This document shows positions 1 to 51,614 of a stretch of DNA of 51,614 nt, in pieces. This stretch comes from Bacteroidota bacterium (GTDB lineage: Bacteria; Bacteroidota; Bacteroidia; B-17B0; Aurantibacillaceae): assembly GCA_016194985.1 (NCBI GenBank), contig JACQAK010000154.1, positions 1 through 51,614 on the forward strand. Reading direction: 5' to 3'. The translations under genes and the position numbers were made by a program. How positions within the stretch are numbered: position 1 is the stretch's first letter; each line of letters begins with the position of its first letter. The notes below the pieces were generated by a model. That model saw nothing but the letters and a program-made list of their open reading frames with translations. It was not told the DNA's origin and did no database searches.

Positions 1-1
1 A

Positions 2-1234
2 GATGATGCGTTGAAAGCAGGATTTGGATGGGATTTAGGTCCGTTTGAATATTGGGACGCCATCGGTGTTGAAAATGCGGTAAAGGTTATGGAAGCTGCT
101 AATAACAAACCTGCTGCATGGGTATATGAATTTTTAAAAGCCGGCAATACCTCTTTCTATAAAATAGAGAATGGGACTCGTCAGTTCTATGATATCGCAT
201 CCAAATCGTACAAAGCCATTCCGGGAACAGAAGAATTTATTTCACTGGAAAATATTCGTGGAACAAAAACAGTTTGGAAAAACAGTGGTGTAACCATTAC
301 TGATTTAGGTGATGGAATCTTAAATGCTGAGTTCCACACAAAAATGAATACTATTGGTGGCGAAGTATTAGCAGGTATTAACAAAGCCATTGATCTTGCA
401 GAAAAAGATTACAAAGGATTAGTGATCAGCAACGAAGGTGCTAACTTTTCAGCCGGAGCTAATGTAGGAATGATCTTTATGATGGCGGCAGAACAGGAAT
501 GGGATGAATTAAACATGGCTGTGAAAATGTTTCAGAACACCACCATGCGTTTACGTTACTCCTCTATTCCGGTAGTAGCAGCGCCCCACAACTTAACATT
601 AGGCGGTGGTTGTGAAATATGCTTACATGCAGATAAAGTGATCGCACATGCTGAAACCTATATTGGATTAGTAGAATTTGGCGTAGGCGTTATCCCCGGC
701 GGTGGCGGAACAAAAGAATTCGCTGTTCGTTTATCCGATTCATTGAAAGAAGGAGATGTTGAATTGAATACATTCCGTGATAAATTTTTAACCATTGGTC
801 AGGCAAAAGTATCTACTTCTGCCTATGAAGCCTTTGATTTAGGAATCTTCCGTAAAGGCATTGATAAAGTAGTGGTGTCGCGTGCCCGTCAATTAGCTGA
901 AGCAAAAGCAGAATGTTTATTGATGGCAAATGAAGGATATACAAAACCTACTCCTCGTAAAGATATTAAAGTACTTGGTAATCAGGCATTAGGTCTGGTG
1001 TATGTTGGTGCAAATTCTATGTACAGCGGGAATTACATGAGCGAACATGATTTGAAAATTTCAGAAAAATTAGGCTTTGTGATTGCCGGTGGTGATTTAT
1101 CTCAACCTACCATGGTATCCGAGCAATATCTGCTGGATCTGGAAAGAGAAGCATTTGTTCAGCTTTGTACAGAACGTAAAACGATGGAACGTTTGCACAG
1201 CATTATTAACGGAGGAAAAGTTTTAAGAAATTAA
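2..1234 (+). CDS. fadN: 3-hydroxyacyl-CoA dehydrogenase / enoyl-CoA hydratase, FadN type (5' partial)
   Basis: This is the C-terminal half of a bifunctional beta-oxidation enzyme; the reading frame is already open at base 2, so the start lies outside the window. The visible part opens with the end of the hydroxyacyl-CoA dehydrogenase domain (DLGPFEYWDAIG, typical of FadN). It continues into a crotonase (enoyl-CoA hydratase) domain, seen in the oxyanion-hole segment SNEGANFSAGANVG and the following NLTLGGGCEICLHAD. This order, dehydrogenase before hydratase, is that of Bacillus-type FadN and the reverse of E. coli FadB. It would hydrate enoyl-CoA and oxidise the 3-hydroxyacyl-CoA. fadA and fadE follow downstream, as in a fadN-A-E operon. 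The family assignment is firm; chain-length preference cannot be read from the sequence. Confidence 0.93.
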   Translation, partial: DDALKAGFGWDLGPFEYWDAIGVENAVKVMEAANNKPAAWVYEFLKAGNTSFYKIENGTRQFYDIASKSYKAIPGTEEFISLENIRGTKTVWKNSGVTITDLGDGILNAEFHTKMNTIGGEVLAGINKAIDLAEKDYKGLVISNEGANFSAGANVGMIFMMAAEQEWDELNMAVKMFQNTTMRLRYSSIPVVAAPHNLTLGGGCEICLHADKVIAHAETYIGLVEFGVGVIPGGGGTKEFAVRLSDSLKEGDVELNTFRDKFLTIGQAKVSTSAYEAFDLGIFRKGIDKVVVSRARQLAEAKAECLLMANEGYTKPTPRKDIKVLGNQALGLVYVGANSMYSGNYMSEHDLKISEKLGFVIAGGDLSQPTMVSEQYLLDLEREAFVQLCTERKTMERLHSIINGGKVLRN

Positions 1235-1269
1235 AAAATGTAAGAAGTATATTGTAAAATGTACATTGT
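1235..1269. repeat. left inverted-repeat flank of the four-helix-bundle gene
   Basis: The fadN to four-helix-bundle spacer holds TGTAAAATGTACA at 1253-1265. It matches, in inverted orientation at 11 of 13 positions, AGTACATGTTACA at 1661-1673 on the other side of the small gene. The arms look like degenerate terminal inverted repeats. No target-site duplication is obvious by eye. Confidence 0.5.
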
Positions 1270-1291
1270 TTGAAAGAAAAACAATTTTGAA

Positions 1292-1642
1292 ATGAATCAA
1301 TTTAAAGAATTAAAAGTATGGCAAGACTCAATTAATTTAGCAGTAGAAATCTATAAACTAACAAAACTATTTCCAGCGGATGAAAAATTTGGATTAGTAA
1401 GTCAGATTAACAGATGTGTTATCTCCATTTCTTCAAATATAGCAGAGGGTGCTGGAAGGAATAATGCAAAAGAATTCAGACAATTTTTAGGTATAGCTCA
1501 AGGATCTGCATGCGAATTAGAATCACAGCTTATTATTAGTCAAAAATTAGATTTTATTTCTGAGGATATTTTAAAACAACAAACAGACAAGCTTTTATAT
1601 ATACAAAATATGATAAATAAACTAATTAAATCATTAAAATAA
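1292..1642 (+). CDS. four-helix bundle protein (23S rRNA intervening-sequence / S23 family)
   Basis: This is a 116-residue all-helical protein with the hallmarks of the four-helix-bundle family first found inside 23S rRNA intervening sequences. It starts FKELKVWQDSINLAVEIYK, then has the conserved INRCVISISSNIAEGAGR segment, FRQFLGIAQGSACELESQL, and a C-terminal lysine-rich helix. Family members form pentameric bundles in known structures; their cellular role is not established. Here there is no rRNA around it. The gene sits between fadN and fadA, which normally adjoin, and is flanked on both sides by related inverted repeats (1253-1265 and 1661-1673). That suggests it arrived as a small cassette. 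Family call is confident; function unknown. Confidence 0.88.
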   Translation: MNQFKELKVWQDSINLAVEIYKLTKLFPADEKFGLVSQINRCVISISSNIAEGAGRNNAKEFRQFLGIAQGSACELESQLIISQKLDFISEDILKQQTDKLLYIQNMINKLIKSLK

Positions 1643-1651
1643 TATAAATCC

Positions 1652-1690
1652 ATTATGTATAGTACATGTTACAGAATACATAATACAATC
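1652..1690. repeat. right inverted-repeat flank and small palindrome
   Basis: The spacer before fadA contains a perfect 9-bp inverted repeat, ATTATGTAT (1652-1660) and ATACATAAT (1676-1684). Between the arms lies AGTACATGTTACA (1661-1673), the inverted partner of the left flank at 1253-1265. It could form a small hairpin in the transcript between the four-helix-bundle gene and fadA. Confidence 0.5.
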
Positions 1691-1698
1691 TAAAAAAA

Positions 1699-2874
1699 AT
1701 GAAAGCATATATTGTAGCAGGTTTTAGAAGTGCCGTAGGCAAAGCCACCCGTGGTGGTTTCCGCTTCACGCGCCCGGATGATTTGGCAGCCGATGTTATT
1801 AAACATTTGGTTAGCACAATGCCGCAAGTAGATCAAACACGTATTGATGATATCATGGTTGGTAATGCCATGCCTGAAGCTGAGCAAGGTTTAAATGTAG
1901 GAAGATTGATTTCTTTGTTAGCATTAAACACAGACAAAGTATCAGGTATGACTGTAAACCGTTATTGTGCATCAGGGTTAGAAACCATTTCGATTGCATC
2001 AGCAAAAATTGCAGCGGGTTATGCTGATTGTATTATTGCAGGTGGTGTAGAAAGTATGAGTCTTATCCCAATGGGCGGATGGCGGATTGTTCCAAATCCT
2101 AAAGTAGCTAAAGAGCATGCGGATTGGTACTGGAATATGGGGTTAACAGCTGAAGCAGTAGCCAAAGAATTTAATGTTTCCCGCGCTGATCAGGATGAGT
2201 TCTCTTATAACTCTCACCAAAAAGCCATTGCTGCTATCAAGGCAGGAAAATTCAAGGATGAGATTGTACCGGTTAAAGTAACTGAAACATTTTTAGACGA
2301 AAATTTGAAACGTAAAACGAAAGATTACATTGTAGATACAGATGAAGGGCCTCGTGGCGATACATCTATTGAAGCCTTGGCAAAATTAAAACCGGTATTT
2401 GCAAACGGCGGGACTGTTACTGCCGGTAATTCTTCCCAAACAAGTGATGGTGCTGCCTTCGTGATGGTGGTAAGCGAGCGCTTTATGAAAGAACATAATC
2501 TGACACCGATTGCGCGTTTAGTATCTCATGCTGTAGCCGGAGTTCCTCCACGCATTATGGGAATTGGTCCTGTAGCGGCAATTCCAAAGGCAGTAGAACA
2601 AGCCGGATTAAAAATAAACGATATCGATCTGTTTGAATTAAACGAAGCCTTCGCATCTCAATCATTAGCCGTCGTTAGAACATTGGAACTGGATCCAAAT
2701 AAAGTAAACGTGAATGGTGGTGCTATTTCATTAGGACATCCTTTAGGATGCAGTGGCGCTAAATTATCTGTACAATTGTTTAGTGAATTGCGTCGCCAAA
2801 ACAAAAAATACGGTGTCGTAACCATGTGTATTGGTACAGGTCACGGAGCGGCTGGGGTATTTGAATTACTATAA
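1699..2874 (+). CDS. fadA: acetyl-CoA C-acyltransferase (3-ketoacyl-CoA thiolase)
   Basis: This 391-residue thiolase performs the last step of beta-oxidation, cleaving 3-ketoacyl-CoA with CoA to acetyl-CoA and a shortened acyl-CoA. The nucleophilic cysteine is C90 in NRYCASG. The other catalytic residues are H347 in the GHPLGCSGAKL motif and C377 in CIGTGHGAAG. The NEAF segment is also present (FELNEAFASQS). Length is normal for the family. It lies downstream of fadN and 25 nt upstream of the acyl-CoA dehydrogenase, consistent with a fad operon interrupted only by the four-helix-bundle gene. A biosynthetic acetoacetyl-CoA thiolase is the alternative, but the neighbours favour degradation. Confidence 0.93.
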   Translation: MKAYIVAGFRSAVGKATRGGFRFTRPDDLAADVIKHLVSTMPQVDQTRIDDIMVGNAMPEAEQGLNVGRLISLLALNTDKVSGMTVNRYCASGLETISIASAKIAAGYADCIIAGGVESMSLIPMGGWRIVPNPKVAKEHADWYWNMGLTAEAVAKEFNVSRADQDEFSYNSHQKAIAAIKAGKFKDEIVPVKVTETFLDENLKRKTKDYIVDTDEGPRGDTSIEALAKLKPVFANGGTVTAGNSSQTSDGAAFVMVVSERFMKEHNLTPIARLVSHAVAGVPPRIMGIGPVAAIPKAVEQAGLKINDIDLFELNEAFASQSLAVVRTLELDPNKVNVNGGAISLGHPLGCSGAKLSVQLFSELRRQNKKYGVVTMCIGTGHGAAGVFELL

Positions 2875-2899
2875 ATTAACTATTTAAAAATATAAACGT

Positions 2900-4681
2900 A
2901 TGTCAACAACAAAAACAAAAGGTGGAGAGTTTTTAATTAAAGAAACAAACGCACAGGATATTTTTATTCCTGAACAATGGAATGAAGAACAATTAATGAT
3001 GAAAAAAACCTGCGATGATTTTATCGATCAGGAAGTATTACCAATTCTGGATCGTATTGATTCACAGGAAGTAGGTTTAATGCCTTCATTAATGGAAAAA
3101 GCAGGTGAATTAGGCTTGTTAGGAGTATCAGTTCCTGAAGCATTAGGTGGTATGGGCGCAGATTTTGTAACCTCCATGTTAACTACCGAGGCTCTTGGTG
3201 CAGGTTATTCGGCCGCTGTAGCATTTTCAGCTCACACAGGTATCGGAACCTTACCGATTTTGTATTATGGTAACGAAGAACAAAAAAAGAAATACATTCC
3301 GAAACTGGCATCCGGTGAATGGAAAGCCTGTTATTGCTTAACTGAACCAAGCAGTGGTTCGGATGCCAACAGCGGTAAAACAACAGCAAAATTAACAGCC
3401 GATGGAAAACACTATATTTTAAACGGACAAAAAATGTGGATCACCAATGGTGGTTTCGCAGATATCTTTACTGTGTTTGCTAAAATTGATGATGACAAAA
3501 ATCTATCTGCCTTCATCGTTGAGAAAGAATTTGGCGGTATTTCCTTAAATCCGGAAGAACATAAAATGGGTATCAAAGGAAGTTCTACACGTCAGGTATT
3601 CTTCAACGAATGTAAAGTGCCAGTTGAAAATTTATTATCAGAAAGAGAAAACGGTTTTAAAATTGCCGTTAATATCTTAAATATTGGTCGTATCAAATTA
3701 GCAGGTGCTGCTATTGGAGGAAGCAAGCGTGCCGCCACACAATCTATTAAGTATGCTAACGAACGTATCCAATTTGAAAGACCAATCTCTAAATATGGTG
3801 CCATTCGTTACAAATTAGCCGAACAGGCAATTCGTATTTTTGCTTCAGAAAGTGCTACTTACAGAGCATCACAAAATATGGAAGATGCTATCCATGAATT
3901 AATTGCGGGGGGCATGGAAAAAGCCAAAGCTACATTAAAAGGCATTGAGCAATTTGCTGTTGAAGCGGCAATTTTAAAAGTACATGGCTCTGAAACCTTA
4001 GATTATGTAGCCGATGAAGGTGTTCAGATTTATGGAGGTATGGGTTATAGTGCTGAGGCTCCAATGGATCGCATTTACCGTGATTCACGTATCAACCGTA
4101 TCTTTGAAGGAACTAACGAGATCAACCGTTTATTAATTGTAGACATGATCTTAAAACGTGCAATGAAAGGCGAATTGGATTTAATGGGGCCTGCACAAAA
4201 AGTAGCCAATGAATTGGTTGGTATTCCTGAATTCAGTGAACCAGACGATACTTTATTTGCATACGAGAAAAAACTGATTGCCAATTTCAAAAAAGCCATT
4301 CTTTTAACTGCGGGTGGAGCCGTTCAAAAATTAATGACGTCTTTAAGCAAAGAACAGGAAGTTATCATGAATATTGCCAATATGGCTATCGAAACTTATG
4401 TAGCTGAATCTACATTATTACGTGTAGAGAAAATGGTAAGCATGAAAGGTGAGGCTTCTTGCGAAGTACAATTGGCTATTGCCCGTTCATATATCAATTC
4501 TGCATGCGATAAAATATGGATTGAAGGAAAAGAAGCATTGAATAGCTTTGCTGAAGGTGATGAATTACGTATGATGTTAATTGGTTTAAAACGTTATACC
4601 AAACAAGAACCATTCAATGCAAAAGCAGCGCGTCAAACAGTAGCACAGGCATTGATCGCTGAAAATAAATATTGTTTCTAA
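2900..4681 (+). CDS. fadE: acyl-CoA dehydrogenase, long FadE type
   Basis: This 593-residue flavoprotein has the size of the Bacillus FadE class rather than the 380-residue short form. It would introduce the first double bond into acyl-CoA and pass electrons to ETF. The N-terminal helical domain is followed by the substrate/FAD loop CYCLTEPSSGSDA and the segment MWITNGGFADIF. Further on come the C-terminal bundle signature YGGMGYSAEAPMDRIYRDSR and IFEGTNEINR, then an extra C-terminal domain of about 150 residues. It sits between fadA and etfB, and its electron acceptor is encoded immediately downstream, although etfA is disrupted here. Confidence 0.93.
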   Translation: MSTTKTKGGEFLIKETNAQDIFIPEQWNEEQLMMKKTCDDFIDQEVLPILDRIDSQEVGLMPSLMEKAGELGLLGVSVPEALGGMGADFVTSMLTTEALGAGYSAAVAFSAHTGIGTLPILYYGNEEQKKKYIPKLASGEWKACYCLTEPSSGSDANSGKTTAKLTADGKHYILNGQKMWITNGGFADIFTVFAKIDDDKNLSAFIVEKEFGGISLNPEEHKMGIKGSSTRQVFFNECKVPVENLLSERENGFKIAVNILNIGRIKLAGAAIGGSKRAATQSIKYANERIQFERPISKYGAIRYKLAEQAIRIFASESATYRASQNMEDAIHELIAGGMEKAKATLKGIEQFAVEAAILKVHGSETLDYVADEGVQIYGGMGYSAEAPMDRIYRDSRINRIFEGTNEINRLLIVDMILKRAMKGELDLMGPAQKVANELVGIPEFSEPDDTLFAYEKKLIANFKKAILLTAGGAVQKLMTSLSKEQEVIMNIANMAIETYVAESTLLRVEKMVSMKGEASCEVQLAIARSYINSACDKIWIEGKEALNSFAEGDELRMMLIGLKRYTKQEPFNAKAARQTVAQALIAENKYCF

Positions 4682-4702
4682 TCAAAAAAGATAAAAAATA
4701 CT

Positions 4703-5443
4703 ATGAAAATATTAGTTCCTATCAGTAATGTACCTGACACAACCTCCAAGATATCATTCGCTAACAATGATACGGAGTTTAATAAATCAGGTATTACATT
4801 TATTTTAAATCCCTACGATGAGTGGTATGCCTTAGTGCGTGCCATGGAGTTAAAAGAAAGCGGTAAAGCCGAAAAAGTAACGCTTATACACGTTGGTCTT
4901 GCAGACAGTGAACCAACTATTCGTAAAGGTTTTGCTCTTGGTGCCGATGATGGTGTGCGTATCGATGGAGAAGGTGATGCCTATTTTGTTGCAGAACAGG
5001 TCTCTAACTATGCCAAAGAAAATGGATATGATTTGATTATGGCAGGAAAAGAAACTATTAATTATAATGGTTCTTCAGTAGGTGCTTTGATCGCCGGATT
5101 TCTGGATTATCCTTTTGTTTCTTTGGCAACCAAACTGGATGTAGAAGGAACTACTGCTACTTTAGAACAGGATATTGATGGCGGTACACAAATTGTGGAA
5201 GCTCAACTGCCTTTAGTGATCTCATGCGCCAAAGGAATGGCAGAACAACGTATTCCGAACATGAAAGGGATTATGGCGGCAAGAACAAAACCATTAACGA
5301 TTGTAGCTGCCGGACAAAATAACAACTTTACCAATGTGAAATCATTTGCCCTATCTGCTGGAAGAACAACCTGCAAAATGATCGATGAAAACAACATGGA
5401 TGAGTTAGTACAATTGTTACACACGGAAGCAAAAGTAATTTAA
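4703..5443 (+). CDS. etfB: electron transfer flavoprotein subunit beta
   Basis: EtfB (246 residues) binds AMP and pairs with EtfA to carry electrons from acyl-CoA dehydrogenases to the quinone pool. Recognisable segments are the N-terminal MKILVPISNVPDTTSKI, FILNPYDEWYALVRAMEL, the nucleotide-binding stretch MAGKETINYNGSSVGALIAG, and the conserved IPNMKGIMAARTKPL near the C terminus. The length is complete. It starts 21 nt after fadE. The gap to etfA is larger (112 nt) and filled by a small repeat. Confidence 0.94.
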   Translation: MKILVPISNVPDTTSKISFANNDTEFNKSGITFILNPYDEWYALVRAMELKESGKAEKVTLIHVGLADSEPTIRKGFALGADDGVRIDGEGDAYFVAEQVSNYAKENGYDLIMAGKETINYNGSSVGALIAGFLDYPFVSLATKLDVEGTTATLEQDIDGGTQIVEAQLPLVISCAKGMAEQRIPNMKGIMAARTKPLTIVAAGQNNNFTNVKSFALSAGRTTCKMIDENNMDELVQLLHTEAKVI

Positions 5444-5467
5444 AAACATTGTATGCTGTAAGTTATC

Positions 5468-5523
5468 CATTGTCTGATGACTGAAGAACACAAAAGGCAA
5501 ATGACATCTGACAATAGACAATG
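5468..5523. repeat. small intergenic inverted repeat between etfB and etfA
   Basis: The 112-nt etfB-etfA spacer carries CATTGTCT at 5468-5475 and its complement AGACAATG at 5516-5523. TCTGA/TCATC-like words between them look like a degenerate repeat tract. It resembles the small imperfect palindromes seen in other spacers of this window. No start codon or protein is supported here. Confidence 0.45.
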
Positions 5524-5555
5524 AAGGATACATATACATTAAAAATTAAGATACC

Positions 5556-6336
5556 ATGTCAATATTAGTATATACAGAAATCAATAAAGGAAAAGTAAAA
5601 AAAGCATCCTTAGAAGCGGTCAATTATGCTTCCAAAATAGCTGAAATAACAGGGGCTAGTGTAACTGCCATTGCCATTAATGCAGATGCCTCTCAAATAG
5701 AAGAAATTGGTAAAGCAGGGGCAAAAAAAATTCTTTCTATTAAAAATGAAGAATTAACTTCATTGGATAACAGTTTGCTTACTGCTGCTGTAGAACAAGC
5801 TGCTAAAACAGAAAATGCAAAAGTGATCATTTTTTCTTTTGATTTAGTTGGTAAAGCCGTTGCTCCAAGATTATCAGCCAAATTAAAAGCCGGGTTAGTG
5901 GCCGGTGCCGTGGATTATCCGGTTGTTAATGGTGCTTCTTTAGAAGTAAAGAAAAATGTTTTCTCGGGAAAAGCAACAGCCATCTACTCTATCAATACGT
6001 CCTGAAAACTGGGGAATGATTGAAGAACTGGCAAAAGAATTAGGAGCCACAACGGCCTGCTCTCGTCCGGTAGCTGATATGCACTGGCGTCCGCATCATG
6101 AGCATGTTGGTCAAACAGGTTTAGCGATTCGCCCTAATTTGTACATTGCCATTGGTATTTCGGGGGCTATCCAGCATTTAGCAGGAGTAAGTGGCAGTAA
6201 AACGATTGTGGTTATTAATACCGACAAGGAAGCGCCATTCTTTAAATCTGCTGATTATGGTGTTATTGGCGATGCCTTTACTATCGTTCCAAAGTTAATA
6301 GAAGCCGTTAAAAAATTTAAAGCCAATCATAACTAA
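5556..6336 (+). pseudogene. etfA: electron transfer flavoprotein subunit alpha, internal deletion with frameshift
   Basis: Two overlapping frames together encode EtfA. The first (5556-6005) carries the N-terminal domain up to KKNVFSGKATAIYSIN, then stops at TGA 6003-6005. The second is in another frame and resumes at PENWGMIEELAKELGA from about base 6000. It continues through the FAD-binding CSRPVADMHWRPHHEHVGQTG and the usual end to 6336. The piece normally between them is absent: the central strands and the GGRG motif that precede PENWG, roughly 60-65 residues by comparison with the usual length of about 320. Since 781 nt remain, the missing segment must be 2 modulo 3, roughly 185-190 nt. 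The simplest reading is a deletion junction near 5988-6000, either real or an assembly/read artefact. If real, no functional EtfA is made from here. Confidence 0.85.
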
Positions 6337-6337
6337 C

Positions 6338-7075
6338 ATGGAAAATGTGTTTTATGAAGGTAAAGTTATGTGGTCTCAAATAGATGCCAATATGCATCTT
6401 CGGCATTCTGCATATGCTGACTTTGCTGCACAGGCAAGACTTCAGATTCTCGAAAGCTTAGGCTTCGATGCTCTCCTTTTGGAGAAATTAAAAATCGGGC
6501 CAATACTTTTCAGAGAGGAACTTATTTACATGCGCGAAGTAAGACCCAGTGATACTATCAAAGTAACCTGCGAATTAACGCAGTGTCGCCGTGATGGAAG
6601 TCGTTGGTCATTCAGCCAGGGATTATACAGAGGTGATGGCGTGCAAGCTGCCCAAATAAATGTGCAGGGTGCCTGGGTGGATATGGAAAAACGGAAGCTC
6701 GCTTCTTTACCTCCTGAATGGGCAGCTAAATTTTTAGATATTCCTAAAAGCAAAGATTTTGTACTGGAAGAAGTTCCTCAAAAAACAACCGAACCAATTA
6801 AAGATAAAACAACTATGACAGATTTAGAACAAAAATTAGAAGACGCTAAAAAACGCGTGATGGAGTTGACTGAAAAACCGGGCAACGACGTCATGCTTGA
6901 ATTGTATTCATTAAACAAACAAGCCACTATTGGCGATATCAACATCGATAAGCCCGGCATGTTTGATTTTGTTGCTGCTGCTAAATACAATGCCTGGAAT
7001 GCTAAAAAAGGTATGAGTAAAGAAGAAGCGCAACAAAAATATATTGATTACGTTGATAGTTTATTAAAGAAATAA
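6338..7075 (+). CDS. acyl-CoA thioesterase (hotdog) fused to acyl-CoA-binding protein domain
   Basis: This 245-residue protein has two domains. Residues about 3-125 form a 4HBT-type hotdog thioesterase with the catalytic-loop pattern QIDANMHLRHSAYADF and EELIYMREVRPSD. Residues about 161-245 are a complete acyl-CoA-binding protein (ACBP) domain, with LELYSLNKQATIGD, KPGMFDFVAAAKYNAW and KKGMSKEEAQQKY. The linker (about 140-160) is charged. An in-frame ATG at 6815 (Met160) sits exactly before the ACBP domain, so a separately initiated ACBP is possible. The likely role is acyl-CoA buffering and hydrolysis beside beta-oxidation. It begins 2 nt after the etfA stop, and its own stop overlaps the next start (TAATG at 7072-7076). 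Confidence 0.88.
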   Translation: MENVFYEGKVMWSQIDANMHLRHSAYADFAAQARLQILESLGFDALLLEKLKIGPILFREELIYMREVRPSDTIKVTCELTQCRRDGSRWSFSQGLYRGDGVQAAQINVQGAWVDMEKRKLASLPPEWAAKFLDIPKSKDFVLEEVPQKTTEPIKDKTTMTDLEQKLEDAKKRVMELTEKPGNDVMLELYSLNKQATIGDINIDKPGMFDFVAAAKYNAWNAKKGMSKEEAQQKYIDYVDSLLKK

Positions 7076-7584
7076 TGGACAAACTCAACTCGCTGGTAGC
7101 GAAAGCCAAACAGTCATCATTTTATATGTGGGTGTTAAATATGGTATTGTTAAAAACAGTGCCGTTTAATAAGCCTCATGCTATTAAGGTTATTCATATT
7201 GGCGATAATGAGTTAACCATGCGTGTAAAAAACACGAAGCCGAATCAAAATCATATCCGCGGTATACATGCCTGCTTATTAGCCACACTTTGCGAATACG
7301 TGTCAGGCTTAAGTTTATTACTTCATTTTTCCGCTAAAGACTACCGGATCATTTTAAAGACCATTCACATGACCTACCACTATCAGGCCAAGACAGCGGT
7401 ATATGTAACCTTTAAGATCACCAAGGAACAAATTGAAAATGAGATCTTAGGTCCGTTAAAAACCCAGGACGCCATTTTTAAAGAATTTACGGTAGAAGTA
7501 TATGATGAAGACAAAAATCACATTTGCACGGGACTTATCAATTGGCAAATAAAATCCTGGAATAAAGTAAAGATGAAAGTATAA
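7075..7584 (+). CDS. DUF4442 hotdog-fold protein, putative thioesterase
   Basis: A 169-residue single-domain protein resembling the DUF4442 (PaaI-like hotdog) family. The conserved part runs from VPFNKPHAIKVIHIGDNEL through NHIRGIHACLLATLCEYVSGL to the strand pair KTIHMTYHYQAKTAVYVTFKI. Family members are inferred acyl-CoA thioesterases, but substrates are generally unknown. Its start overlaps the stop of the thioesterase-ACBP gene by one base, implying translational coupling. A second DUF4442 gene follows after 9 nt. Confidence 0.75.
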   Translation: MDKLNSLVAKAKQSSFYMWVLNMVLLKTVPFNKPHAIKVIHIGDNELTMRVKNTKPNQNHIRGIHACLLATLCEYVSGLSLLLHFSAKDYRIILKTIHMTYHYQAKTAVYVTFKITKEQIENEILGPLKTQDAIFKEFTVEVYDEDKNHICTGLINWQIKSWNKVKMKV

Positions 7585-7593
7585 TCTGCTTTT

Positions 7594-8079
7594 ATGAAAA
7601 TTTCAGAGAATAGTTTAAAGTGGTTAATGAGATTGTATCCTCCTATGTTATTTCAAAGGATCTGGGTACAAAAAATTTATAAAGGGTTTACTGGCATCGA
7701 TATTAAAATTAACCGCTCCTTCATTACCAGTAATTTAGGTAAATCTACGTTTGGAGGAACTCTCTTCTCGGCAACGGATCCCTTTTACGCTCTGTTATTT
7801 GGACAAATCATGCAGCATAAAGGATTAAAGATAACCGTGTGGCTAAAAAGTGCAACCATTAATTACATAAAACCCGGACGCACCGATTTATTCTATTCAT
7901 TAAACATCACTCCGGAAATGATCTCCGAAATGGAAAATGCGCTTAGGAATGAAGGAAAATTTATTAAAGCATATCCTATTGAGATCTATGATAAAAAAGG
8001 TGAATTATGTGTTACCGCTACAAACGAAGTCTATATCAGGAATCTAAGTTTTAAAAAAGAAAGTAATGTATTAGAATAA
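7594..8079 (+). CDS. DUF4442 hotdog-fold protein, second copy
   Basis: A 161-residue DUF4442 protein. The diagnostic region is NLGKSTFGGTLFSATDPFYA, followed by MQHKGLKITVWLKSATINY. It is diverged from the preceding DUF4442 protein, so the two may form a heteromer or act on different acyl chains; that is inference. It is the last gene of the beta-oxidation run. A dispersed repeat starts 10 nt after its stop. Confidence 0.75.
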   Translation: MKISENSLKWLMRLYPPMLFQRIWVQKIYKGFTGIDIKINRSFITSNLGKSTFGGTLFSATDPFYALLFGQIMQHKGLKITVWLKSATINYIKPGRTDLFYSLNITPEMISEMENALRNEGKFIKAYPIEIYDKKGELCVTATNEVYIRNLSFKKESNVLE

Positions 8080-8089
8080 TGTAGGTTTT

Positions 8090-8185
8090 ATTAGGCGTGT
8101 CCACCAGCTGGCGGATTGGGCTTTACGCTACAATCTTTTTTATTCGTCCATCATAAAAAAGGATTTTCGCTGCAATCCCTTTAAT
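8090..8185. repeat. dispersed intergenic repeat with internal imperfect duplication
   Basis: About 95 bases, markedly richer in GC than the surrounding spacer. It contains CCACCAGCTGGCGG (8101-8114, a near palindrome), then GGGCTTTACGCTACAATC at 8118-8135 and the related GGATTTTCGCTGCAATCC at 8161-8178, separated by T- and A-runs. From memory it resembles a repeat widespread in Bacteroidota intergenic regions, so it is probably a genomic repeat, not a gene. It may also act as a transcript end for the preceding operon. Confidence 0.6.
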
Positions 8186-8268
8186 TATGCAAGCATAACT
8201 AATATGATTTAAATCAATTTTTACCGATTATCTACAGAATGTTAATTAAAATAATGAGGTAAAAATTT

Positions 8269-8300
8269 AATATGCATGCATATTATTTGTAATATTACAA
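8269..8300. promoter_or_regulatory. two adjacent perfect palindromes upstream of the fadL-like gene, candidate operator
   Basis: AATATGCATGCATATT (8269-8284) and TTGTAATATTACAA (8287-8300) are both perfectly self-complementary and are separated by only two bases, about 70 nt before the porin start. Dyads of this size are typical binding sites of dimeric regulators such as TetR- or GntR-type fatty-acid sensors. No promoter match to TAnnTTTG was found here. The regulator is not identified. Confidence 0.4.
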
Positions 8301-8369
8301 TTAAAATTAATTTAACCTATTATTATTTTTAAAGAGAGAACAAGTTCAATTTTCAAAACCAAACAAAAC

Positions 8370-9599
8370 ATGAGAAATCTACACAAACTAGTGGCAACAC
8401 TTATTTTTGCAGCACCATTCGCAATGAGTGCGCAAGGATATCAGGTAAACTTACAGGGACAGGTCCAACAAGGTATGGGAGGTGCAGGAACAGCGCTTAT
8501 ACAGGATGGTGCTGCCTTATTTTACAACCCGGGAGGCGTTTCTTTTTTATCTGGAAACACTGTAAATGTTGGTGTAAGCCCAACTATTTCTAAAGGAATA
8601 TTTTTAGACAAAAACACTAACGAAACATACCACACCACATCTCCGGTAAGCACTCCTTTTGCTGCTTATGGTGCTTTTGAATTAAAAGACAGCAGTAAAT
8701 TAAAATTAGGATTAGCGATCTACACACCTTTTGGAAGTACTGTTCAATGGGAAGACGGATGGGCAGGACGTTATGCATTAACGCGCTTACAGTTGCAGGC
8801 TATCTTTTTTCAACCTACGGTAAGTTATAAGATCACTGATAAAATTGGATTAGGAGCCGGATTTGTTTACTCAAATGGTAAAGTAAATTTACAGAAAGAC
8901 ATTCCTGTTGTGGATAATAATGGAAATGTAGGCCATGCGGAATTAAATGGAAAAGCGAACGGCTTTGGATTTAACGCCGGTATCTATTACAAACCGATCG
9001 ATAAATTCTCAGTAGGTTTAACATACCGCTCTCAGGTAAATATGAAAGTAAAAAGCGGAGACGCAACATTCAGCGTTCCCTCTTCACTAGAAAGCAATTT
9101 CCCAAATGGTAAATTCACTGCTTCTCTACCTTTACCTCAGGTGTTAACCCTAGGCTTAGCCTATATGCCAACACAAAAATTATCTTTTGCTTTAGATATT
9201 AACTATGTTGGATGGAAAGCTTATGATACGCTAGCCTTTGATTACGAGAACAATACAACTTCGTTAATCGACACTAAATCAGCACGTAAATACAAAAACA
9301 CCTTTGCATTCAGATTAGGCGGTCAATACAAAATAACGGAAGGTCTTGCGGCACGTTTAGGTATCGCTTACGGTATTTCACCGGTACAAAACGGATACGT
9401 TACACCTGAAACACCGGATGCTAACCGTGTAATATATACAGCAGGGATTGGTTATACCATCAAGAAAAAATTTGGTGTAAATGCCTCTTTTTATTTTTCT
9501 CAATTAAAAAGAACGGATACTAACCTTGAAACAAACCTAAGCGGTACGTATAAAACAAATGTATTTATCCCGGGTCTTTCTTTATTCTATAATTTTTAA
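8370..9599 (+). CDS. OmpP1/FadL/TodX family outer-membrane transport protein
   Basis: A 409-residue outer-membrane beta-barrel with an N-terminal signal peptide (hydrophobic to about residue 20, ending FAMSAQG). The FadL family pattern follows the signal: GQVQQGMGGAGTALIQDGAA, then FYNPGGVSFL. The middle contains typical FadL strands (LGLAIYTPFGSTVQWEDGWAGRY is split by a turn), and the protein ends with an aromatic residue (YNF), as expected for barrel assembly. FadL proteins move long-chain fatty acids and other hydrophobic compounds across the outer membrane. A lipase gene follows after 11 nt, and a beta-oxidation run lies upstream, both supporting a fatty-acid role. Confidence 0.9.
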   Translation: MRNLHKLVATLIFAAPFAMSAQGYQVNLQGQVQQGMGGAGTALIQDGAALFYNPGGVSFLSGNTVNVGVSPTISKGIFLDKNTNETYHTTSPVSTPFAAYGAFELKDSSKLKLGLAIYTPFGSTVQWEDGWAGRYALTRLQLQAIFFQPTVSYKITDKIGLGAGFVYSNGKVNLQKDIPVVDNNGNVGHAELNGKANGFGFNAGIYYKPIDKFSVGLTYRSQVNMKVKSGDATFSVPSSLESNFPNGKFTASLPLPQVLTLGLAYMPTQKLSFALDINYVGWKAYDTLAFDYENNTTSLIDTKSARKYKNTFAFRLGGQYKITEGLAARLGIAYGISPVQNGYVTPETPDANRVIYTAGIGYTIKKKFGVNASFYFSQLKRTDTNLETNLSGTYKTNVFIPGLSLFYNF

Positions 9600-9610
9600 T
9601 CTAAAATACT

Positions 9611-10966
9611 ATGCAAAATATAACATATAAATCAATTTTTGCCGCTATAACTATTAGCGCGCTTGTTAGCAGCTGTAAACCAAAAATAGATGTGCCTGAA
9701 CCGGATAAGGGCAGTGTAGATGCCAGTAAATATGTAGCCATTGGAAACTCCATCACATCAGGCTTTGCCGATGGTGCTTTATACTACGACGGACAAATGG
9801 TATCTTATCCGAATTTATTAGCGGAACAATTAAAATTAATCGGCGGAGGAGACTTCGTACAACCATTAACTCCTGCAGGTTCTGTAGGAATTGGATCAAG
9901 TGCAAATGCGAAATTAATACTTGGTTATAAAACAGACTGCAAAGGTGTAACTGGTTTATCGCCTGTACCTGCTGCTGCTAATGGTGATTACAGTATCTTC
10001 ACCACAAGTATTGCTTCTCAGGGGCCATTTAATAATATGGGAGTACCGGGAGCAAAAGCAACAACCGTTGTTTATCCTGGTTATGGGAATCCTGCAAATG
10101 GCTTCGGAAATTACAATCCTTTCTTTACACGTATGCTGGCACCAAGTGAATATGCCACGGCATCTATGTTAGCTAAAGCAGCAGCACAAAGCCCAACATT
10201 TTTCTCTGTATTTATTGGTAACAATGACGTATTAGGATATGCATTAGGTGGTGGTACAGGTGATGTGATCACTCCTTCTGCCGGAGGACCAGGCGTAGGT
10301 TTTGATGCCAGTATCGATCTTATTATAAATACTATGACTGCTAACGGAGCAAAAGGCGTTGTAGGAAATATTCCGGATGTAACAAGCATTCCGTATTGCA
10401 CAACTGTTCCATATAATGGATTGACATTGGATGCTACGCAGGCATCGCAATTATCAATGGCGTATTCTCCACTTGGTATTTCATTCAGCGAAGGCAGTAA
10501 CCCGTTCATCATAGCAGATCCTGCTGCACCTGGAGGAATGAGAAAAATAAAATCTACTGAGTGTGTATTATTAACTACTCCACAAGATTCTTTAAAATGT
10601 GCCGGTTGGGGATCAACTAAACCTATTCCTGATAAATATATTTTAACTGACACTGAAATTTCAAACATCAGAACTGCTGTTGCAGCTTACAACTCAAAAC
10701 TACAATCTGTGGCTAATGCCAAAGGTTTAGCTTATGTAGATGTAAATGCATTTATGGCTAATGCCAAAACAGGTATTGCGTACAATGGCATCAATATCTC
10801 ATCTACCTTTGTAAGCGGAGGTGCTTTTTCATTAGATGGTATACACTTAACGCCAAGAGGAAATGCACTTTTAGCGAATGAATTTATTAAGGCAATTAAT
10901 TCTACATACGGATCTACTATTCCTCAGGTAAATGTTGCAAAATATGATGGGGTTAAATTCCCATAA
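9611..10966 (+). CDS. SGNH/GDSL-family lipolytic lipoprotein
   Basis: A 451-residue protein with a lipoprotein signal: hydrophobic residues 9-20, then the lipobox LVSSC with C22. The SGNH hydrolase blocks are visible. Block I is AIGNSITSG, with nucleophile S47 and Asn in the usual Asp position. Block III is FIGNNDVLG, and block V is LDGIHLTPRGNALLANE with the Asp/His pair. It probably hydrolyses esters at the outer membrane. It follows the FadL-like porin closely, so released fatty acids could be taken up by that neighbour. A strong terminator follows. Confidence 0.85.
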   Translation: MQNITYKSIFAAITISALVSSCKPKIDVPEPDKGSVDASKYVAIGNSITSGFADGALYYDGQMVSYPNLLAEQLKLIGGGDFVQPLTPAGSVGIGSSANAKLILGYKTDCKGVTGLSPVPAAANGDYSIFTTSIASQGPFNNMGVPGAKATTVVYPGYGNPANGFGNYNPFFTRMLAPSEYATASMLAKAAAQSPTFFSVFIGNNDVLGYALGGGTGDVITPSAGGPGVGFDASIDLIINTMTANGAKGVVGNIPDVTSIPYCTTVPYNGLTLDATQASQLSMAYSPLGISFSEGSNPFIIADPAAPGGMRKIKSTECVLLTTPQDSLKCAGWGSTKPIPDKYILTDTEISNIRTAVAAYNSKLQSVANAKGLAYVDVNAFMANAKTGIAYNGINISSTFVSGGAFSLDGIHLTPRGNALLANEFIKAINSTYGSTIPQVNVAKYDGVKFP

Positions 10967-10986
10967 ACAGTAAGCACTCTAAATTA

Positions 10987-11020
10987 AAAAACCTCTGCTC
11001 TCATAGATGCAGAGGTTTTT
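10987..11020. terminator. bidirectional rho-independent terminator
   Basis: A 12-bp perfect stem, AAAAACCTCTGC (10987-10998) with GCAGAGGTTTTT (11009-11020), encloses a 10-nt loop and runs into further T residues. It lies between the convergent lipase gene (+) and the efflux operon (-). A-tract and T-tract flanks allow it to work in both directions. Confidence 0.88.
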
Positions 11021-11073
11021 TTTATGAAGTTATTTCCTCACGGAAATAGATTTGTATATAAAGTAATTTGAAT

Positions 11074-12654
11074 TTAGTGATCGGCTACCACTTTCGCTTT
11101 CTCCCCTTTTTTGTATCGTATTAATAATACTACCGGTACACAGATTAAAATGATAAAGCCCACCATCAAAAATCCCTGATTATAACTTACTAATGCCTGT
11201 TGCTTGTACAAAGCCCCTTCCAGCATTTTATAAGCCAGTGATTGCGCATCTTCAGGAGCAAAGCCCTGAGCCGTAAAGTTTTGTGTTAATAGTGCTACTC
11301 TATCCGAACTTACCGTATCATAGGTATTAATATTGGCAATCATATTTGCTCTGATTTGAGAATTCAAATGCACCAGATATACATTGATCAAGGCTATTCC
11401 AATAGCACCTCCTAACTGTCTGATCATATTGGCTAATCCTATTGCCTGCACCATATCTTTTCCTTTCAATCCACCTACTGCCAGTGCCAAAATAGGCGAC
11501 ATCATAAAGGCCATGCCAAAACCACGTAACACAAAGGGAAAGTAAAAATTAGTTTCATTCGAATCGGGGGAAGCAAAACCCAACAGCATTAAAAAGCCAA
11601 AGGTTAACATGATCCCAATGATGATAATGGTTTTGGGATTAGCTCCTTTACTTAATAAATTTCCTACCATAGGCATAGCTACCGCAGAACATAACGCACC
11701 CGGAATCATAAATACCCCTGTTTGGGTAGCTGTCCAGCCCAGAGACACCTGCGCAAATAAAGGAAATATAAATACCGTTCCAAACAGCATCATCCCCAGC
11801 ATCAAATTCATAACACTACCCATCACCAGATTATAATTTTTGTATAGCCGAATATTTACTGCAGGATAATCAATATCAAGCTCACGATATATAAAGGCAA
11901 TTAATCCAAATAAAGACACAATAGACATGATAACAATTTCATCGCTCTCAAACCAATCTTTAGAAGTTCCTTCCTCCAGCACAAATTGCAGCGATCCAAT
12001 AGCCATAATCAAAAAAACAATTCCCCACCAGTCTATTTTTCGGGGTTTCACAGCCCCTACTCTATCCGTGATATATGTCCATGACAAAAACGTGGCAAGA
12101 ATGCCAATAGGAATATTTACAAAAAATATCCAGTGCCAGGAAATATTATCCGTGATATATCCTCCAAGTGTAGGGCCAAATGTAGGCCCCATAATTATTC
12201 CCATTCCAAAAATTGCATTTGCGGTGCTTATTTTTTCAGGTGGAAAAGCACCTACAATAATGGTTTGCGCAGTTGATAACAACCCGCCACCGCCAAGTCC
12301 CTGAATGAACCTCCAAAATACTAATGTCCATAAACTATCTGAGAGCCCACACATTAAAGAGGCTGTTGTAAAAATAACGACCGACGCTGTAAAATATACT
12401 TTTCTGCCAAACAGATCAGAAAGCATACTGGTTAGTGGGATAATGATAACATTGGAGATTGCATAAGATGTTGTTACCCACGCAATCTCAGTAGTTGTAG
12501 CACCAATACTTCCACTGATTTCGCGCAAAGACACGTTTACAATAGTGGTATCTATTAATTCCAATACAGCACAACTAATAGCCGTTATAATGGTGATCCA
12601 CTTTGTAAAACCCGTAGGGTATTGTATAGCCGGTGCCTGAAGTGTATTGTTCAC
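11074..12654 (-). CDS. DHA2-family MFS multidrug efflux transporter (EmrB/QacA type)
   Basis: A 526-residue, 14-helix drug:proton antiporter of the DHA2 family. The N-terminal helix has the motif LIDTTIVNVSLREISG, followed by TEIAWVTTSYAISN and motif A as SMLSDLFGRKVYF. Motif C-like glycines appear in GPTFGPTLGGYI. It starts with GTG at 12654. It is the last gene of the efflux operon, 10 nt after the HlyD/EmrA-like adaptor. Together with the TolC-like protein it would form a tripartite pump across both membranes. Exported compounds cannot be deduced. Confidence 0.92.
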   Translation of the reverse strand: MNNTLQAPAIQYPTGFTKWITIITAISCAVLELIDTTIVNVSLREISGSIGATTTEIAWVTTSYAISNVIIIPLTSMLSDLFGRKVYFTASVVIFTTASLMCGLSDSLWTLVFWRFIQGLGGGGLLSTAQTIIVGAFPPEKISTANAIFGMGIIMGPTFGPTLGGYITDNISWHWIFFVNIPIGILATFLSWTYITDRVGAVKPRKIDWWGIVFLIMAIGSLQFVLEEGTSKDWFESDEIVIMSIVSLFGLIAFIYRELDIDYPAVNIRLYKNYNLVMGSVMNLMLGMMLFGTVFIFPLFAQVSLGWTATQTGVFMIPGALCSAVAMPMVGNLLSKGANPKTIIIIGIMLTFGFLMLLGFASPDSNETNFYFPFVLRGFGMAFMMSPILALAVGGLKGKDMVQAIGLANMIRQLGGAIGIALINVYLVHLNSQIRANMIANINTYDTVSSDRVALLTQNFTAQGFAPEDAQSLAYKMLEGALYKQQALVSYNQGFLMVGFIILICVPVVLLIRYKKGEKAKVVADH

Positions 12655-12664
12655 GTTGTTTTTA

Positions 12665-13795
12665 CTATTTAGTCATTACATCTACTACCACACTTAAACC
12701 AGGAATCAACAAACCTGTCATTTCTTTTGGATATTCAGTGATAGCTATTCGCACAGGAACACGTTGCGTAATTTTCACAAAATTACCAGTGGCATTATCC
12801 GGAGGTAATAAAGAGAATTTAGCACCTGTTGCTCCACCAAGGCTTTGCAAGGAGCCTTTTATTTTTACTTTAGGAAAAGCATCTACCTTAATATCGACTT
12901 CCTGGCCTGCACGCATTTGTTCAATTTGTGTTTCCTTGAAATTAGCTGTTACATATAAGTTTTTAAAATCAACAGCCGAACAGATAGGGGAATTTGGCTG
13001 TATATACTGCCCTTCTTCTACCGATTTTTTAGAAATAATTCCATCAAAAGGGGCAACGATAATTGTATTTTCCAATTGTGTTTTAGCCAATTGTAATTCC
13101 GCTTCACGTTGTTTCACCATCGCTGCTGATAATGCGATCTGCGATTTTTGCCCTTCGGCCTGTGATTGAGCACCAACTGCCTGAGAAGAAGACGCTTCGT
13201 ATTGCTTTTTCAACATCTCAAATTGCGCTTTGGCAGTTTCGTATTCTGCTTTAGTTGTTTCGTATTGTTGTTGTGTTGCCGCACCGTCTTTCAGCATTTT
13301 TTCAATACGAGCCATATCTTTTTCATCGCGGTTCAAACGAGCCTGTGCCGATGCAATATTTTCCTTAGCTGCCTGACTGCTATACACAGATGCATTAGCA
13401 TTTAAGTCTGCTGTTAAAGCGCCTGTTTTTGCCAATTCCAATTGTGCCCTGGAACTTTCCAAAGCTGCTTCAGATTGAGCCAGCTTAGCCAGATAGTCTT
13501 TTTGATCTATCATAATTAGAGTATCACCCTTTTTCACTTCCTGATTATCAGTAAAACGAACATCTGTAATAAATCCGGGAACGATTGCTCTTACCGGTGT
13601 TATCATAGCGTCTAACTGGGCATTATCTGTGGTTTCGTGACCCATGGAACTAATCCATACACTTAAAACAATTACCAAAATAACAGTGGCTACCCCACCT
13701 AATATCATGAATCGCTTTTTTTTGCCATTTGCTTTTTTTTCTTTTTCCATAAGGTCGTTATGATTGTCGGTTGATTGAGATGTATTGTTTTCCAT
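12665..13795 (-). CDS. HlyD/EmrA-family membrane fusion protein
   Basis: A 376-residue periplasmic adaptor. One transmembrane helix (about residues 28-50) follows a charged cytoplasmic N terminus. Then come the lipoyl half AIVPGFITDVRFTDNQEVKKGD, a long alanine/glutamine-rich coiled coil (about 85-215), and the second lipoyl half TIIVAPFDGIISKKSVEEG. A beta-barrel domain with VDAFPKVKIKGSL follows. This is the EmrA arrangement, which pairs with DHA2 transporters like the one downstream. It starts 6 nt after the TolC-like gene. Confidence 0.92.
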   Translation of the reverse strand: MENNTSQSTDNHNDLMEKEKKANGKKKRFMILGGVATVILVIVLSVWISSMGHETTDNAQLDAMITPVRAIVPGFITDVRFTDNQEVKKGDTLIMIDQKDYLAKLAQSEAALESSRAQLELAKTGALTADLNANASVYSSQAAKENIASAQARLNRDEKDMARIEKMLKDGAATQQQYETTKAEYETAKAQFEMLKKQYEASSSQAVGAQSQAEGQKSQIALSAAMVKQREAELQLAKTQLENTIIVAPFDGIISKKSVEEGQYIQPNSPICSAVDFKNLYVTANFKETQIEQMRAGQEVDIKVDAFPKVKIKGSLQSLGGATGAKFSLLPPDNATGNFVKITQRVPVRIAITEYPKEMTGLLIPGLSVVVDVMTK

Positions 13796-13801
13796 AATTG
13801 T

Positions 13802-15076
13802 TTAGTATCCTAATGTTGTGTTATAATTTTCTTTAGCCATCATTAATTGTATTTCATGAAGCTTTAAATTGAATTGTGCCTGATTTTCCGCATTTAAGTC
13901 TACAATAAAGTCAGACGATGTGATGATGCCATTATCCAACTGACTTGAAGAAGCTTTCCGAATAGCAGTTTTGGTATCTGAGATTTTTTTATCCAAAACA
14001 ATCATTTTTTCAAGCTTTGTAATTTCTTCCTGCTGCTGAATCATAGTTGACTGCAGATTGATTTCAAATATCTTTTTCTGATTTGATACAATATCATTAT
14101 TAATACTCAGGTTTTTCTTATCACGTCCGGATGTATAATATGCCGTTAAGTTCCAGTTCAAGCCTGCACCAACCATTCCATAAGGTCTGAAATCATTATT
14201 CAGGAAATTATATCCGGGCCTGCCGTAATAACCCCTACCAAATACATATAGTTTTGGCAAATTGTTCCGGTTGATCATTTTTTCTCTTAACTTCAATGAA
14301 CTGCTTTGCAACTCAAACATTTTAAATTCAGGACGCATAATCACCGATTGAATTTCTTTTACTTTTCCGGTTTCTGCCAAAACATAGCTTGTATCCAATG
14401 TTTTATTTGTGTAGAGCGATAAGGTCTTAAACCACACGATCAGATTAGAATTGATCTCTTCGATCTTTTGTTGAGTTGACAGGTATTCCGACTCTAATAC
14501 CAAAAAATTACTTTGTAAAGCAGCTCCATTATCAACAGAGGATTTCATTTTCCTGCGTTTAGCATCCAGTTCATTAATGCGCAGAAACATAATTTTTTTA
14601 TTCTCCTGCTGCAAATAAATATTACCATACAGTTGATTAATTCTTTCTTTTAGCTTAAGAATATCGGCATCAATCTGATTGGACTGAATATCATTACTTT
14701 CCTTTTCAATTTGTTTTTGTGTTTTAATAGCACCATAATCAAACAAATTTTCTTTAAGCTCAAGCCCCACTGCATATTGATCGGGCTTTTGTTTAAATGG
14801 AACGGTTCCCGGAATCGGGAAGTTAAATTCTGTAACTTCGCTTTGGTAAGTAGCCTGGCCCGTGATGCTTGCCTGAGGCAAAAAATTAGAGTTTAATTGT
14901 TTTACTTTATTTGTAGCAATATCCGAATACATTTGCTTTTGCTTCAGCAAAGGGTAATTTTCTTTTGCCATACTTTGCAATTGCTCCAGTGTAACCGGCT
15001 CTTTTTGCTGCCCGTACATGCCAATACACATAAGAATACTTGCTGTGAGTGCTATAATATATCTGTTGTTTGTCAT
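13802..15076 (-). CDS. TolC-family outer-membrane efflux protein
   Basis: A 424-residue outer-membrane factor with a signal peptide (residues 1-22, ending MYGQ). It has the two long helical repeats of the OEP fold: the first half has VTLEQLQSMAKENYPLLKQKQ and the second SSSLKLREKMINRNNLPKLYV. The C-terminal helix pair contains IRKASSSQLDNGIITSSDFI, a typical OEP motif. It is slightly shorter than E. coli TolC. It lies between the tetR and hlyD genes, 3 nt after tetR, so the whole pump is probably co-transcribed and repressed together. Confidence 0.9.
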   Translation of the reverse strand: MTNNRYIIALTASILMCIGMYGQQKEPVTLEQLQSMAKENYPLLKQKQMYSDIATNKVKQLNSNFLPQASITGQATYQSEVTEFNFPIPGTVPFKQKPDQYAVGLELKENLFDYGAIKTQKQIEKESNDIQSNQIDADILKLKERINQLYGNIYLQQENKKIMFLRINELDAKRRKMKSSVDNGAALQSNFLVLESEYLSTQQKIEEINSNLIVWFKTLSLYTNKTLDTSYVLAETGKVKEIQSVIMRPEFKMFELQSSSLKLREKMINRNNLPKLYVFGRGYYGRPGYNFLNNDFRPYGMVGAGLNWNLTAYYTSGRDKKNLSINNDIVSNQKKIFEINLQSTMIQQQEEITKLEKMIVLDKKISDTKTAIRKASSSQLDNGIITSSDFIVDLNAENQAQFNLKLHEIQLMMAKENYNTTLGY

Positions 15077-15079
15077 AAT

Positions 15080-15682
15080 TTATTTTCTGTTTGTTTTTTT
15101 TATAGCTTCAATTAAAAAGTCAGCTACATGATTGGGGTATTCATCCATAAAAGTCTCAAACTCCGCATCACTCAAGCCTGTAGTTCTCTTAAATAAACTT
15201 CTGTTTAATAAAGGATAAGAGCATAATGAATGCATAAACACATAGATGAGAGGAACATTTATATTTCTGATAACTCCGGCACTTTTCAAATTTTCGAAAT
15301 AAGAAAGAAACCCTGCTTTTGGTTTTGGCTTCCTTCTTTTTAAGAGTTCAGGATTCCTATTGATTTCCCTCAAAATAAAGAGTAGTGAATTTGTTTTTAA
15401 AAAGGTATAAAACTCAATAATAAAATTCCTCAGTTTCACATCCCATTCTTCTTCCACATTCGTCCAGGTAGATACAATCAACATAAACTCGCTCATGGTT
15501 TCGTCAAAAATGCGATCAAATAAATTGTCTTTGTTCCTAAAATAGTAATGCAGGGATGCTTTACTAATACCTGCTACATCGGCTATCTTTTGCATACGCG
15601 CTCCATTATAACCGAACTCTTCAAACACAGCTTTGGCTGCATCCAGTATCTTTTTTTCGGGTTCTGATGTAATTGACGACAT
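15080..15682 (-). CDS. TetR/AcrR-family repressor of the efflux operon
   Basis: A 200-residue regulator if read from the ATG at 15682 (MSSITSEPEKK). A longer reading from TTG at 15706 would start inside the palindromic operator and is unlikely. The N-terminal helix-turn-helix is clear: ILDAAKAVFEEFGYNGARMQ, then IADVAGISKASLHYYFRNKD. The C-terminal domain, where ligand and dimer contacts would be, is diverged. It is first in the operon with tolC, hlyD and the MFS gene, and a promoter-operator pair lies just upstream, indicating autorepression relieved by a toxic ligand. Confidence 0.9.
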   Translation of the reverse strand: MSSITSEPEKKILDAAKAVFEEFGYNGARMQKIADVAGISKASLHYYFRNKDNLFDRIFDETMSEFMLIVSTWTNVEEEWDVKLRNFIIEFYTFLKTNSLLFILREINRNPELLKRRKPKPKAGFLSYFENLKSAGVIRNINVPLIYVFMHSLCSYPLLNRSLFKRTTGLSDAEFETFMDEYPNHVADFLIEAIKKTNRK

Positions 15683-15698
15683 GGTGTAACTATATGGT

Positions 15699-15714
15699 TT
15701 GACCAAATGGTCAA
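15699..15714. promoter_or_regulatory. TetR operator palindrome
   Basis: TTGACCAAATGGTCAA is a perfect 6-bp dyad with a 4-bp spacer. It starts 17 nt upstream of the tetR ATG and immediately downstream of the -7 element, so it would cover the transcription start. Position and symmetry fit the binding site of the divergon's own repressor. Confidence 0.65.
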
Positions 15715-15744
15715 CAAAAATAATGGATTTGTTCTTTCCGGCAA
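15715..15744 (-). promoter_or_regulatory. Bacteroidota-type promoter of the tetR-efflux operon
   Basis: On the minus strand, TATTTTTG (15722 to 15715) matches the -7 consensus TAnnTTTG, and a TTG at 15744-15742 lies 19 nt upstream, the expected -33 spacing. Transcription would start within the adjoining palindrome at 15699-15714, so repressor binding would block initiation. Confidence 0.6.
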
Positions 15745-16212
15745 TTTCTTTTTGAGTGAATTCGACGAAGCCATAAAAAGTGAGGTTCTATGAATGTTTA
15801 TTGAACATATTTTACAGATTGCATGAGTGTAATTTTGTTTCATTGCCCCCATTTTTTTGAGTATTTAGCTTATTACCAACAGGTGGCTTTCGCTTTTAAT
15901 TTGGATACTGAATACTAACAAGAGTTTAAACAATCCTTCCCTGATAGCTATTAAAACCAAACACTCCGCTATATCGCAACTAATTTTACCAGTAAGTGAG
16001 AAGACCACTGAGGCTCTTGAAGCACCGAAGTCCCAATCCACAAATTGATTCAACTGTTCGTTAACCGGCAGAAGCTCCCGAGTTATAAATAAATGCATAG
16101 CATTATACATCAACGCATATTAAAAACTTTAACAAAAAAAAAGCATGTTGTCATTATCAGATAACCCATCCCGAAAAGCCCTAAATAAAAGGAATACAGT
16201 TAACCCAGAGTC

Positions 16213-16252
16213 GAAAAACTCAAAATAATTTAAAAATTATTTTGAGTTTTTC
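16213..16252. terminator. 18-bp perfect AT-rich hairpin
   Basis: GAAAAACTCAAAATAATT (16213-16230) is perfectly complementary to 16235-16252, with a 4-nt TAAA loop. Outer A- and T-runs make it terminator-like on either strand. No gene clearly ends here, so it may be a terminator left from a lost gene, or a structured leader of the downstream kinase. Confidence 0.45.
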
Positions 16253-16355
16253 TTACATATGAAAGTAACGTTACAAAAGCTGCAAAATCATTTTATGTAT
16301 TTTAATTATATTAGATTATCTCAAGAATTACTCATACCATTAAATCTGTCAATCA

Positions 16356-18194
16356 ATGAAAAGAGAAGAGGCTCACATCTTTGCTGATGAAGAAATGTTT
16401 CGGCACACCTTTGATAATCTTTTGGAAGGGGTACAGATTCATGACTTTAACTGGCGCTATACTTATGTAAATAATGCGCTTGTTAAAAACAGTCACTATA
16501 CAAAGGATGAATTAATCGGCTATACTCTAATGGACAAGTATCCGGGAATAGAGCATAGTGATTTATTTAAAGTATTGGAAAAATGCATGAATGAACGAGT
16601 AAGCAAACAATTTGAGACGGAATTCACATTTCCAAACGGTTCAAAAGAAGATTTCGAATTAAGCATACAACCTATTCCTGAAGGCATTTTTATTTTATCA
16701 ATAAATATATCACAACGCAAAAGGGCAGAGGAAAAACAAAAAGCAAGCGAGACCTATTATCATTCGGTGATTGAACAGGCAAGTGATACCATTTATATTG
16801 TTGACGGCTCCATACGGCCAAAATTTATTGATATCAATAAAAGCGGTTGTGAATTACTGGGCTACTCAAAAGAGGAAATATTACAACTAACAACCTTCGA
16901 TATCATCTTTGAAGATGATTTTGCCAGCAGTAAAGCCCGGATCGAAGAATTGAAAAACGGAATGCCTTTAAGAAAAGAACGAAGGCTCAAAAGAAAAGAC
17001 GGAAGTGTTATCTATGCCGAATTATCTGCAAAAAAAATGGACGATGGCAACATTATGGTTGTGGTCAGGGATATTTCGGAGCGAAAAAAAGCGGAAGAAC
17101 AATTGGCCGCCAATGAAAAACGTTTTCGCGCTTTAGTAGAAAATAACTACGATATTATTTCTTTAATAGATGAGAATTTTAACGTTGTTTACCGAAGTCC
17201 TTCTTCGGTAAGAATCATGGGGTGGACACTTGAGGAAATGCCAAATGTGAATGATTATTCCAACATTCATCCCGAAGACAGAGAATATGTCAGCTCCATC
17301 ATCCAAGAAGCTAAAAATAGTCCAGGACGACCTATCCACGCCAGTTTTAGAAGACAACATAAAAATGGTCATTATGTATGGCTCGAAGGTGTTATTACCA
17401 ATCTTTTACATGACGAACATGTAAAGGCCTATGTTAGTAATTTCAGGGACATTACAGAGAGAAAAAAAATCGAACATGATCTTAAACTTTTAAATGAGAC
17501 GCTGGAAAATAGAGTAAATGAACGTACTCACGAATTAGAAGCGTTTTCTTATTCAGTTTCACACGATTTAAGGGCTCCTTTGCGGGCCGTAAATGGTTAT
17601 GCGCAAATGCTCATCGAAGATTACGCACCACTGATTAATGAAGAAGGTAATCGCATTATACATAACATAAAATATAATGCCTCCAAGATGGGGGCTTTGA
17701 TCGATGATTTATTAGCCTTTTCAAGGTTGGGAAGAAAAGAGCTTCAAAAAAGAGAAATCGATTTAAATGAGATGTTGGAAGGTGTTCTTATTGAACTAAA
17801 TAAAACAACAACTCATCATGCAAAAATAAAAATAGGGAAATTGCACCATGTAAAAGCCGACTATGGCTTACTCTACCAGGCCATCTTTAATCTGGTTTCC
17901 AATGCCATCAAATATTCTTCTAAAAAAACAAATCCTTCCGTAAATATTTCATCAAAAGAAAAAAACGGAGAAGTAACCATTTGTATAAAAGACAATGGCG
18001 TAGGCTTTGATATGAAATACGTTGGTAAATTATTCTGTGTATTTCAGCGTTTACATTCACAGCAAGAATTTGAAGGCACCGGTGTAGGACTTGCCATTGT
18101 TCAGCGAGTGATCGCCAAGCATTATGGAAAAGTATGGGCAAAAGGAAAAGTGAACGAGGGCGCTGAATTTTATATATCATTAAAAAACGATTAA
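16356..18194 (+). CDS. PAS-domain sensor histidine kinase, soluble, phytochrome-kinase-like HisKA
   Basis: A 612-residue kinase without transmembrane segments, so probably cytosolic. Three PAS domains occupy about residues 12-120, 130-245 and 250-370. Each ends in a PAC-like motif followed by a basic linker (ISQRKRAEEK, ISERKKAEEQ, ITERKKIEHD). A short coiled coil leads to the HisKA box FSYSVSHDLRAPLRAVNGYA with phospho-acceptor H403. The ATPase has the N box FNLVSNAIKYSS, G1 DNGVGFD and G2 GTGVGLAIVQ. The HisKA type resembles those of bacterial phytochromes, but there is no GAF/PHY chromophore module. Its partner is encoded 3 nt downstream. The signal sensed is unknown. Confidence 0.92.
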   Translation: MKREEAHIFADEEMFRHTFDNLLEGVQIHDFNWRYTYVNNALVKNSHYTKDELIGYTLMDKYPGIEHSDLFKVLEKCMNERVSKQFETEFTFPNGSKEDFELSIQPIPEGIFILSINISQRKRAEEKQKASETYYHSVIEQASDTIYIVDGSIRPKFIDINKSGCELLGYSKEEILQLTTFDIIFEDDFASSKARIEELKNGMPLRKERRLKRKDGSVIYAELSAKKMDDGNIMVVVRDISERKKAEEQLAANEKRFRALVENNYDIISLIDENFNVVYRSPSSVRIMGWTLEEMPNVNDYSNIHPEDREYVSSIIQEAKNSPGRPIHASFRRQHKNGHYVWLEGVITNLLHDEHVKAYVSNFRDITERKKIEHDLKLLNETLENRVNERTHELEAFSYSVSHDLRAPLRAVNGYAQMLIEDYAPLINEEGNRIIHNIKYNASKMGALIDDLLAFSRLGRKELQKREIDLNEMLEGVLIELNKTTTHHAKIKIGKLHHVKADYGLLYQAIFNLVSNAIKYSSKKTNPSVNISSKEKNGEVTICIKDNGVGFDMKYVGKLFCVFQRLHSQQEFEGTGVGLAIVQRVIAKHYGKVWAKGKVNEGAEFYISLKND

Positions 18195-18197
18195 ATC

Positions 18198-18635
18198 ATG
18201 ACACACGAAACTGATATTCTTTTAATTGAAGACAATATGCATGATGCTGAACTGGCCATCAGAGCATTGAAAAAAAATAATCTGGCAAATAATTTAATCC
18301 ACCTTAAAGATGGGGCAGAAGCCATTGACTACATTTTCGGAGAAGGCAATTTTTCAGGAAGAAACCTCGAAGATATTCCAAAAGTTATTTTACTTGATCT
18401 GAAGATGCCCAAAGTAAATGGCATTGAAGTATTAGCGAGATTGAAATCCGACGAAAGAACCAGAAAAATTCCGGTAGTGATCCTCACCTCATCAAAAGAA
18501 GATCCCGACATACAAACATGCTACGATCTTGGTGCCAACAGCTATGTTGTAAAACCTGTAGAATTTACTGAATTTGTAAAAGTAGTGAGTGATTTGGGAT
18601 TATACTGGATGATTATCAATCAGCCACCTGCATAA
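18198..18635 (+). CDS. single-domain response regulator, Rcp1-like
   Basis: A 145-residue stand-alone receiver domain with no output domain. The acidic pocket is [11 protein letters not shown], the phospho-acceptor is D67 in [12 protein letters not shown], the switch threonine lies in [10 protein letters not shown], and the conserved lysine in SYVVKPVEF. The long loop before D67 and the overall layout match Rcp1-type regulators that partner phytochrome-like kinases. It lies 3 nt after the kinase gene. Output is probably protein-protein interaction or a phosphorelay; no target is encoded nearby. Confidence 0.92.
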
Positions 18636-18649
18636 CGAGGAAAATTATA

Positions 18650-21600
18650 CTATTTACCATAAGTGATCTTAAATTCAGTACGTCGGTTCTGTGCATGCTC
18701 TTTGTCCGAACAGGAAACTCCATTGGCACATTGATTCAATAGTTTTGTTTCACCGTAACCGATCGCTTTTAGCCGGGATTTATTAATCCCCTTAGAAACA
18801 ATATAATCTACAGCATACTGAGCACGTTTATTAGAAAGCTTTAAATTGTATGCATCATTAGAACGGGAATCAGTATGCGAACTTAATTCTATGATCAATT
18901 TCGAATTGGTGTTTAATACATTAATGGTTTTATCGAGGATTTTTTGACCCAACGAATCAAATTTATAATCATTTGTTTTATAAAATATCCTTTCAATAAT
19001 CGTCAGTGTTTCACTACTGGCTTTCATATCAATAACCTGCAGCCAGGGATCATCCATTGTAAAATCACCCATCATCACTTTATCAACTTCCAGCAATTTA
19101 TAGGCAAACGTACCTTCGCTGTTTTTTTGTAATTGCTTGCAGATCTTTCCTCTGCTATCAGCAATATATACAATCGAATCATTTACATTCTTAGATGTGA
19201 CTTCCAACCGATCCGCCTGATTCATTTTCGTATTTCTGAAAGAGAATTTACCCTTATCATCCGTCGTTACATTTTCTAATTGTTTACGCATGGGATCAAA
19301 CAGTCTGACTGTCGCATTTGCAAGTCCCTTCTTATGGCTATCGTACACATAACCGTTAATCTTCATGCTTAACTCCTCATCACTTACTTCAAGATTAGAC
19401 ATCAGGTTTTTTTCTACAGACAATACTTTATAGCTAAATACATCTTTTCCTACCTCAAATGTTTTTATCACTTTACCATTCTTATCCGTTAAATATACTT
19501 TTGTATTTGCCGGTAAATGCATATCCGACTCATTCATATCAATGGTATAATTCTGACCGGAGGGTAGATTCCTAAAAGCAAAACAACCCTGTTCGTTCGT
19601 AACAACACTATCCTTAACAGTCCCATCTGCACTCAATAAATATACCCGTGTATGTTTAACCGGATCTTTCCCCTGAGGCCCAAAACGGAGATTACCGGCC
19701 AGAAGCAATTTATCATCCGTCGTCATTTCCTGTAAACTTAATGAATCGAATGGAATACTATTAAATACGAATTTTTTATTCTTAAATGGATATGACGCTT
19801 TTATAATACGACCCTGAAGGTTAACTAAATAATACGATGTTTTGTTCGCAAATTGCACATCACCCTCTTCAACTGCCGTCATATATTCATTATCCACACT
19901 CAGATTTTTAAATTTAAATAATCCTTTTTGGTTCGTATACATCGAATCTACTACCACACCTTTGCCATCCAATAAATACACTTTCCTATTGGAAACAGGT
20001 CTGAGTGTGAGTTTTTCCTGACCATAAGTACAGTTATTGAACTTAAATTTTAACTCCTCATCTGTTGCCAATTCTGACAACACACTCTTCTCATGAGACA
20101 ATAATTTAAAATCAAAATTATCTTTCCCCACTATAAAATTTTTCAAGCTCTTCCCGCTTCTATCCCTCAAAACAACTTCTGTTCCCGGAGGTAAATGGAG
20201 GCTCGTATCGCTAATACTTACTAAATAATCCTGTTTTGATACCAGATTTTTAAACACAAAACATCCCAGATCATTGGTCTTTGCTGTATCAACGACATCG
20301 CCAAATGTATTTTTCAAAAATAAGTATGCATTTTTAATAAACACTGTGGGACTATTACCATGCGACAACACCCCTGATAAAGTCAGATCTTCATCAGAGT
20401 AAACCTCTGATAAATCAGTTTGATCAAAAGGCAAATGTTCAAACACAAAATCATTGCCCTTTAAGGGATGAGACACTCTCACAATATCACCTTTCGAATC
20501 CGCTAAATAATACCTTGCCTTTCCATTAAACTGAATATCTTCAGGATCAACGGAAGCCATAAATTCTTTCTCGCCATATAAGTTCCTGAACTGAAACGAT
20601 CCTTTCTCATTGGTACGTGTGGAATCAATGATGCTTCCTGCCTCATTCATTAAATACACTTTCGTGTTTTTAGAAGGGTTATTAATGTTTTGAGTTAATA
20701 ATAATGTGGCAAAAATATCTTTTGCCATGCTCGAAAAAGTAAACTGATAAATGTCGTCTAAGCCCATTCCTCCTTTTCTGTTAGAAGAAAAATAACCATG
20801 AATGCTGTCCGTAAAAACAATTCCAAAATCATCGTCGCTGCTATTTATTCCGGCGCCTTCATTTCTATCCAGATACCATTTATCTGCTATTTTATTTGCT
20901 GAAAAAATATCAAAACCACCCTGCCCTTTCAATCCGTTTGATGAAAAAAACAATACACCATCTTTTCTTATATATGGAAACTCTTCATCCTTGTCTGTAT
21001 TAATTTCTGAACCAAGATTTTGAGGAGCTTCCCACTCTGTGCCATTTCTTTTACATACGTAAATATCCTTACCGCCTTTGCCTCCGGGCATATCACTTGC
21101 AAAAAACAGATAATTACCATCGTATGAAACTGACGCATGACCAACAGAATAAGATTCATTATTATATTTAAATGGTACCGGATCAGACCAACTATTTTCC
21201 TTTTTCTCGAATACCAAAAGTTTTGCTTTGTTCACAAAATCCCTTCTCCCTTTATTAATATAATCAACTCTGGTTAAGTATAACTGAGTTTGTGCCGCAT
21301 TAAATGCAACAGGGCCATCATGAAAAGGGCCATTAATACGATTGGAAAAAGGAATAATCCTTTCTGTTCTGCCTTTTGCAGTCCCGGCTAAAAATACATC
21401 AACATAAGGAAACCCATTTACATCAACGGATTCATTATTAACCAGATCTTTCAATTGATCAGTTACCAGTAAAATTTTATCTGCATACGGAACGGCACAA
21501 AACTCTGCATTCTTTGTATTTAAACCTTCAGCAAGCGCTACCTCATATTCCTGTTTTATTTTTTTTACCTTCAAAGAATCCTCATTAAATATCTTAACAG

Positions 21601-21664
21601 TGGCAAATCCCTGAAGGCTCAGAAATAAAAAAATAAAATGCATAAGGAACCGGTTATTTTTCAT
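18650..21664 (-). CDS. OmpA-family protein with PD40 beta-propeller repeats and five tandem regulatory-like cassettes
   Basis: A 1004-residue envelope protein with a signal peptide (1-22). Residues about 60-320 contain WD40-like PD40 repeats, visible as GNYLFFASDMPGGKGGKDIY, GVLFFSSNGLKGQGGFDIF and GYFSSNRKGGMGLDDIY. About residues 328-875 hold five cassettes of roughly 110 residues related to carboxypeptidase-regulatory/SpaA-like folds, each with a KVYL...T(N)EKGSFQFRNL core. The last 130 residues are an OmpA peptidoglycan-binding domain (IELSSHTDSRSNDAYNLKLS, then NRRTEFKI). The PorP/SprF gene lies immediately upstream in the operon. In T9SS systems such pairs anchor or assemble exported surface proteins. 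The assignment to T9SS-associated function is by family and context. Confidence 0.88.
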   Translation of the reverse strand: MKNNRFLMHFIFLFLSLQGFATVKIFNEDSLKVKKIKQEYEVALAEGLNTKNAEFCAVPYADKILLVTDQLKDLVNNESVDVNGFPYVDVFLAGTAKGRTERIIPFSNRINGPFHDGPVAFNAAQTQLYLTRVDYINKGRRDFVNKAKLLVFEKKENSWSDPVPFKYNNESYSVGHASVSYDGNYLFFASDMPGGKGGKDIYVCKRNGTEWEAPQNLGSEINTDKDEEFPYIRKDGVLFFSSNGLKGQGGFDIFSANKIADKWYLDRNEGAGINSSDDDFGIVFTDSIHGYFSSNRKGGMGLDDIYQFTFSSMAKDIFATLLLTQNINNPSKNTKVYLMNEAGSIIDSTRTNEKGSFQFRNLYGEKEFMASVDPEDIQFNGKARYYLADSKGDIVRVSHPLKGNDFVFEHLPFDQTDLSEVYSDEDLTLSGVLSHGNSPTVFIKNAYLFLKNTFGDVVDTAKTNDLGCFVFKNLVSKQDYLVSISDTSLHLPPGTEVVLRDRSGKSLKNFIVGKDNFDFKLLSHEKSVLSELATDEELKFKFNNCTYGQEKLTLRPVSNRKVYLLDGKGVVVDSMYTNQKGLFKFKNLSVDNEYMTAVEEGDVQFANKTSYYLVNLQGRIIKASYPFKNKKFVFNSIPFDSLSLQEMTTDDKLLLAGNLRFGPQGKDPVKHTRVYLLSADGTVKDSVVTNEQGCFAFRNLPSGQNYTIDMNESDMHLPANTKVYLTDKNGKVIKTFEVGKDVFSYKVLSVEKNLMSNLEVSDEELSMKINGYVYDSHKKGLANATVRLFDPMRKQLENVTTDDKGKFSFRNTKMNQADRLEVTSKNVNDSIVYIADSRGKICKQLQKNSEGTFAYKLLEVDKVMMGDFTMDDPWLQVIDMKASSETLTIIERIFYKTNDYKFDSLGQKILDKTINVLNTNSKLIIELSSHTDSRSNDAYNLKLSNKRAQYAVDYIVSKGINKSRLKAIGYGETKLLNQCANGVSCSDKEHAQNRRTEFKITYGK

Positions 21665-21675
21665 GCCTCTGTCTG

Positions 21676-22605
21676 TTACAAAAATCGTGAAGTCACCATT
21701 TGAGATTTACCTTTGCCGAAGTCATAACTCAGCATAATTTCGTGCGACCCGTAAGAGGTCTTCGCTATACCATTAAGCCCATAATCATAACTATAGCCTA
21801 TTTTCAGTTTATCCGTCACCAGATATTGGGCAAGGCACACAATCGAAAGGCTAGTACGACAGGATACACCTAACCACAACTTGTTCCTGATTAAAAAATT
21901 AGCATTGATATCCGCATTGATAGTCTTTCCTTCAATAGATTTGATCAATACCGAAGGGCTAAATACCAACTGCTCATTAATCGAAAATGCCTTTCCTACA
22001 GTGAAAAAGAGATGCTGATTTAAATTATAAAAGCTTATACTCTGACCCTGTGAAGAAGTTGTGGTAAACAGAGTTGGATGAATAAGATGTGTCACACTCA
22101 GTCCTGCAAAAAAAGTACGGGAATAATAATAGAGTCCTGCACTCATATCAAAACGTATAGAACGATTGATTGAATTAGTATAAAGCGTTGGTTCATTTTG
22201 ATCTGAAAGATCTAATTTGGATGAATTAAAATTATAGCTCACCAACCCTGTAGAAAGCCCGAAAGATAATTTTCCCTTTCCTAATTTCACACGGTAGCAA
22301 TAATCCAGATAAGCCGACATCCATTTTTTTGGTCCAATGGTTTCCTGAACAACATGCGCTCCTATTCCAATCTTTTTGGCTTTTAAGGGGCCTGATAAGC
22401 TCAGGTTATTGGTTTGAGGAGAGCCATTAACATTAACCCATTCTTTTCTAAACAGCCCGGTAACATTCAAGGCATCTTTACTGCCAATATATGCCGGATT
22501 AATAACTACCTGATTAAACATGTACTGGCTGTATTGAGGATCCTGTTGAGCAAAAGAATAACTTATGCTACAAAATAAGAATATATACAGTCCAAAGTGT
22601 TTCAT
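21676..22605 (-). CDS. PorP/SprF family type IX secretion system membrane protein
   Basis: A 309-residue outer-membrane protein, taking the ATG at 22605 (MKHFGLYIFLF), which overlaps the upstream stop by one base (TAATG). A signal peptide ends near SYSFAQ. It is followed by the family signature QDPQYSQYMFNQVVINPAYIG (split here by family convention into DPQYSQYMFN and INPAYIG). Later strands include WLGVSCRTSLSIV and KLKIGYSYDYGLNGI. PorP/SprF proteins are beta-barrels used by T9SS to anchor or export gliding and adhesin proteins. It sits between a CHU_C protein and an OmpA/PD40 protein, the usual type-B arrangement. Confidence 0.92.
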   Translation of the reverse strand: MKHFGLYIFLFCSISYSFAQQDPQYSQYMFNQVVINPAYIGSKDALNVTGLFRKEWVNVNGSPQTNNLSLSGPLKAKKIGIGAHVVQETIGPKKWMSAYLDYCYRVKLGKGKLSFGLSTGLVSYNFNSSKLDLSDQNEPTLYTNSINRSIRFDMSAGLYYYSRTFFAGLSVTHLIHPTLFTTTSSQGQSISFYNLNQHLFFTVGKAFSINEQLVFSPSVLIKSIEGKTINADINANFLIRNKLWLGVSCRTSLSIVCLAQYLVTDKLKIGYSYDYGLNGIAKTSYGSHEIMLSYDFGKGKSQMVTSRFL

Positions 22606-23357
22606 TAGCGCATGAGCTCTACCCATCCGGTAGTTTTATGTCCATCAATAATTACTATAAAGAAATAGGTTCCGGATGCCAACATCGTCCCCTTGGCATC
22701 TTCACCTCTCCAAACAACAGACGCATTATCATACCCGCTTTTATCCCAAATTAAACTACCCCATCGGCTGTATATACTTACGCTGTTATCAGGATAATCC
22801 TCTATGTGTTCAATATGAAAAAAATCGTTGTGTCCATCATTATTAGGCGAGATTCCGTTATGAATTACCACTTTACAGGTTCCTTCGCCTCTTTTCACTT
22901 CTGTTGCACCTGTTCTGGTATTTCCCTTCGAATCACTCACCGCATAACTATAGTTTCCAACAGCCAGATTTAAAAGAGAGGAACTTGTATCGGATAATAA
23001 AACACCATTTTTATACCACTTGTAAATATACGGTACATTTGAGCCATTTACATTTAAAACAATAGACGCGTCATTAGCACTGGCACAGGTCATAGCAGTT
23101 GTGTAAGTATTGATTTGCAAAACTCCCAATCCAATAATGTCGGGTTGTAAAAATCCTTGTGTGAATCTGGCAGTTGAAGTGGCATTTTGCACATCTGTAT
23201 AAACAGGTTCTCCTATGTTATAGTATACAGTTACCGAACCCGTTGGAGATGCGGTAGTAGCTATGCCTCCGTCTGTATTAAACACGCTGGGTGCTACAGA
23301 CTGAGAAAATGCAATATTACAGCAACTTAATATGAGTGCTAAAAACCAGTGTCTCAT
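22605..23357 (-). CDS. T9SS type B sorting-domain (CHU_C, gliding-associated) protein
   Basis: A 250-residue exported protein with a signal peptide (1-18). The N-terminal part (about 25-75) has a short beta domain with VTVYYNIGEPVYTDV and RFTQGFLQPDIIG, common in Bacteroidota secreted proteins. The middle resembles an SprB-repeat-like segment. The C-terminal 85 residues are a gliding-motility CHU_C domain: NGISPNNDGHNDFFHIEHI, SIYSRWGSLIWDKSGY, GTYFFIVIIDG. It probably serves as the T9SS-sorted component of the locus. Its stop overlaps the PorP start, and the fibre-like gene ends 2 nt upstream. Confidence 0.88.
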   Translation of the reverse strand: MRHWFLALILSCCNIAFSQSVAPSVFNTDGGIATTASPTGSVTVYYNIGEPVYTDVQNATSTARFTQGFLQPDIIGLGVLQINTYTTAMTCASANDASIVLNVNGSNVPYIYKWYKNGVLLSDTSSSLLNLAVGNYSYAVSDSKGNTRTGATEVKRGEGTCKVVIHNGISPNNDGHNDFFHIEHIEDYPDNSVSIYSRWGSLIWDKSGYDNASVVWRGEDAKGTMLASGTYFFIVIIDGHKTTGWVELMR

Positions 23358-23359
23358 GT

Positions 23360-25663
23360 TTATGGTCTCATTAAGATGTAGGAGAAATTGAGTGTTACCA
23401 CCAAACCAAGAGATGTATTCACATTATACGACAATGTATTGGCAGAAGAAATATAAGCATTGTTTAATGAGATAGAACCAGAAGAAGCATTGTGGCTGTT
23501 TAATGTGACCACCACCACATCGCCTACTTGTGCTCCGGGTATAGAAAAAGTTCCCGCGTTATTTCCAAGACTTAATAAAAAAGAACCCGACAACGTTCCA
23601 TATTTAATAATTGAAAAAGGTGTACTACCTGCTCCCAATTTTACATTACCCGAATTAATATCAAAATTAGCTCCCGGAGACGTTGTTCCTATTCCTATGC
23701 TTCCTGTTGAAGTCACTCTCAATCTTTCCGAGCCTGCAGTTTTAACTACAAAATCATTGGCATCTGTAGTTCCTATAAAATTAGTAGCTGCCGAAGTTCC
23801 CGCATTTCCTGATAAATTCCAGCTGGCAGGTAATGTAACGCTCCCGCCCCCAGCAGATAAATTCAAAGTATTGCCTGATATTGATAAGGTTTGAGCCGGA
23901 ACCGACAAGGTTTGAGTGGGATAAGAACCACTTAATGTAATATTGCCGTTGGTAGCAACAGTGGGAGTAACAGAACTTAAAGTATAATTAGGCGAAGTGC
24001 CGATCACCGTAATATTGGTACCCTGCGCTATGCTTGTTGGAACAACCGTAATTGTTTGCGTTGGGTAAGAACCGCTTAATGCAATATTACCGTTAGTTAT
24101 TAAGGTTGGTGTTACGGCGCTTATAGTATAGTTCGGTGAAGTTCCGTTAACAATAACATTAGTACCCTGTGCTATCGAGGTGCTTTGAGTTGCAGCACTA
24201 ATGGTATAATTAGGAGCTGTTCCATTAACAGTAATGTTTGCACCTTGAGTGATTGTGGTAGTAGGCGAAGATGGTAAAGTAACACTTCCTCCTCCCGCCG
24301 ATAAATTAAGGGTATTACCGGATATGGATAAAGTTTGCGAAGGGACACTGATCGTTTGATTAGGATATGCGCCATTGATCGTTATATTTCCACTTGGTGT
24401 TAACGTTGGTGTTATGGCACTGATGGTATAATTTGGTGAAGCTCCGTTCACTAATATATAAGAGCCCTGTTCAATGGTTGTAACCGGCACATCAATGGTT
24501 TGATTAGGATAAATACCTGTTATAGTGGCATTTCCAGTTGCTGTTAAAGTAGGTGTCACCGCACTGATTGTGTAATCCGGAGCTGTTCCATTTACTATCA
24601 CATGCGTGCCCTGATTAATTGTAGTTGTTGGGGAAGAAGGTAAGATCACGCTTCCTCCACCCGACGATAAATTTAATGTATTACCGGAAACGGATAAGGT
24701 TTGAGTAGGCACATCGATTGTTTGATTAGGATAAATTCCGGTTATAGAAGCATTACCGGTTGTTGTTAAAGTAGGCGTCACGGCACTGATCGTATAGCTG
24801 GGAGAACTTCCATTCACTATGATATTTGTACCGCTGTTCACCAACGTGCCGGGTAAGGTTATTGTATTACCATTGCTGATGGATAATTGATCTGCCGATA
24901 TACTTAAAGTGGGCGAACTGGTGATTGTATAATCAGGTGAAGTGCCGGAAACAATAATATTACTATTGCCTGAAGTAATGGATCCGGATGCTGCAGGTGT
25001 AATACTATAATTAGGGTAAGAACCACTAACGCCCTGCCCACTGATGTTTACAGTTTGATTAGGAGCCGTGTTGGTAATTGTTGATCCTGTCACACTGATA
25101 CCCGAACCTGCCACATATTGCGGAAGAAAAACAGTATTACCATTGCTGATGGAAATCGAATTATTAGTAATACTCAATGTAGGAGAAGGCACATTAATAC
25201 TGTAAGTAGCCAACGACGGATTGGAAATGGTATTAGGTGCATTGATCGTTAATGTAGGATTAGGATTTGAATTAGCGGCATACATGGCATAAGGAACCGA
25301 TAAAAAACCACTACGCCCACCCAATTGACTAAACCCTAAACCCATATCTACCCAAACTTCGTAACTAACATCACCTGTTTGCCAGGTAATAGCCGAAAAG
25401 GATCCCGACTGAATTGTTCCGCTTCCAATACGAAGATTAAAGTAGCCAAAATCGTTGGTGGTTACCGAATGCACCTCATCATAGGAAGACGAAGAAGAGA
25501 TCATGGTGTTAAAGATTTTAAACTGTACCTGAATAGGAGTATTTACTTTTACCTGGCCGCTCATGTCTCTGGCAATAGCCTGGTAGGGAATATAGGGCGG
25601 AGCCTGTGCTTTTATGGCAAGAGAGATTATAAAAAATACAAAAAATAGAAATTGTTTTACCAT
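23360..25663 (-). CDS. repetitive fibre-like surface protein
   Basis: A 767-residue protein with a signal peptide (1-20, ending IKAQA). Residues about 25-130 form a conserved N-terminal domain (IPYQAIARDMSGQV, VPYAMYAANS). From about 140 to 615 the sequence is an array of short beta-rich repeats built from cycles of NGTSPNYTISAVTP, GSYPTQTL and SGNTLNLSAGGGSVTLP. The C-terminal part contains GSERLRVTSTGSIGIGTTSPG, a motif common in phage-tail-fibre-like and adhesin stalks, and a final strand-rich domain. It has no CHU_C domain of its own, but the next gene does. It is probably a surface fibre or adhesin displayed by the downstream PorP/OmpA pair; that role is inferred from context. Confidence 0.78.
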   Translation of the reverse strand: MVKQFLFFVFFIISLAIKAQAPPYIPYQAIARDMSGQVKVNTPIQVQFKIFNTMISSSSSYDEVHSVTTNDFGYFNLRIGSGTIQSGSFSAITWQTGDVSYEVWVDMGLGFSQLGGRSGFLSVPYAMYAANSNPNPTLTINAPNTISNPSLATYSINVPSPTLSITNNSISISNGNTVFLPQYVAGSGISVTGSTITNTAPNQTVNISGQGVSGSYPNYSITPAASGSITSGNSNIIVSGTSPDYTITSSPTLSISADQLSISNGNTITLPGTLVNSGTNIIVNGSSPSYTISAVTPTLTTTGNASITGIYPNQTIDVPTQTLSVSGNTLNLSSGGGSVILPSSPTTTINQGTHVIVNGTAPDYTISAVTPTLTATGNATITGIYPNQTIDVPVTTIEQGSYILVNGASPNYTISAITPTLTPSGNITINGAYPNQTISVPSQTLSISGNTLNLSAGGGSVTLPSSPTTTITQGANITVNGTAPNYTISAATQSTSIAQGTNVIVNGTSPNYTISAVTPTLITNGNIALSGSYPTQTITVVPTSIAQGTNITVIGTSPNYTLSSVTPTVATNGNITLSGSYPTQTLSVPAQTLSISGNTLNLSAGGGSVTLPASWNLSGNAGTSAATNFIGTTDANDFVVKTAGSERLRVTSTGSIGIGTTSPGANFDINSGNVKLGAGSTPFSIIKYGTLSGSFLLSLGNNAGTFSIPGAQVGDVVVVTLNSHNASSGSISLNNAYISSANTLSYNVNTSLGLVVTLNFSYILMRP
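23820..25110. repeat. imperfect tandem repeats inside the fibre-like gene
   Basis: The coding region for about residues 185-615 consists of related units. Near-identical words such as TTAGGATA before a proline-asparagine turn, and GATAAGGTTTGAG, recur. The blocks encoding SGNTLNLS.GGGSV occur at least three times (about 23840-23880, 24280-24325, 24645-24695). Such an array is prone to expansion and contraction by recombination, so copy number may vary between strains. Confidence 0.7.
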
Positions 25664-25966
25664 TACTTAATTTTACTAAAAGGATATAAAACTACTTTAA
25701 TTTGAATCAGCGGTAAGTTAATTTTTTGTTAAAAAGCTTACATGCGTAATAAAAATACAGATTTTTCACCAAACTAACAACTGTTAAAATATTGATTATC
25801 AGGTTTAAATCGAGTGAAGATAGTCTTTTATCCGGCAAAGGGGTGGATCTGTATCTTTTAAACAGAAATAGGGTTATACTAACATAAATCTGTTTAAAAC
25901 ATCGCTTATGATTTAATTTACCCGCCCCTTTCTAAAGTAACTTCGTGTAATTTAAAATTAAGCTCT
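25664..25966. other. divergent spacer between the fibre operon and exbB
   Basis: This 303-nt AT-rich spacer must hold promoters for both directions. Weak -7-like candidates are TAACTTCG at 25938-25945 (+, one mismatch to TAnnTTTG) and TTAGTTTG on the minus strand at 25778-25771 (one mismatch). Neither has a convincing -33 partner. No gene, RNA or repeat is evident. Confidence 0.4.
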
Positions 25967-26695
25967 ATGATGTCATTCATTCTTCAAATAACAAACACTG
26001 TTGCTTCTGTTGTAGCAGATTCCTTAACACAACCAGCAGTAACAGGTATTCAAACAGCGCCGGAATTGCCTCCAAATGAGATACGCGTGTTCGATATTAT
26101 TGCTCAGGCATGGGTCATCATGGTTCCTTTATCTTTATTGTTATTAGTGTCTGTTTATGTAATGGTTGAACGCTTATTAACAATTTCAAAAGCGTCTAAA
26201 AAGAATGCCACATTATTAGCGAGTGTTAAAGAAATGATCAACAATGGCAATTTAGCAAACGCCCGCAGCCTTTGTAAAAGTGTTAATACACCCGAAGCAA
26301 TTATGTTGGAACAAGGCATTTCCCGCATTGGACAACCGATGCAGGAAATACGTGAAGCCATGGATAAAGCAGGTTCTTCCGAACTGTCAAGTCTTGAAAA
26401 AAACATGAGTATTTTAAATATCACCGGACGTATAGCTCCAATGTTTGGATTTATCGGAACGATCATTGGTGTTATCGAAATCTTCTATAAGATATCCGTA
26501 GCAAAAACAGTAGAGATTGAAGTAATATCTTCAGGTTTATATGTAAAAATGGTTTCTTCCTGTGGTGGTTTAGTGGTTGGTGTTATTGCCTTTGTTGGGT
26601 ATCACTGGTTAAATAACCGCATCGACCGATTAGCCCATAGAATGGAAGAAACTCAAATTGCTTTTTTAGACATTTTAAACGAGCCTTCGAAATAG
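25967..26695 (+). CDS. exbB: MotA/TolQ/ExbB proton channel family protein
   Basis: A 242-residue inner-membrane protein with three predicted transmembrane segments, at about 48-68, 150-172 and 195-215. The last two frame the conserved channel region, seen as NITGRIAPMFGFIGTIIGVI and LYVKMVSSCGGLVVGVIAFV. ExbB pairs with ExbD to convert the proton gradient into work on TonB. exbD, tonB and folC follow, the common Bacteroidota order. A TolQ role is less likely because the third gene is a TonB. Confidence 0.9.
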   Translation: MMSFILQITNTVASVVADSLTQPAVTGIQTAPELPPNEIRVFDIIAQAWVIMVPLSLLLLVSVYVMVERLLTISKASKKNATLLASVKEMINNGNLANARSLCKSVNTPEAIMLEQGISRIGQPMQEIREAMDKAGSSELSSLEKNMSILNITGRIAPMFGFIGTIIGVIEIFYKISVAKTVEIEVISSGLYVKMVSSCGGLVVGVIAFVGYHWLNNRIDRLAHRMEETQIAFLDILNEPSK

Positions 26696-26705
26696 ATAGG
26701 AATTA

Positions 26706-26728
26706 TGAGTTATGAATTTTATAACTCA
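26706..26728. repeat. small inverted repeat between exbB and exbD
   Basis: TGAGTTAT (26706-26713) pairs with ATAACTCA (26721-26728), within a 65-nt spacer rich in related ACTCAT/TTATAAC words. It resembles a degenerate short repeat. The spacer is otherwise unusual, because the other genes of this operon are tightly packed. Confidence 0.4.
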
Positions 26729-26760
26729 ATACTTACCACTCATCACTTATAACTATTAAA

Positions 26761-27171
26761 ATGGGACTACGTAAAAAAACACATAAAGAAGCAGAGGTTA
26801 GCACAGAGGCATTAAATGATATCATGTTCTTTCTGTTGCTATTCTTTCTTATTTTATCAACCATGGTAAGCCCTAATGCTATTAAAGTAAACTTACCAAG
26901 CTCAAAGCCTACAAAACCTGTTGAAAATAACAAAAAGCCAATTCATTTGGATGTTTCAAATAACCGCCACTATTATGTTGAAGGAAACGAAGTGGATTAT
27001 TCCGTATTAGAATCAACTTTAGTAGCTCAAATTAATGGAAATCCTGAACCAACGGTTGTTTTACAAATGGATAAAGACTTAACCATTCAGGATGCTGTTG
27101 ATGTGATGATCATTGTCGATAAACTGAAATGTAAAATGGTGTGGGCAACTAAACCTTCAAACGGCAAATAG
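26761..27171 (+). CDS. exbD: ExbD/TolR family biopolymer transport protein
   Basis: A 136-residue protein with one N-terminal transmembrane helix (about 19-41). The helix follows TEALNDIMFFLLLFFLIL, which carries the conserved proton-relay aspartate D20. The periplasmic domain has the usual TPV..QMDKDLTIQDAVDVM pattern. It works with ExbB and TonB. TonB starts 2 nt downstream, so the two are probably translationally coupled. Confidence 0.92.
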   Translation: MGLRKKTHKEAEVSTEALNDIMFFLLLFFLILSTMVSPNAIKVNLPSSKPTKPVENNKKPIHLDVSNNRHYYVEGNEVDYSVLESTLVAQINGNPEPTVVLQMDKDLTIQDAVDVMIIVDKLKCKMVWATKPSNGK

Positions 27172-27173
27172 TC

Positions 27174-28058
27174 ATGATTTTATCTCAGGCTGAAGAAAAT
27201 AAAAACAGAATTATCTCTCTAGGAATTTCATTATTGATTTTCACAATATTATTATTGTTCTTAATTTTTTATGTCATCATTGTTCCCAATCCCCCCTTTC
27301 CTGAAGCCGAAAGCGGTGGCGGCGGCGGTGGTATCGAATTTAATATCGGGAATCTAATTGAAGGCACAGGAAATGTAGATGGAGAAGGAATTGGTGATGC
27401 CGTACAGGTTATTGAAAGTACTGAAACCACTCCTCCTGTTAATCAGGAAAATAGTTCGGAAAACCTGGTAACATCGGAGCAAGGAGAAGACATTAACATT
27501 ACCAAAAACGAGACAAAAAACACTCCCCAAAATCAAACAACTACACAAACAGTTGTAATCCCTGTTAAACCAAAAGTAAAAACAGCGGCTGAATTACTAG
27601 CAGAGAAATTCAATAAAAATAAAGGCAATAATGGCGGTGGGGATGGAAATAGCGGACACGAAGGCAATGACGGGCGACCGGACGGAAATCCTAACACCCA
27701 TGGTAATGGTGGTACAGGTGGCGGTACCGGTGGCGGTGATGGTACAGGAGATGGTCCGGGAAGCGGCCCAGGTAAAGGCCCCGGCAATGGCGGCTATGGA
27801 TTTAGTTTAGCCGGAAGAGCAGTTATTTCTCCTCCTCCTTTATCAAAGGATACTAAGGAAGAAGGTAAAGTCGTAGTTGAAATAACGGTAGATAAAAACG
27901 GCAAAGTGATTAAGGCTGATCCCAACGGGCGAGGAACTACAACCAGTAGTCCTATGTTAAAAGCCAAAGCACGACAAGCTGCCTTGGCTACAACATTTAA
28001 CGTAAGCGGAGAATTTGAAGAGCAAAAAGGCACTATAACCATTATTTTTAGTTTCTAA
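27174..28058 (+). CDS. tonB: energy transducer TonB family protein
   Basis: A 294-residue TonB with a cytoplasmic stub and one transmembrane helix (about 14-36). A long low-complexity periplasmic spacer follows, rich in glycine and asparagine instead of the usual prolines (about 48-210). The C-terminal TonB domain of about 85 residues begins at SLAGRAVISPPPL and includes VVVEITVDKNGKVIKADPNG. It would span the periplasm to energise TonB-dependent receptors, none of which is encoded in this window. The glycine-rich linker explains the long proline-rich frame on the opposite strand, which is not a gene. Confidence 0.9.
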   Translation: MILSQAEENKNRIISLGISLLIFTILLLFLIFYVIIVPNPPFPEAESGGGGGGIEFNIGNLIEGTGNVDGEGIGDAVQVIESTETTPPVNQENSSENLVTSEQGEDINITKNETKNTPQNQTTTQTVVIPVKPKVKTAAELLAEKFNKNKGNNGGGDGNSGHEGNDGRPDGNPNTHGNGGTGGGTGGGDGTGDGPGSGPGKGPGNGGYGFSLAGRAVISPPPLSKDTKEEGKVVVEITVDKNGKVIKADPNGRGTTTSSPMLKAKARQAALATTFNVSGEFEEQKGTITIIFSF

Positions 28059-28106
28059 TTTATGCATTACGTCAAGAGTCATAATCCTTTAAAAAATTAA
28101 TAAGGC

Positions 28107-29393
28107 ATGACTTATCCCCAAACATTAGAGTATTTATTTTCAAAGCTACCCATGTATCAACGCATTGGAGCTGCTGCCTATAAAGCTAATTTGGATAATA
28201 CTATTGCTATTTGCAATGCTCTAGGAAACCCTGAGAAAAAAATCAAATGCGTTCATGTGGCAGGGACTAACGGTAAGGGATCTTCCTCTCACATGCTTGC
28301 TGCCGTATTGCAAAAAGCAGGTTACAAAACCGGATTATATACATCCCCGCATTTAGTTGATTTCAGGGAGAGAATTAAGATTAACGGGAAGATGATCTCT
28401 AAAGCAGATGTAACCAAATTTGTAGAAGACTATAAAACCGTTTTTGAAAAAACAGAGCCTTCTTTCTTTGAATGGACCGTTGGACTGGCTTTTGATTATT
28501 TCTCCAAACAGGAAGTGGATGTTGCTATTATTGAAGTGGGACTTGGCGGCAGATTAGATTCTACCAATGTAATTAATCCTGTATGTTGTTTAATTACCAA
28601 TATCGGATTTGATCATGTTAATTTACTAGGAGATACCCTGCCGAAAATTGCTACCGAAAAAGCAGGCATTATAAAAACCAAAATTCCGGTTACAATTAGT
28701 CAAACCCAGCTGGAAGTTATCTCTGTATTTAATAATGCTGCCAAAGAAGCAAAAGCACCGATTGAATTTGCCGACAAAAATTACAAGGTCATTTCATCCT
28801 CACATCAAGGGCAATTTTTTTCCATCGAATTACTTCACAAAAAATCAAACACTAAACATTTATATAAACTCGATTTGCAGGGAAGTTATCAAATAAAGAA
28901 CCTGATGGGTGTTTTAAATACAATAGATATTTTAAAACAAAAAGGGTTTATTATCGAAGAAAAAGATATTACGACCGCTCTTGAACAGGTTCAAAAATTA
29001 ACAGGTTTACTGGGAAGATGGCAAACCATACAGGAAAAACCCTTAGTAATAGCGGATACCGGGCATAATGAAGACGGCATCAAAGAAGTACTGGAAAACC
29101 TGAAACGATACACATACAAACAGTTACACTTTGTATTAGGTATGGTGAATGATAAAGACATATCCAAAATACTAAAGCTTTTGCCAAAAGATGCCATGTA
29201 TTACTTTTGCAAAGCCTCCATTCCACGAGCACTGGACGAAAAAGAGCTAAGTCTTCAGGCAAAAAAAGCAGGGCTGGAAGGTAAAACATATAAAACAGTA
29301 CCTGAAGCTTTGAGTAAGGCCAAAAAACAAGCCAGGGTCAACGACTTAATATTTGTTGGTGGAAGCACCTTTACAGTAGCCGATATCTTATAA
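28107..29393 (+). CDS. folC: bifunctional folylpolyglutamate synthase / dihydrofolate synthase
   Basis: A 428-residue Mur-ligase-fold enzyme that adds glutamate to dihydropteroate and reduced folates using ATP. The P-loop is HVAGTNGKGSSSHM, followed by the FolC-specific LYTSPHLVDFRERIKING. The second conserved site is EVGLGGRLDSTNVI with ITNIGFDHVN. The C-terminal Rossmann-like domain has IADTGHNEDGIKEVL. It follows tonB after 48 nt and ends at a strong terminator, so it is the last gene of the exbBD-tonB operon, a linkage common in this phylum. Confidence 0.93.
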   Translation: MTYPQTLEYLFSKLPMYQRIGAAAYKANLDNTIAICNALGNPEKKIKCVHVAGTNGKGSSSHMLAAVLQKAGYKTGLYTSPHLVDFRERIKINGKMISKADVTKFVEDYKTVFEKTEPSFFEWTVGLAFDYFSKQEVDVAIIEVGLGGRLDSTNVINPVCCLITNIGFDHVNLLGDTLPKIATEKAGIIKTKIPVTISQTQLEVISVFNNAAKEAKAPIEFADKNYKVISSSHQGQFFSIELLHKKSNTKHLYKLDLQGSYQIKNLMGVLNTIDILKQKGFIIEEKDITTALEQVQKLTGLLGRWQTIQEKPLVIADTGHNEDGIKEVLENLKRYTYKQLHFVLGMVNDKDISKILKLLPKDAMYYFCKASIPRALDEKELSLQAKKAGLEGKTYKTVPEALSKAKKQARVNDLIFVGGSTFTVADIL

Positions 29394-29408
29394 AAAACAA
29401 ACCATAAA

Positions 29409-29441
29409 AAAAAGCCATCAGTAATTAGCTGATGGCTTTTT
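29409..29441. terminator. bidirectional rho-independent terminator
   Basis: AAAAAGCCATCAG (29409-29421) pairs perfectly with CTGATGGCTTTTT (29429-29441) across a 7-nt loop, with A-rich and T-rich sides. It lies between the convergent folC (+) and the PKD/CHU_C protein (-), so it can serve both. Confidence 0.9.
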
Positions 29442-29459
29442 GATTTTATAGAGTACTAA

Positions 29460-32400
29460 TTATTGGAACACATTGATTGTTCCTTGTTTATTATACTGAA
29501 CCCCGTCTAAGCCGGTAGCTTTCAGGATATAGAAATAAGTTCCATCTGTTACAGTATGCCCACCTTTATTTTTTCCGTCCCAGATAATATTTCCGGATCC
29601 GGTGGTTTCAAACATTTTTAATCCCCAACGATCAAATACTGTAAATGTAATCTCACCCATATTAACCGCCTGAAAAGTAAAGACATCATTTTTACCGTCA
29701 CCATTAGGGGTAAATACGTTAGGTACTTCAAATAAAGAAATTATATCAACCTTAATGTATCTAATAGCTGTATCCTGACAGAACCCGTTAGTGGCCGTCA
29801 ATATTACAGGGAAATTACCTTGTGTATTATAAATAGTAGAAACTGTTGTTGAGTTGGAAGCTAAACCACTGCCATCACCAAAATCCCATGTATAATTAGT
29901 ACCTGCAGAGTTTGTGCTTGTATTTGTAAATGTAACCGGTAAAGGCATATAACCTTGATACGGATCTCCGACAAATGATGCGTTTACAGATTCAGCACCA
30001 ATGTATTGTGAAACTGTTGCGGTACAACCATTTGTTGTGTTTAAGGCTACAACACTATATGTTCCGGCATTGGAAACTGTATAAGTTGCTCCGGAAACCG
30101 AAGAAGGATTCCATGTATAAGTATATGGACCTCCAATAGAACTGTTTGCTGTTAATCCAACTGTACCTGTAGAGCATGGTATAATTAAAGATGATGGTAT
30201 AATACTCACATTTACAACCGTATTTGTACTAACAGTGATTACTGACTGACTGGAACATCCATTTGGTACCTGAACCACCGTTGTATAGGTTCCTCCGGCT
30301 GTGATCGGGTAAGAACTCACTGTAGATGTATTAACGCCATCGTACCAGGTAATCACCACACCACCCGTAGTTGGCGTAGTTGTTGCCTGAATTGTTTTGG
30401 TTGTACAGGTAATTAAGTTAGTATTTGGTGATGTTGTTACATTAATCGGAGGAACCGAAGTAAGTGTTGTATATGTTTGAGAACAACCGGTTACAGGATT
30501 AGTTACCGTTAATGTATAAATACCTATAGCTGTTGAAGTACCGGCATCGAAAACAGTTGTAGTAGGGGTAGTTGGCAAGGTCCATGCCAATGTGATTCCC
30601 GGCGAGGTTGCTCCAAAAGTAATCGTATTTGTATTACAGCTGACTGTGTAAGTTGCCTGAGGAATAACCTTGTTACTGGTTACCGTAAAGGTTCCTGTAA
30701 CCGAACATGTACTAACTGTATTAATTGCAGTATATGTATACACTCCTGCTGTAGTTACCACAGTGTCTGTTCCCAGAATAGTACCGGAAGGTCCTTGCCA
30801 GAACGTACTTGTATTGGTGCTTGTTGGCACAAATGTCAACGTTGAGCTAGGTACTGAACATGATAATGCTAAACCCGGGTTACTACTTAATGAATACATG
30901 GCAGCACCTGAGAAAACATCAATTGAAAAAGTTGTAAATGCTTTACAGCCTGTGTTATCAATAGCAACTACTGTATATGTAGATCCAGGCGCTAAACTAT
31001 CGTTAGTAGTAGCGCTAGGGTCTCCAACAGATGTAGGAAGCCATGAATAAACATATGGAGCAGTTCCATTAGTAGCACTTACAGTAGCACTTCCTAATGG
31101 AAGAGTACAAGAAGCCTGTGTTAATGTTGAGGTTAAAACCGGGATATTGATTGCACCGGTAATATTAATTGATCCGGTTAAAGAACATGTGCTAACCGTA
31201 TTAATCGTAGTATAGGTATAAACGCCCGGGGTCGTAACAACAACAGCAGTATTGGTTATAGCTCCGGTTGGTCCTTCCCATTGGGTAGTAGTATTTGTAT
31301 TTGTAGGAGCAAATGTAATGGTTGTACTGGGTGATGCACAGGATAGAACATAACCTGGTGTTACATCCAATGTATATTGCGGTGCAGGCGGATAAGGATC
31401 TACCGAGAAGGAAGTCGATCCTGAGCAACCATTAGCATCAGTAACAGATGCAGTGTAAGAGGTAGTAGGTGGTAAATTTGTATTAACTGAATTGGAAGGT
31501 GCGGCCGGTGTCCAGCTATATGTAAAAGGCCCTGTGCCTCCGGTTACATCCAATGTCGCAGTTCCTACCGGAAGAGCACATACAGGTTGTGTTAAAGATG
31601 CTGTTACAGTTGGGTTAGGCGCTGAGTTAAATGTTGAGTATAAGACCGGACTAAAACAACTTGATCCTGACTGACCTAACGTAACCGAATATGTTCCGAC
31701 GTTGGAAGGGTTTATACACTGCCCCGTCATTCCCGTTACACCTGGTCCATTCCAACTATATGTAAATCCGGGAGGAGCACAAAGCGTATTAGAGGTTGCA
31801 GAACCACAAAAGGAATTGTTGGTTTGTCCAACAGGAATATCGTTTCCATTAAGATTCATCGTAAATGGTTGGCAAGAACAATCTATATAAGCATATCCAA
31901 AATGTGTCCCACCGCTGGCGCCACATCCACCTACGGTAAACTCAATATTAACACACGTTCCAATATAAGCTGTTAAATCAAATGCGGCAGTGGTCCAATC
32001 TTTATACAAATAGCCTGATGACGATGTTACAAACGAAGGATCTGCACCAGCTGAACAAAGACTTGATTGAGCAGATACCTGATATTGGGCACAAGGAACA
32101 TTGTTCCCATTACAATCTTTAAAACCAATATTAAAAAACGGTTGTGTATTACAGGCATGACCACCACTGGCATCCAAAACCACCGCATATCTGTAAATAA
32201 ATACAGAATTGGCAGGCGTTACGTTAAAACTTTGTGAAATTCTGGTAAATTTTGTTCCTACACCCGGGGTGCTCTCACCTATTCGGCAAGTATAATTCCC
32301 GGCTCCCGGAGGCACACGTTTTAAAGCAGCACCAACATTTGGATCATTTCCCGGAGTAACAGCTACTGCAAGTCCTGTAGTGTTTGGACAACATCCACTC

Positions 32401-32789
32401 ATCGTTAATGATGAACTCACATTTGTTCCTTCACCAGCTGTCCATCCAGCAATAGTACCTGTTTCAAAATCAACATTTGAACAAGGCCCTTGTACCTGAA
32501 GTGGGGCAACTTTTGACTGAAGTCCATAACGAAAATCAATATAATTGCGTTTTAAATAATCTACTATTCGTTTTTGTAGCCCTTCGTTGTCGGCATTCAT
32601 TCGTGCTTGTTGCCAGGCAGCCGCTTCATCAAAGCCTCTTATAGAGTCTTTATCAAATTGTAATGACACATAAAGCTCATCCGGAACTTCGTGATTGTGT
32701 CCATGATGAATTTGATTTTGCTGTGCCTTCATTGAAAAACAGCTGATAAACAGTAATGCTGATAATGCTTTTGTAAAGTTCATGTCCAT
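29460..32789 (-). CDS. large secreted PKD/CHU_C surface protein (T9SS type B cargo)
   Basis: A 1109-residue exported protein; the start is ATG at 32789 or at 32783 (MNFTKAL). The signal peptide ends near SMKAQ and is directly followed by the histidine-rich stretch HHGHNHE. A conserved N-terminal domain (about 100-330) starts GPCSNVDFETGTIAGW. Then come several Ig/PKD-like repeats carrying TGGTGPFTYSWTPAAPS-type SprB units (about 390-960). A true PKD domain follows with NYTWDFGDGSGL (about 960-1025). The C terminus is a CHU_C sorting domain: NVFTPNGDGKNDVFTF, TVFDRWGLKMFET, GTYFYILKATG. It is probably exported by T9SS and displayed on the surface as an adhesin or gliding factor; ligand unknown. 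Confidence 0.88.
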   Translation of the reverse strand: MDMNFTKALSALLFISCFSMKAQQNQIHHGHNHEVPDELYVSLQFDKDSIRGFDEAAAWQQARMNADNEGLQKRIVDYLKRNYIDFRYGLQSKVAPLQVQGPCSNVDFETGTIAGWTAGEGTNVSSSLTMSGCCPNTTGLAVAVTPGNDPNVGAALKRVPPGAGNYTCRIGESTPGVGTKFTRISQSFNVTPANSVFIYRYAVVLDASGGHACNTQPFFNIGFKDCNGNNVPCAQYQVSAQSSLCSAGADPSFVTSSSGYLYKDWTTAAFDLTAYIGTCVNIEFTVGGCGASGGTHFGYAYIDCSCQPFTMNLNGNDIPVGQTNNSFCGSATSNTLCAPPGFTYSWNGPGVTGMTGQCINPSNVGTYSVTLGQSGSSCFSPVLYSTFNSAPNPTVTASLTQPVCALPVGTATLDVTGGTGPFTYSWTPAAPSNSVNTNLPPTTSYTASVTDANGCSGSTSFSVDPYPPAPQYTLDVTPGYVLSCASPSTTITFAPTNTNTTTQWEGPTGAITNTAVVVTTPGVYTYTTINTVSTCSLTGSINITGAINIPVLTSTLTQASCTLPLGSATVSATNGTAPYVYSWLPTSVGDPSATTNDSLAPGSTYTVVAIDNTGCKAFTTFSIDVFSGAAMYSLSSNPGLALSCSVPSSTLTFVPTSTNTSTFWQGPSGTILGTDTVVTTAGVYTYTAINTVSTCSVTGTFTVTSNKVIPQATYTVSCNTNTITFGATSPGITLAWTLPTTPTTTVFDAGTSTAIGIYTLTVTNPVTGCSQTYTTLTSVPPINVTTSPNTNLITCTTKTIQATTTPTTGGVVITWYDGVNTSTVSSYPITAGGTYTTVVQVPNGCSSQSVITVSTNTVVNVSIIPSSLIIPCSTGTVGLTANSSIGGPYTYTWNPSSVSGATYTVSNAGTYSVVALNTTNGCTATVSQYIGAESVNASFVGDPYQGYMPLPVTFTNTSTNSAGTNYTWDFGDGSGLASNSTTVSTIYNTQGNFPVILTATNGFCQDTAIRYIKVDIISLFEVPNVFTPNGDGKNDVFTFQAVNMGEITFTVFDRWGLKMFETTGSGNIIWDGKNKGGHTVTDGTYFYILKATGLDGVQYNKQGTINVFQ

Positions 32790-32986
32790 ATTTTTTCATT
32801 TAAAGTCTTTAGCGATTTTTTCAACATAAAAAATGCTAAAACTATTTGAACGATAAATTTAAAAAAAAGAAAAGTGAATTATATCAATATCTGATAAAGT
32901 ATCTCAGACTGGCTAAAAAACCTTAAATGAACAGCTAAAAAATTTAGAGAATTTTAAAAAGGGACAATCGTACCTTCAAAATGAAC

Positions 32987-34003
32987 TCAGGTCCACACTT
33001 TAGTACCTTCACTACAATTTTTGCAGATGTCTATCTCCTGGCGGGATTTCAAAATTGATTGGCGGAACATCTGGTATTTTTGTGATTGCCATAACTCCTT
33101 AAAGGATTGCTTTTTCAAATCTCCTAATTGATGTTTCGCATCTTTATCGAAACAACAAGGCACCACAACCCCATCCCAGGTTACCACACAACTGCTCCAC
33201 ATTCGCCAACATTGATTTAAGAGCTTGTTTTTTATAGAATAGGTTCCATCGGCATTTTTTTTATAGCGACTGTATTTTATATTCTCCGGAATTAAAGGGT
33301 TTCCATTTTCAAAATCATATACCTGTGCGGTTTTAAAAACCACCTCGTCTACTCCCAGTTCATTGGCCAGTTTTTTTACATCATTTAGCTGATGCTCATT
33401 TGGTTTTACAACCAAAAACTGAAACAGAATATGAGGTGTTTTGGAACGCAGGTCTTTTCTGGCTTCAATTATATTTTTAGTACCATCTATTACTTTTTGC
33501 AACTGCCCACCAATACGGTATTGCTCATAGGTTTCCTGAGTCGTACCGTCAATTGATATAATGAGACGATCCAGTTTACTCTCAACGGTTTTCTTTGCCT
33601 GTTCCTTCGTAAGATAATGTGCATTAGTGGATGTAGAAGTATAGATACCTTTATCAGAGGCATACTTTACCATATCCAGAAAATTCGGATTTAAATAAGG
33701 CTCTCCTTGAAAATAAAAAGTCAGATAAATCAGTTCCTTATAAACTTCATCAATTGTTTTCTTAAAAAACGTTGGTTCCAGCATCCCAATTGGCCGGGTA
33801 AACTGTCGCAACCCACTTGGGCACTCAGGGCAGCGTAAATTACAACTTGTAGTAGGCTCAATAGCCATACTCACAGGAAAGCCCACCGAACCTACCTTTT
33901 TAGTATTTCTCGACACGTGGTAACTTACCCACACCTTACAAGCATTTGTCAGCTTTTTAAGGGTGAGTTTTCTTAGTAATTGTATGCTGTTGGATAAAGA
34001 CAC
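32987..34003 (-). CDS. radical SAM protein with SPASM-type C terminus
   Basis: A 338-residue enzyme. The 4Fe-4S radical SAM cluster is held by C54, C58 and C61 in TTSCNLRCPEC. The SPASM-like C-terminal region has CWRMWSSCVV, VVPCCFDKDAKH and a final ICKNC, able to bind one or two auxiliary clusters. Related proteins modify peptides or small molecules, but this subgroup has no known substrate, and no precursor peptide or partner is visible beside it. The start is GTG at 34003; no ATG precedes the conserved region in frame. A TATCTTTG element on the minus strand (34016-34009) would place the transcript start almost at this GTG, a possible leaderless transcript. It is divergent from kynU with a 61-nt spacer. 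Confidence 0.85.
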   Translation of the reverse strand: MSLSNSIQLLRKLTLKKLTNACKVWVSYHVSRNTKKVGSVGFPVSMAIEPTTSCNLRCPECPSGLRQFTRPIGMLEPTFFKKTIDEVYKELIYLTFYFQGEPYLNPNFLDMVKYASDKGIYTSTSTNAHYLTKEQAKKTVESKLDRLIISIDGTTQETYEQYRIGGQLQKVIDGTKNIIEARKDLRSKTPHILFQFLVVKPNEHQLNDVKKLANELGVDEVVFKTAQVYDFENGNPLIPENIKYSRYKKNADGTYSIKNKLLNQCWRMWSSCVVTWDGVVVPCCFDKDAKHQLGDLKKQSFKELWQSQKYQMFRQSILKSRQEIDICKNCSEGTKVWT

Positions 34004-34064
34004 TATATCAAAGATAAAGATTATAATTTATTATTAAATTTAGCCTGTTTTTATTCCACCTACT

Positions 34065-35330
34065 ATGACAAACTTTTTGAATACTCTTGAATTTGCTAAA
34101 CAATTAGATTCTCAGGATACACTCCATTCATACAGAAGTAAATTCCATATTCCTCAACACGAAGGACATGATATGGTTTATTTTACGGGTAACTCTCTGG
34201 GCTTACAACCAAAAACCACCAAAGATTATCTGCAACAAGAGTTGAACGATTGGGCAACTTATGGCGTGGAAGGGCATTTTTTAGCTAAAAACCCCTGGAT
34301 GAGCTATCATGAAATATTAACTGACAAAACAGCGAAAATTGTTGGCGCATTGCCTAGTGAAGTGGTAGTGATGAATCAGTTAACAGTAAACCTGCATTTA
34401 CTGATGGTGTCATTCTATCGCCCAACCAAACAACGTTACAAAATATTATGTGAAGCCAAAGCTTTTCCAAGTGATCAATATGCGTTGCAATCACAAGTGA
34501 AATTTCACGGTTACCCCATTGATGATGCGTTAATTGAAATTGCTCCACGCGAAGGCGAATACGAAGTTCGTCATGAAGATATTTACAAAGCTATTGAAGA
34601 TAACAAAGACTCATTAGCACTCATTATGGTTGGCGGGGTGAATTACTTTAGCGGACAAGTATTTGACATGAAAGCTATTGTAGAAGCAGGGCACAAAGCA
34701 GGGGCGGTTGTTGGTTTTGATTTAGCTCATGGAGCGGGTAATTTAAAATTACATTTACACGATTGGAATGTTGATTTCGCAGCATGGTGTTCATATAAAT
34801 ATTTAAATGGTGGTCCTGGTTGTGTTGCTGGTGCATTTGTTCACGAAAAACATCATAAAAACACAGACATGCCTTTATTTGCAGGATGGTGGGGACATGA
34901 TAAAGCAACACGCTTCAAAATGGATAGAGAATTTGTTCCAATTCAAACGGTTGAACGCTGGCAGTTAAGTAATGCGCCTATTTTATCAATGGCAGCCTAC
35001 AAAGCATCTTTAGATATATTTGATGAAGTTGGCATGGATAAGTTGATTGAAAAAAGCAAAGTTCTAACTGCTTATTTAGAATTTATAGTTGGGGAAATCA
35101 ATAAACAAAAAAATAATTGCTTAGAAATTATTACCCCAAAAGAAAACAGAGGTTGTCAAATAAGTATAGTGGCTCATGGACAAGGAAAAGCCTTGTACAA
35201 TAAATTAATTGAAAACGGAGTGATTCCGGATTGGAGAGAACCTAACGTGATTCGTTGTGCGCCTGTGCCAATGTATAATTCCTTTGAAGATATTTACAGA
35301 TTTGGGGAAATCTTAAACCGATTATTGTAA
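34065..35330 (+). CDS. kynU: kynureninase
   Basis: A 421-residue PLP enzyme cleaving kynurenine to anthranilate and alanine (or 3-hydroxykynurenine to 3-hydroxyanthranilate). The start of the fold has YFTGNSLGLQPKTT. The PLP-binding region is GFDLAHGAGNLKLHLHDW, followed by the Schiff-base lysine K245 in WCSYKYLNGGPG. The tail includes RCAPVPMYNSFEDIYRF. Length is normal. No other kynurenine pathway gene is adjacent; downstream is the separately controlled histidine operon. Confidence 0.94.
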   Translation: MTNFLNTLEFAKQLDSQDTLHSYRSKFHIPQHEGHDMVYFTGNSLGLQPKTTKDYLQQELNDWATYGVEGHFLAKNPWMSYHEILTDKTAKIVGALPSEVVVMNQLTVNLHLLMVSFYRPTKQRYKILCEAKAFPSDQYALQSQVKFHGYPIDDALIEIAPREGEYEVRHEDIYKAIEDNKDSLALIMVGGVNYFSGQVFDMKAIVEAGHKAGAVVGFDLAHGAGNLKLHLHDWNVDFAAWCSYKYLNGGPGCVAGAFVHEKHHKNTDMPLFAGWWGHDKATRFKMDREFVPIQTVERWQLSNAPILSMAAYKASLDIFDEVGMDKLIEKSKVLTAYLEFIVGEINKQKNNCLEIITPKENRGCQISIVAHGQGKALYNKLIENGVIPDWREPNVIRCAPVPMYNSFEDIYRFGEILNRLL

Positions 35331-35382
35331 TCTTCTGAAAAGCCTGTAAATTAAAGGAAATTAAAAATAATTTCAAAAATTG

Positions 35383-35414
35383 TTGTTTCATTCGATTTTT
35401 TTGATTTACATTTG
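35383..35414 (+). promoter_or_regulatory. Bacteroidota-type promoter of the his operon
   Basis: TACATTTG (35407-35414) matches the -7 consensus TAnnTTTG, with a TTG at 35383-35385, 21 nt upstream. Transcription would start around 35418-35422, only a few bases before the leader-peptide ATG at 35424. That implies a leaderless or nearly leaderless start for the regulatory peptide. Confidence 0.65.
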
Positions 35415-35423
35415 TCACAAGAA

Positions 35424-35501
35424 ATGAAAAATTTTAATCAAATACATCATCATCATTCTAATGCCGCACTGGTAAGTGGGAGTGTTGATACTATGATTTG
35501 A
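35424..35501 (+). CDS. hisL: histidine operon leader peptide
   Basis: A 25-codon reading frame, MKNFNQIHHHHSNAALVSGS and five more residues, with four consecutive CAT histidine codons at 35445-35456 (codons 8-11) and stop TGA at 35499-35501. Placement between a good promoter and a hairpin terminator, just before hisG, is that of a classical his attenuator peptide. Stalling at the His codons under histidine limitation would free TGGTAAG (35470-35476) to pair with CTTACCA (35533-35539) and disrupt the terminator. It is too short to be picked up by length-based gene finding. Confidence 0.88.
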   Translation: MKNFNQIHHHHSNAALVSGSVDTMI

Positions 35502-35556
35502 TTTCAAATATAACGTATTTATAACCCAAAGGCTTACCACTCGGTAAGCCTTTTTT
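35467..35556 (+). promoter_or_regulatory. his attenuator: pause hairpin, antiterminator and terminator
   Basis: Three mutually exclusive structures can be drawn. CACT-GGTA-AGTG (35467-35478) is a small pause hairpin inside the leader frame. TGGTAAG (35470-35476) pairs with CTTACCA (35533-35539) as an antiterminator, with GAGTG (35480-35484) to CACTC (35538-35542) as an alternative. GGCTTACC (35531-35538) with GGTAAGCC (35543-35550), plus AAA and a T-run, is the terminator (35528-35556). The terminator's left arm is shared with the antiterminator, as ribosome-mediated attenuation requires. Confidence 0.82.
35528..35556 (+). terminator. attenuator terminator of the his operon
   Basis: AAAGGCTTACC (35528-35538), loop ACTC, and GGTAAGCCTTT (35543-35553) give an 11-bp stem, with the T-run continuing to 35556. 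It lies 27 nt after the leader-peptide stop and 35 nt before hisG, so it would stop transcription before the structural genes when histidyl-tRNA is plentiful. Confidence 0.88.
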
Positions 35557-35591
35557 ATTTATAAAAATTTAATAATATTAAAATATAAAAC

Positions 35592-36452
35592 ATGAAAACA
35601 AAATTAAAAATAGCCATTCAAAAATCAGGACGTTTAAGCGAAAATTCCTTAAAGCTTTTAAAAGAATGCGGCATCGATATCGATAACGGACTAAATAAAT
35701 TAAAAACAGAAGCTTCCAACTTTCCTATCGAAGTTTTCTTTTTGAGAGATGATGATATTCCTCAATATGTTGAAGATGGTGTAGCCGACATTGGTATCGT
35801 TGGAGAAAATGTATTATTGGAAAAAAACAAAAGTTTAAAATTAGTTGATAGACTAGGCTTTGGAAAATGCCGTTTGTCTTTAGCTATACCAAAAGAGCAA
35901 AACTACAAATCCATCAAAGATTTAAACGGGAAACGCATTGCTACCACCTACTCTACAATTCTATCTAAATATTTAAAATCCCAAAAAGTAAAGGCAGAAA
36001 TTCACGAAATTAGTGGCTCTGTGGAGATTGCCCCAAGTATTGGATTAGCTGATGCAATTTGTGATTTAGTAAGTTCAGGAAGTACGTTATTTACAAATGG
36101 ATTAAAGGAAGTAGAAGTTATTTTAAAATCAGAGGCAGTATTAGTTGCAAACAAAAAATTAGGGAAAGAACAGCAAACAATTTTAGATAAATTATTATTT
36201 AGAATGAATGCTGTTCGAAAAGCAAAAAACACCAAATACATTTTATTAAATGCTCCCAATAACAAATTAGAAGCTATCTGTAAAATATTACCGGGAATGA
36301 AAAGTCCTACCATTTTACCTTTAGCTGATAAAGGATGGAGTTCTGTTCACTCAGTTGTTGAAGAAAATCAGTTTTGGGAAATTATTGAAAAACTGAAAAC
36401 TGAAGGTGCACAGGGAATATTAGTTGTACCAATCGAAAAAATGATATTGTAA
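35592..36452 (+). CDS. hisG: ATP phosphoribosyltransferase, long form
   Basis: A 286-residue HisG catalysing the first step of histidine synthesis, joining ATP and PRPP. The N-terminal part has LKIAIQKSGRLSENSLKLL and the phosphate-binding VSSGSTLFTNGLKEVE. The C-terminal 70 residues (about 215-286) form the PII-like regulatory domain of the long, HisZ-independent form, which is histidine-inhibited in known members. It is the first structural gene after the attenuator, so the pathway is controlled by both transcription and probable feedback. Confidence 0.95.
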   Translation: MKTKLKIAIQKSGRLSENSLKLLKECGIDIDNGLNKLKTEASNFPIEVFFLRDDDIPQYVEDGVADIGIVGENVLLEKNKSLKLVDRLGFGKCRLSLAIPKEQNYKSIKDLNGKRIATTYSTILSKYLKSQKVKAEIHEISGSVEIAPSIGLADAICDLVSSGSTLFTNGLKEVEVILKSEAVLVANKKLGKEQQTILDKLLFRMNAVRKAKNTKYILLNAPNNKLEAICKILPGMKSPTILPLADKGWSSVHSVVEENQFWEIIEKLKTEGAQGILVVPIEKMIL

Positions 36453-36465
36453 TTCGACAAAAACA

Positions 36466-36537
36466 TTCAACCCGAAGGGGTTGTACATGAATAATAACAA
36501 CAATAACTATTCACATGCAACCTCCTTCGGGGTTGAA
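36466..36537. repeat. palindromic intergenic repeat between hisG and hisD
   Basis: The 99-nt spacer is filled by an imperfect long inverted repeat. TTCAACCCGAAGGGGTTG (36466-36483) and its extension pair with CAACCTCCTTCGGGGTTGAA (36518-36537). GAAGGGG/CCTTCGG cores are clearly visible in an otherwise AT-rich spacer. It resembles, from memory, a repeat common in Bacteroidota genomes. In the transcript it would form a stem-loop between the two cistrons. Confidence 0.65.
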
Positions 36538-36551
36538 CAAAACAAACAAAT

Positions 36552-37835
36552 ATGAATCTAATTCAATATCCCAATAAAGAAATCTGGAAAGATATTTTAA
36601 AACGTCCTTCCATTGATAATACTTCGTTAGAAACAACTGTGCAAACTGTTTTATCTGATATTAAAACAAATGGTCAATCTTCTGTCAAGAAATATACATT
36701 ACAGTTTGATAAAGTTGATATAGAAAACATTTTGGTTAGCAATGATGAATTTGCGGTAGCTGAAAAATCGATTACTATAGAGTTAAAACAAGCGATTCAA
36801 TTAGCGAAAAAGAACATTGAAACGTTTCACAAAGTGCAAAAGGAAAATAGCCAAGTCATAGAAACCATGCCGGGTGTTAAATGCTGGAGAAAATCAATCG
36901 CCATACAAAAAGTAGGATTGTACATTCCGGGAGGAACAGCACCTTTATTCTCAACTATCTTAATGTTAGGAGTTCCTGCCAAATTAGCAGGCTGTGAGGA
37001 AATTATTTTATGTACGCCTCCTGATGTAAATGGTAATATCAATCCTGCAATATTGTACACAGCGCAGTTAATTGGTATTTCGAAAGTGTATAAAGTGGGT
37101 GGTGTGCAAGCTATTGGTGCCATGGCATATGGCACAGAAGTTATTCCACAAGTATATAAGATATTCGGACCGGGTAATCAATATGTAACATGTGCCAAAC
37201 AACTTATCAATAAACAAGGTGTTGCTATTGATATGCCTGCGGGGCCATCTGAAGTAGCGGTATTAGTTGATGAAACTTGCGTTCCTGAATTTGTAGCGGC
37301 TGATTTATTATCACAAGCAGAACATGGGTCAGATTCTCAAGTGATTTTAGTTTCAACAAATGAAACTATCATACAAAACATTCAAATAGAATTAACAAAA
37401 CAACTAGCTGAATTGCCAAGAAAAGATTTAGCCTCAAAAGCATTAGAAAACAGCAAGGCAATTTTACTAAAAACAAATACAGAAGCAATCGACTTATTAA
37501 ATGAATATGCTCCAGAGCATTTAATTATTGCCTGCGCAAACGATGAGCAATTATCTGAACAAGTTGTAAATGCAGGCTCTGTATTTTTAGGAAACTATTC
37601 ATGTGAAAGTGCGGGAGATTATGCTTCAGGAACTAATCATACATTGCCAACCAATGGTTATGCAAAAGCTTACAGTGGAGTTTCGTTAGATAGTTTTGTA
37701 AAGAAAATTACTTATCAAAAATTAAGTAAAGAAGGAATAAATAATATCGGTCCCTCTATCGAATTAATGGCAGAGGCAGAAGGTTTACAAGCTCACAAAA
37801 ATGCAGTGACCGTAAGATTAAAAAATAATTTATAA
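36552..37835 (+). CDS. hisD: histidinol dehydrogenase
   Basis: A 427-residue enzyme that oxidises histidinol to histidine in two NAD-dependent steps and binds zinc. Recognisable segments are VGLYIPGGTAPLFSTILMLG, KIFGPGNQYVTCAKQ, AIDMPAGPSEVAVLVD and the zinc/catalytic region LLSQAEHGSDSQVIL. Further on are NEYAPEHLII and GDYASGTNHTLPT. Length is standard. hisC begins 3 nt after its stop. Confidence 0.96.
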   Translation: MNLIQYPNKEIWKDILKRPSIDNTSLETTVQTVLSDIKTNGQSSVKKYTLQFDKVDIENILVSNDEFAVAEKSITIELKQAIQLAKKNIETFHKVQKENSQVIETMPGVKCWRKSIAIQKVGLYIPGGTAPLFSTILMLGVPAKLAGCEEIILCTPPDVNGNINPAILYTAQLIGISKVYKVGGVQAIGAMAYGTEVIPQVYKIFGPGNQYVTCAKQLINKQGVAIDMPAGPSEVAVLVDETCVPEFVAADLLSQAEHGSDSQVILVSTNETIIQNIQIELTKQLAELPRKDLASKALENSKAILLKTNTEAIDLLNEYAPEHLIIACANDEQLSEQVVNAGSVFLGNYSCESAGDYASGTNHTLPTNGYAKAYSGVSLDSFVKKITYQKLSKEGINNIGPSIELMAEAEGLQAHKNAVTVRLKNNL

Positions 37836-37838
37836 ATC

Positions 37839-38891
37839 ATGTTTGACATCAATACAATCGTTAGAGACAACATCAAATCACTGCAATCCTACAAAGTATG
37901 GAGAGATGACTATCTGGATAACAACGAGGCTATCTTTTTAGACAACTGTGAAAACAATTTTGGCTCTCCACTTGGGTTGGGATATGAGCGTTATCCATCA
38001 TCTTCTCAAAGCAAATTAAAAGAAGCTATTGCAACTTATAAAAATTTAAAACCAAATCAGGTAGTAATTGGAAATGGCAGCGATGAACTCATTGATTTAT
38101 TAATTCGTTGTTTTTGTGAACCTAAACAAGACAACATATTAATTTGTGAACCAACTTTTGGAATGTTTAAAGTATATGCGCAACTAAATAATATACAAGT
38201 GTTAAACGCACCATTAGTAAAAGAAACCTTTCTATTTGATGAGGAATTAATTTTAAAAACTGCTACAGCAACTACTAAATTGATTTTTATATGCTCCCCT
38301 AATAATCCAACGGGAACAAGCATTTCAATTGAACAACTAAGAAGCATAGCATCAAATTTTAATGGCATTGTTATAGTAGATGAAGCTTATATTGATTTCT
38401 CCAAAAAACAATCGGCCATTGAACTTATTCGTGAGTATTCAAATATCATTGTGCTTCAAACGTTTTCAAAAGCTTGGGGATTAGCAGCCTTGCGAGTTGG
38501 GGTAGCGTACGCAGATGCTTCGATTATTGAAATAATGAATAAAGTGCGCCCACCCTTTAACATTAACTCCAATTCACAAGAATTGATATTAAATGCCTTG
38601 AAAAAATCATCAATAAAAGATACATTAGTAGAAAACATTTTAAAACAAAAAACATATTTAGAAAACGAATTGCAGCAGTTGTCATTTGTGAAAAATATCA
38701 CTGAAAGCGATGTCAACTTTTTATTAATTGAAGTGACTGATGCCAACAAAATATGTAGCTATCTATTAGAAAGAAACATTTTAATCAGCAACCGCTCTAG
38801 CTTACTAAATTGTGAAAATCGAATCAGAATTAGTGTCGGGACTGAAAAAGAAAACAAGCAATTAATCACCTTATTAAAACAATATAATTAA
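37839..38891 (+). CDS. hisC: histidinol-phosphate aminotransferase
   Basis: A 350-residue fold-type I PLP enzyme. Recognisable parts are [16 protein letters not shown], the SPNNPTG motif ([11 protein letters not shown]), VDEAYIDFS, and the PLP-binding lysine K211 in [15 protein letters not shown]. It converts imidazole acetol phosphate to histidinol phosphate. Packed 3 nt after hisD and 1 nt before hisB. Confidence 0.95.
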
Positions 38892-38892
38892 G

Positions 38893-40002
38893 ATGCAAAA
38901 AGTATTATTTATAGACAGAGACGGAACTTTGATTTGGGAACCACCAACAGATTTTCAAATTGATAGTTTTGAGAAATTTAAATTTTTACCCGGCGTGATT
39001 ACCTGGCTTGGAAAAATTGCACGTGAGTTAGATTATGAATTAGTGATGGTAACTAACCAAGACGGACTGGGTACTGAATCATTTCCAGAAAATACTTTTT
39101 GGCCGGTACATAATTTAATGGTGGACACATTAGCCAATGAAGGAATTACTTTTGAAGACCAATGTATCGACAGAACATTTGAAAAAGATAATCAACCAAC
39201 TCGCAAACCAAATACAGGCATGTTAACTAAATATGTAAATGGTGATTATGATTTAGCAAACTCCTTTGTGATTGGAGATAGATTAACTGATGTAAAACTA
39301 GCTAAGAATTTGGGCAGTAAATCCATCTTCATCAAAAACTATGATAAAGAAACAGGTTTTGAAAATGAGATTGACAAGATTGTAGAAACGTGGGAGGAAA
39401 TTTATAATTACCTCAAACTACCTGAAAGAAAAATCACACATATAAGAACCACAAAAGAAACTGACATTGCAGTAGAAATCAATTTGGATGGAAGTGGTAA
39501 AGCAAATATTAAAACAGGTCTTTCATTCTTTGATCACATGTTAGAGCAAATTGCTAAACACGGGAATATTGACTTATCAATTAATGCCAAAGGCGATTTA
39601 CATATTGACGAACACCATACCATTGAAGACACCGCCATCACATTAGGAGAAGCCTTTGCAAAAGCACTAGGAGATAAACGAGGCATTGAAAGATATGGTT
39701 TTTGTTTACCAATGGATGATTGCTTAGCTCAGGTAGCTCTTGATTTTGGTGGCAGAAACTGGATTGAATGGCAAGCAGAATTTAAACGCGAAAAAATTGG
39801 TGATATGCCAACCGAAATGTTTTATCACTTTTTTAAATCATTTAGCGATGCATCTAAATGTAATTTAAATATTAAAGTAGAAGGACAAAACGAACACCAT
39901 AAAATAGAATCTATTTTTAAGGCCTTTGCAAAAGCCATTAAGATATCAGTAAAGAGAGACGCTAACAACATGAGTTTACCAAGTACTAAAGGAGTTTTAT
40001 AA
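38893..40002 (+). CDS. hisB: bifunctional histidinol-phosphatase / imidazoleglycerol-phosphate dehydratase
   Basis: A 369-residue fusion. Residues 1-165 are a HAD-type phosphatase with [10 protein letters not shown] and [10 protein letters not shown]. Residues 175-369 are the dehydratase with [29 protein letters not shown] and [16 protein letters not shown]. The phosphatase half lacks the zinc ligands known from E. coli HisB. Where E. coli has a CPH and a CDC cluster, this protein has [15 protein letters not shown] (residues 92-106), with no Cys or His in the motif. The two catalytic steps flank hisC in the pathway. Confidence 0.95.
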
Positions 40003-40013
40003 TAACAAAAACG

Positions 40014-40038
40014 TGTCAGTTCGAGCGAAGTCGAGAAC
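40014..40038 (+). repeat. single-arm copy of the TCAGTTCGAGCG repeat between hisB and hisH
   Basis: The spacer contains TGTCAGTTCGAGCGAAG followed by TCGAGAAC. It matches the left arm of the large palindrome at 46444-46467 with one difference (A for T). The second arm is absent here. A GTG at 40013 opens in frame through this repeat into hisH, but it is not the likely start. Confidence 0.7.
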
Positions 40039-40045
40039 AAAATAT

Positions 40046-40633
40046 ATGAAAGTATCCATCGTAAAATATAATGCAGGAAATGTGCAATCAGTTCTTTTTT
40101 CTTTGGAGAGAATAGGAATTAGTGCTACTGTAACAGATGAAAAAGAAGTTTTAACAACATCTGATAAAGTTATTTTTCCTGGCGTGGGCGAAGCGAGTTC
40201 TGCAATGCAATATTTAAAATCAAAAAACTTAGATGAGCTAATTGTAAATTTAAAACAACCAGTGTTAGGCATATGTTTAGGCATGCAATTAATGTGCAAA
40301 TACTCGGAGGAAGGAAATACAAATTGCTTAGGGATTTTTGACAACCATATTAAATTATTCAAAGGTGAAATTAAAGTACCTCAAATTGGATGGAACACTA
40401 TCTATGATTTAAAAACAAACCTATATAAAGGCATTAAAGAAAATGAATACATGTATTTTGTTCATAGTTACTATGCAGAGGTTAGTGAACACACCATCGC
40501 AAAAACAAATTACGGTTTAGAATATAGTTCATCTTTACAAAAAAATAATTTTTATGCAGCTCAGTTTCACCCAGAAAAATCAAGCGATGCAGGGCAACAG
40601 TTATTAGAAAACTTTATTCGATTTGCGAAATAG
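40046..40633 (+). CDS. hisH: imidazole glycerol phosphate synthase, glutaminase subunit
   Basis: A 195-residue class I glutamine amidotransferase. The start chosen is ATG 40046 (MKVSIVKYNAGNVQS), where homology begins; an in-frame GTG 33 nt upstream lies in a repeat. The catalytic cysteine is C77 in GICLGMQLM, and the His/Glu pair is in AAQFHPEKSS. It supplies ammonia to HisF, encoded two genes downstream. Confidence 0.95.
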   Translation: MKVSIVKYNAGNVQSVLFSLERIGISATVTDEKEVLTTSDKVIFPGVGEASSAMQYLKSKNLDELIVNLKQPVLGICLGMQLMCKYSEEGNTNCLGIFDNHIKLFKGEIKVPQIGWNTIYDLKTNLYKGIKENEYMYFVHSYYAEVSEHTIAKTNYGLEYSSSLQKNNFYAAQFHPEKSSDAGQQLLENFIRFAK

Positions 40634-40640
40634 GATTTGT

Positions 40641-40772
40641 GAAGTACGAGTTACGAGCAACGATGTAGAAAATGCAATTTAAGAAATAGAAAATATGAAG
40701 AAAGAAAATATTGAGAATCAAAATTCTGAAATCGAAATTCGTCACTCAAAAATCGTCACTCGAAAATCGTCG
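40641..40772. repeat. degenerate inverted-repeat element spanning the hisH-hisA junction and the 5' end of hisA
   Basis: GAAGTACGAGTTACGAGCAA (40641-40660) is roughly complementary to the CGTCACTC repeats at about 40740-40761, where ATCGTCACTC-type words occur tandemly. The element looks like a small palindromic repeat, and its right arm is translated as the first 27 codons of hisA. Confidence 0.55.
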
Positions 40773-41492
40773 TTTGAAATCATTCCAGCAATAGATATCA
40801 TAGACGGCAAATGTGTGAGATTAACGCAAGGTGATTACTCTCAAAAAACAATTTATAATGAAAATCCATTAGAAGTTGCTCAAGAGTTTGAAAGCATTGG
40901 GATTACTCGTTTACACTTGGTTGATTTAGACGGCGCTAAACTTGGCAAAGTAGTTAATTACAAAGTACTAGAAAAAATAGCGAGCAAAACTAAACTATCC
41001 ATTGACTTTGGAGGTGGTATTAAAACCGATGATGACATTGAAACTGTATTTAACTATGGTGCTGATTTAGCAACTATTGGAAGTATAGCAGTTAAAAACA
41101 AAGAACTGTTTTTCTCATGGGTAAAAAAATATGGTACTGAAAAAATATTTTTAGGGGCCGATGTCAAGAATGAAAAAATTGCCGTTGGGGGTTGGTTGGA
41201 AACAACCAATGTTTCAATATATGATTTCATTGATGAAAATTTAAAAGAAGGAGTTAAACAAGTGTTTTGCACAGATATTTCAAAAGATGGATTATTACAA
41301 GGGCCATCCATTGACTTATATAAAAACATGCTTGCTAAATTTCCTCAACTAAATTTAACGGCAAGTGGCGGTGTCTCTCAATTAAATGATTTGGAAGAAT
41401 TAAAAAATATTGGATGTTCAGGAGCCATTGTGGGAAAAGCTATTTACGAAGGGCACATTAGTATGAACGAACTAAAAAAATTAATTCAATGA
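40695..41492 (+). CDS. hisA: phosphoribosylformimino-5-aminoimidazole carboxamide ribotide isomerase with N-terminal extension
   Basis: A 265-residue TIM-barrel isomerase. The conserved enzyme starts at residue 28 ([20 protein letters not shown]), so residues 1-27 are an extension. That extension is low-complexity ([19 protein letters not shown]) and is encoded by repeat DNA. No ATG, GTG or TTG in frame lies closer to the conserved region, so either the extension is translated or a rare start such as ATC/ATT is used. Catalytic regions are IDFGGGIK and [13 protein letters not shown]. Its stop overlaps the hisF start (ATGA). Confidence 0.95.
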
Positions 41493-42244
41493 TAACGAAA
41501 CGAATAATCCCTTGCTTAGACATCAAAGACGGACGAACCGTAAAAGGCATTAACTTCGAAAACATCAAAGATGCCGGAGACCCTGTGGAATTAGCTATTG
41601 AATACGCCAAACAAGGCGCGGATGAGCTAGTGTTTTTAGACATCACCGCAACTAATGAAAAACGTAAAACGCTTTCAGAATTAGTTACCCGCATAGCTAA
41701 ACACATCAATATTCCATTTACAGTTGGTGGCGGAATTAGCTCTATAGAAGATGTATCCATCTTATTAAATTCTGGTGCAGACAAAATATCTGTTAATACC
41801 TCAGCTGTAAAAAATCCCCAACTGATAAAAGATTTGGCAAATCAATTTGGCAGTCAGTGTGTGGTTTTAGCCATTGATACAAAATTTGAAGACAATGATT
41901 GGTACGTTTATTTAAATGGCGGCAGAGTAAAGGCGGATTTAAAAACCATTGATTGGGCGAAAGAAGCCGTTGCTCTGGGTGCAGGAGAAATATTACTAAC
42001 CTCCATGAATAATGATGGCACAAAAGATGGCTTTGCTATTGATATTACAAAGCAAATTTCAGAAGCAGTTAATGTGCCTGTTATTGCCAGCGGAGGCGCA
42101 GGCTCAATGGAACATTTTAATGACGTATTTAAAAATGGCAAGGCAGACGCGGCATTAGCAGCCAGTGTATTTCACTATAAAGAAATAACCATCCTTCAAC
42201 TAAAAACATATTTAAAAGAAAACAGTATAGAAATTAGATTATAA
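41489..42244 (+). CDS. hisF: imidazole glycerol phosphate synthase, cyclase subunit
   Basis: A 251-residue TIM-barrel enzyme. The N terminus [19 protein letters not shown] and the phosphate-binding loops TVGGGISS and [13 protein letters not shown] are typical. The catalytic aspartates lie in CLDIKDG and [13 protein letters not shown]. It receives ammonia from HisH and makes imidazole glycerol phosphate plus AICAR. Translation is coupled to hisA by a 4-nt overlap. Confidence 0.96.
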
Positions 42245-42249
42245 AAATC

Positions 42250-42344
42250 TTCAACACAGAGATGATGAGATAAAGTAGAACACAGAGATTTTTTCAAAAA
42301 CAAAAAACTCCGCGACCTCCAAAACTCCTTACCTCTGTGTTGAA
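42250..42344. repeat. palindromic repeat between hisF and hisIE
   Basis: TTCAACACAGAG (42250-42261) is a perfect inverted match to CTCTGTGTTGAA (42333-42344). A second AACACAGAG copy occurs at 42279-42287 and CTCCGCGACCTCC at 42308-42320. The element fills most of the 116-nt spacer. It resembles the ACACAGAG-type repeats found in many bacterial genomes. Confidence 0.6.
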
Positions 42345-42360
42345 AAAACATAAATAAACC

Positions 42361-42951
42361 ATGAAACCAAACTTTACAAAATCATCAGACGGATTAATTC
42401 CCGTTATTATCCAAGATAATATTACCAACGTCGTATTAATGCTTGGTTACATGAACCAGGAAGCGTTTAATAAAACACAAGAAGAAAAACGTGTCACGTT
42501 CTTTTCCCGCTCCAAAAACAGATTATGGACCAAAGGCGAAGAAAGTGGAAATTTTTTGAATGTAAATTCATTATTAATAGACTGTGATAATGATACTATT
42601 TTAATTAAAGCAACCCCTGTGGGTCCAACGTGCCACACAGGTGCTGATACTTGTTTTAATGAAAAAAATGTATCGACTAATTTTTTAACAGAATTAGAAA
42701 CCATTATAAGAGATCGGAAAAATAATCCTACTGATAAATCCTATACAGCCTCTTTATTTGCAAAAGGCATTAATAAAATTGCTCAAAAAGTGGGCGAAGA
42801 AGCTGTAGAAGTGGTTATAGAAGCCAAAGATCACAACGATGACTTATTTAAAGGAGAAGCAGCCGACTTACTATTCCACTACCTCATTCTGCTCCAGGCC
42901 AAAAACTTTACATTAAATGATATTGTGAGTGTTTTAAAAAGCAGGCACTAA
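42361..42951 (+). CDS. hisIE: bifunctional phosphoribosyl-AMP cyclohydrolase / phosphoribosyl-ATP pyrophosphatase
   Basis: A 196-residue fusion. The cyclohydrolase half (1-105) has GYMNQEAFNKT, FFSRSKNRLWTKGEESGN, the zinc-binding DCDNDTI and TCHTGADTC. The pyrophosphatase half (about 110-196) has KINKIAQKVGEEAVEVVIEA. It is the last gene of the operon. Eight his genes together encode the complete pathway from PRPP to histidine. Confidence 0.96.
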   Translation: MKPNFTKSSDGLIPVIIQDNITNVVLMLGYMNQEAFNKTQEEKRVTFFSRSKNRLWTKGEESGNFLNVNSLLIDCDNDTILIKATPVGPTCHTGADTCFNEKNVSTNFLTELETIIRDRKNNPTDKSYTASLFAKGINKIAQKVGEEAVEVVIEAKDHNDDLFKGEAADLLFHYLILLQAKNFTLNDIVSVLKSRH

Positions 42952-42989
42952 GGGTATAATTATCAAATAAATGATTATTTTTAACCTTA

Positions 42990-45011
42990 ATGAACTGGTC
43001 CTGTTTTAAAAATAGTTTAATAATAGCTATCACACTGATCTTCTTTGCAGGTCAAGATGGCTTATCTCAACAGCAAAAATTTGATAGCTTAAAACGATTA
43101 TTAAAAATAACATCTGTACCTAAAGAGAGGGCAACTCTTTTAGTTGACATAGCAAAAAGTATTTACAATTCTATCCCTGATTCCTCAATTGGTTATTGCG
43201 AAGAGGCTGAGAATCTCAGTAAAAAATATAATCTCGAAGTTCAATTAGCGTATTCTCTTCATTGCGAATCCCGCTATATTTTATTGAAAGGTGATATTAA
43301 AACCACTATTGAAAAATTAAACAAAGCCATTGTATTGTTCGAAAAGAACAAAGAACAAAAAGGATTGGCAAAAGCGTATTCCTTAAAATCAATTGCGTTG
43401 GGGCGTCTCGAAAAAAGAGAAGAAGAATTGGATTACCTATTGAGGGCAAAGCAGATATATATACAGTTAGCCGATAATGACGGATTATCTTATGTACTGC
43501 CAAACCTAGCTAATACCTACAACGACATTCATCAATATCAAAATGCTCTGGATGCCTTAGCAGAATATGAAAATTTAAACATTGCCAAAAGCGGCAAAGA
43601 CTTTTATGTAGAAATTAATTATGGAAGCATTTATTTTAACCAACATAAACTGGAAGAAGCTATTAAACACTTTAATCTGGCTACAGACATCGCACACCAA
43701 TACAAAATGCTGGATAGTGAAATTACCGGGTTAACACATTTAGCGGAGTGTTATCAGGAGCAAAAAAACAGTCCTTTAGCCAAAAGCTATTATTTTCAGG
43801 CATTGAATTTAGCAAAACAACATCACTTAATGGTTGAAGAAGCAGATGCCCTGAAAGGCGTGACTGATCTTTATGAAACGGAACAGGATTTTAAAAACGC
43901 TTTTGGCTCTTTAAAACAATACAAAAAGATACAGGATTCTATTTTCAATATTGAGAAAATCAAAAGTATCAATGATATTGAACACAAACTGCAACTAACC
44001 GAAAAAGAAAAAATCATTGCCGAACAAAGTTTGTCCCTGGAAAAAGAAAAAGTTGCATTGGCTTCTTCTAAGAATAATGCACTCATACTTATTGCCGGGC
44101 TTATCATTATAGGAATTGCATTTATCTTTCTATTCTACCACAATAGCAAAACAAAAAAATTATTTTCACTAATTAAAAAACAAAAACTGGAGGTTGAACA
44201 TCAAAAAGAAATTATTGAAATTAAAAATAAAGACGTGATGGATTCCATCCATTACGCTAAGTATATTCAGGGAAGCATGTTGCCTTCCTCAAAGGCAATG
44301 AACACACTCTTTCCTGAAAATTTTGTGTTATATAAACCCAAAGATGTGGTTGCCGGAGATTTCTACTGGACAGAAACCATCGATCATAAACCCGTATTAG
44401 CAGTATGTGATTGTACCGGACATGGGGTTCCGGGAGCTATGGTAAGTATTGTAGCATGCAACGCCTTAAACAGGGCCATCAAAGAATTTAAGCTATCAAA
44501 TCCTGCCCTGATCTTTGACAAGGTAAATGAGTTGATGCAGGAAACATTTTCTAAAAGTGATTATGAGGTGAGTGATGGCATGGATGGCGTATTGTGTATA
44601 TTTGATCATACAGCAATGAAATTACACGTAGCTGCTGCCAACAATCCTGTATGGATCGTAAGCCAGCCGGCTATTAAAACCAATTTATGGGAAGAACCAT
44701 GGCAGCTCTCTCAAGTAACTGCCGATAAACGACCCATTGGAAAATTTAAAGAAGAAGTGTCACCATTTACTCTTAAAACAATCAGTATCGAAAAGGGTGA
44801 AATGATCTATCTATTCTCCGATGGCTATGCCGATCAGTTCGGCGGCCCTAAAGGCAAAAAATTCAAATACAAGCAACTTCAGGAATTATTGACCTTGGTT
44901 GCGAAAAAACCTCTTCAGGAGCAACACGATATCTTAAACAAAACTATTGAAGACTGGCGGGGAAATCTTGATCAGGTAGATGATATTTTAGTGGTTGGGA
45001 TTAGGGTTTAA
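42990..45011 (+). CDS. TPR-containing SpoIIE-family (PP2C) protein phosphatase
   Basis: A 673-residue protein. A signal peptide (1-26) sends the N-terminal TPR array (about 60-330) to the periplasm. A transmembrane helix at about 364-385 and a coiled coil (about 387-420) connect it to a cytoplasmic SpoIIE/PP2C phosphatase. Metal-binding motifs are VAGDFYWTE, VCDCTGHGVPGAMVS, SDGYADQFGG and the final DQVDDILVVG. Such proteins relay envelope signals to partner-switching or other phospho-serine control. No anti-sigma or STAS partner is encoded beside it. Confidence 0.9.
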   Translation: MNWSCFKNSLIIAITLIFFAGQDGLSQQQKFDSLKRLLKITSVPKERATLLVDIAKSIYNSIPDSSIGYCEEAENLSKKYNLEVQLAYSLHCESRYILLKGDIKTTIEKLNKAIVLFEKNKEQKGLAKAYSLKSIALGRLEKREEELDYLLRAKQIYIQLADNDGLSYVLPNLANTYNDIHQYQNALDALAEYENLNIAKSGKDFYVEINYGSIYFNQHKLEEAIKHFNLATDIAHQYKMLDSEITGLTHLAECYQEQKNSPLAKSYYFQALNLAKQHHLMVEEADALKGVTDLYETEQDFKNAFGSLKQYKKIQDSIFNIEKIKSINDIEHKLQLTEKEKIIAEQSLSLEKEKVALASSKNNALILIAGLIIIGIAFIFLFYHNSKTKKLFSLIKKQKLEVEHQKEIIEIKNKDVMDSIHYAKYIQGSMLPSSKAMNTLFPENFVLYKPKDVVAGDFYWTETIDHKPVLAVCDCTGHGVPGAMVSIVACNALNRAIKEFKLSNPALIFDKVNELMQETFSKSDYEVSDGMDGVLCIFDHTAMKLHVAAANNPVWIVSQPAIKTNLWEEPWQLSQVTADKRPIGKFKEEVSPFTLKTISIEKGEMIYLFSDGYADQFGGPKGKKFKYKQLQELLTLVAKKPLQEQHDILNKTIEDWRGNLDQVDDILVVGIRV

Positions 45012-45016
45012 GACTG

Positions 45017-45176
45017 TTTAACCTCATAGACACATAGTTTTTGTTTATATTAGCAAGAACAGTAGAAACTTCATTCATAATAGAGCTATGTGTAAAAACC
45101 CGTTTTCTATAAGCAATTATTTAAATAGTTACTATAATACTCAAACCCGTAGTTTCTATGTATCTATCCAGCTAAT
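45017..45176. repeat. intergenic repeat, TTTAACC..CATAG family
   Basis: The 21-nt block at 45017-45037 (TTTAACC then CATAGACACATAG) is 18/21 identical to 50993-51013. Its complement recurs imperfectly near 45091-45102 and 45151-45168 (AGTTTCTATGTATCTATC), giving a degenerate palindromic element that fills most of the spacer before tatC. No gene fits. Confidence 0.5.
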
Positions 45177-45243
45177 ATTTGTTTTTGCTACCTATAATTT
45201 TATTCAAAAATCCTCGTAATAATGCTTAAATTTGCCCCCGATT

Positions 45244-46071
45244 ATGGCAGATAACCAAGAAGATATGTCCCTACAAATGTCCTTTATGCAACATCTGGAT
45301 GCGTTGAGATGGCATTTGGTTCGTAGCGCTATAGCCATTTTTATTTTTGCCGTTGGATTATTCTGTTTCAACAACTTCTTATTCGACACGGTTATTTTTG
45401 GTCCCTTAAAACAGGATTTTATTTCATACCGTGCGCTTTGTTCTTTAGGCCATAAGATTGGCGCCGGAGATGTGATGTGCATGACGGTTAAAGAACCTCA
45501 TTTACAAACCTTATCTGCTTCAGAACAGTTTTTTACACATATGTGGATCGCTTTATTAGGTGGGATCATTTGTGCATTCCCGTACGTATTATATGAATTG
45601 TGGAAATTCATTAAACCTGCCTTAAAAAGCACCGAATCACAACCTGCAAAATGGTTTGTGATCATTGCCTCCATTTTATTTTTAATAGGTATTTTCTTCG
45701 GCTATTTTTTATTATTTCCGATGTCCTATAATTTTTTAATCAATTACCAGCTGTCGGATAGCGGCATTGTACAAACCAATAATACACTGGACGATTACAT
45801 TTCTCTGATCTCAACCATGGTATTGGTTTCGGGTGTTGTGTTTGAACTGCCCGTACTGGTTTATTTTTTAACCCGCTTAGGAATACTAACACCGGGTTTT
45901 ATGCGAAAATACCGAAAATATGCGGTAGTGGTGATTTTAATTGCCGCAGCTATCATTACACCTTCTCCGGATGTAACCTCACAGATGGTAGTAGCAGTTC
46001 CTATGTATTTGCTATACGAGATAAGTATTTTTGTAAGTGCTTACGTGATCAAAAAACATAAATTAGATTAA
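45244..46071 (+). CDS. tatC: Sec-independent protein translocase subunit TatC
   Basis: A 275-residue protein with six transmembrane helices, from the ATG at 45244; an upstream in-frame TTG at 45232 is disfavoured. The N-terminal signature reads SFMQHLDALRWHLVRS. The usual glutamate before LR (E. coli Glu15 in HLIELRKRL) is alanine here (A20). The second recognition region, GLWKFIKPALKSTE-like (ELWKFIKPALKSTE), keeps its glutamate. Periplasmic loop 1 is enlarged (about 50-95). TatC recognises twin-arginine signal peptides and forms the translocon core. tatA/tatB are not in this window. An AhpD-like gene starts 2 nt downstream. Confidence 0.94.
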   Translation: MADNQEDMSLQMSFMQHLDALRWHLVRSAIAIFIFAVGLFCFNNFLFDTVIFGPLKQDFISYRALCSLGHKIGAGDVMCMTVKEPHLQTLSASEQFFTHMWIALLGGIICAFPYVLYELWKFIKPALKSTESQPAKWFVIIASILFLIGIFFGYFLLFPMSYNFLINYQLSDSGIVQTNNTLDDYISLISTMVLVSGVVFELPVLVYFLTRLGILTPGFMRKYRKYAVVVILIAAAIITPSPDVTSQMVVAVPMYLLYEISIFVSAYVIKKHKLD

Positions 46072-46072
46072 T

Positions 46073-46417
46073 ATGTCAAATCAGGTTAAAGAATTTAATG
46101 AGTACCGTGCTAAAATGAACGAGGTTATTTTAGGAAAAGATAATCTTGTTATTAAACGTTTATTTAATCTGGATACTCAAACTTATTCAGATGGCGCTTT
46201 AAATGTCAAAACCAAAGAAATGCTTGGTCTTGTAGCAAGCATGGTTCTTCGTTGCGACGATTGCATCAAATACCACCTGGAAAAATGCTACGAACAAGGC
46301 TGTACTACTGAGGAGATCTATGAGATTTTTGCCGTAGCCAATATTGTTGGCGGAACAATCGTTATTCCTCACACCCGCCGCGGGGCTGAGTTTTGGGAAG
46401 AATTAAATAAACACTAA
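46073..46417 (+). CDS. carboxymuconolactone decarboxylase / AhpD-like family protein
   Basis: A 114-residue helical protein of the CMD/AhpD fold. The core is KTKEMLGLVASMVLRCDDCIKYHLEKC, with the redox pair C61 and C64 in RCDDC and the conserved histidine H68. The second half carries GCTTEEIYEIFAVANIVGG. The CxxC-H pattern matches peroxidase-linked AhpD-type proteins rather than the true decarboxylase. It follows tatC by 2 nt and is probably co-transcribed, but a functional link to protein export is unproven. Confidence 0.88.
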   Translation: MSNQVKEFNEYRAKMNEVILGKDNLVIKRLFNLDTQTYSDGALNVKTKEMLGLVASMVLRCDDCIKYHLEKCYEQGCTTEEIYEIFAVANIVGGTIVIPHTRRGAEFWEELNKH

Positions 46418-46443
46418 AATATGCCGGAATAATGTTTGAATAC

Positions 46444-46513
46444 TGTCAGTTCGAGCGTAGTCGAGAACACAAAGTATATTTTAGAACGCTTCTCGACTAC
46501 GCTCGAACTGACA
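46444..46513. repeat. perfect 24-bp inverted repeat (TCAGTTCGAGCG family)
   Basis: The arm 46444-46467 (TGTCAGTTCGAGCG then TAGTCGAGAA) is perfectly complementary to 46490-46513, with a 22-nt loop. A single-arm relative lies at 40014-40038. Long GC-richer palindromes of this kind, repeated in intergenic DNA, are reminiscent of REP/MITE-like elements. The stem could also end transcription after the AhpD-like gene. Confidence 0.8.
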
Positions 46514-46603
46514 AAAACTTTTAATTCTTATGCTATTCTGATACAACCCCTAAACCAATAAATTCCTTTGTAACTTTTTTTAACATCTGCGTTATTGACG
46601 TAG

Positions 46604-47284
46604 ATGAAGCTTCAAAAATACATACTCCCCATTTTTGTTAGCTCCAATATGGTTGGACAAACATCTTCTGATTTATTTCCGGATATGAGTTTTGGATTCA
46701 CCCACTCCACTAACACAAGTCTTTGTTTTCAGTCATCTCCACACACAGCCCTGCTAAATAACGAACATCATTTGCCCGAATACAAATCAAAACTCAGTGA
46801 ATTACAATACGGTTTTGGCATCGGTTTTTTTATGTGGATGCCATTAAACGAGGGCATTGTTTTTAAGCCAAAAATAGAAGGGGTGTTTTCGAACACCTGC
46901 TTAAAACAAACAACCGGCTGCATATATGCCACATCATTCGATCTGAATATCTCTCACGGCTTTGTTATTGCATTGAAAAAACCTGACGAAAACGGTATTA
47001 TTTATATGGCCCGTAATATGACCTGTTATTTAAGCAGTAAACAACCGTATATCCTGATTGGCCCTAAATTAAATTTAAAAAAATATGATAAAGGGTATCT
47101 TCATAAAGGATTTGAAAATGAATTAGCTTTCGGTTTTTTAGTGGGATATGGCATTAACTATATTTTTCAGGGCAAAAACTTTGCTCCTGAAATATGTTAC
47201 AGCATGAGCTCCACATCACAAAATAAAATAAACGACACCAAAAAACTAACACATACCATTACACTCGCCCTGAATTTTTTCTAA
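46604..47284 (+). CDS. outer-membrane beta-barrel protein, PorT-like family
   Basis: A 226-residue exported protein with a signal peptide (about 1-18). It has strand-rich segments typical of the small eight-stranded barrels called PorT-family in Bacteroidota: GFGIGFFMWMPLNEGIVFKP, KLNLKKYDKGYLHK, LVGYGINYIFQGKNFAPEIC, and an aromatic C-terminal end (LALNFF). The relation to the T9SS protein PorT itself is only a fold-level resemblance. The stop codon overlaps the stop of the convergent ABC/M1 gene by two bases (47282-47283), with no terminator between them. Confidence 0.6.
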   Translation: MKLQKYILPIFVSSNMVGQTSSDLFPDMSFGFTHSTNTSLCFQSSPHTALLNNEHHLPEYKSKLSELQYGFGIGFFMWMPLNEGIVFKPKIEGVFSNTCLKQTTGCIYATSFDLNISHGFVIALKKPDENGIIYMARNMTCYLSSKQPYILIGPKLNLKKYDKGYLHKGFENELAFGFLVGYGINYIFQGKNFAPEICYSMSSTSQNKINDTKKLTHTITLALNFF

Positions 47285-50200
47285 AGTGAAATGGTGACAT
47301 TGCTGCTGCCTGCTGACAAGTCGGGAGGAGTTGGAATAGCGCCTACTTTACATCGGTTATTCTCAGGCATCCGGTCAATAAGTTTGTTATAAGGATCCAG
47401 TCCTGCTGATGTAGGCTCTTTATCTACCATAAACTCAAAAGTTTTAGCAGCCTTATCCATTCTGATTTTTTTCAATACCAATTCCTTATCCACTTTCTTA
47501 CCATTTACTTCCTGTTGAGTAAACACACCAATATCCATCCAGTCATTAACAGGTACTTCTTTACTTTTACCTAATGTATCTGCCTTAAACTTAACAGAAC
47601 CAACCGTTAGTGTTACTTTATACCTGCCATCTGCCTGTTTCGCTGATTTCAGGTCTTTCACATAATTCTCATACACGGTAATGTCCTCAAACAGATCTTT
47701 AATCACATACTGCATACTATCCGGCGTCGATAACCTCATGTTTGCCACAAACTCTTTTGCCGTTGTATAAGGCGCACTTTGAAAACCAACCTTTTTAATA
47801 TAGCGTTTCAACGCTGCATTCACCGAGTCTTCTCCGATATAATCCCTCAACGCATACATGATCAAACAGCCTTTATTATAGTGTATGTATTGCTGATTTT
47901 CGGCCAGCATAATCGGCAATTCCTTTTTCTTTTCTGTAGCACGGCCAATCAGGTATTTATTCAACGCGTCTTTTAAAAATTTATGCATTGCTTCTTTTCC
48001 ATATTCTTTTTCCATGACCATTAAGGCGCTATACTCTGCCATCGATTCGCTCATGAGTGTAGAACCTTGCACGTCTGCACCAATAACCTGGTGAGCCCAC
48101 CATTGATGTGCCACCTCGTGTGCCGTAACATAAAACGGATAATCAATGCTCAATGGATCTTTCTCGTCAACATGAGCTATAAAACCTATACTTTCGGAAT
48201 AAGGAATTGTATTGGGAAACGATTGCGCAAAAGAAGCATAGCGTGGGAATTCCAGGATACGTACCTGGCGGTGCTGATAAGGACTAAAACTTTTTTCATA
48301 ATAGGCCAAAGACTTCTTTATAGAATTAATCATTCGGTCTAAGTTGTACTCATGTCCCTCATTATAGTAAATCTCAATATTGATATTTTTATATTTATCC
48401 TTTTTAACCGTATAGCGTGCCGATAAAAAGGAGTAGAAATTCAGAATCGGGCAATCCATTTTATAATGGAAATACCGACAATTATCTTTTGTGTATTCCT
48501 TTATCAGATACCCCGGAGCAACGGCAATCTGATCAGACACAGTACTTACAATACATTCAAAATTAATCCAATCTGCATCTTTACTGATATAGGTATTAGC
48601 ATAAGCGGCTGTATCGTTAATATTTGCCATACGGTTTTTATATGGCAAATTATATTTTTTACGGGCTTCATTCTCCCCCAACTCAAAGCCTTCATTATAA
48701 CCGATAGAAGGTAGTAAAGAATTATTGATAAAGGTTCCGTTATACACAACGTCTGATTTTTCATCATTGCTAAACCAGCTCTTTTGAAAATAATCGATTG
48801 TATAATCCATTCGAATAGAATCTCCGGATTGCAATGGAGACGCCAGTTTATAGGCTTTTACAAAATAATCTTTATCATTTAAAAATTCCTTTCCGGGTAC
48901 CGACAGGGTCAATGATTTAAGATCAACATTATTATTGTAATTGATAATTAATGTGTCAATAGCTTCCTTATGCTTATTTTTCAAATAATAATAACCCTTG
49001 AACTTTGCTCCTAATTCGTTAGGAAACAGATCAACCTCCACATAACTGGATACCACACGTGGTTGCTTTGTTTTTTGAAAATGCTTATAGGTTTGCTCAA
49101 ATTTAGCCTGTAGTTTTTCAAAATCTTTTGCCGATAACAATTTATTAGCCACTTTGATATTATAATAAATAACGCCGCCAATGCCAATAAATACAACACC
49201 TGCAAAAACAGCTATCAAACGGAATTGCTTATGTGAATCATATTTCGAGAATTTAAACCGTGCTTTTAATCCTTTTTCTTTTCCACGTAAGAAGAATCGA
49301 ACTGATATCACAAACAATAATACGATAACAGCCAACCAGTATAATTTGAAGAGATAAAAAATCGGTGTTGTTTGCCCAAAGCCATTCATATCACTATATG
49401 GTAGCATGGGCCCACTTGAATTAAAGTTATATAACGGATTAGTGAGTTGCAGCTGACTAAAAATAATCCGGGATAAGAAAGCCACAATAAACGCAATCAC
49501 AAAGCCTACATATTTATTGCTTACCATAAACTGGATCACAAAACATAAAGCCGCCGTTAAAGCCAGACTAACAAATGTGCGCCCATATAAACTCTCGATG
49601 TATTGATCCAATTCAAATTTATAATAGCCTTTTAATGATTGAATGATCACACCGGTAACAATTGCTCCCAATAATCCCAATGCCACAGATCCCAATAATC
49701 CCAGGTATTTTCCGATAACTAAGGTGGAAGATTTAACAGGCGATGCGCCTACCAACTCATCTACCTTAAATTGTTTCTCGTTAAATACTAAATTTCCTGA
49801 ATAAAAAATAATAAGAATAGATAGCATGAACTGGAACATAGAACCAGTTTGTGCCAGAACATTATATGTCACAGGATATACCTCTGTGCCAAATATCAAT
49901 GAGCTGAAACTATTAGTGATGTAAGCCAAAACACCGCCAAGTACTAACATAATGATAAAGAAATAACTCCGGATGATGCGTTTATATTCAAACCGGGCGA
50001 TAAACAATAATTGATTCCAGAAGGCCTTACCGTTTGAACTGATGGTAACTTTAGGAAGTTCTGATACATGCTGTATAGCGGGTGTTTGCGGAGAATAACT
50101 TTCTTCTTTTTTCTTGAATGAAAATAATTTAGATGGATTTAAAAATTGTGAAAAATTGAATTTCACATAACTGAACCACATGATCACCAAGCCCAATCCT

Positions 50201-50958
50201 AACCATACCAAGCGGTTATACAATAAGTAATCGGTCAGTGATAACAAACGCTCGTTTTGTTCGGCCGGTGTCCAGTATTGCGTTACTTTACCCAAAGCCT
50301 TATTTCCGTATGGATCCAGCATGGCTGCTAAATTCTGATAATCAATATCCGACAAAACAGAATTAGCCGCTAAATCAAACAAAAAGAAAATAACCGTAAA
50401 TAAATAGGCAATGGTGGTATTACGCAAAAAAGTAGTTAATGAAAAATAGATCGTTCCAAACAACAAGGTATTGGGTACTACAAAATATAAGAACGGCTGC
50501 ACATAATTATACAAATGAATCGGTCCGATAGTTGGTTGTCCGCTACCAATTACACTGCCCAATAATAAGCCAAACAATTGCCCGCTAAACACAAATAAAG
50601 CAATGGTTAATACACCCAGAAAACGTCCGAAAAAATACGATGCTTTGGTGATGGGCTTGGTAAAGAATAAGGAATGTGAATTAAATTCAAAATCACGCTG
50701 AATGGCCGTTGCCATAATGGCTATGATGATCATATTATGGATCAGCGCTAAAATGTTTTGATTAAATGCCAGATACAAACTTGCATTTGCTACAGCACTA
50801 TTCAAATAAGTATTGCTATCGCTGGCTCCTAAAGGCAATACGCCCGAAGCCGCCAGAGAAAGGAATAAATAAAACGCAAAATAAATACTAAAAAACACAT
50901 AGGTAGATGGTTTTTTGAGTGCATATTTTAATTCGAAACGAAAAATTTCTAAAAACAT
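47281..50958 (-). CDS. ABC-2 type permease fused to an M1-family metallopeptidase
   Basis: A 1225-residue membrane protein. The N-terminal 590 residues hold two ABC-2 permease-like blocks of about six helices each (about 15-270 and 315-575). The start FRFELKYALKKPSTYVFF and the internal repeat ARFEYKRIIRSYFFIIM mark the two halves. After a transmembrane segment (about 585-605), the rest is a periplasmic M1 aminopeptidase-like domain. Its zinc motif is H947-E-V-A-H951, with E971 in LMSESMAEYS as probable third ligand, 19 residues later instead of the usual 18. The ATPase gene lies upstream. Substrate and whether transport and proteolysis are coupled are unknown. Confidence 0.9.
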   Translation of the reverse strand: MFLEIFRFELKYALKKPSTYVFFSIYFAFYLFLSLAASGVLPLGASDSNTYLNSAVANASLYLAFNQNILALIHNMIIIAIMATAIQRDFEFNSHSLFFTKPITKASYFFGRFLGVLTIALFVFSGQLFGLLLGSVIGSGQPTIGPIHLYNYVQPFLYFVVPNTLLFGTIYFSLTTFLRNTTIAYLFTVIFFLFDLAANSVLSDIDYQNLAAMLDPYGNKALGKVTQYWTPAEQNERLLSLTDYLLYNRLVWLGLGLVIMWFSYVKFNFSQFLNPSKLFSFKKKEESYSPQTPAIQHVSELPKVTISSNGKAFWNQLLFIARFEYKRIIRSYFFIIMLVLGGVLAYITNSFSSLIFGTEVYPVTYNVLAQTGSMFQFMLSILIIFYSGNLVFNEKQFKVDELVGASPVKSSTLVIGKYLGLLGSVALGLLGAIVTGVIIQSLKGYYKFELDQYIESLYGRTFVSLALTAALCFVIQFMVSNKYVGFVIAFIVAFLSRIIFSQLQLTNPLYNFNSSGPMLPYSDMNGFGQTTPIFYLFKLYWLAVIVLLFVISVRFFLRGKEKGLKARFKFSKYDSHKQFRLIAVFAGVVFIGIGGVIYYNIKVANKLLSAKDFEKLQAKFEQTYKHFQKTKQPRVVSSYVEVDLFPNELGAKFKGYYYLKNKHKEAIDTLIINYNNNVDLKSLTLSVPGKEFLNDKDYFVKAYKLASPLQSGDSIRMDYTIDYFQKSWFSNDEKSDVVYNGTFINNSLLPSIGYNEGFELGENEARKKYNLPYKNRMANINDTAAYANTYISKDADWINFECIVSTVSDQIAVAPGYLIKEYTKDNCRYFHYKMDCPILNFYSFLSARYTVKKDKYKNINIEIYYNEGHEYNLDRMINSIKKSLAYYEKSFSPYQHRQVRILEFPRYASFAQSFPNTIPYSESIGFIAHVDEKDPLSIDYPFYVTAHEVAHQWWAHQVIGADVQGSTLMSESMAEYSALMVMEKEYGKEAMHKFLKDALNKYLIGRATEKKKELPIMLAENQQYIHYNKGCLIMYALRDYIGEDSVNAALKRYIKKVGFQSAPYTTAKEFVANMRLSTPDSMQYVIKDLFEDITVYENYVKDLKSAKQADGRYKVTLTVGSVKFKADTLGKSKEVPVNDWMDIGVFTQQEVNGKKVDKELVLKKIRMDKAAKTFEFMVDKEPTSAGLDPYNKLIDRMPENNRCKVGAIPTPPDLSAGSSNVTISL

Positions 50959-50992
50959 AAGTTTGTATTAAGGTGATATACTATATTATTTT

Positions 50993-51040
50993 TTTAACCA
51001 TATAGGCACATAGAATTTATCCATGTACCTATGTGGTTTA
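50993..51040. repeat. intergenic palindrome, TTTAACC..CATAG family
   Basis: TTTAACCATATAGGCACATAG-like block (50993-51013) pairs imperfectly with CATGTACCTATGTGGTTTA at 51022-51040. It is 18/21 identical to the block at 45017-45037 and lies between the ATPase and the permease-peptidase gene. Confidence 0.5.
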
Positions 51041-51043
51041 TCT

Positions 51044-51614
51044 TTAAAGAATATTCGAAAAATATACATCTTCCAGATCAGGCTCCACTACTGAGAAAGA
51101 AGGATCCGGAATCACATCGCTCTTCACATGAATCAGTACTTTACCTTCCACTACTTTAGCAGAAATAACTTTGTATTTATCTTTATAGGTATTCAACTCT
51201 GCTTTATCAATGGCTAATTTCCAAACAGTATTTCGCATACGCTCAATCGTTTCGCTTGGTTTGCCATCCAATAATACTTGGCCCCGGTTCATGATCACCA
51301 TACGCGGACACAAGTTTTTAATGTCTTCTACAATATGTGTCGATAAGATCACAATGATGTTTTCTCCCAAATCGCTCAGGATATTATGGAAACGGTTACG
51401 CTCCGCGGGATCTAATCCTGCCGTTGGTTCATCCACAATAATTAGTTTAGGACTTCCCAATAAAGCCTGTGCAATACCAAAACGCTGGCGCATCCCTCCG
51501 GAGTACTCGCTTAAGTTACGCTTACGCGCTTCGTATAAATTGGTTTGATTTAACAGCGCATCACAAATGGCTTTACGCTCGGCTTTATTATTAATACCTT
51601 TTAATACCGCAAAA
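51044..51614 (-). CDS. ABC transporter ATP-binding protein (5' partial)
   Basis: The C-terminal 190 residues of an ABC ATPase; the N terminus with Walker A lies beyond the window. Seen are the signature motif LSEYSGGMRQRFGIAQ (its SGG lies just before base 51493), Walker B in LIIVDEPTAGLDPAERNR, and the switch histidine in VILSTHIVEDI. The C-terminal tail is a regulatory extension typical of ABC-2 exporters. It is immediately upstream of the permease/M1 gene and would power it. Confidence 0.93.
   Translation of the reverse strand, partial: FAVLKGINNKAERKAICDALLNQTNLYEARKRNLSEYSGGMRQRFGIAQALLGSPKLIIVDEPTAGLDPAERNRFHNILSDLGENIIVILSTHIVEDIKNLCPRMVIMNRGQVLLDGKPSETIERMRNTVWKLAIDKAELNTYKDKYKVISAKVVEGKVLIHVKSDVIPDPSFSVVEPDLEDVYFSNIL

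Follow-up and report, generated by a model that had tools for sequence, protein, structure and literature searches.

The window, that is, the whole 51,614-nucleotide stretch of DNA analysed here, carries a complete his operon, from hisG to hisIE, behind a leader region that follows a co-directional kynureninase-like gene (Table 1). The names of the genes downstream of hisG were inferred from Pfam families and gene order. Reading the sequence confirmed the promoter box, the 25-codon frame with four His codons, the 7-bp antiterminator pairing and the strong terminator that the original prediction had described. The frame translates as MKNFNQIHHHHSNAALVSGSVDTMI, and ATG 35424 is the only in-frame ATG, GTG or TTG between the box and the His codons. 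Between 35300 and 35700, the attenuator's own terminator was the single one found, with none between the end of the kynureninase gene and the his promoter; read-through from that gene could add longer transcripts. Two further elements were noticed, namely an imperfect palindrome between hisG and hisD (36453–36551; CAACCCGAAGGGGTTG ... CAACCTCCTTCGGGGTTG, by eye) and an Rfam match to Flavo-1 RNA at 8110–8187 on the minus strand (54.6 bits).

Table 1. Features of the his leader region and adjoining genes, with positions in the window
Feature	Position	Strand	Basis and remarks
Kynureninase-like gene	34065–35330	+	directly upstream; stop 93 nt before leader start
Possible −33 element, TTG	35383–35385	+	sequence; 21 nt ahead of the −7 box
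−7 promoter box, TACATTTG (TAnnTTTG, 6 of 6)	35407–35414	+	sequence
Predicted transcription start	35419–35420	+	predicted, 4–5 nt past the −7 box
Leader peptide frame, 25 codons + TGA	35424–35501	+	sequence; ATG 35424, TGA 35499–35501
Pause/anti-antiterminator hairpin, spanning the His codons and some of segment 2	35439–35500	+	folding, weak alone
Four His codons, proposed stall site	35445–35456	+	sequence; His cluster recurrent in hisG upstreams
Segment 2, antiterminator 5′ strand, TGGTAAG	35470–35476	+	sequence; begins 14 nt past the last His codon
Intrinsic terminator hairpin, then T-rich tail	35528–35553	+	terminator search, folding
Segment 3, CTTACCA, common to antiterminator and terminator	35533–35539	+	sequence, folding
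hisG	35592–36452	+	ATG 35592; PF01634 1.8e-56, PF08029 4.8e-30
hisD, hisC-type aminotransferase, hisB, hisH, hisA, hisF, hisIE	36552–42951	+	Pfam families and gene order

The transcription start in Table 1, and with it a 5′ UTR of 4–5 nt, is predicted because the spacing of this box has been measured in two flavobacteria: in F. psychrophilum it occupies −12 to −5 (PMC9723704), and in F. johnsoniae it lies 4–5 nt ahead of the transcription start (PMC6847099). The F. johnsoniae work did not identify a −33 motif. The predicted UTR agrees with the earlier estimate that the frame begins about 5 nt past the start. All six same-genus loci with a readable upstream (L002, L003, L005, L006, L010 and L012) have a box of at least 5/6, with a gap between box and start codon of 9, 10, 10, 10, 5 and 6 nt, respectively. 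Promoter geometry and its recurrence thus support a predicted near-leaderless start in the window, as originally proposed.

The terminator stands out by folding in the window. Its hairpin has a folding energy of −16.4 kcal/mol (z −6.47), and the terminator search found one terminator in 35300–35700 against a mean of 0.1 in shuffled sequences, in line with the strong terminator claimed before hisG. The leader as a whole (35421–35560) is also structured, with a z of −5.48 that was equalled by 0 of 200 shuffles. Segments 2 and 3 are exact complements, and segment 3 lies in the 5′ half of the terminator; the claimed antiterminator pairing is therefore present as an exact 7-bp complement, but its folding is unexceptional in the window (z −1.58; as good in 14/200 shuffles), and a 6-nt copy of the terminator arm has a p of 0.15 in the window sequence by itself. 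The small pause hairpin of the original prediction likewise exists in the sequence, but its folding is unexceptional (35419–35500, −15.9 kcal/mol, z −1.37; as good in 20/200 shuffles). Folding of the window thus points only weakly to these two elements, and what supports both is comparative.

To this comparison 185 distinct hisG upstreams contributed. HisG searches were positive in 27 of 60 genomes of relatives and, across the phylum, in 138 of 158 genomes, from which 27 new loci, then 60 and then 10 more were fetched; lineages of the phylum search are designated f27, g37, f35 and f42. The set from named genomes consists of the 80 best among 549 confirmed stretches and is therefore biased to close relatives. 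Left out were L004, L007, L033, L085 and L106 (too little upstream), four exact duplicates, L001, and the HisG fragment L029. The most distant group, with a HisG identity of about 28–37%, had a His leader in 0 of 20 upstreams. Among the 165 non-distant upstreams, 155 had a candidate leader and ten had none (L058, L099, L104, L180, L182, L183, L187, L199, L220 and L223). Seven candidates were dropped, five judged spurious (L082, L192, L200, L221 and L226) and two weak (L027 and L044), the latter two of which later looked like real leaders. A His-rich leader frame therefore remained in 148/165, in line with the conserved His runs that the original prediction had proposed to look for in related genomes. 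A strict rule of four His in eight codons plus a 6/6 box within 20 nt was satisfied by 81 of 169 hisG upstreams, a count that includes duplicates. In the background set it was satisfied by one of 176 gene upstreams, the window's own hisG, hence by 0/175 other genes. On this comparison, the occurrence of a His leader with a terminator upstream of hisG is not a matter of chance.

Inside the leader frame, the five aligned near relatives differ by one 3-nt indel only. The four His codons are kept in three of the four aligned near relatives, and L006 has three. The original prediction held that loss of the His codons from close relatives that keep the terminator would count against it. Such a loss was not seen in these four and was seen, by eye, in one distant locus, L058, where a terminator-like hairpin lies directly behind the promoter box without a His leader, an apparent loss of the sensor.

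A terminator was present in 122 of the 148 His leaders, compared with 9 of 1480 dinucleotide shuffles. Among the 26 leaders in which the search rule found none, nine belong to family f42; a hairpin with a mismatch or a longer loop is visible in L018, L061, L083 and L088, and no obvious hairpin was found on viewing L171, L178, L202 and L210. In the 122 loci, the terminator arm pairs with its own segment 2 at a mean of −10.4 kcal/mol, against −5.9 for shuffles; this pairing was matched by at most 3 of 60 shuffles in 88/122 loci and was not significant in 34/122. Segment 2 starts a median of 13 nt (quartiles 11–15) past the last His codon. Given the size of its footprint, a ribosome stalled on the His codons would end about where segment 2 begins. 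The geometry is that of a trp-type attenuator.

The arms fall into recurrent types, GGCTTACC in 79 of the 122 loci, CCCGTTTGA in 15 and CCCCGGC in 11. For GGCTTACC arms, the pairing energy is −11.3 kcal/mol when segment 2 is of the same type, versus −6.1 and −6.9 when it is of another; the corresponding values are −8.6 versus −7.5 and −6.0 for CCCGTTTGA arms. The CCCCGGC arms have hardly any preference, with −8.3 for their own type versus −8.1 with the GGCTTACC type and −3.7 with the other. Arm type and segment 2 thus tend to change together between lineages, but this is not clear for the CCCCGGC type.

The short distance between box and start codon recurs as well. For these statistics the leaders were clustered to 100 representatives; in 74 of them a 6/6 box lies no more than 40 nt from the start, and 26 have none that close. 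The gap is 4–12 nt in 47 of the 74 (4–5 nt in 20), 13–20 nt in 16 and 21–40 nt in 11. Among 181 ordinary genes from the window and from three relatives, 41 have such a box, with a median gap of 20 nt and a gap of 4–12 nt in 10/41. The difference between 47/74 and 10/41 has a Fisher p of 8e-5, a value to be read with the caveat that the clusters are not fully independent and that starts were chosen with the box in view for leaders and as the longest frame for genes. Leader starts were picked partly by box proximity, and several loci have an in-frame start nearer the box than the latest ATG. From the box to the first His codon the median is 28 nt among the cluster representatives. The published background for short starts is about 3.7% under 10 nt in B. 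thetaiotaomicron.

Longer gaps are concentrated in particular lineages. In genus g37 the gap is 25–35 nt in six of seven loci (L188–L191, L196 and L197) and 17 nt in L184; in f35 it is 21–33 nt in the eight of 12 loci with a 6/6 box; and in the 15 Chitinophaga loci, many of which have a 5/6 box, it is 15–20 nt in 11 and 8–12 nt in four. Since 16/74 gaps are 13–20 nt and 11/74 are 21–40 nt, a short leader is not needed, and the short 5′ UTR, as predicted from these boxes, is a recurrent lineage trait and not a requirement for the attenuator.

A comparable arrangement occurs at trp genes. The trpE locus of the same genome (L137) has a leader peptide containing WW, with TACATTTG 9 nt ahead of its ATG; at the end of the frame stands GAACAGC, which has its match, GCTGTTC, within the terminator (by eye). 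Frames containing WW were found in 13 of 14 TrpE loci; seven TrpE loci have a 6/6 box, with a gap of 7–10 nt in six and 18 nt in one. Trp-run leader peptides with a promoter-proximal layout and a terminator as in L137 were noted in L139, L141, L143 and L146. In the upstreams of 12 ilvD loci, no branched-chain leader linked to a 6/6 box was found. Genes with a PDT domain (pheA) occur in seven of 41 genomes, and short Tyr/Phe-rich frames, possible phe leaders, were noted upstream of such genes at L130, L133, L134 and L135.

The divergent family f42 is the boldest lead of the analysis. His-rich leaders of 22–28 codons were read in 19 of 19 genomes (L224, L225, L227–L233 and L286–L295), 15 of them with GTG as the start codon. 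In 17/19 the start codon lies 4–5 nt past a box of at least 5/6, and leaders with this gap are predicted to be leaderless or within 1 nt of it. No intrinsic terminator was found by the search rule in the nine f42 loci examined. Past the stop codon, in a stretch that takes in the first codons of hisG, the C-over-G excess is 0.13–0.22 (mean 0.17); of 139 ordinary f42 upstreams, three reach this mean. The opening bases of the frame are able to pair with sequence downstream of the stop codon, as GTGAATTC and GAATTCAC illustrate. This pairing reaches p<0.05 in only 7 of 18 loci, some of which are near-identical, and is modestly better within a locus than across loci (−7.7 versus −6.4). Our guess is that the f42 switch is Rho-dependent or translational.

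The window contains what is expected of a ribosome-mediated attenuator in that a frame with a run of His codons is followed by a terminator ahead of the first gene; an antiterminator strand just past the footprint of the stalled ribosome emerges from the comparison and is unexceptional in the window alone. We therefore read the leader as an attenuator of trp-like topology through which a ribosome would control transcription of the his operon, with a predicted near-leaderless start. To this reading, in which stalling and timing are predictions, we assign a probability of about 0.85. Sequence and comparison show the frame, terminator and alternative pairing, together with their spacing and recurrence. 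Ribosome-mediated his attenuation, as originally proposed, is well supported by the comparison (leaders in 148/165 upstreams, terminators in 122/148 leaders, and the spacing of segment 2).

From these features we infer where transcription starts, that the peptide is translated, and how stalling, read-through and the timing of ribosome loading would work, as follows. RNA polymerase would begin some 5 nt ahead of the leader's start codon, and the first ribosome would load on that codon once it is clear of the polymerase, without a Shine-Dalgarno sequence. Attenuation needs the first ribosome to catch the polymerase. With plentiful charged tRNA-His, the ribosome would run through the frame and segment 2 would be covered or paired with segment 1; with segment 2 occupied, the terminator would form and transcription would stop near 35556. 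When tRNA-His is scarce, the ribosome would stall on the His run, its front edge reaching to just short of segment 2. Segment 2 would then be left to pair with segment 3, so that no terminator would form and hisG onward would be transcribed.

One alternative accepts the attenuator but not the near-leaderless mRNA, deriving the main transcript, with a long 5′ UTR, from kynureninase read-through or another upstream promoter. Promoter geometry is indeed the sole footing of the short UTR, the co-directional kynureninase gene ends 93 nt before the leader with no other terminator found between, and 10 of the 41 ordinary genes that have a 6/6 box show a short gap too. However, the box lies at 5–10 nt in the six readable same-genus loci, and box-proximal starts recur across the survey and at the genome's own trp leader. 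We consider a long 5′ UTR unlikely, although it deserves to be kept in mind.

Two alternatives that dispense with the peptide fare far worse. It is very improbable that the structure is a plain terminator of the upstream gene with a chance His frame and no regulation: the terminator is the sole part that is strong by folding alone, yet His clusters occur in 148/165 non-distant upstreams, the spacing of segment 2 is conserved, and the promoter box sits between the upstream gene and the terminator. We give equally little credence to an RNA that itself senses uncharged tRNA or another ligand, as a T-box or riboswitch would, with the peptide as a by-product. Such a sensor would fit the structured leader (z −5.48), but no T-box or riboswitch matched at the gathering score in the window or was among the 12 Rfam matches at E<=10 in 35300–35650, and the His-coding frame recurs while terminator sequences vary by lineage.

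Attenuation through a leader peptide is a textbook mechanism, and the enteric his leader has a six-segment layout. The window leader resembles the enterobacterial his attenuator in its His-run peptide, its terminator before the his operon and an alternative pairing set by the ribosome, but has four His codons instead of seven (PMC3896937). It also differs in its simple trp-like layout and its predicted near-leaderless start. His_leader (RF00514), the Rfam model of the enterobacterial his attenuator, had no match at the gathering score in the window, nor was it among the 12 matches at E<=10 in 35300–35650. The best of these matches, Phe_leader (30.8 of 55 bits), lies on the terminator and was taken as chance. 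The his leader family did not match Rfam in the loci scanned. Bacteroid-trp (RF01692) scored 23.4 bits in the window against a cut-off of 49, and the trp leader L137 is also below it; Bacteroid-trp is likewise a leader RNA of Bacteroidetes, but for Trp instead of His (PMC2864571).

A 2021 transcriptome study of Flavobacterium describes strong clues that leader peptides attenuate amino-acid operons and, in Flavobacteriaceae, a conserved structured hisG 5′ element without Rfam hits (PMC9723704). That element concerns the same gene in the same phylum; the available parts of the study give no his peptide, pairing or start distance. Our literature search found nothing on a his leader peptide in the phylum beyond these statements, nor a phylum-wide his leader, its pairing rule or how often it starts close to the 5′ end. 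His attenuation in Bacteroidetes may have been predicted before.

Leaderless attenuator peptides are not unprecedented, as trpL of Sinorhizobium meliloti and examples in Streptomyces illustrate. S. meliloti generally uses Shine-Dalgarno sequences. Its trpL is likewise an attenuator leader peptide, with an RNA that starts at the ATG, but it responds to Trp and belongs to an alphaproteobacterium (PMC7298713). For Streptomyces lividans, leaderless peptides with a regulatory role are described ahead of amino-acid genes, some of them lacking a clear terminator (PMC8079986), and mycobacterial leaderless poly-Cys frames appear to be a further case. Unlike the his leader, these belong to Actinobacteria and concern other amino acids; leaderless mRNA is described as common in that phylum (PMC3896937).

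We tentatively raise a broader idea, which we think possible rather than probable: in many Bacteroidia-like lineages, amino-acid attenuators may have been selected for a leader start at or near the mRNA 5′ end, where the first ribosome would be delivered to the polymerase by position and not by a Shine-Dalgarno sequence, and f42 may have an exactly leaderless, mostly GTG-started and terminator-less his switch, whose C-rich tail and possible helix would point to Rho or translation. With its frequent starts close to the 5′ end across many families, the his switch would provide a natural set for tests of the coupling between ribosome loading and transcription.
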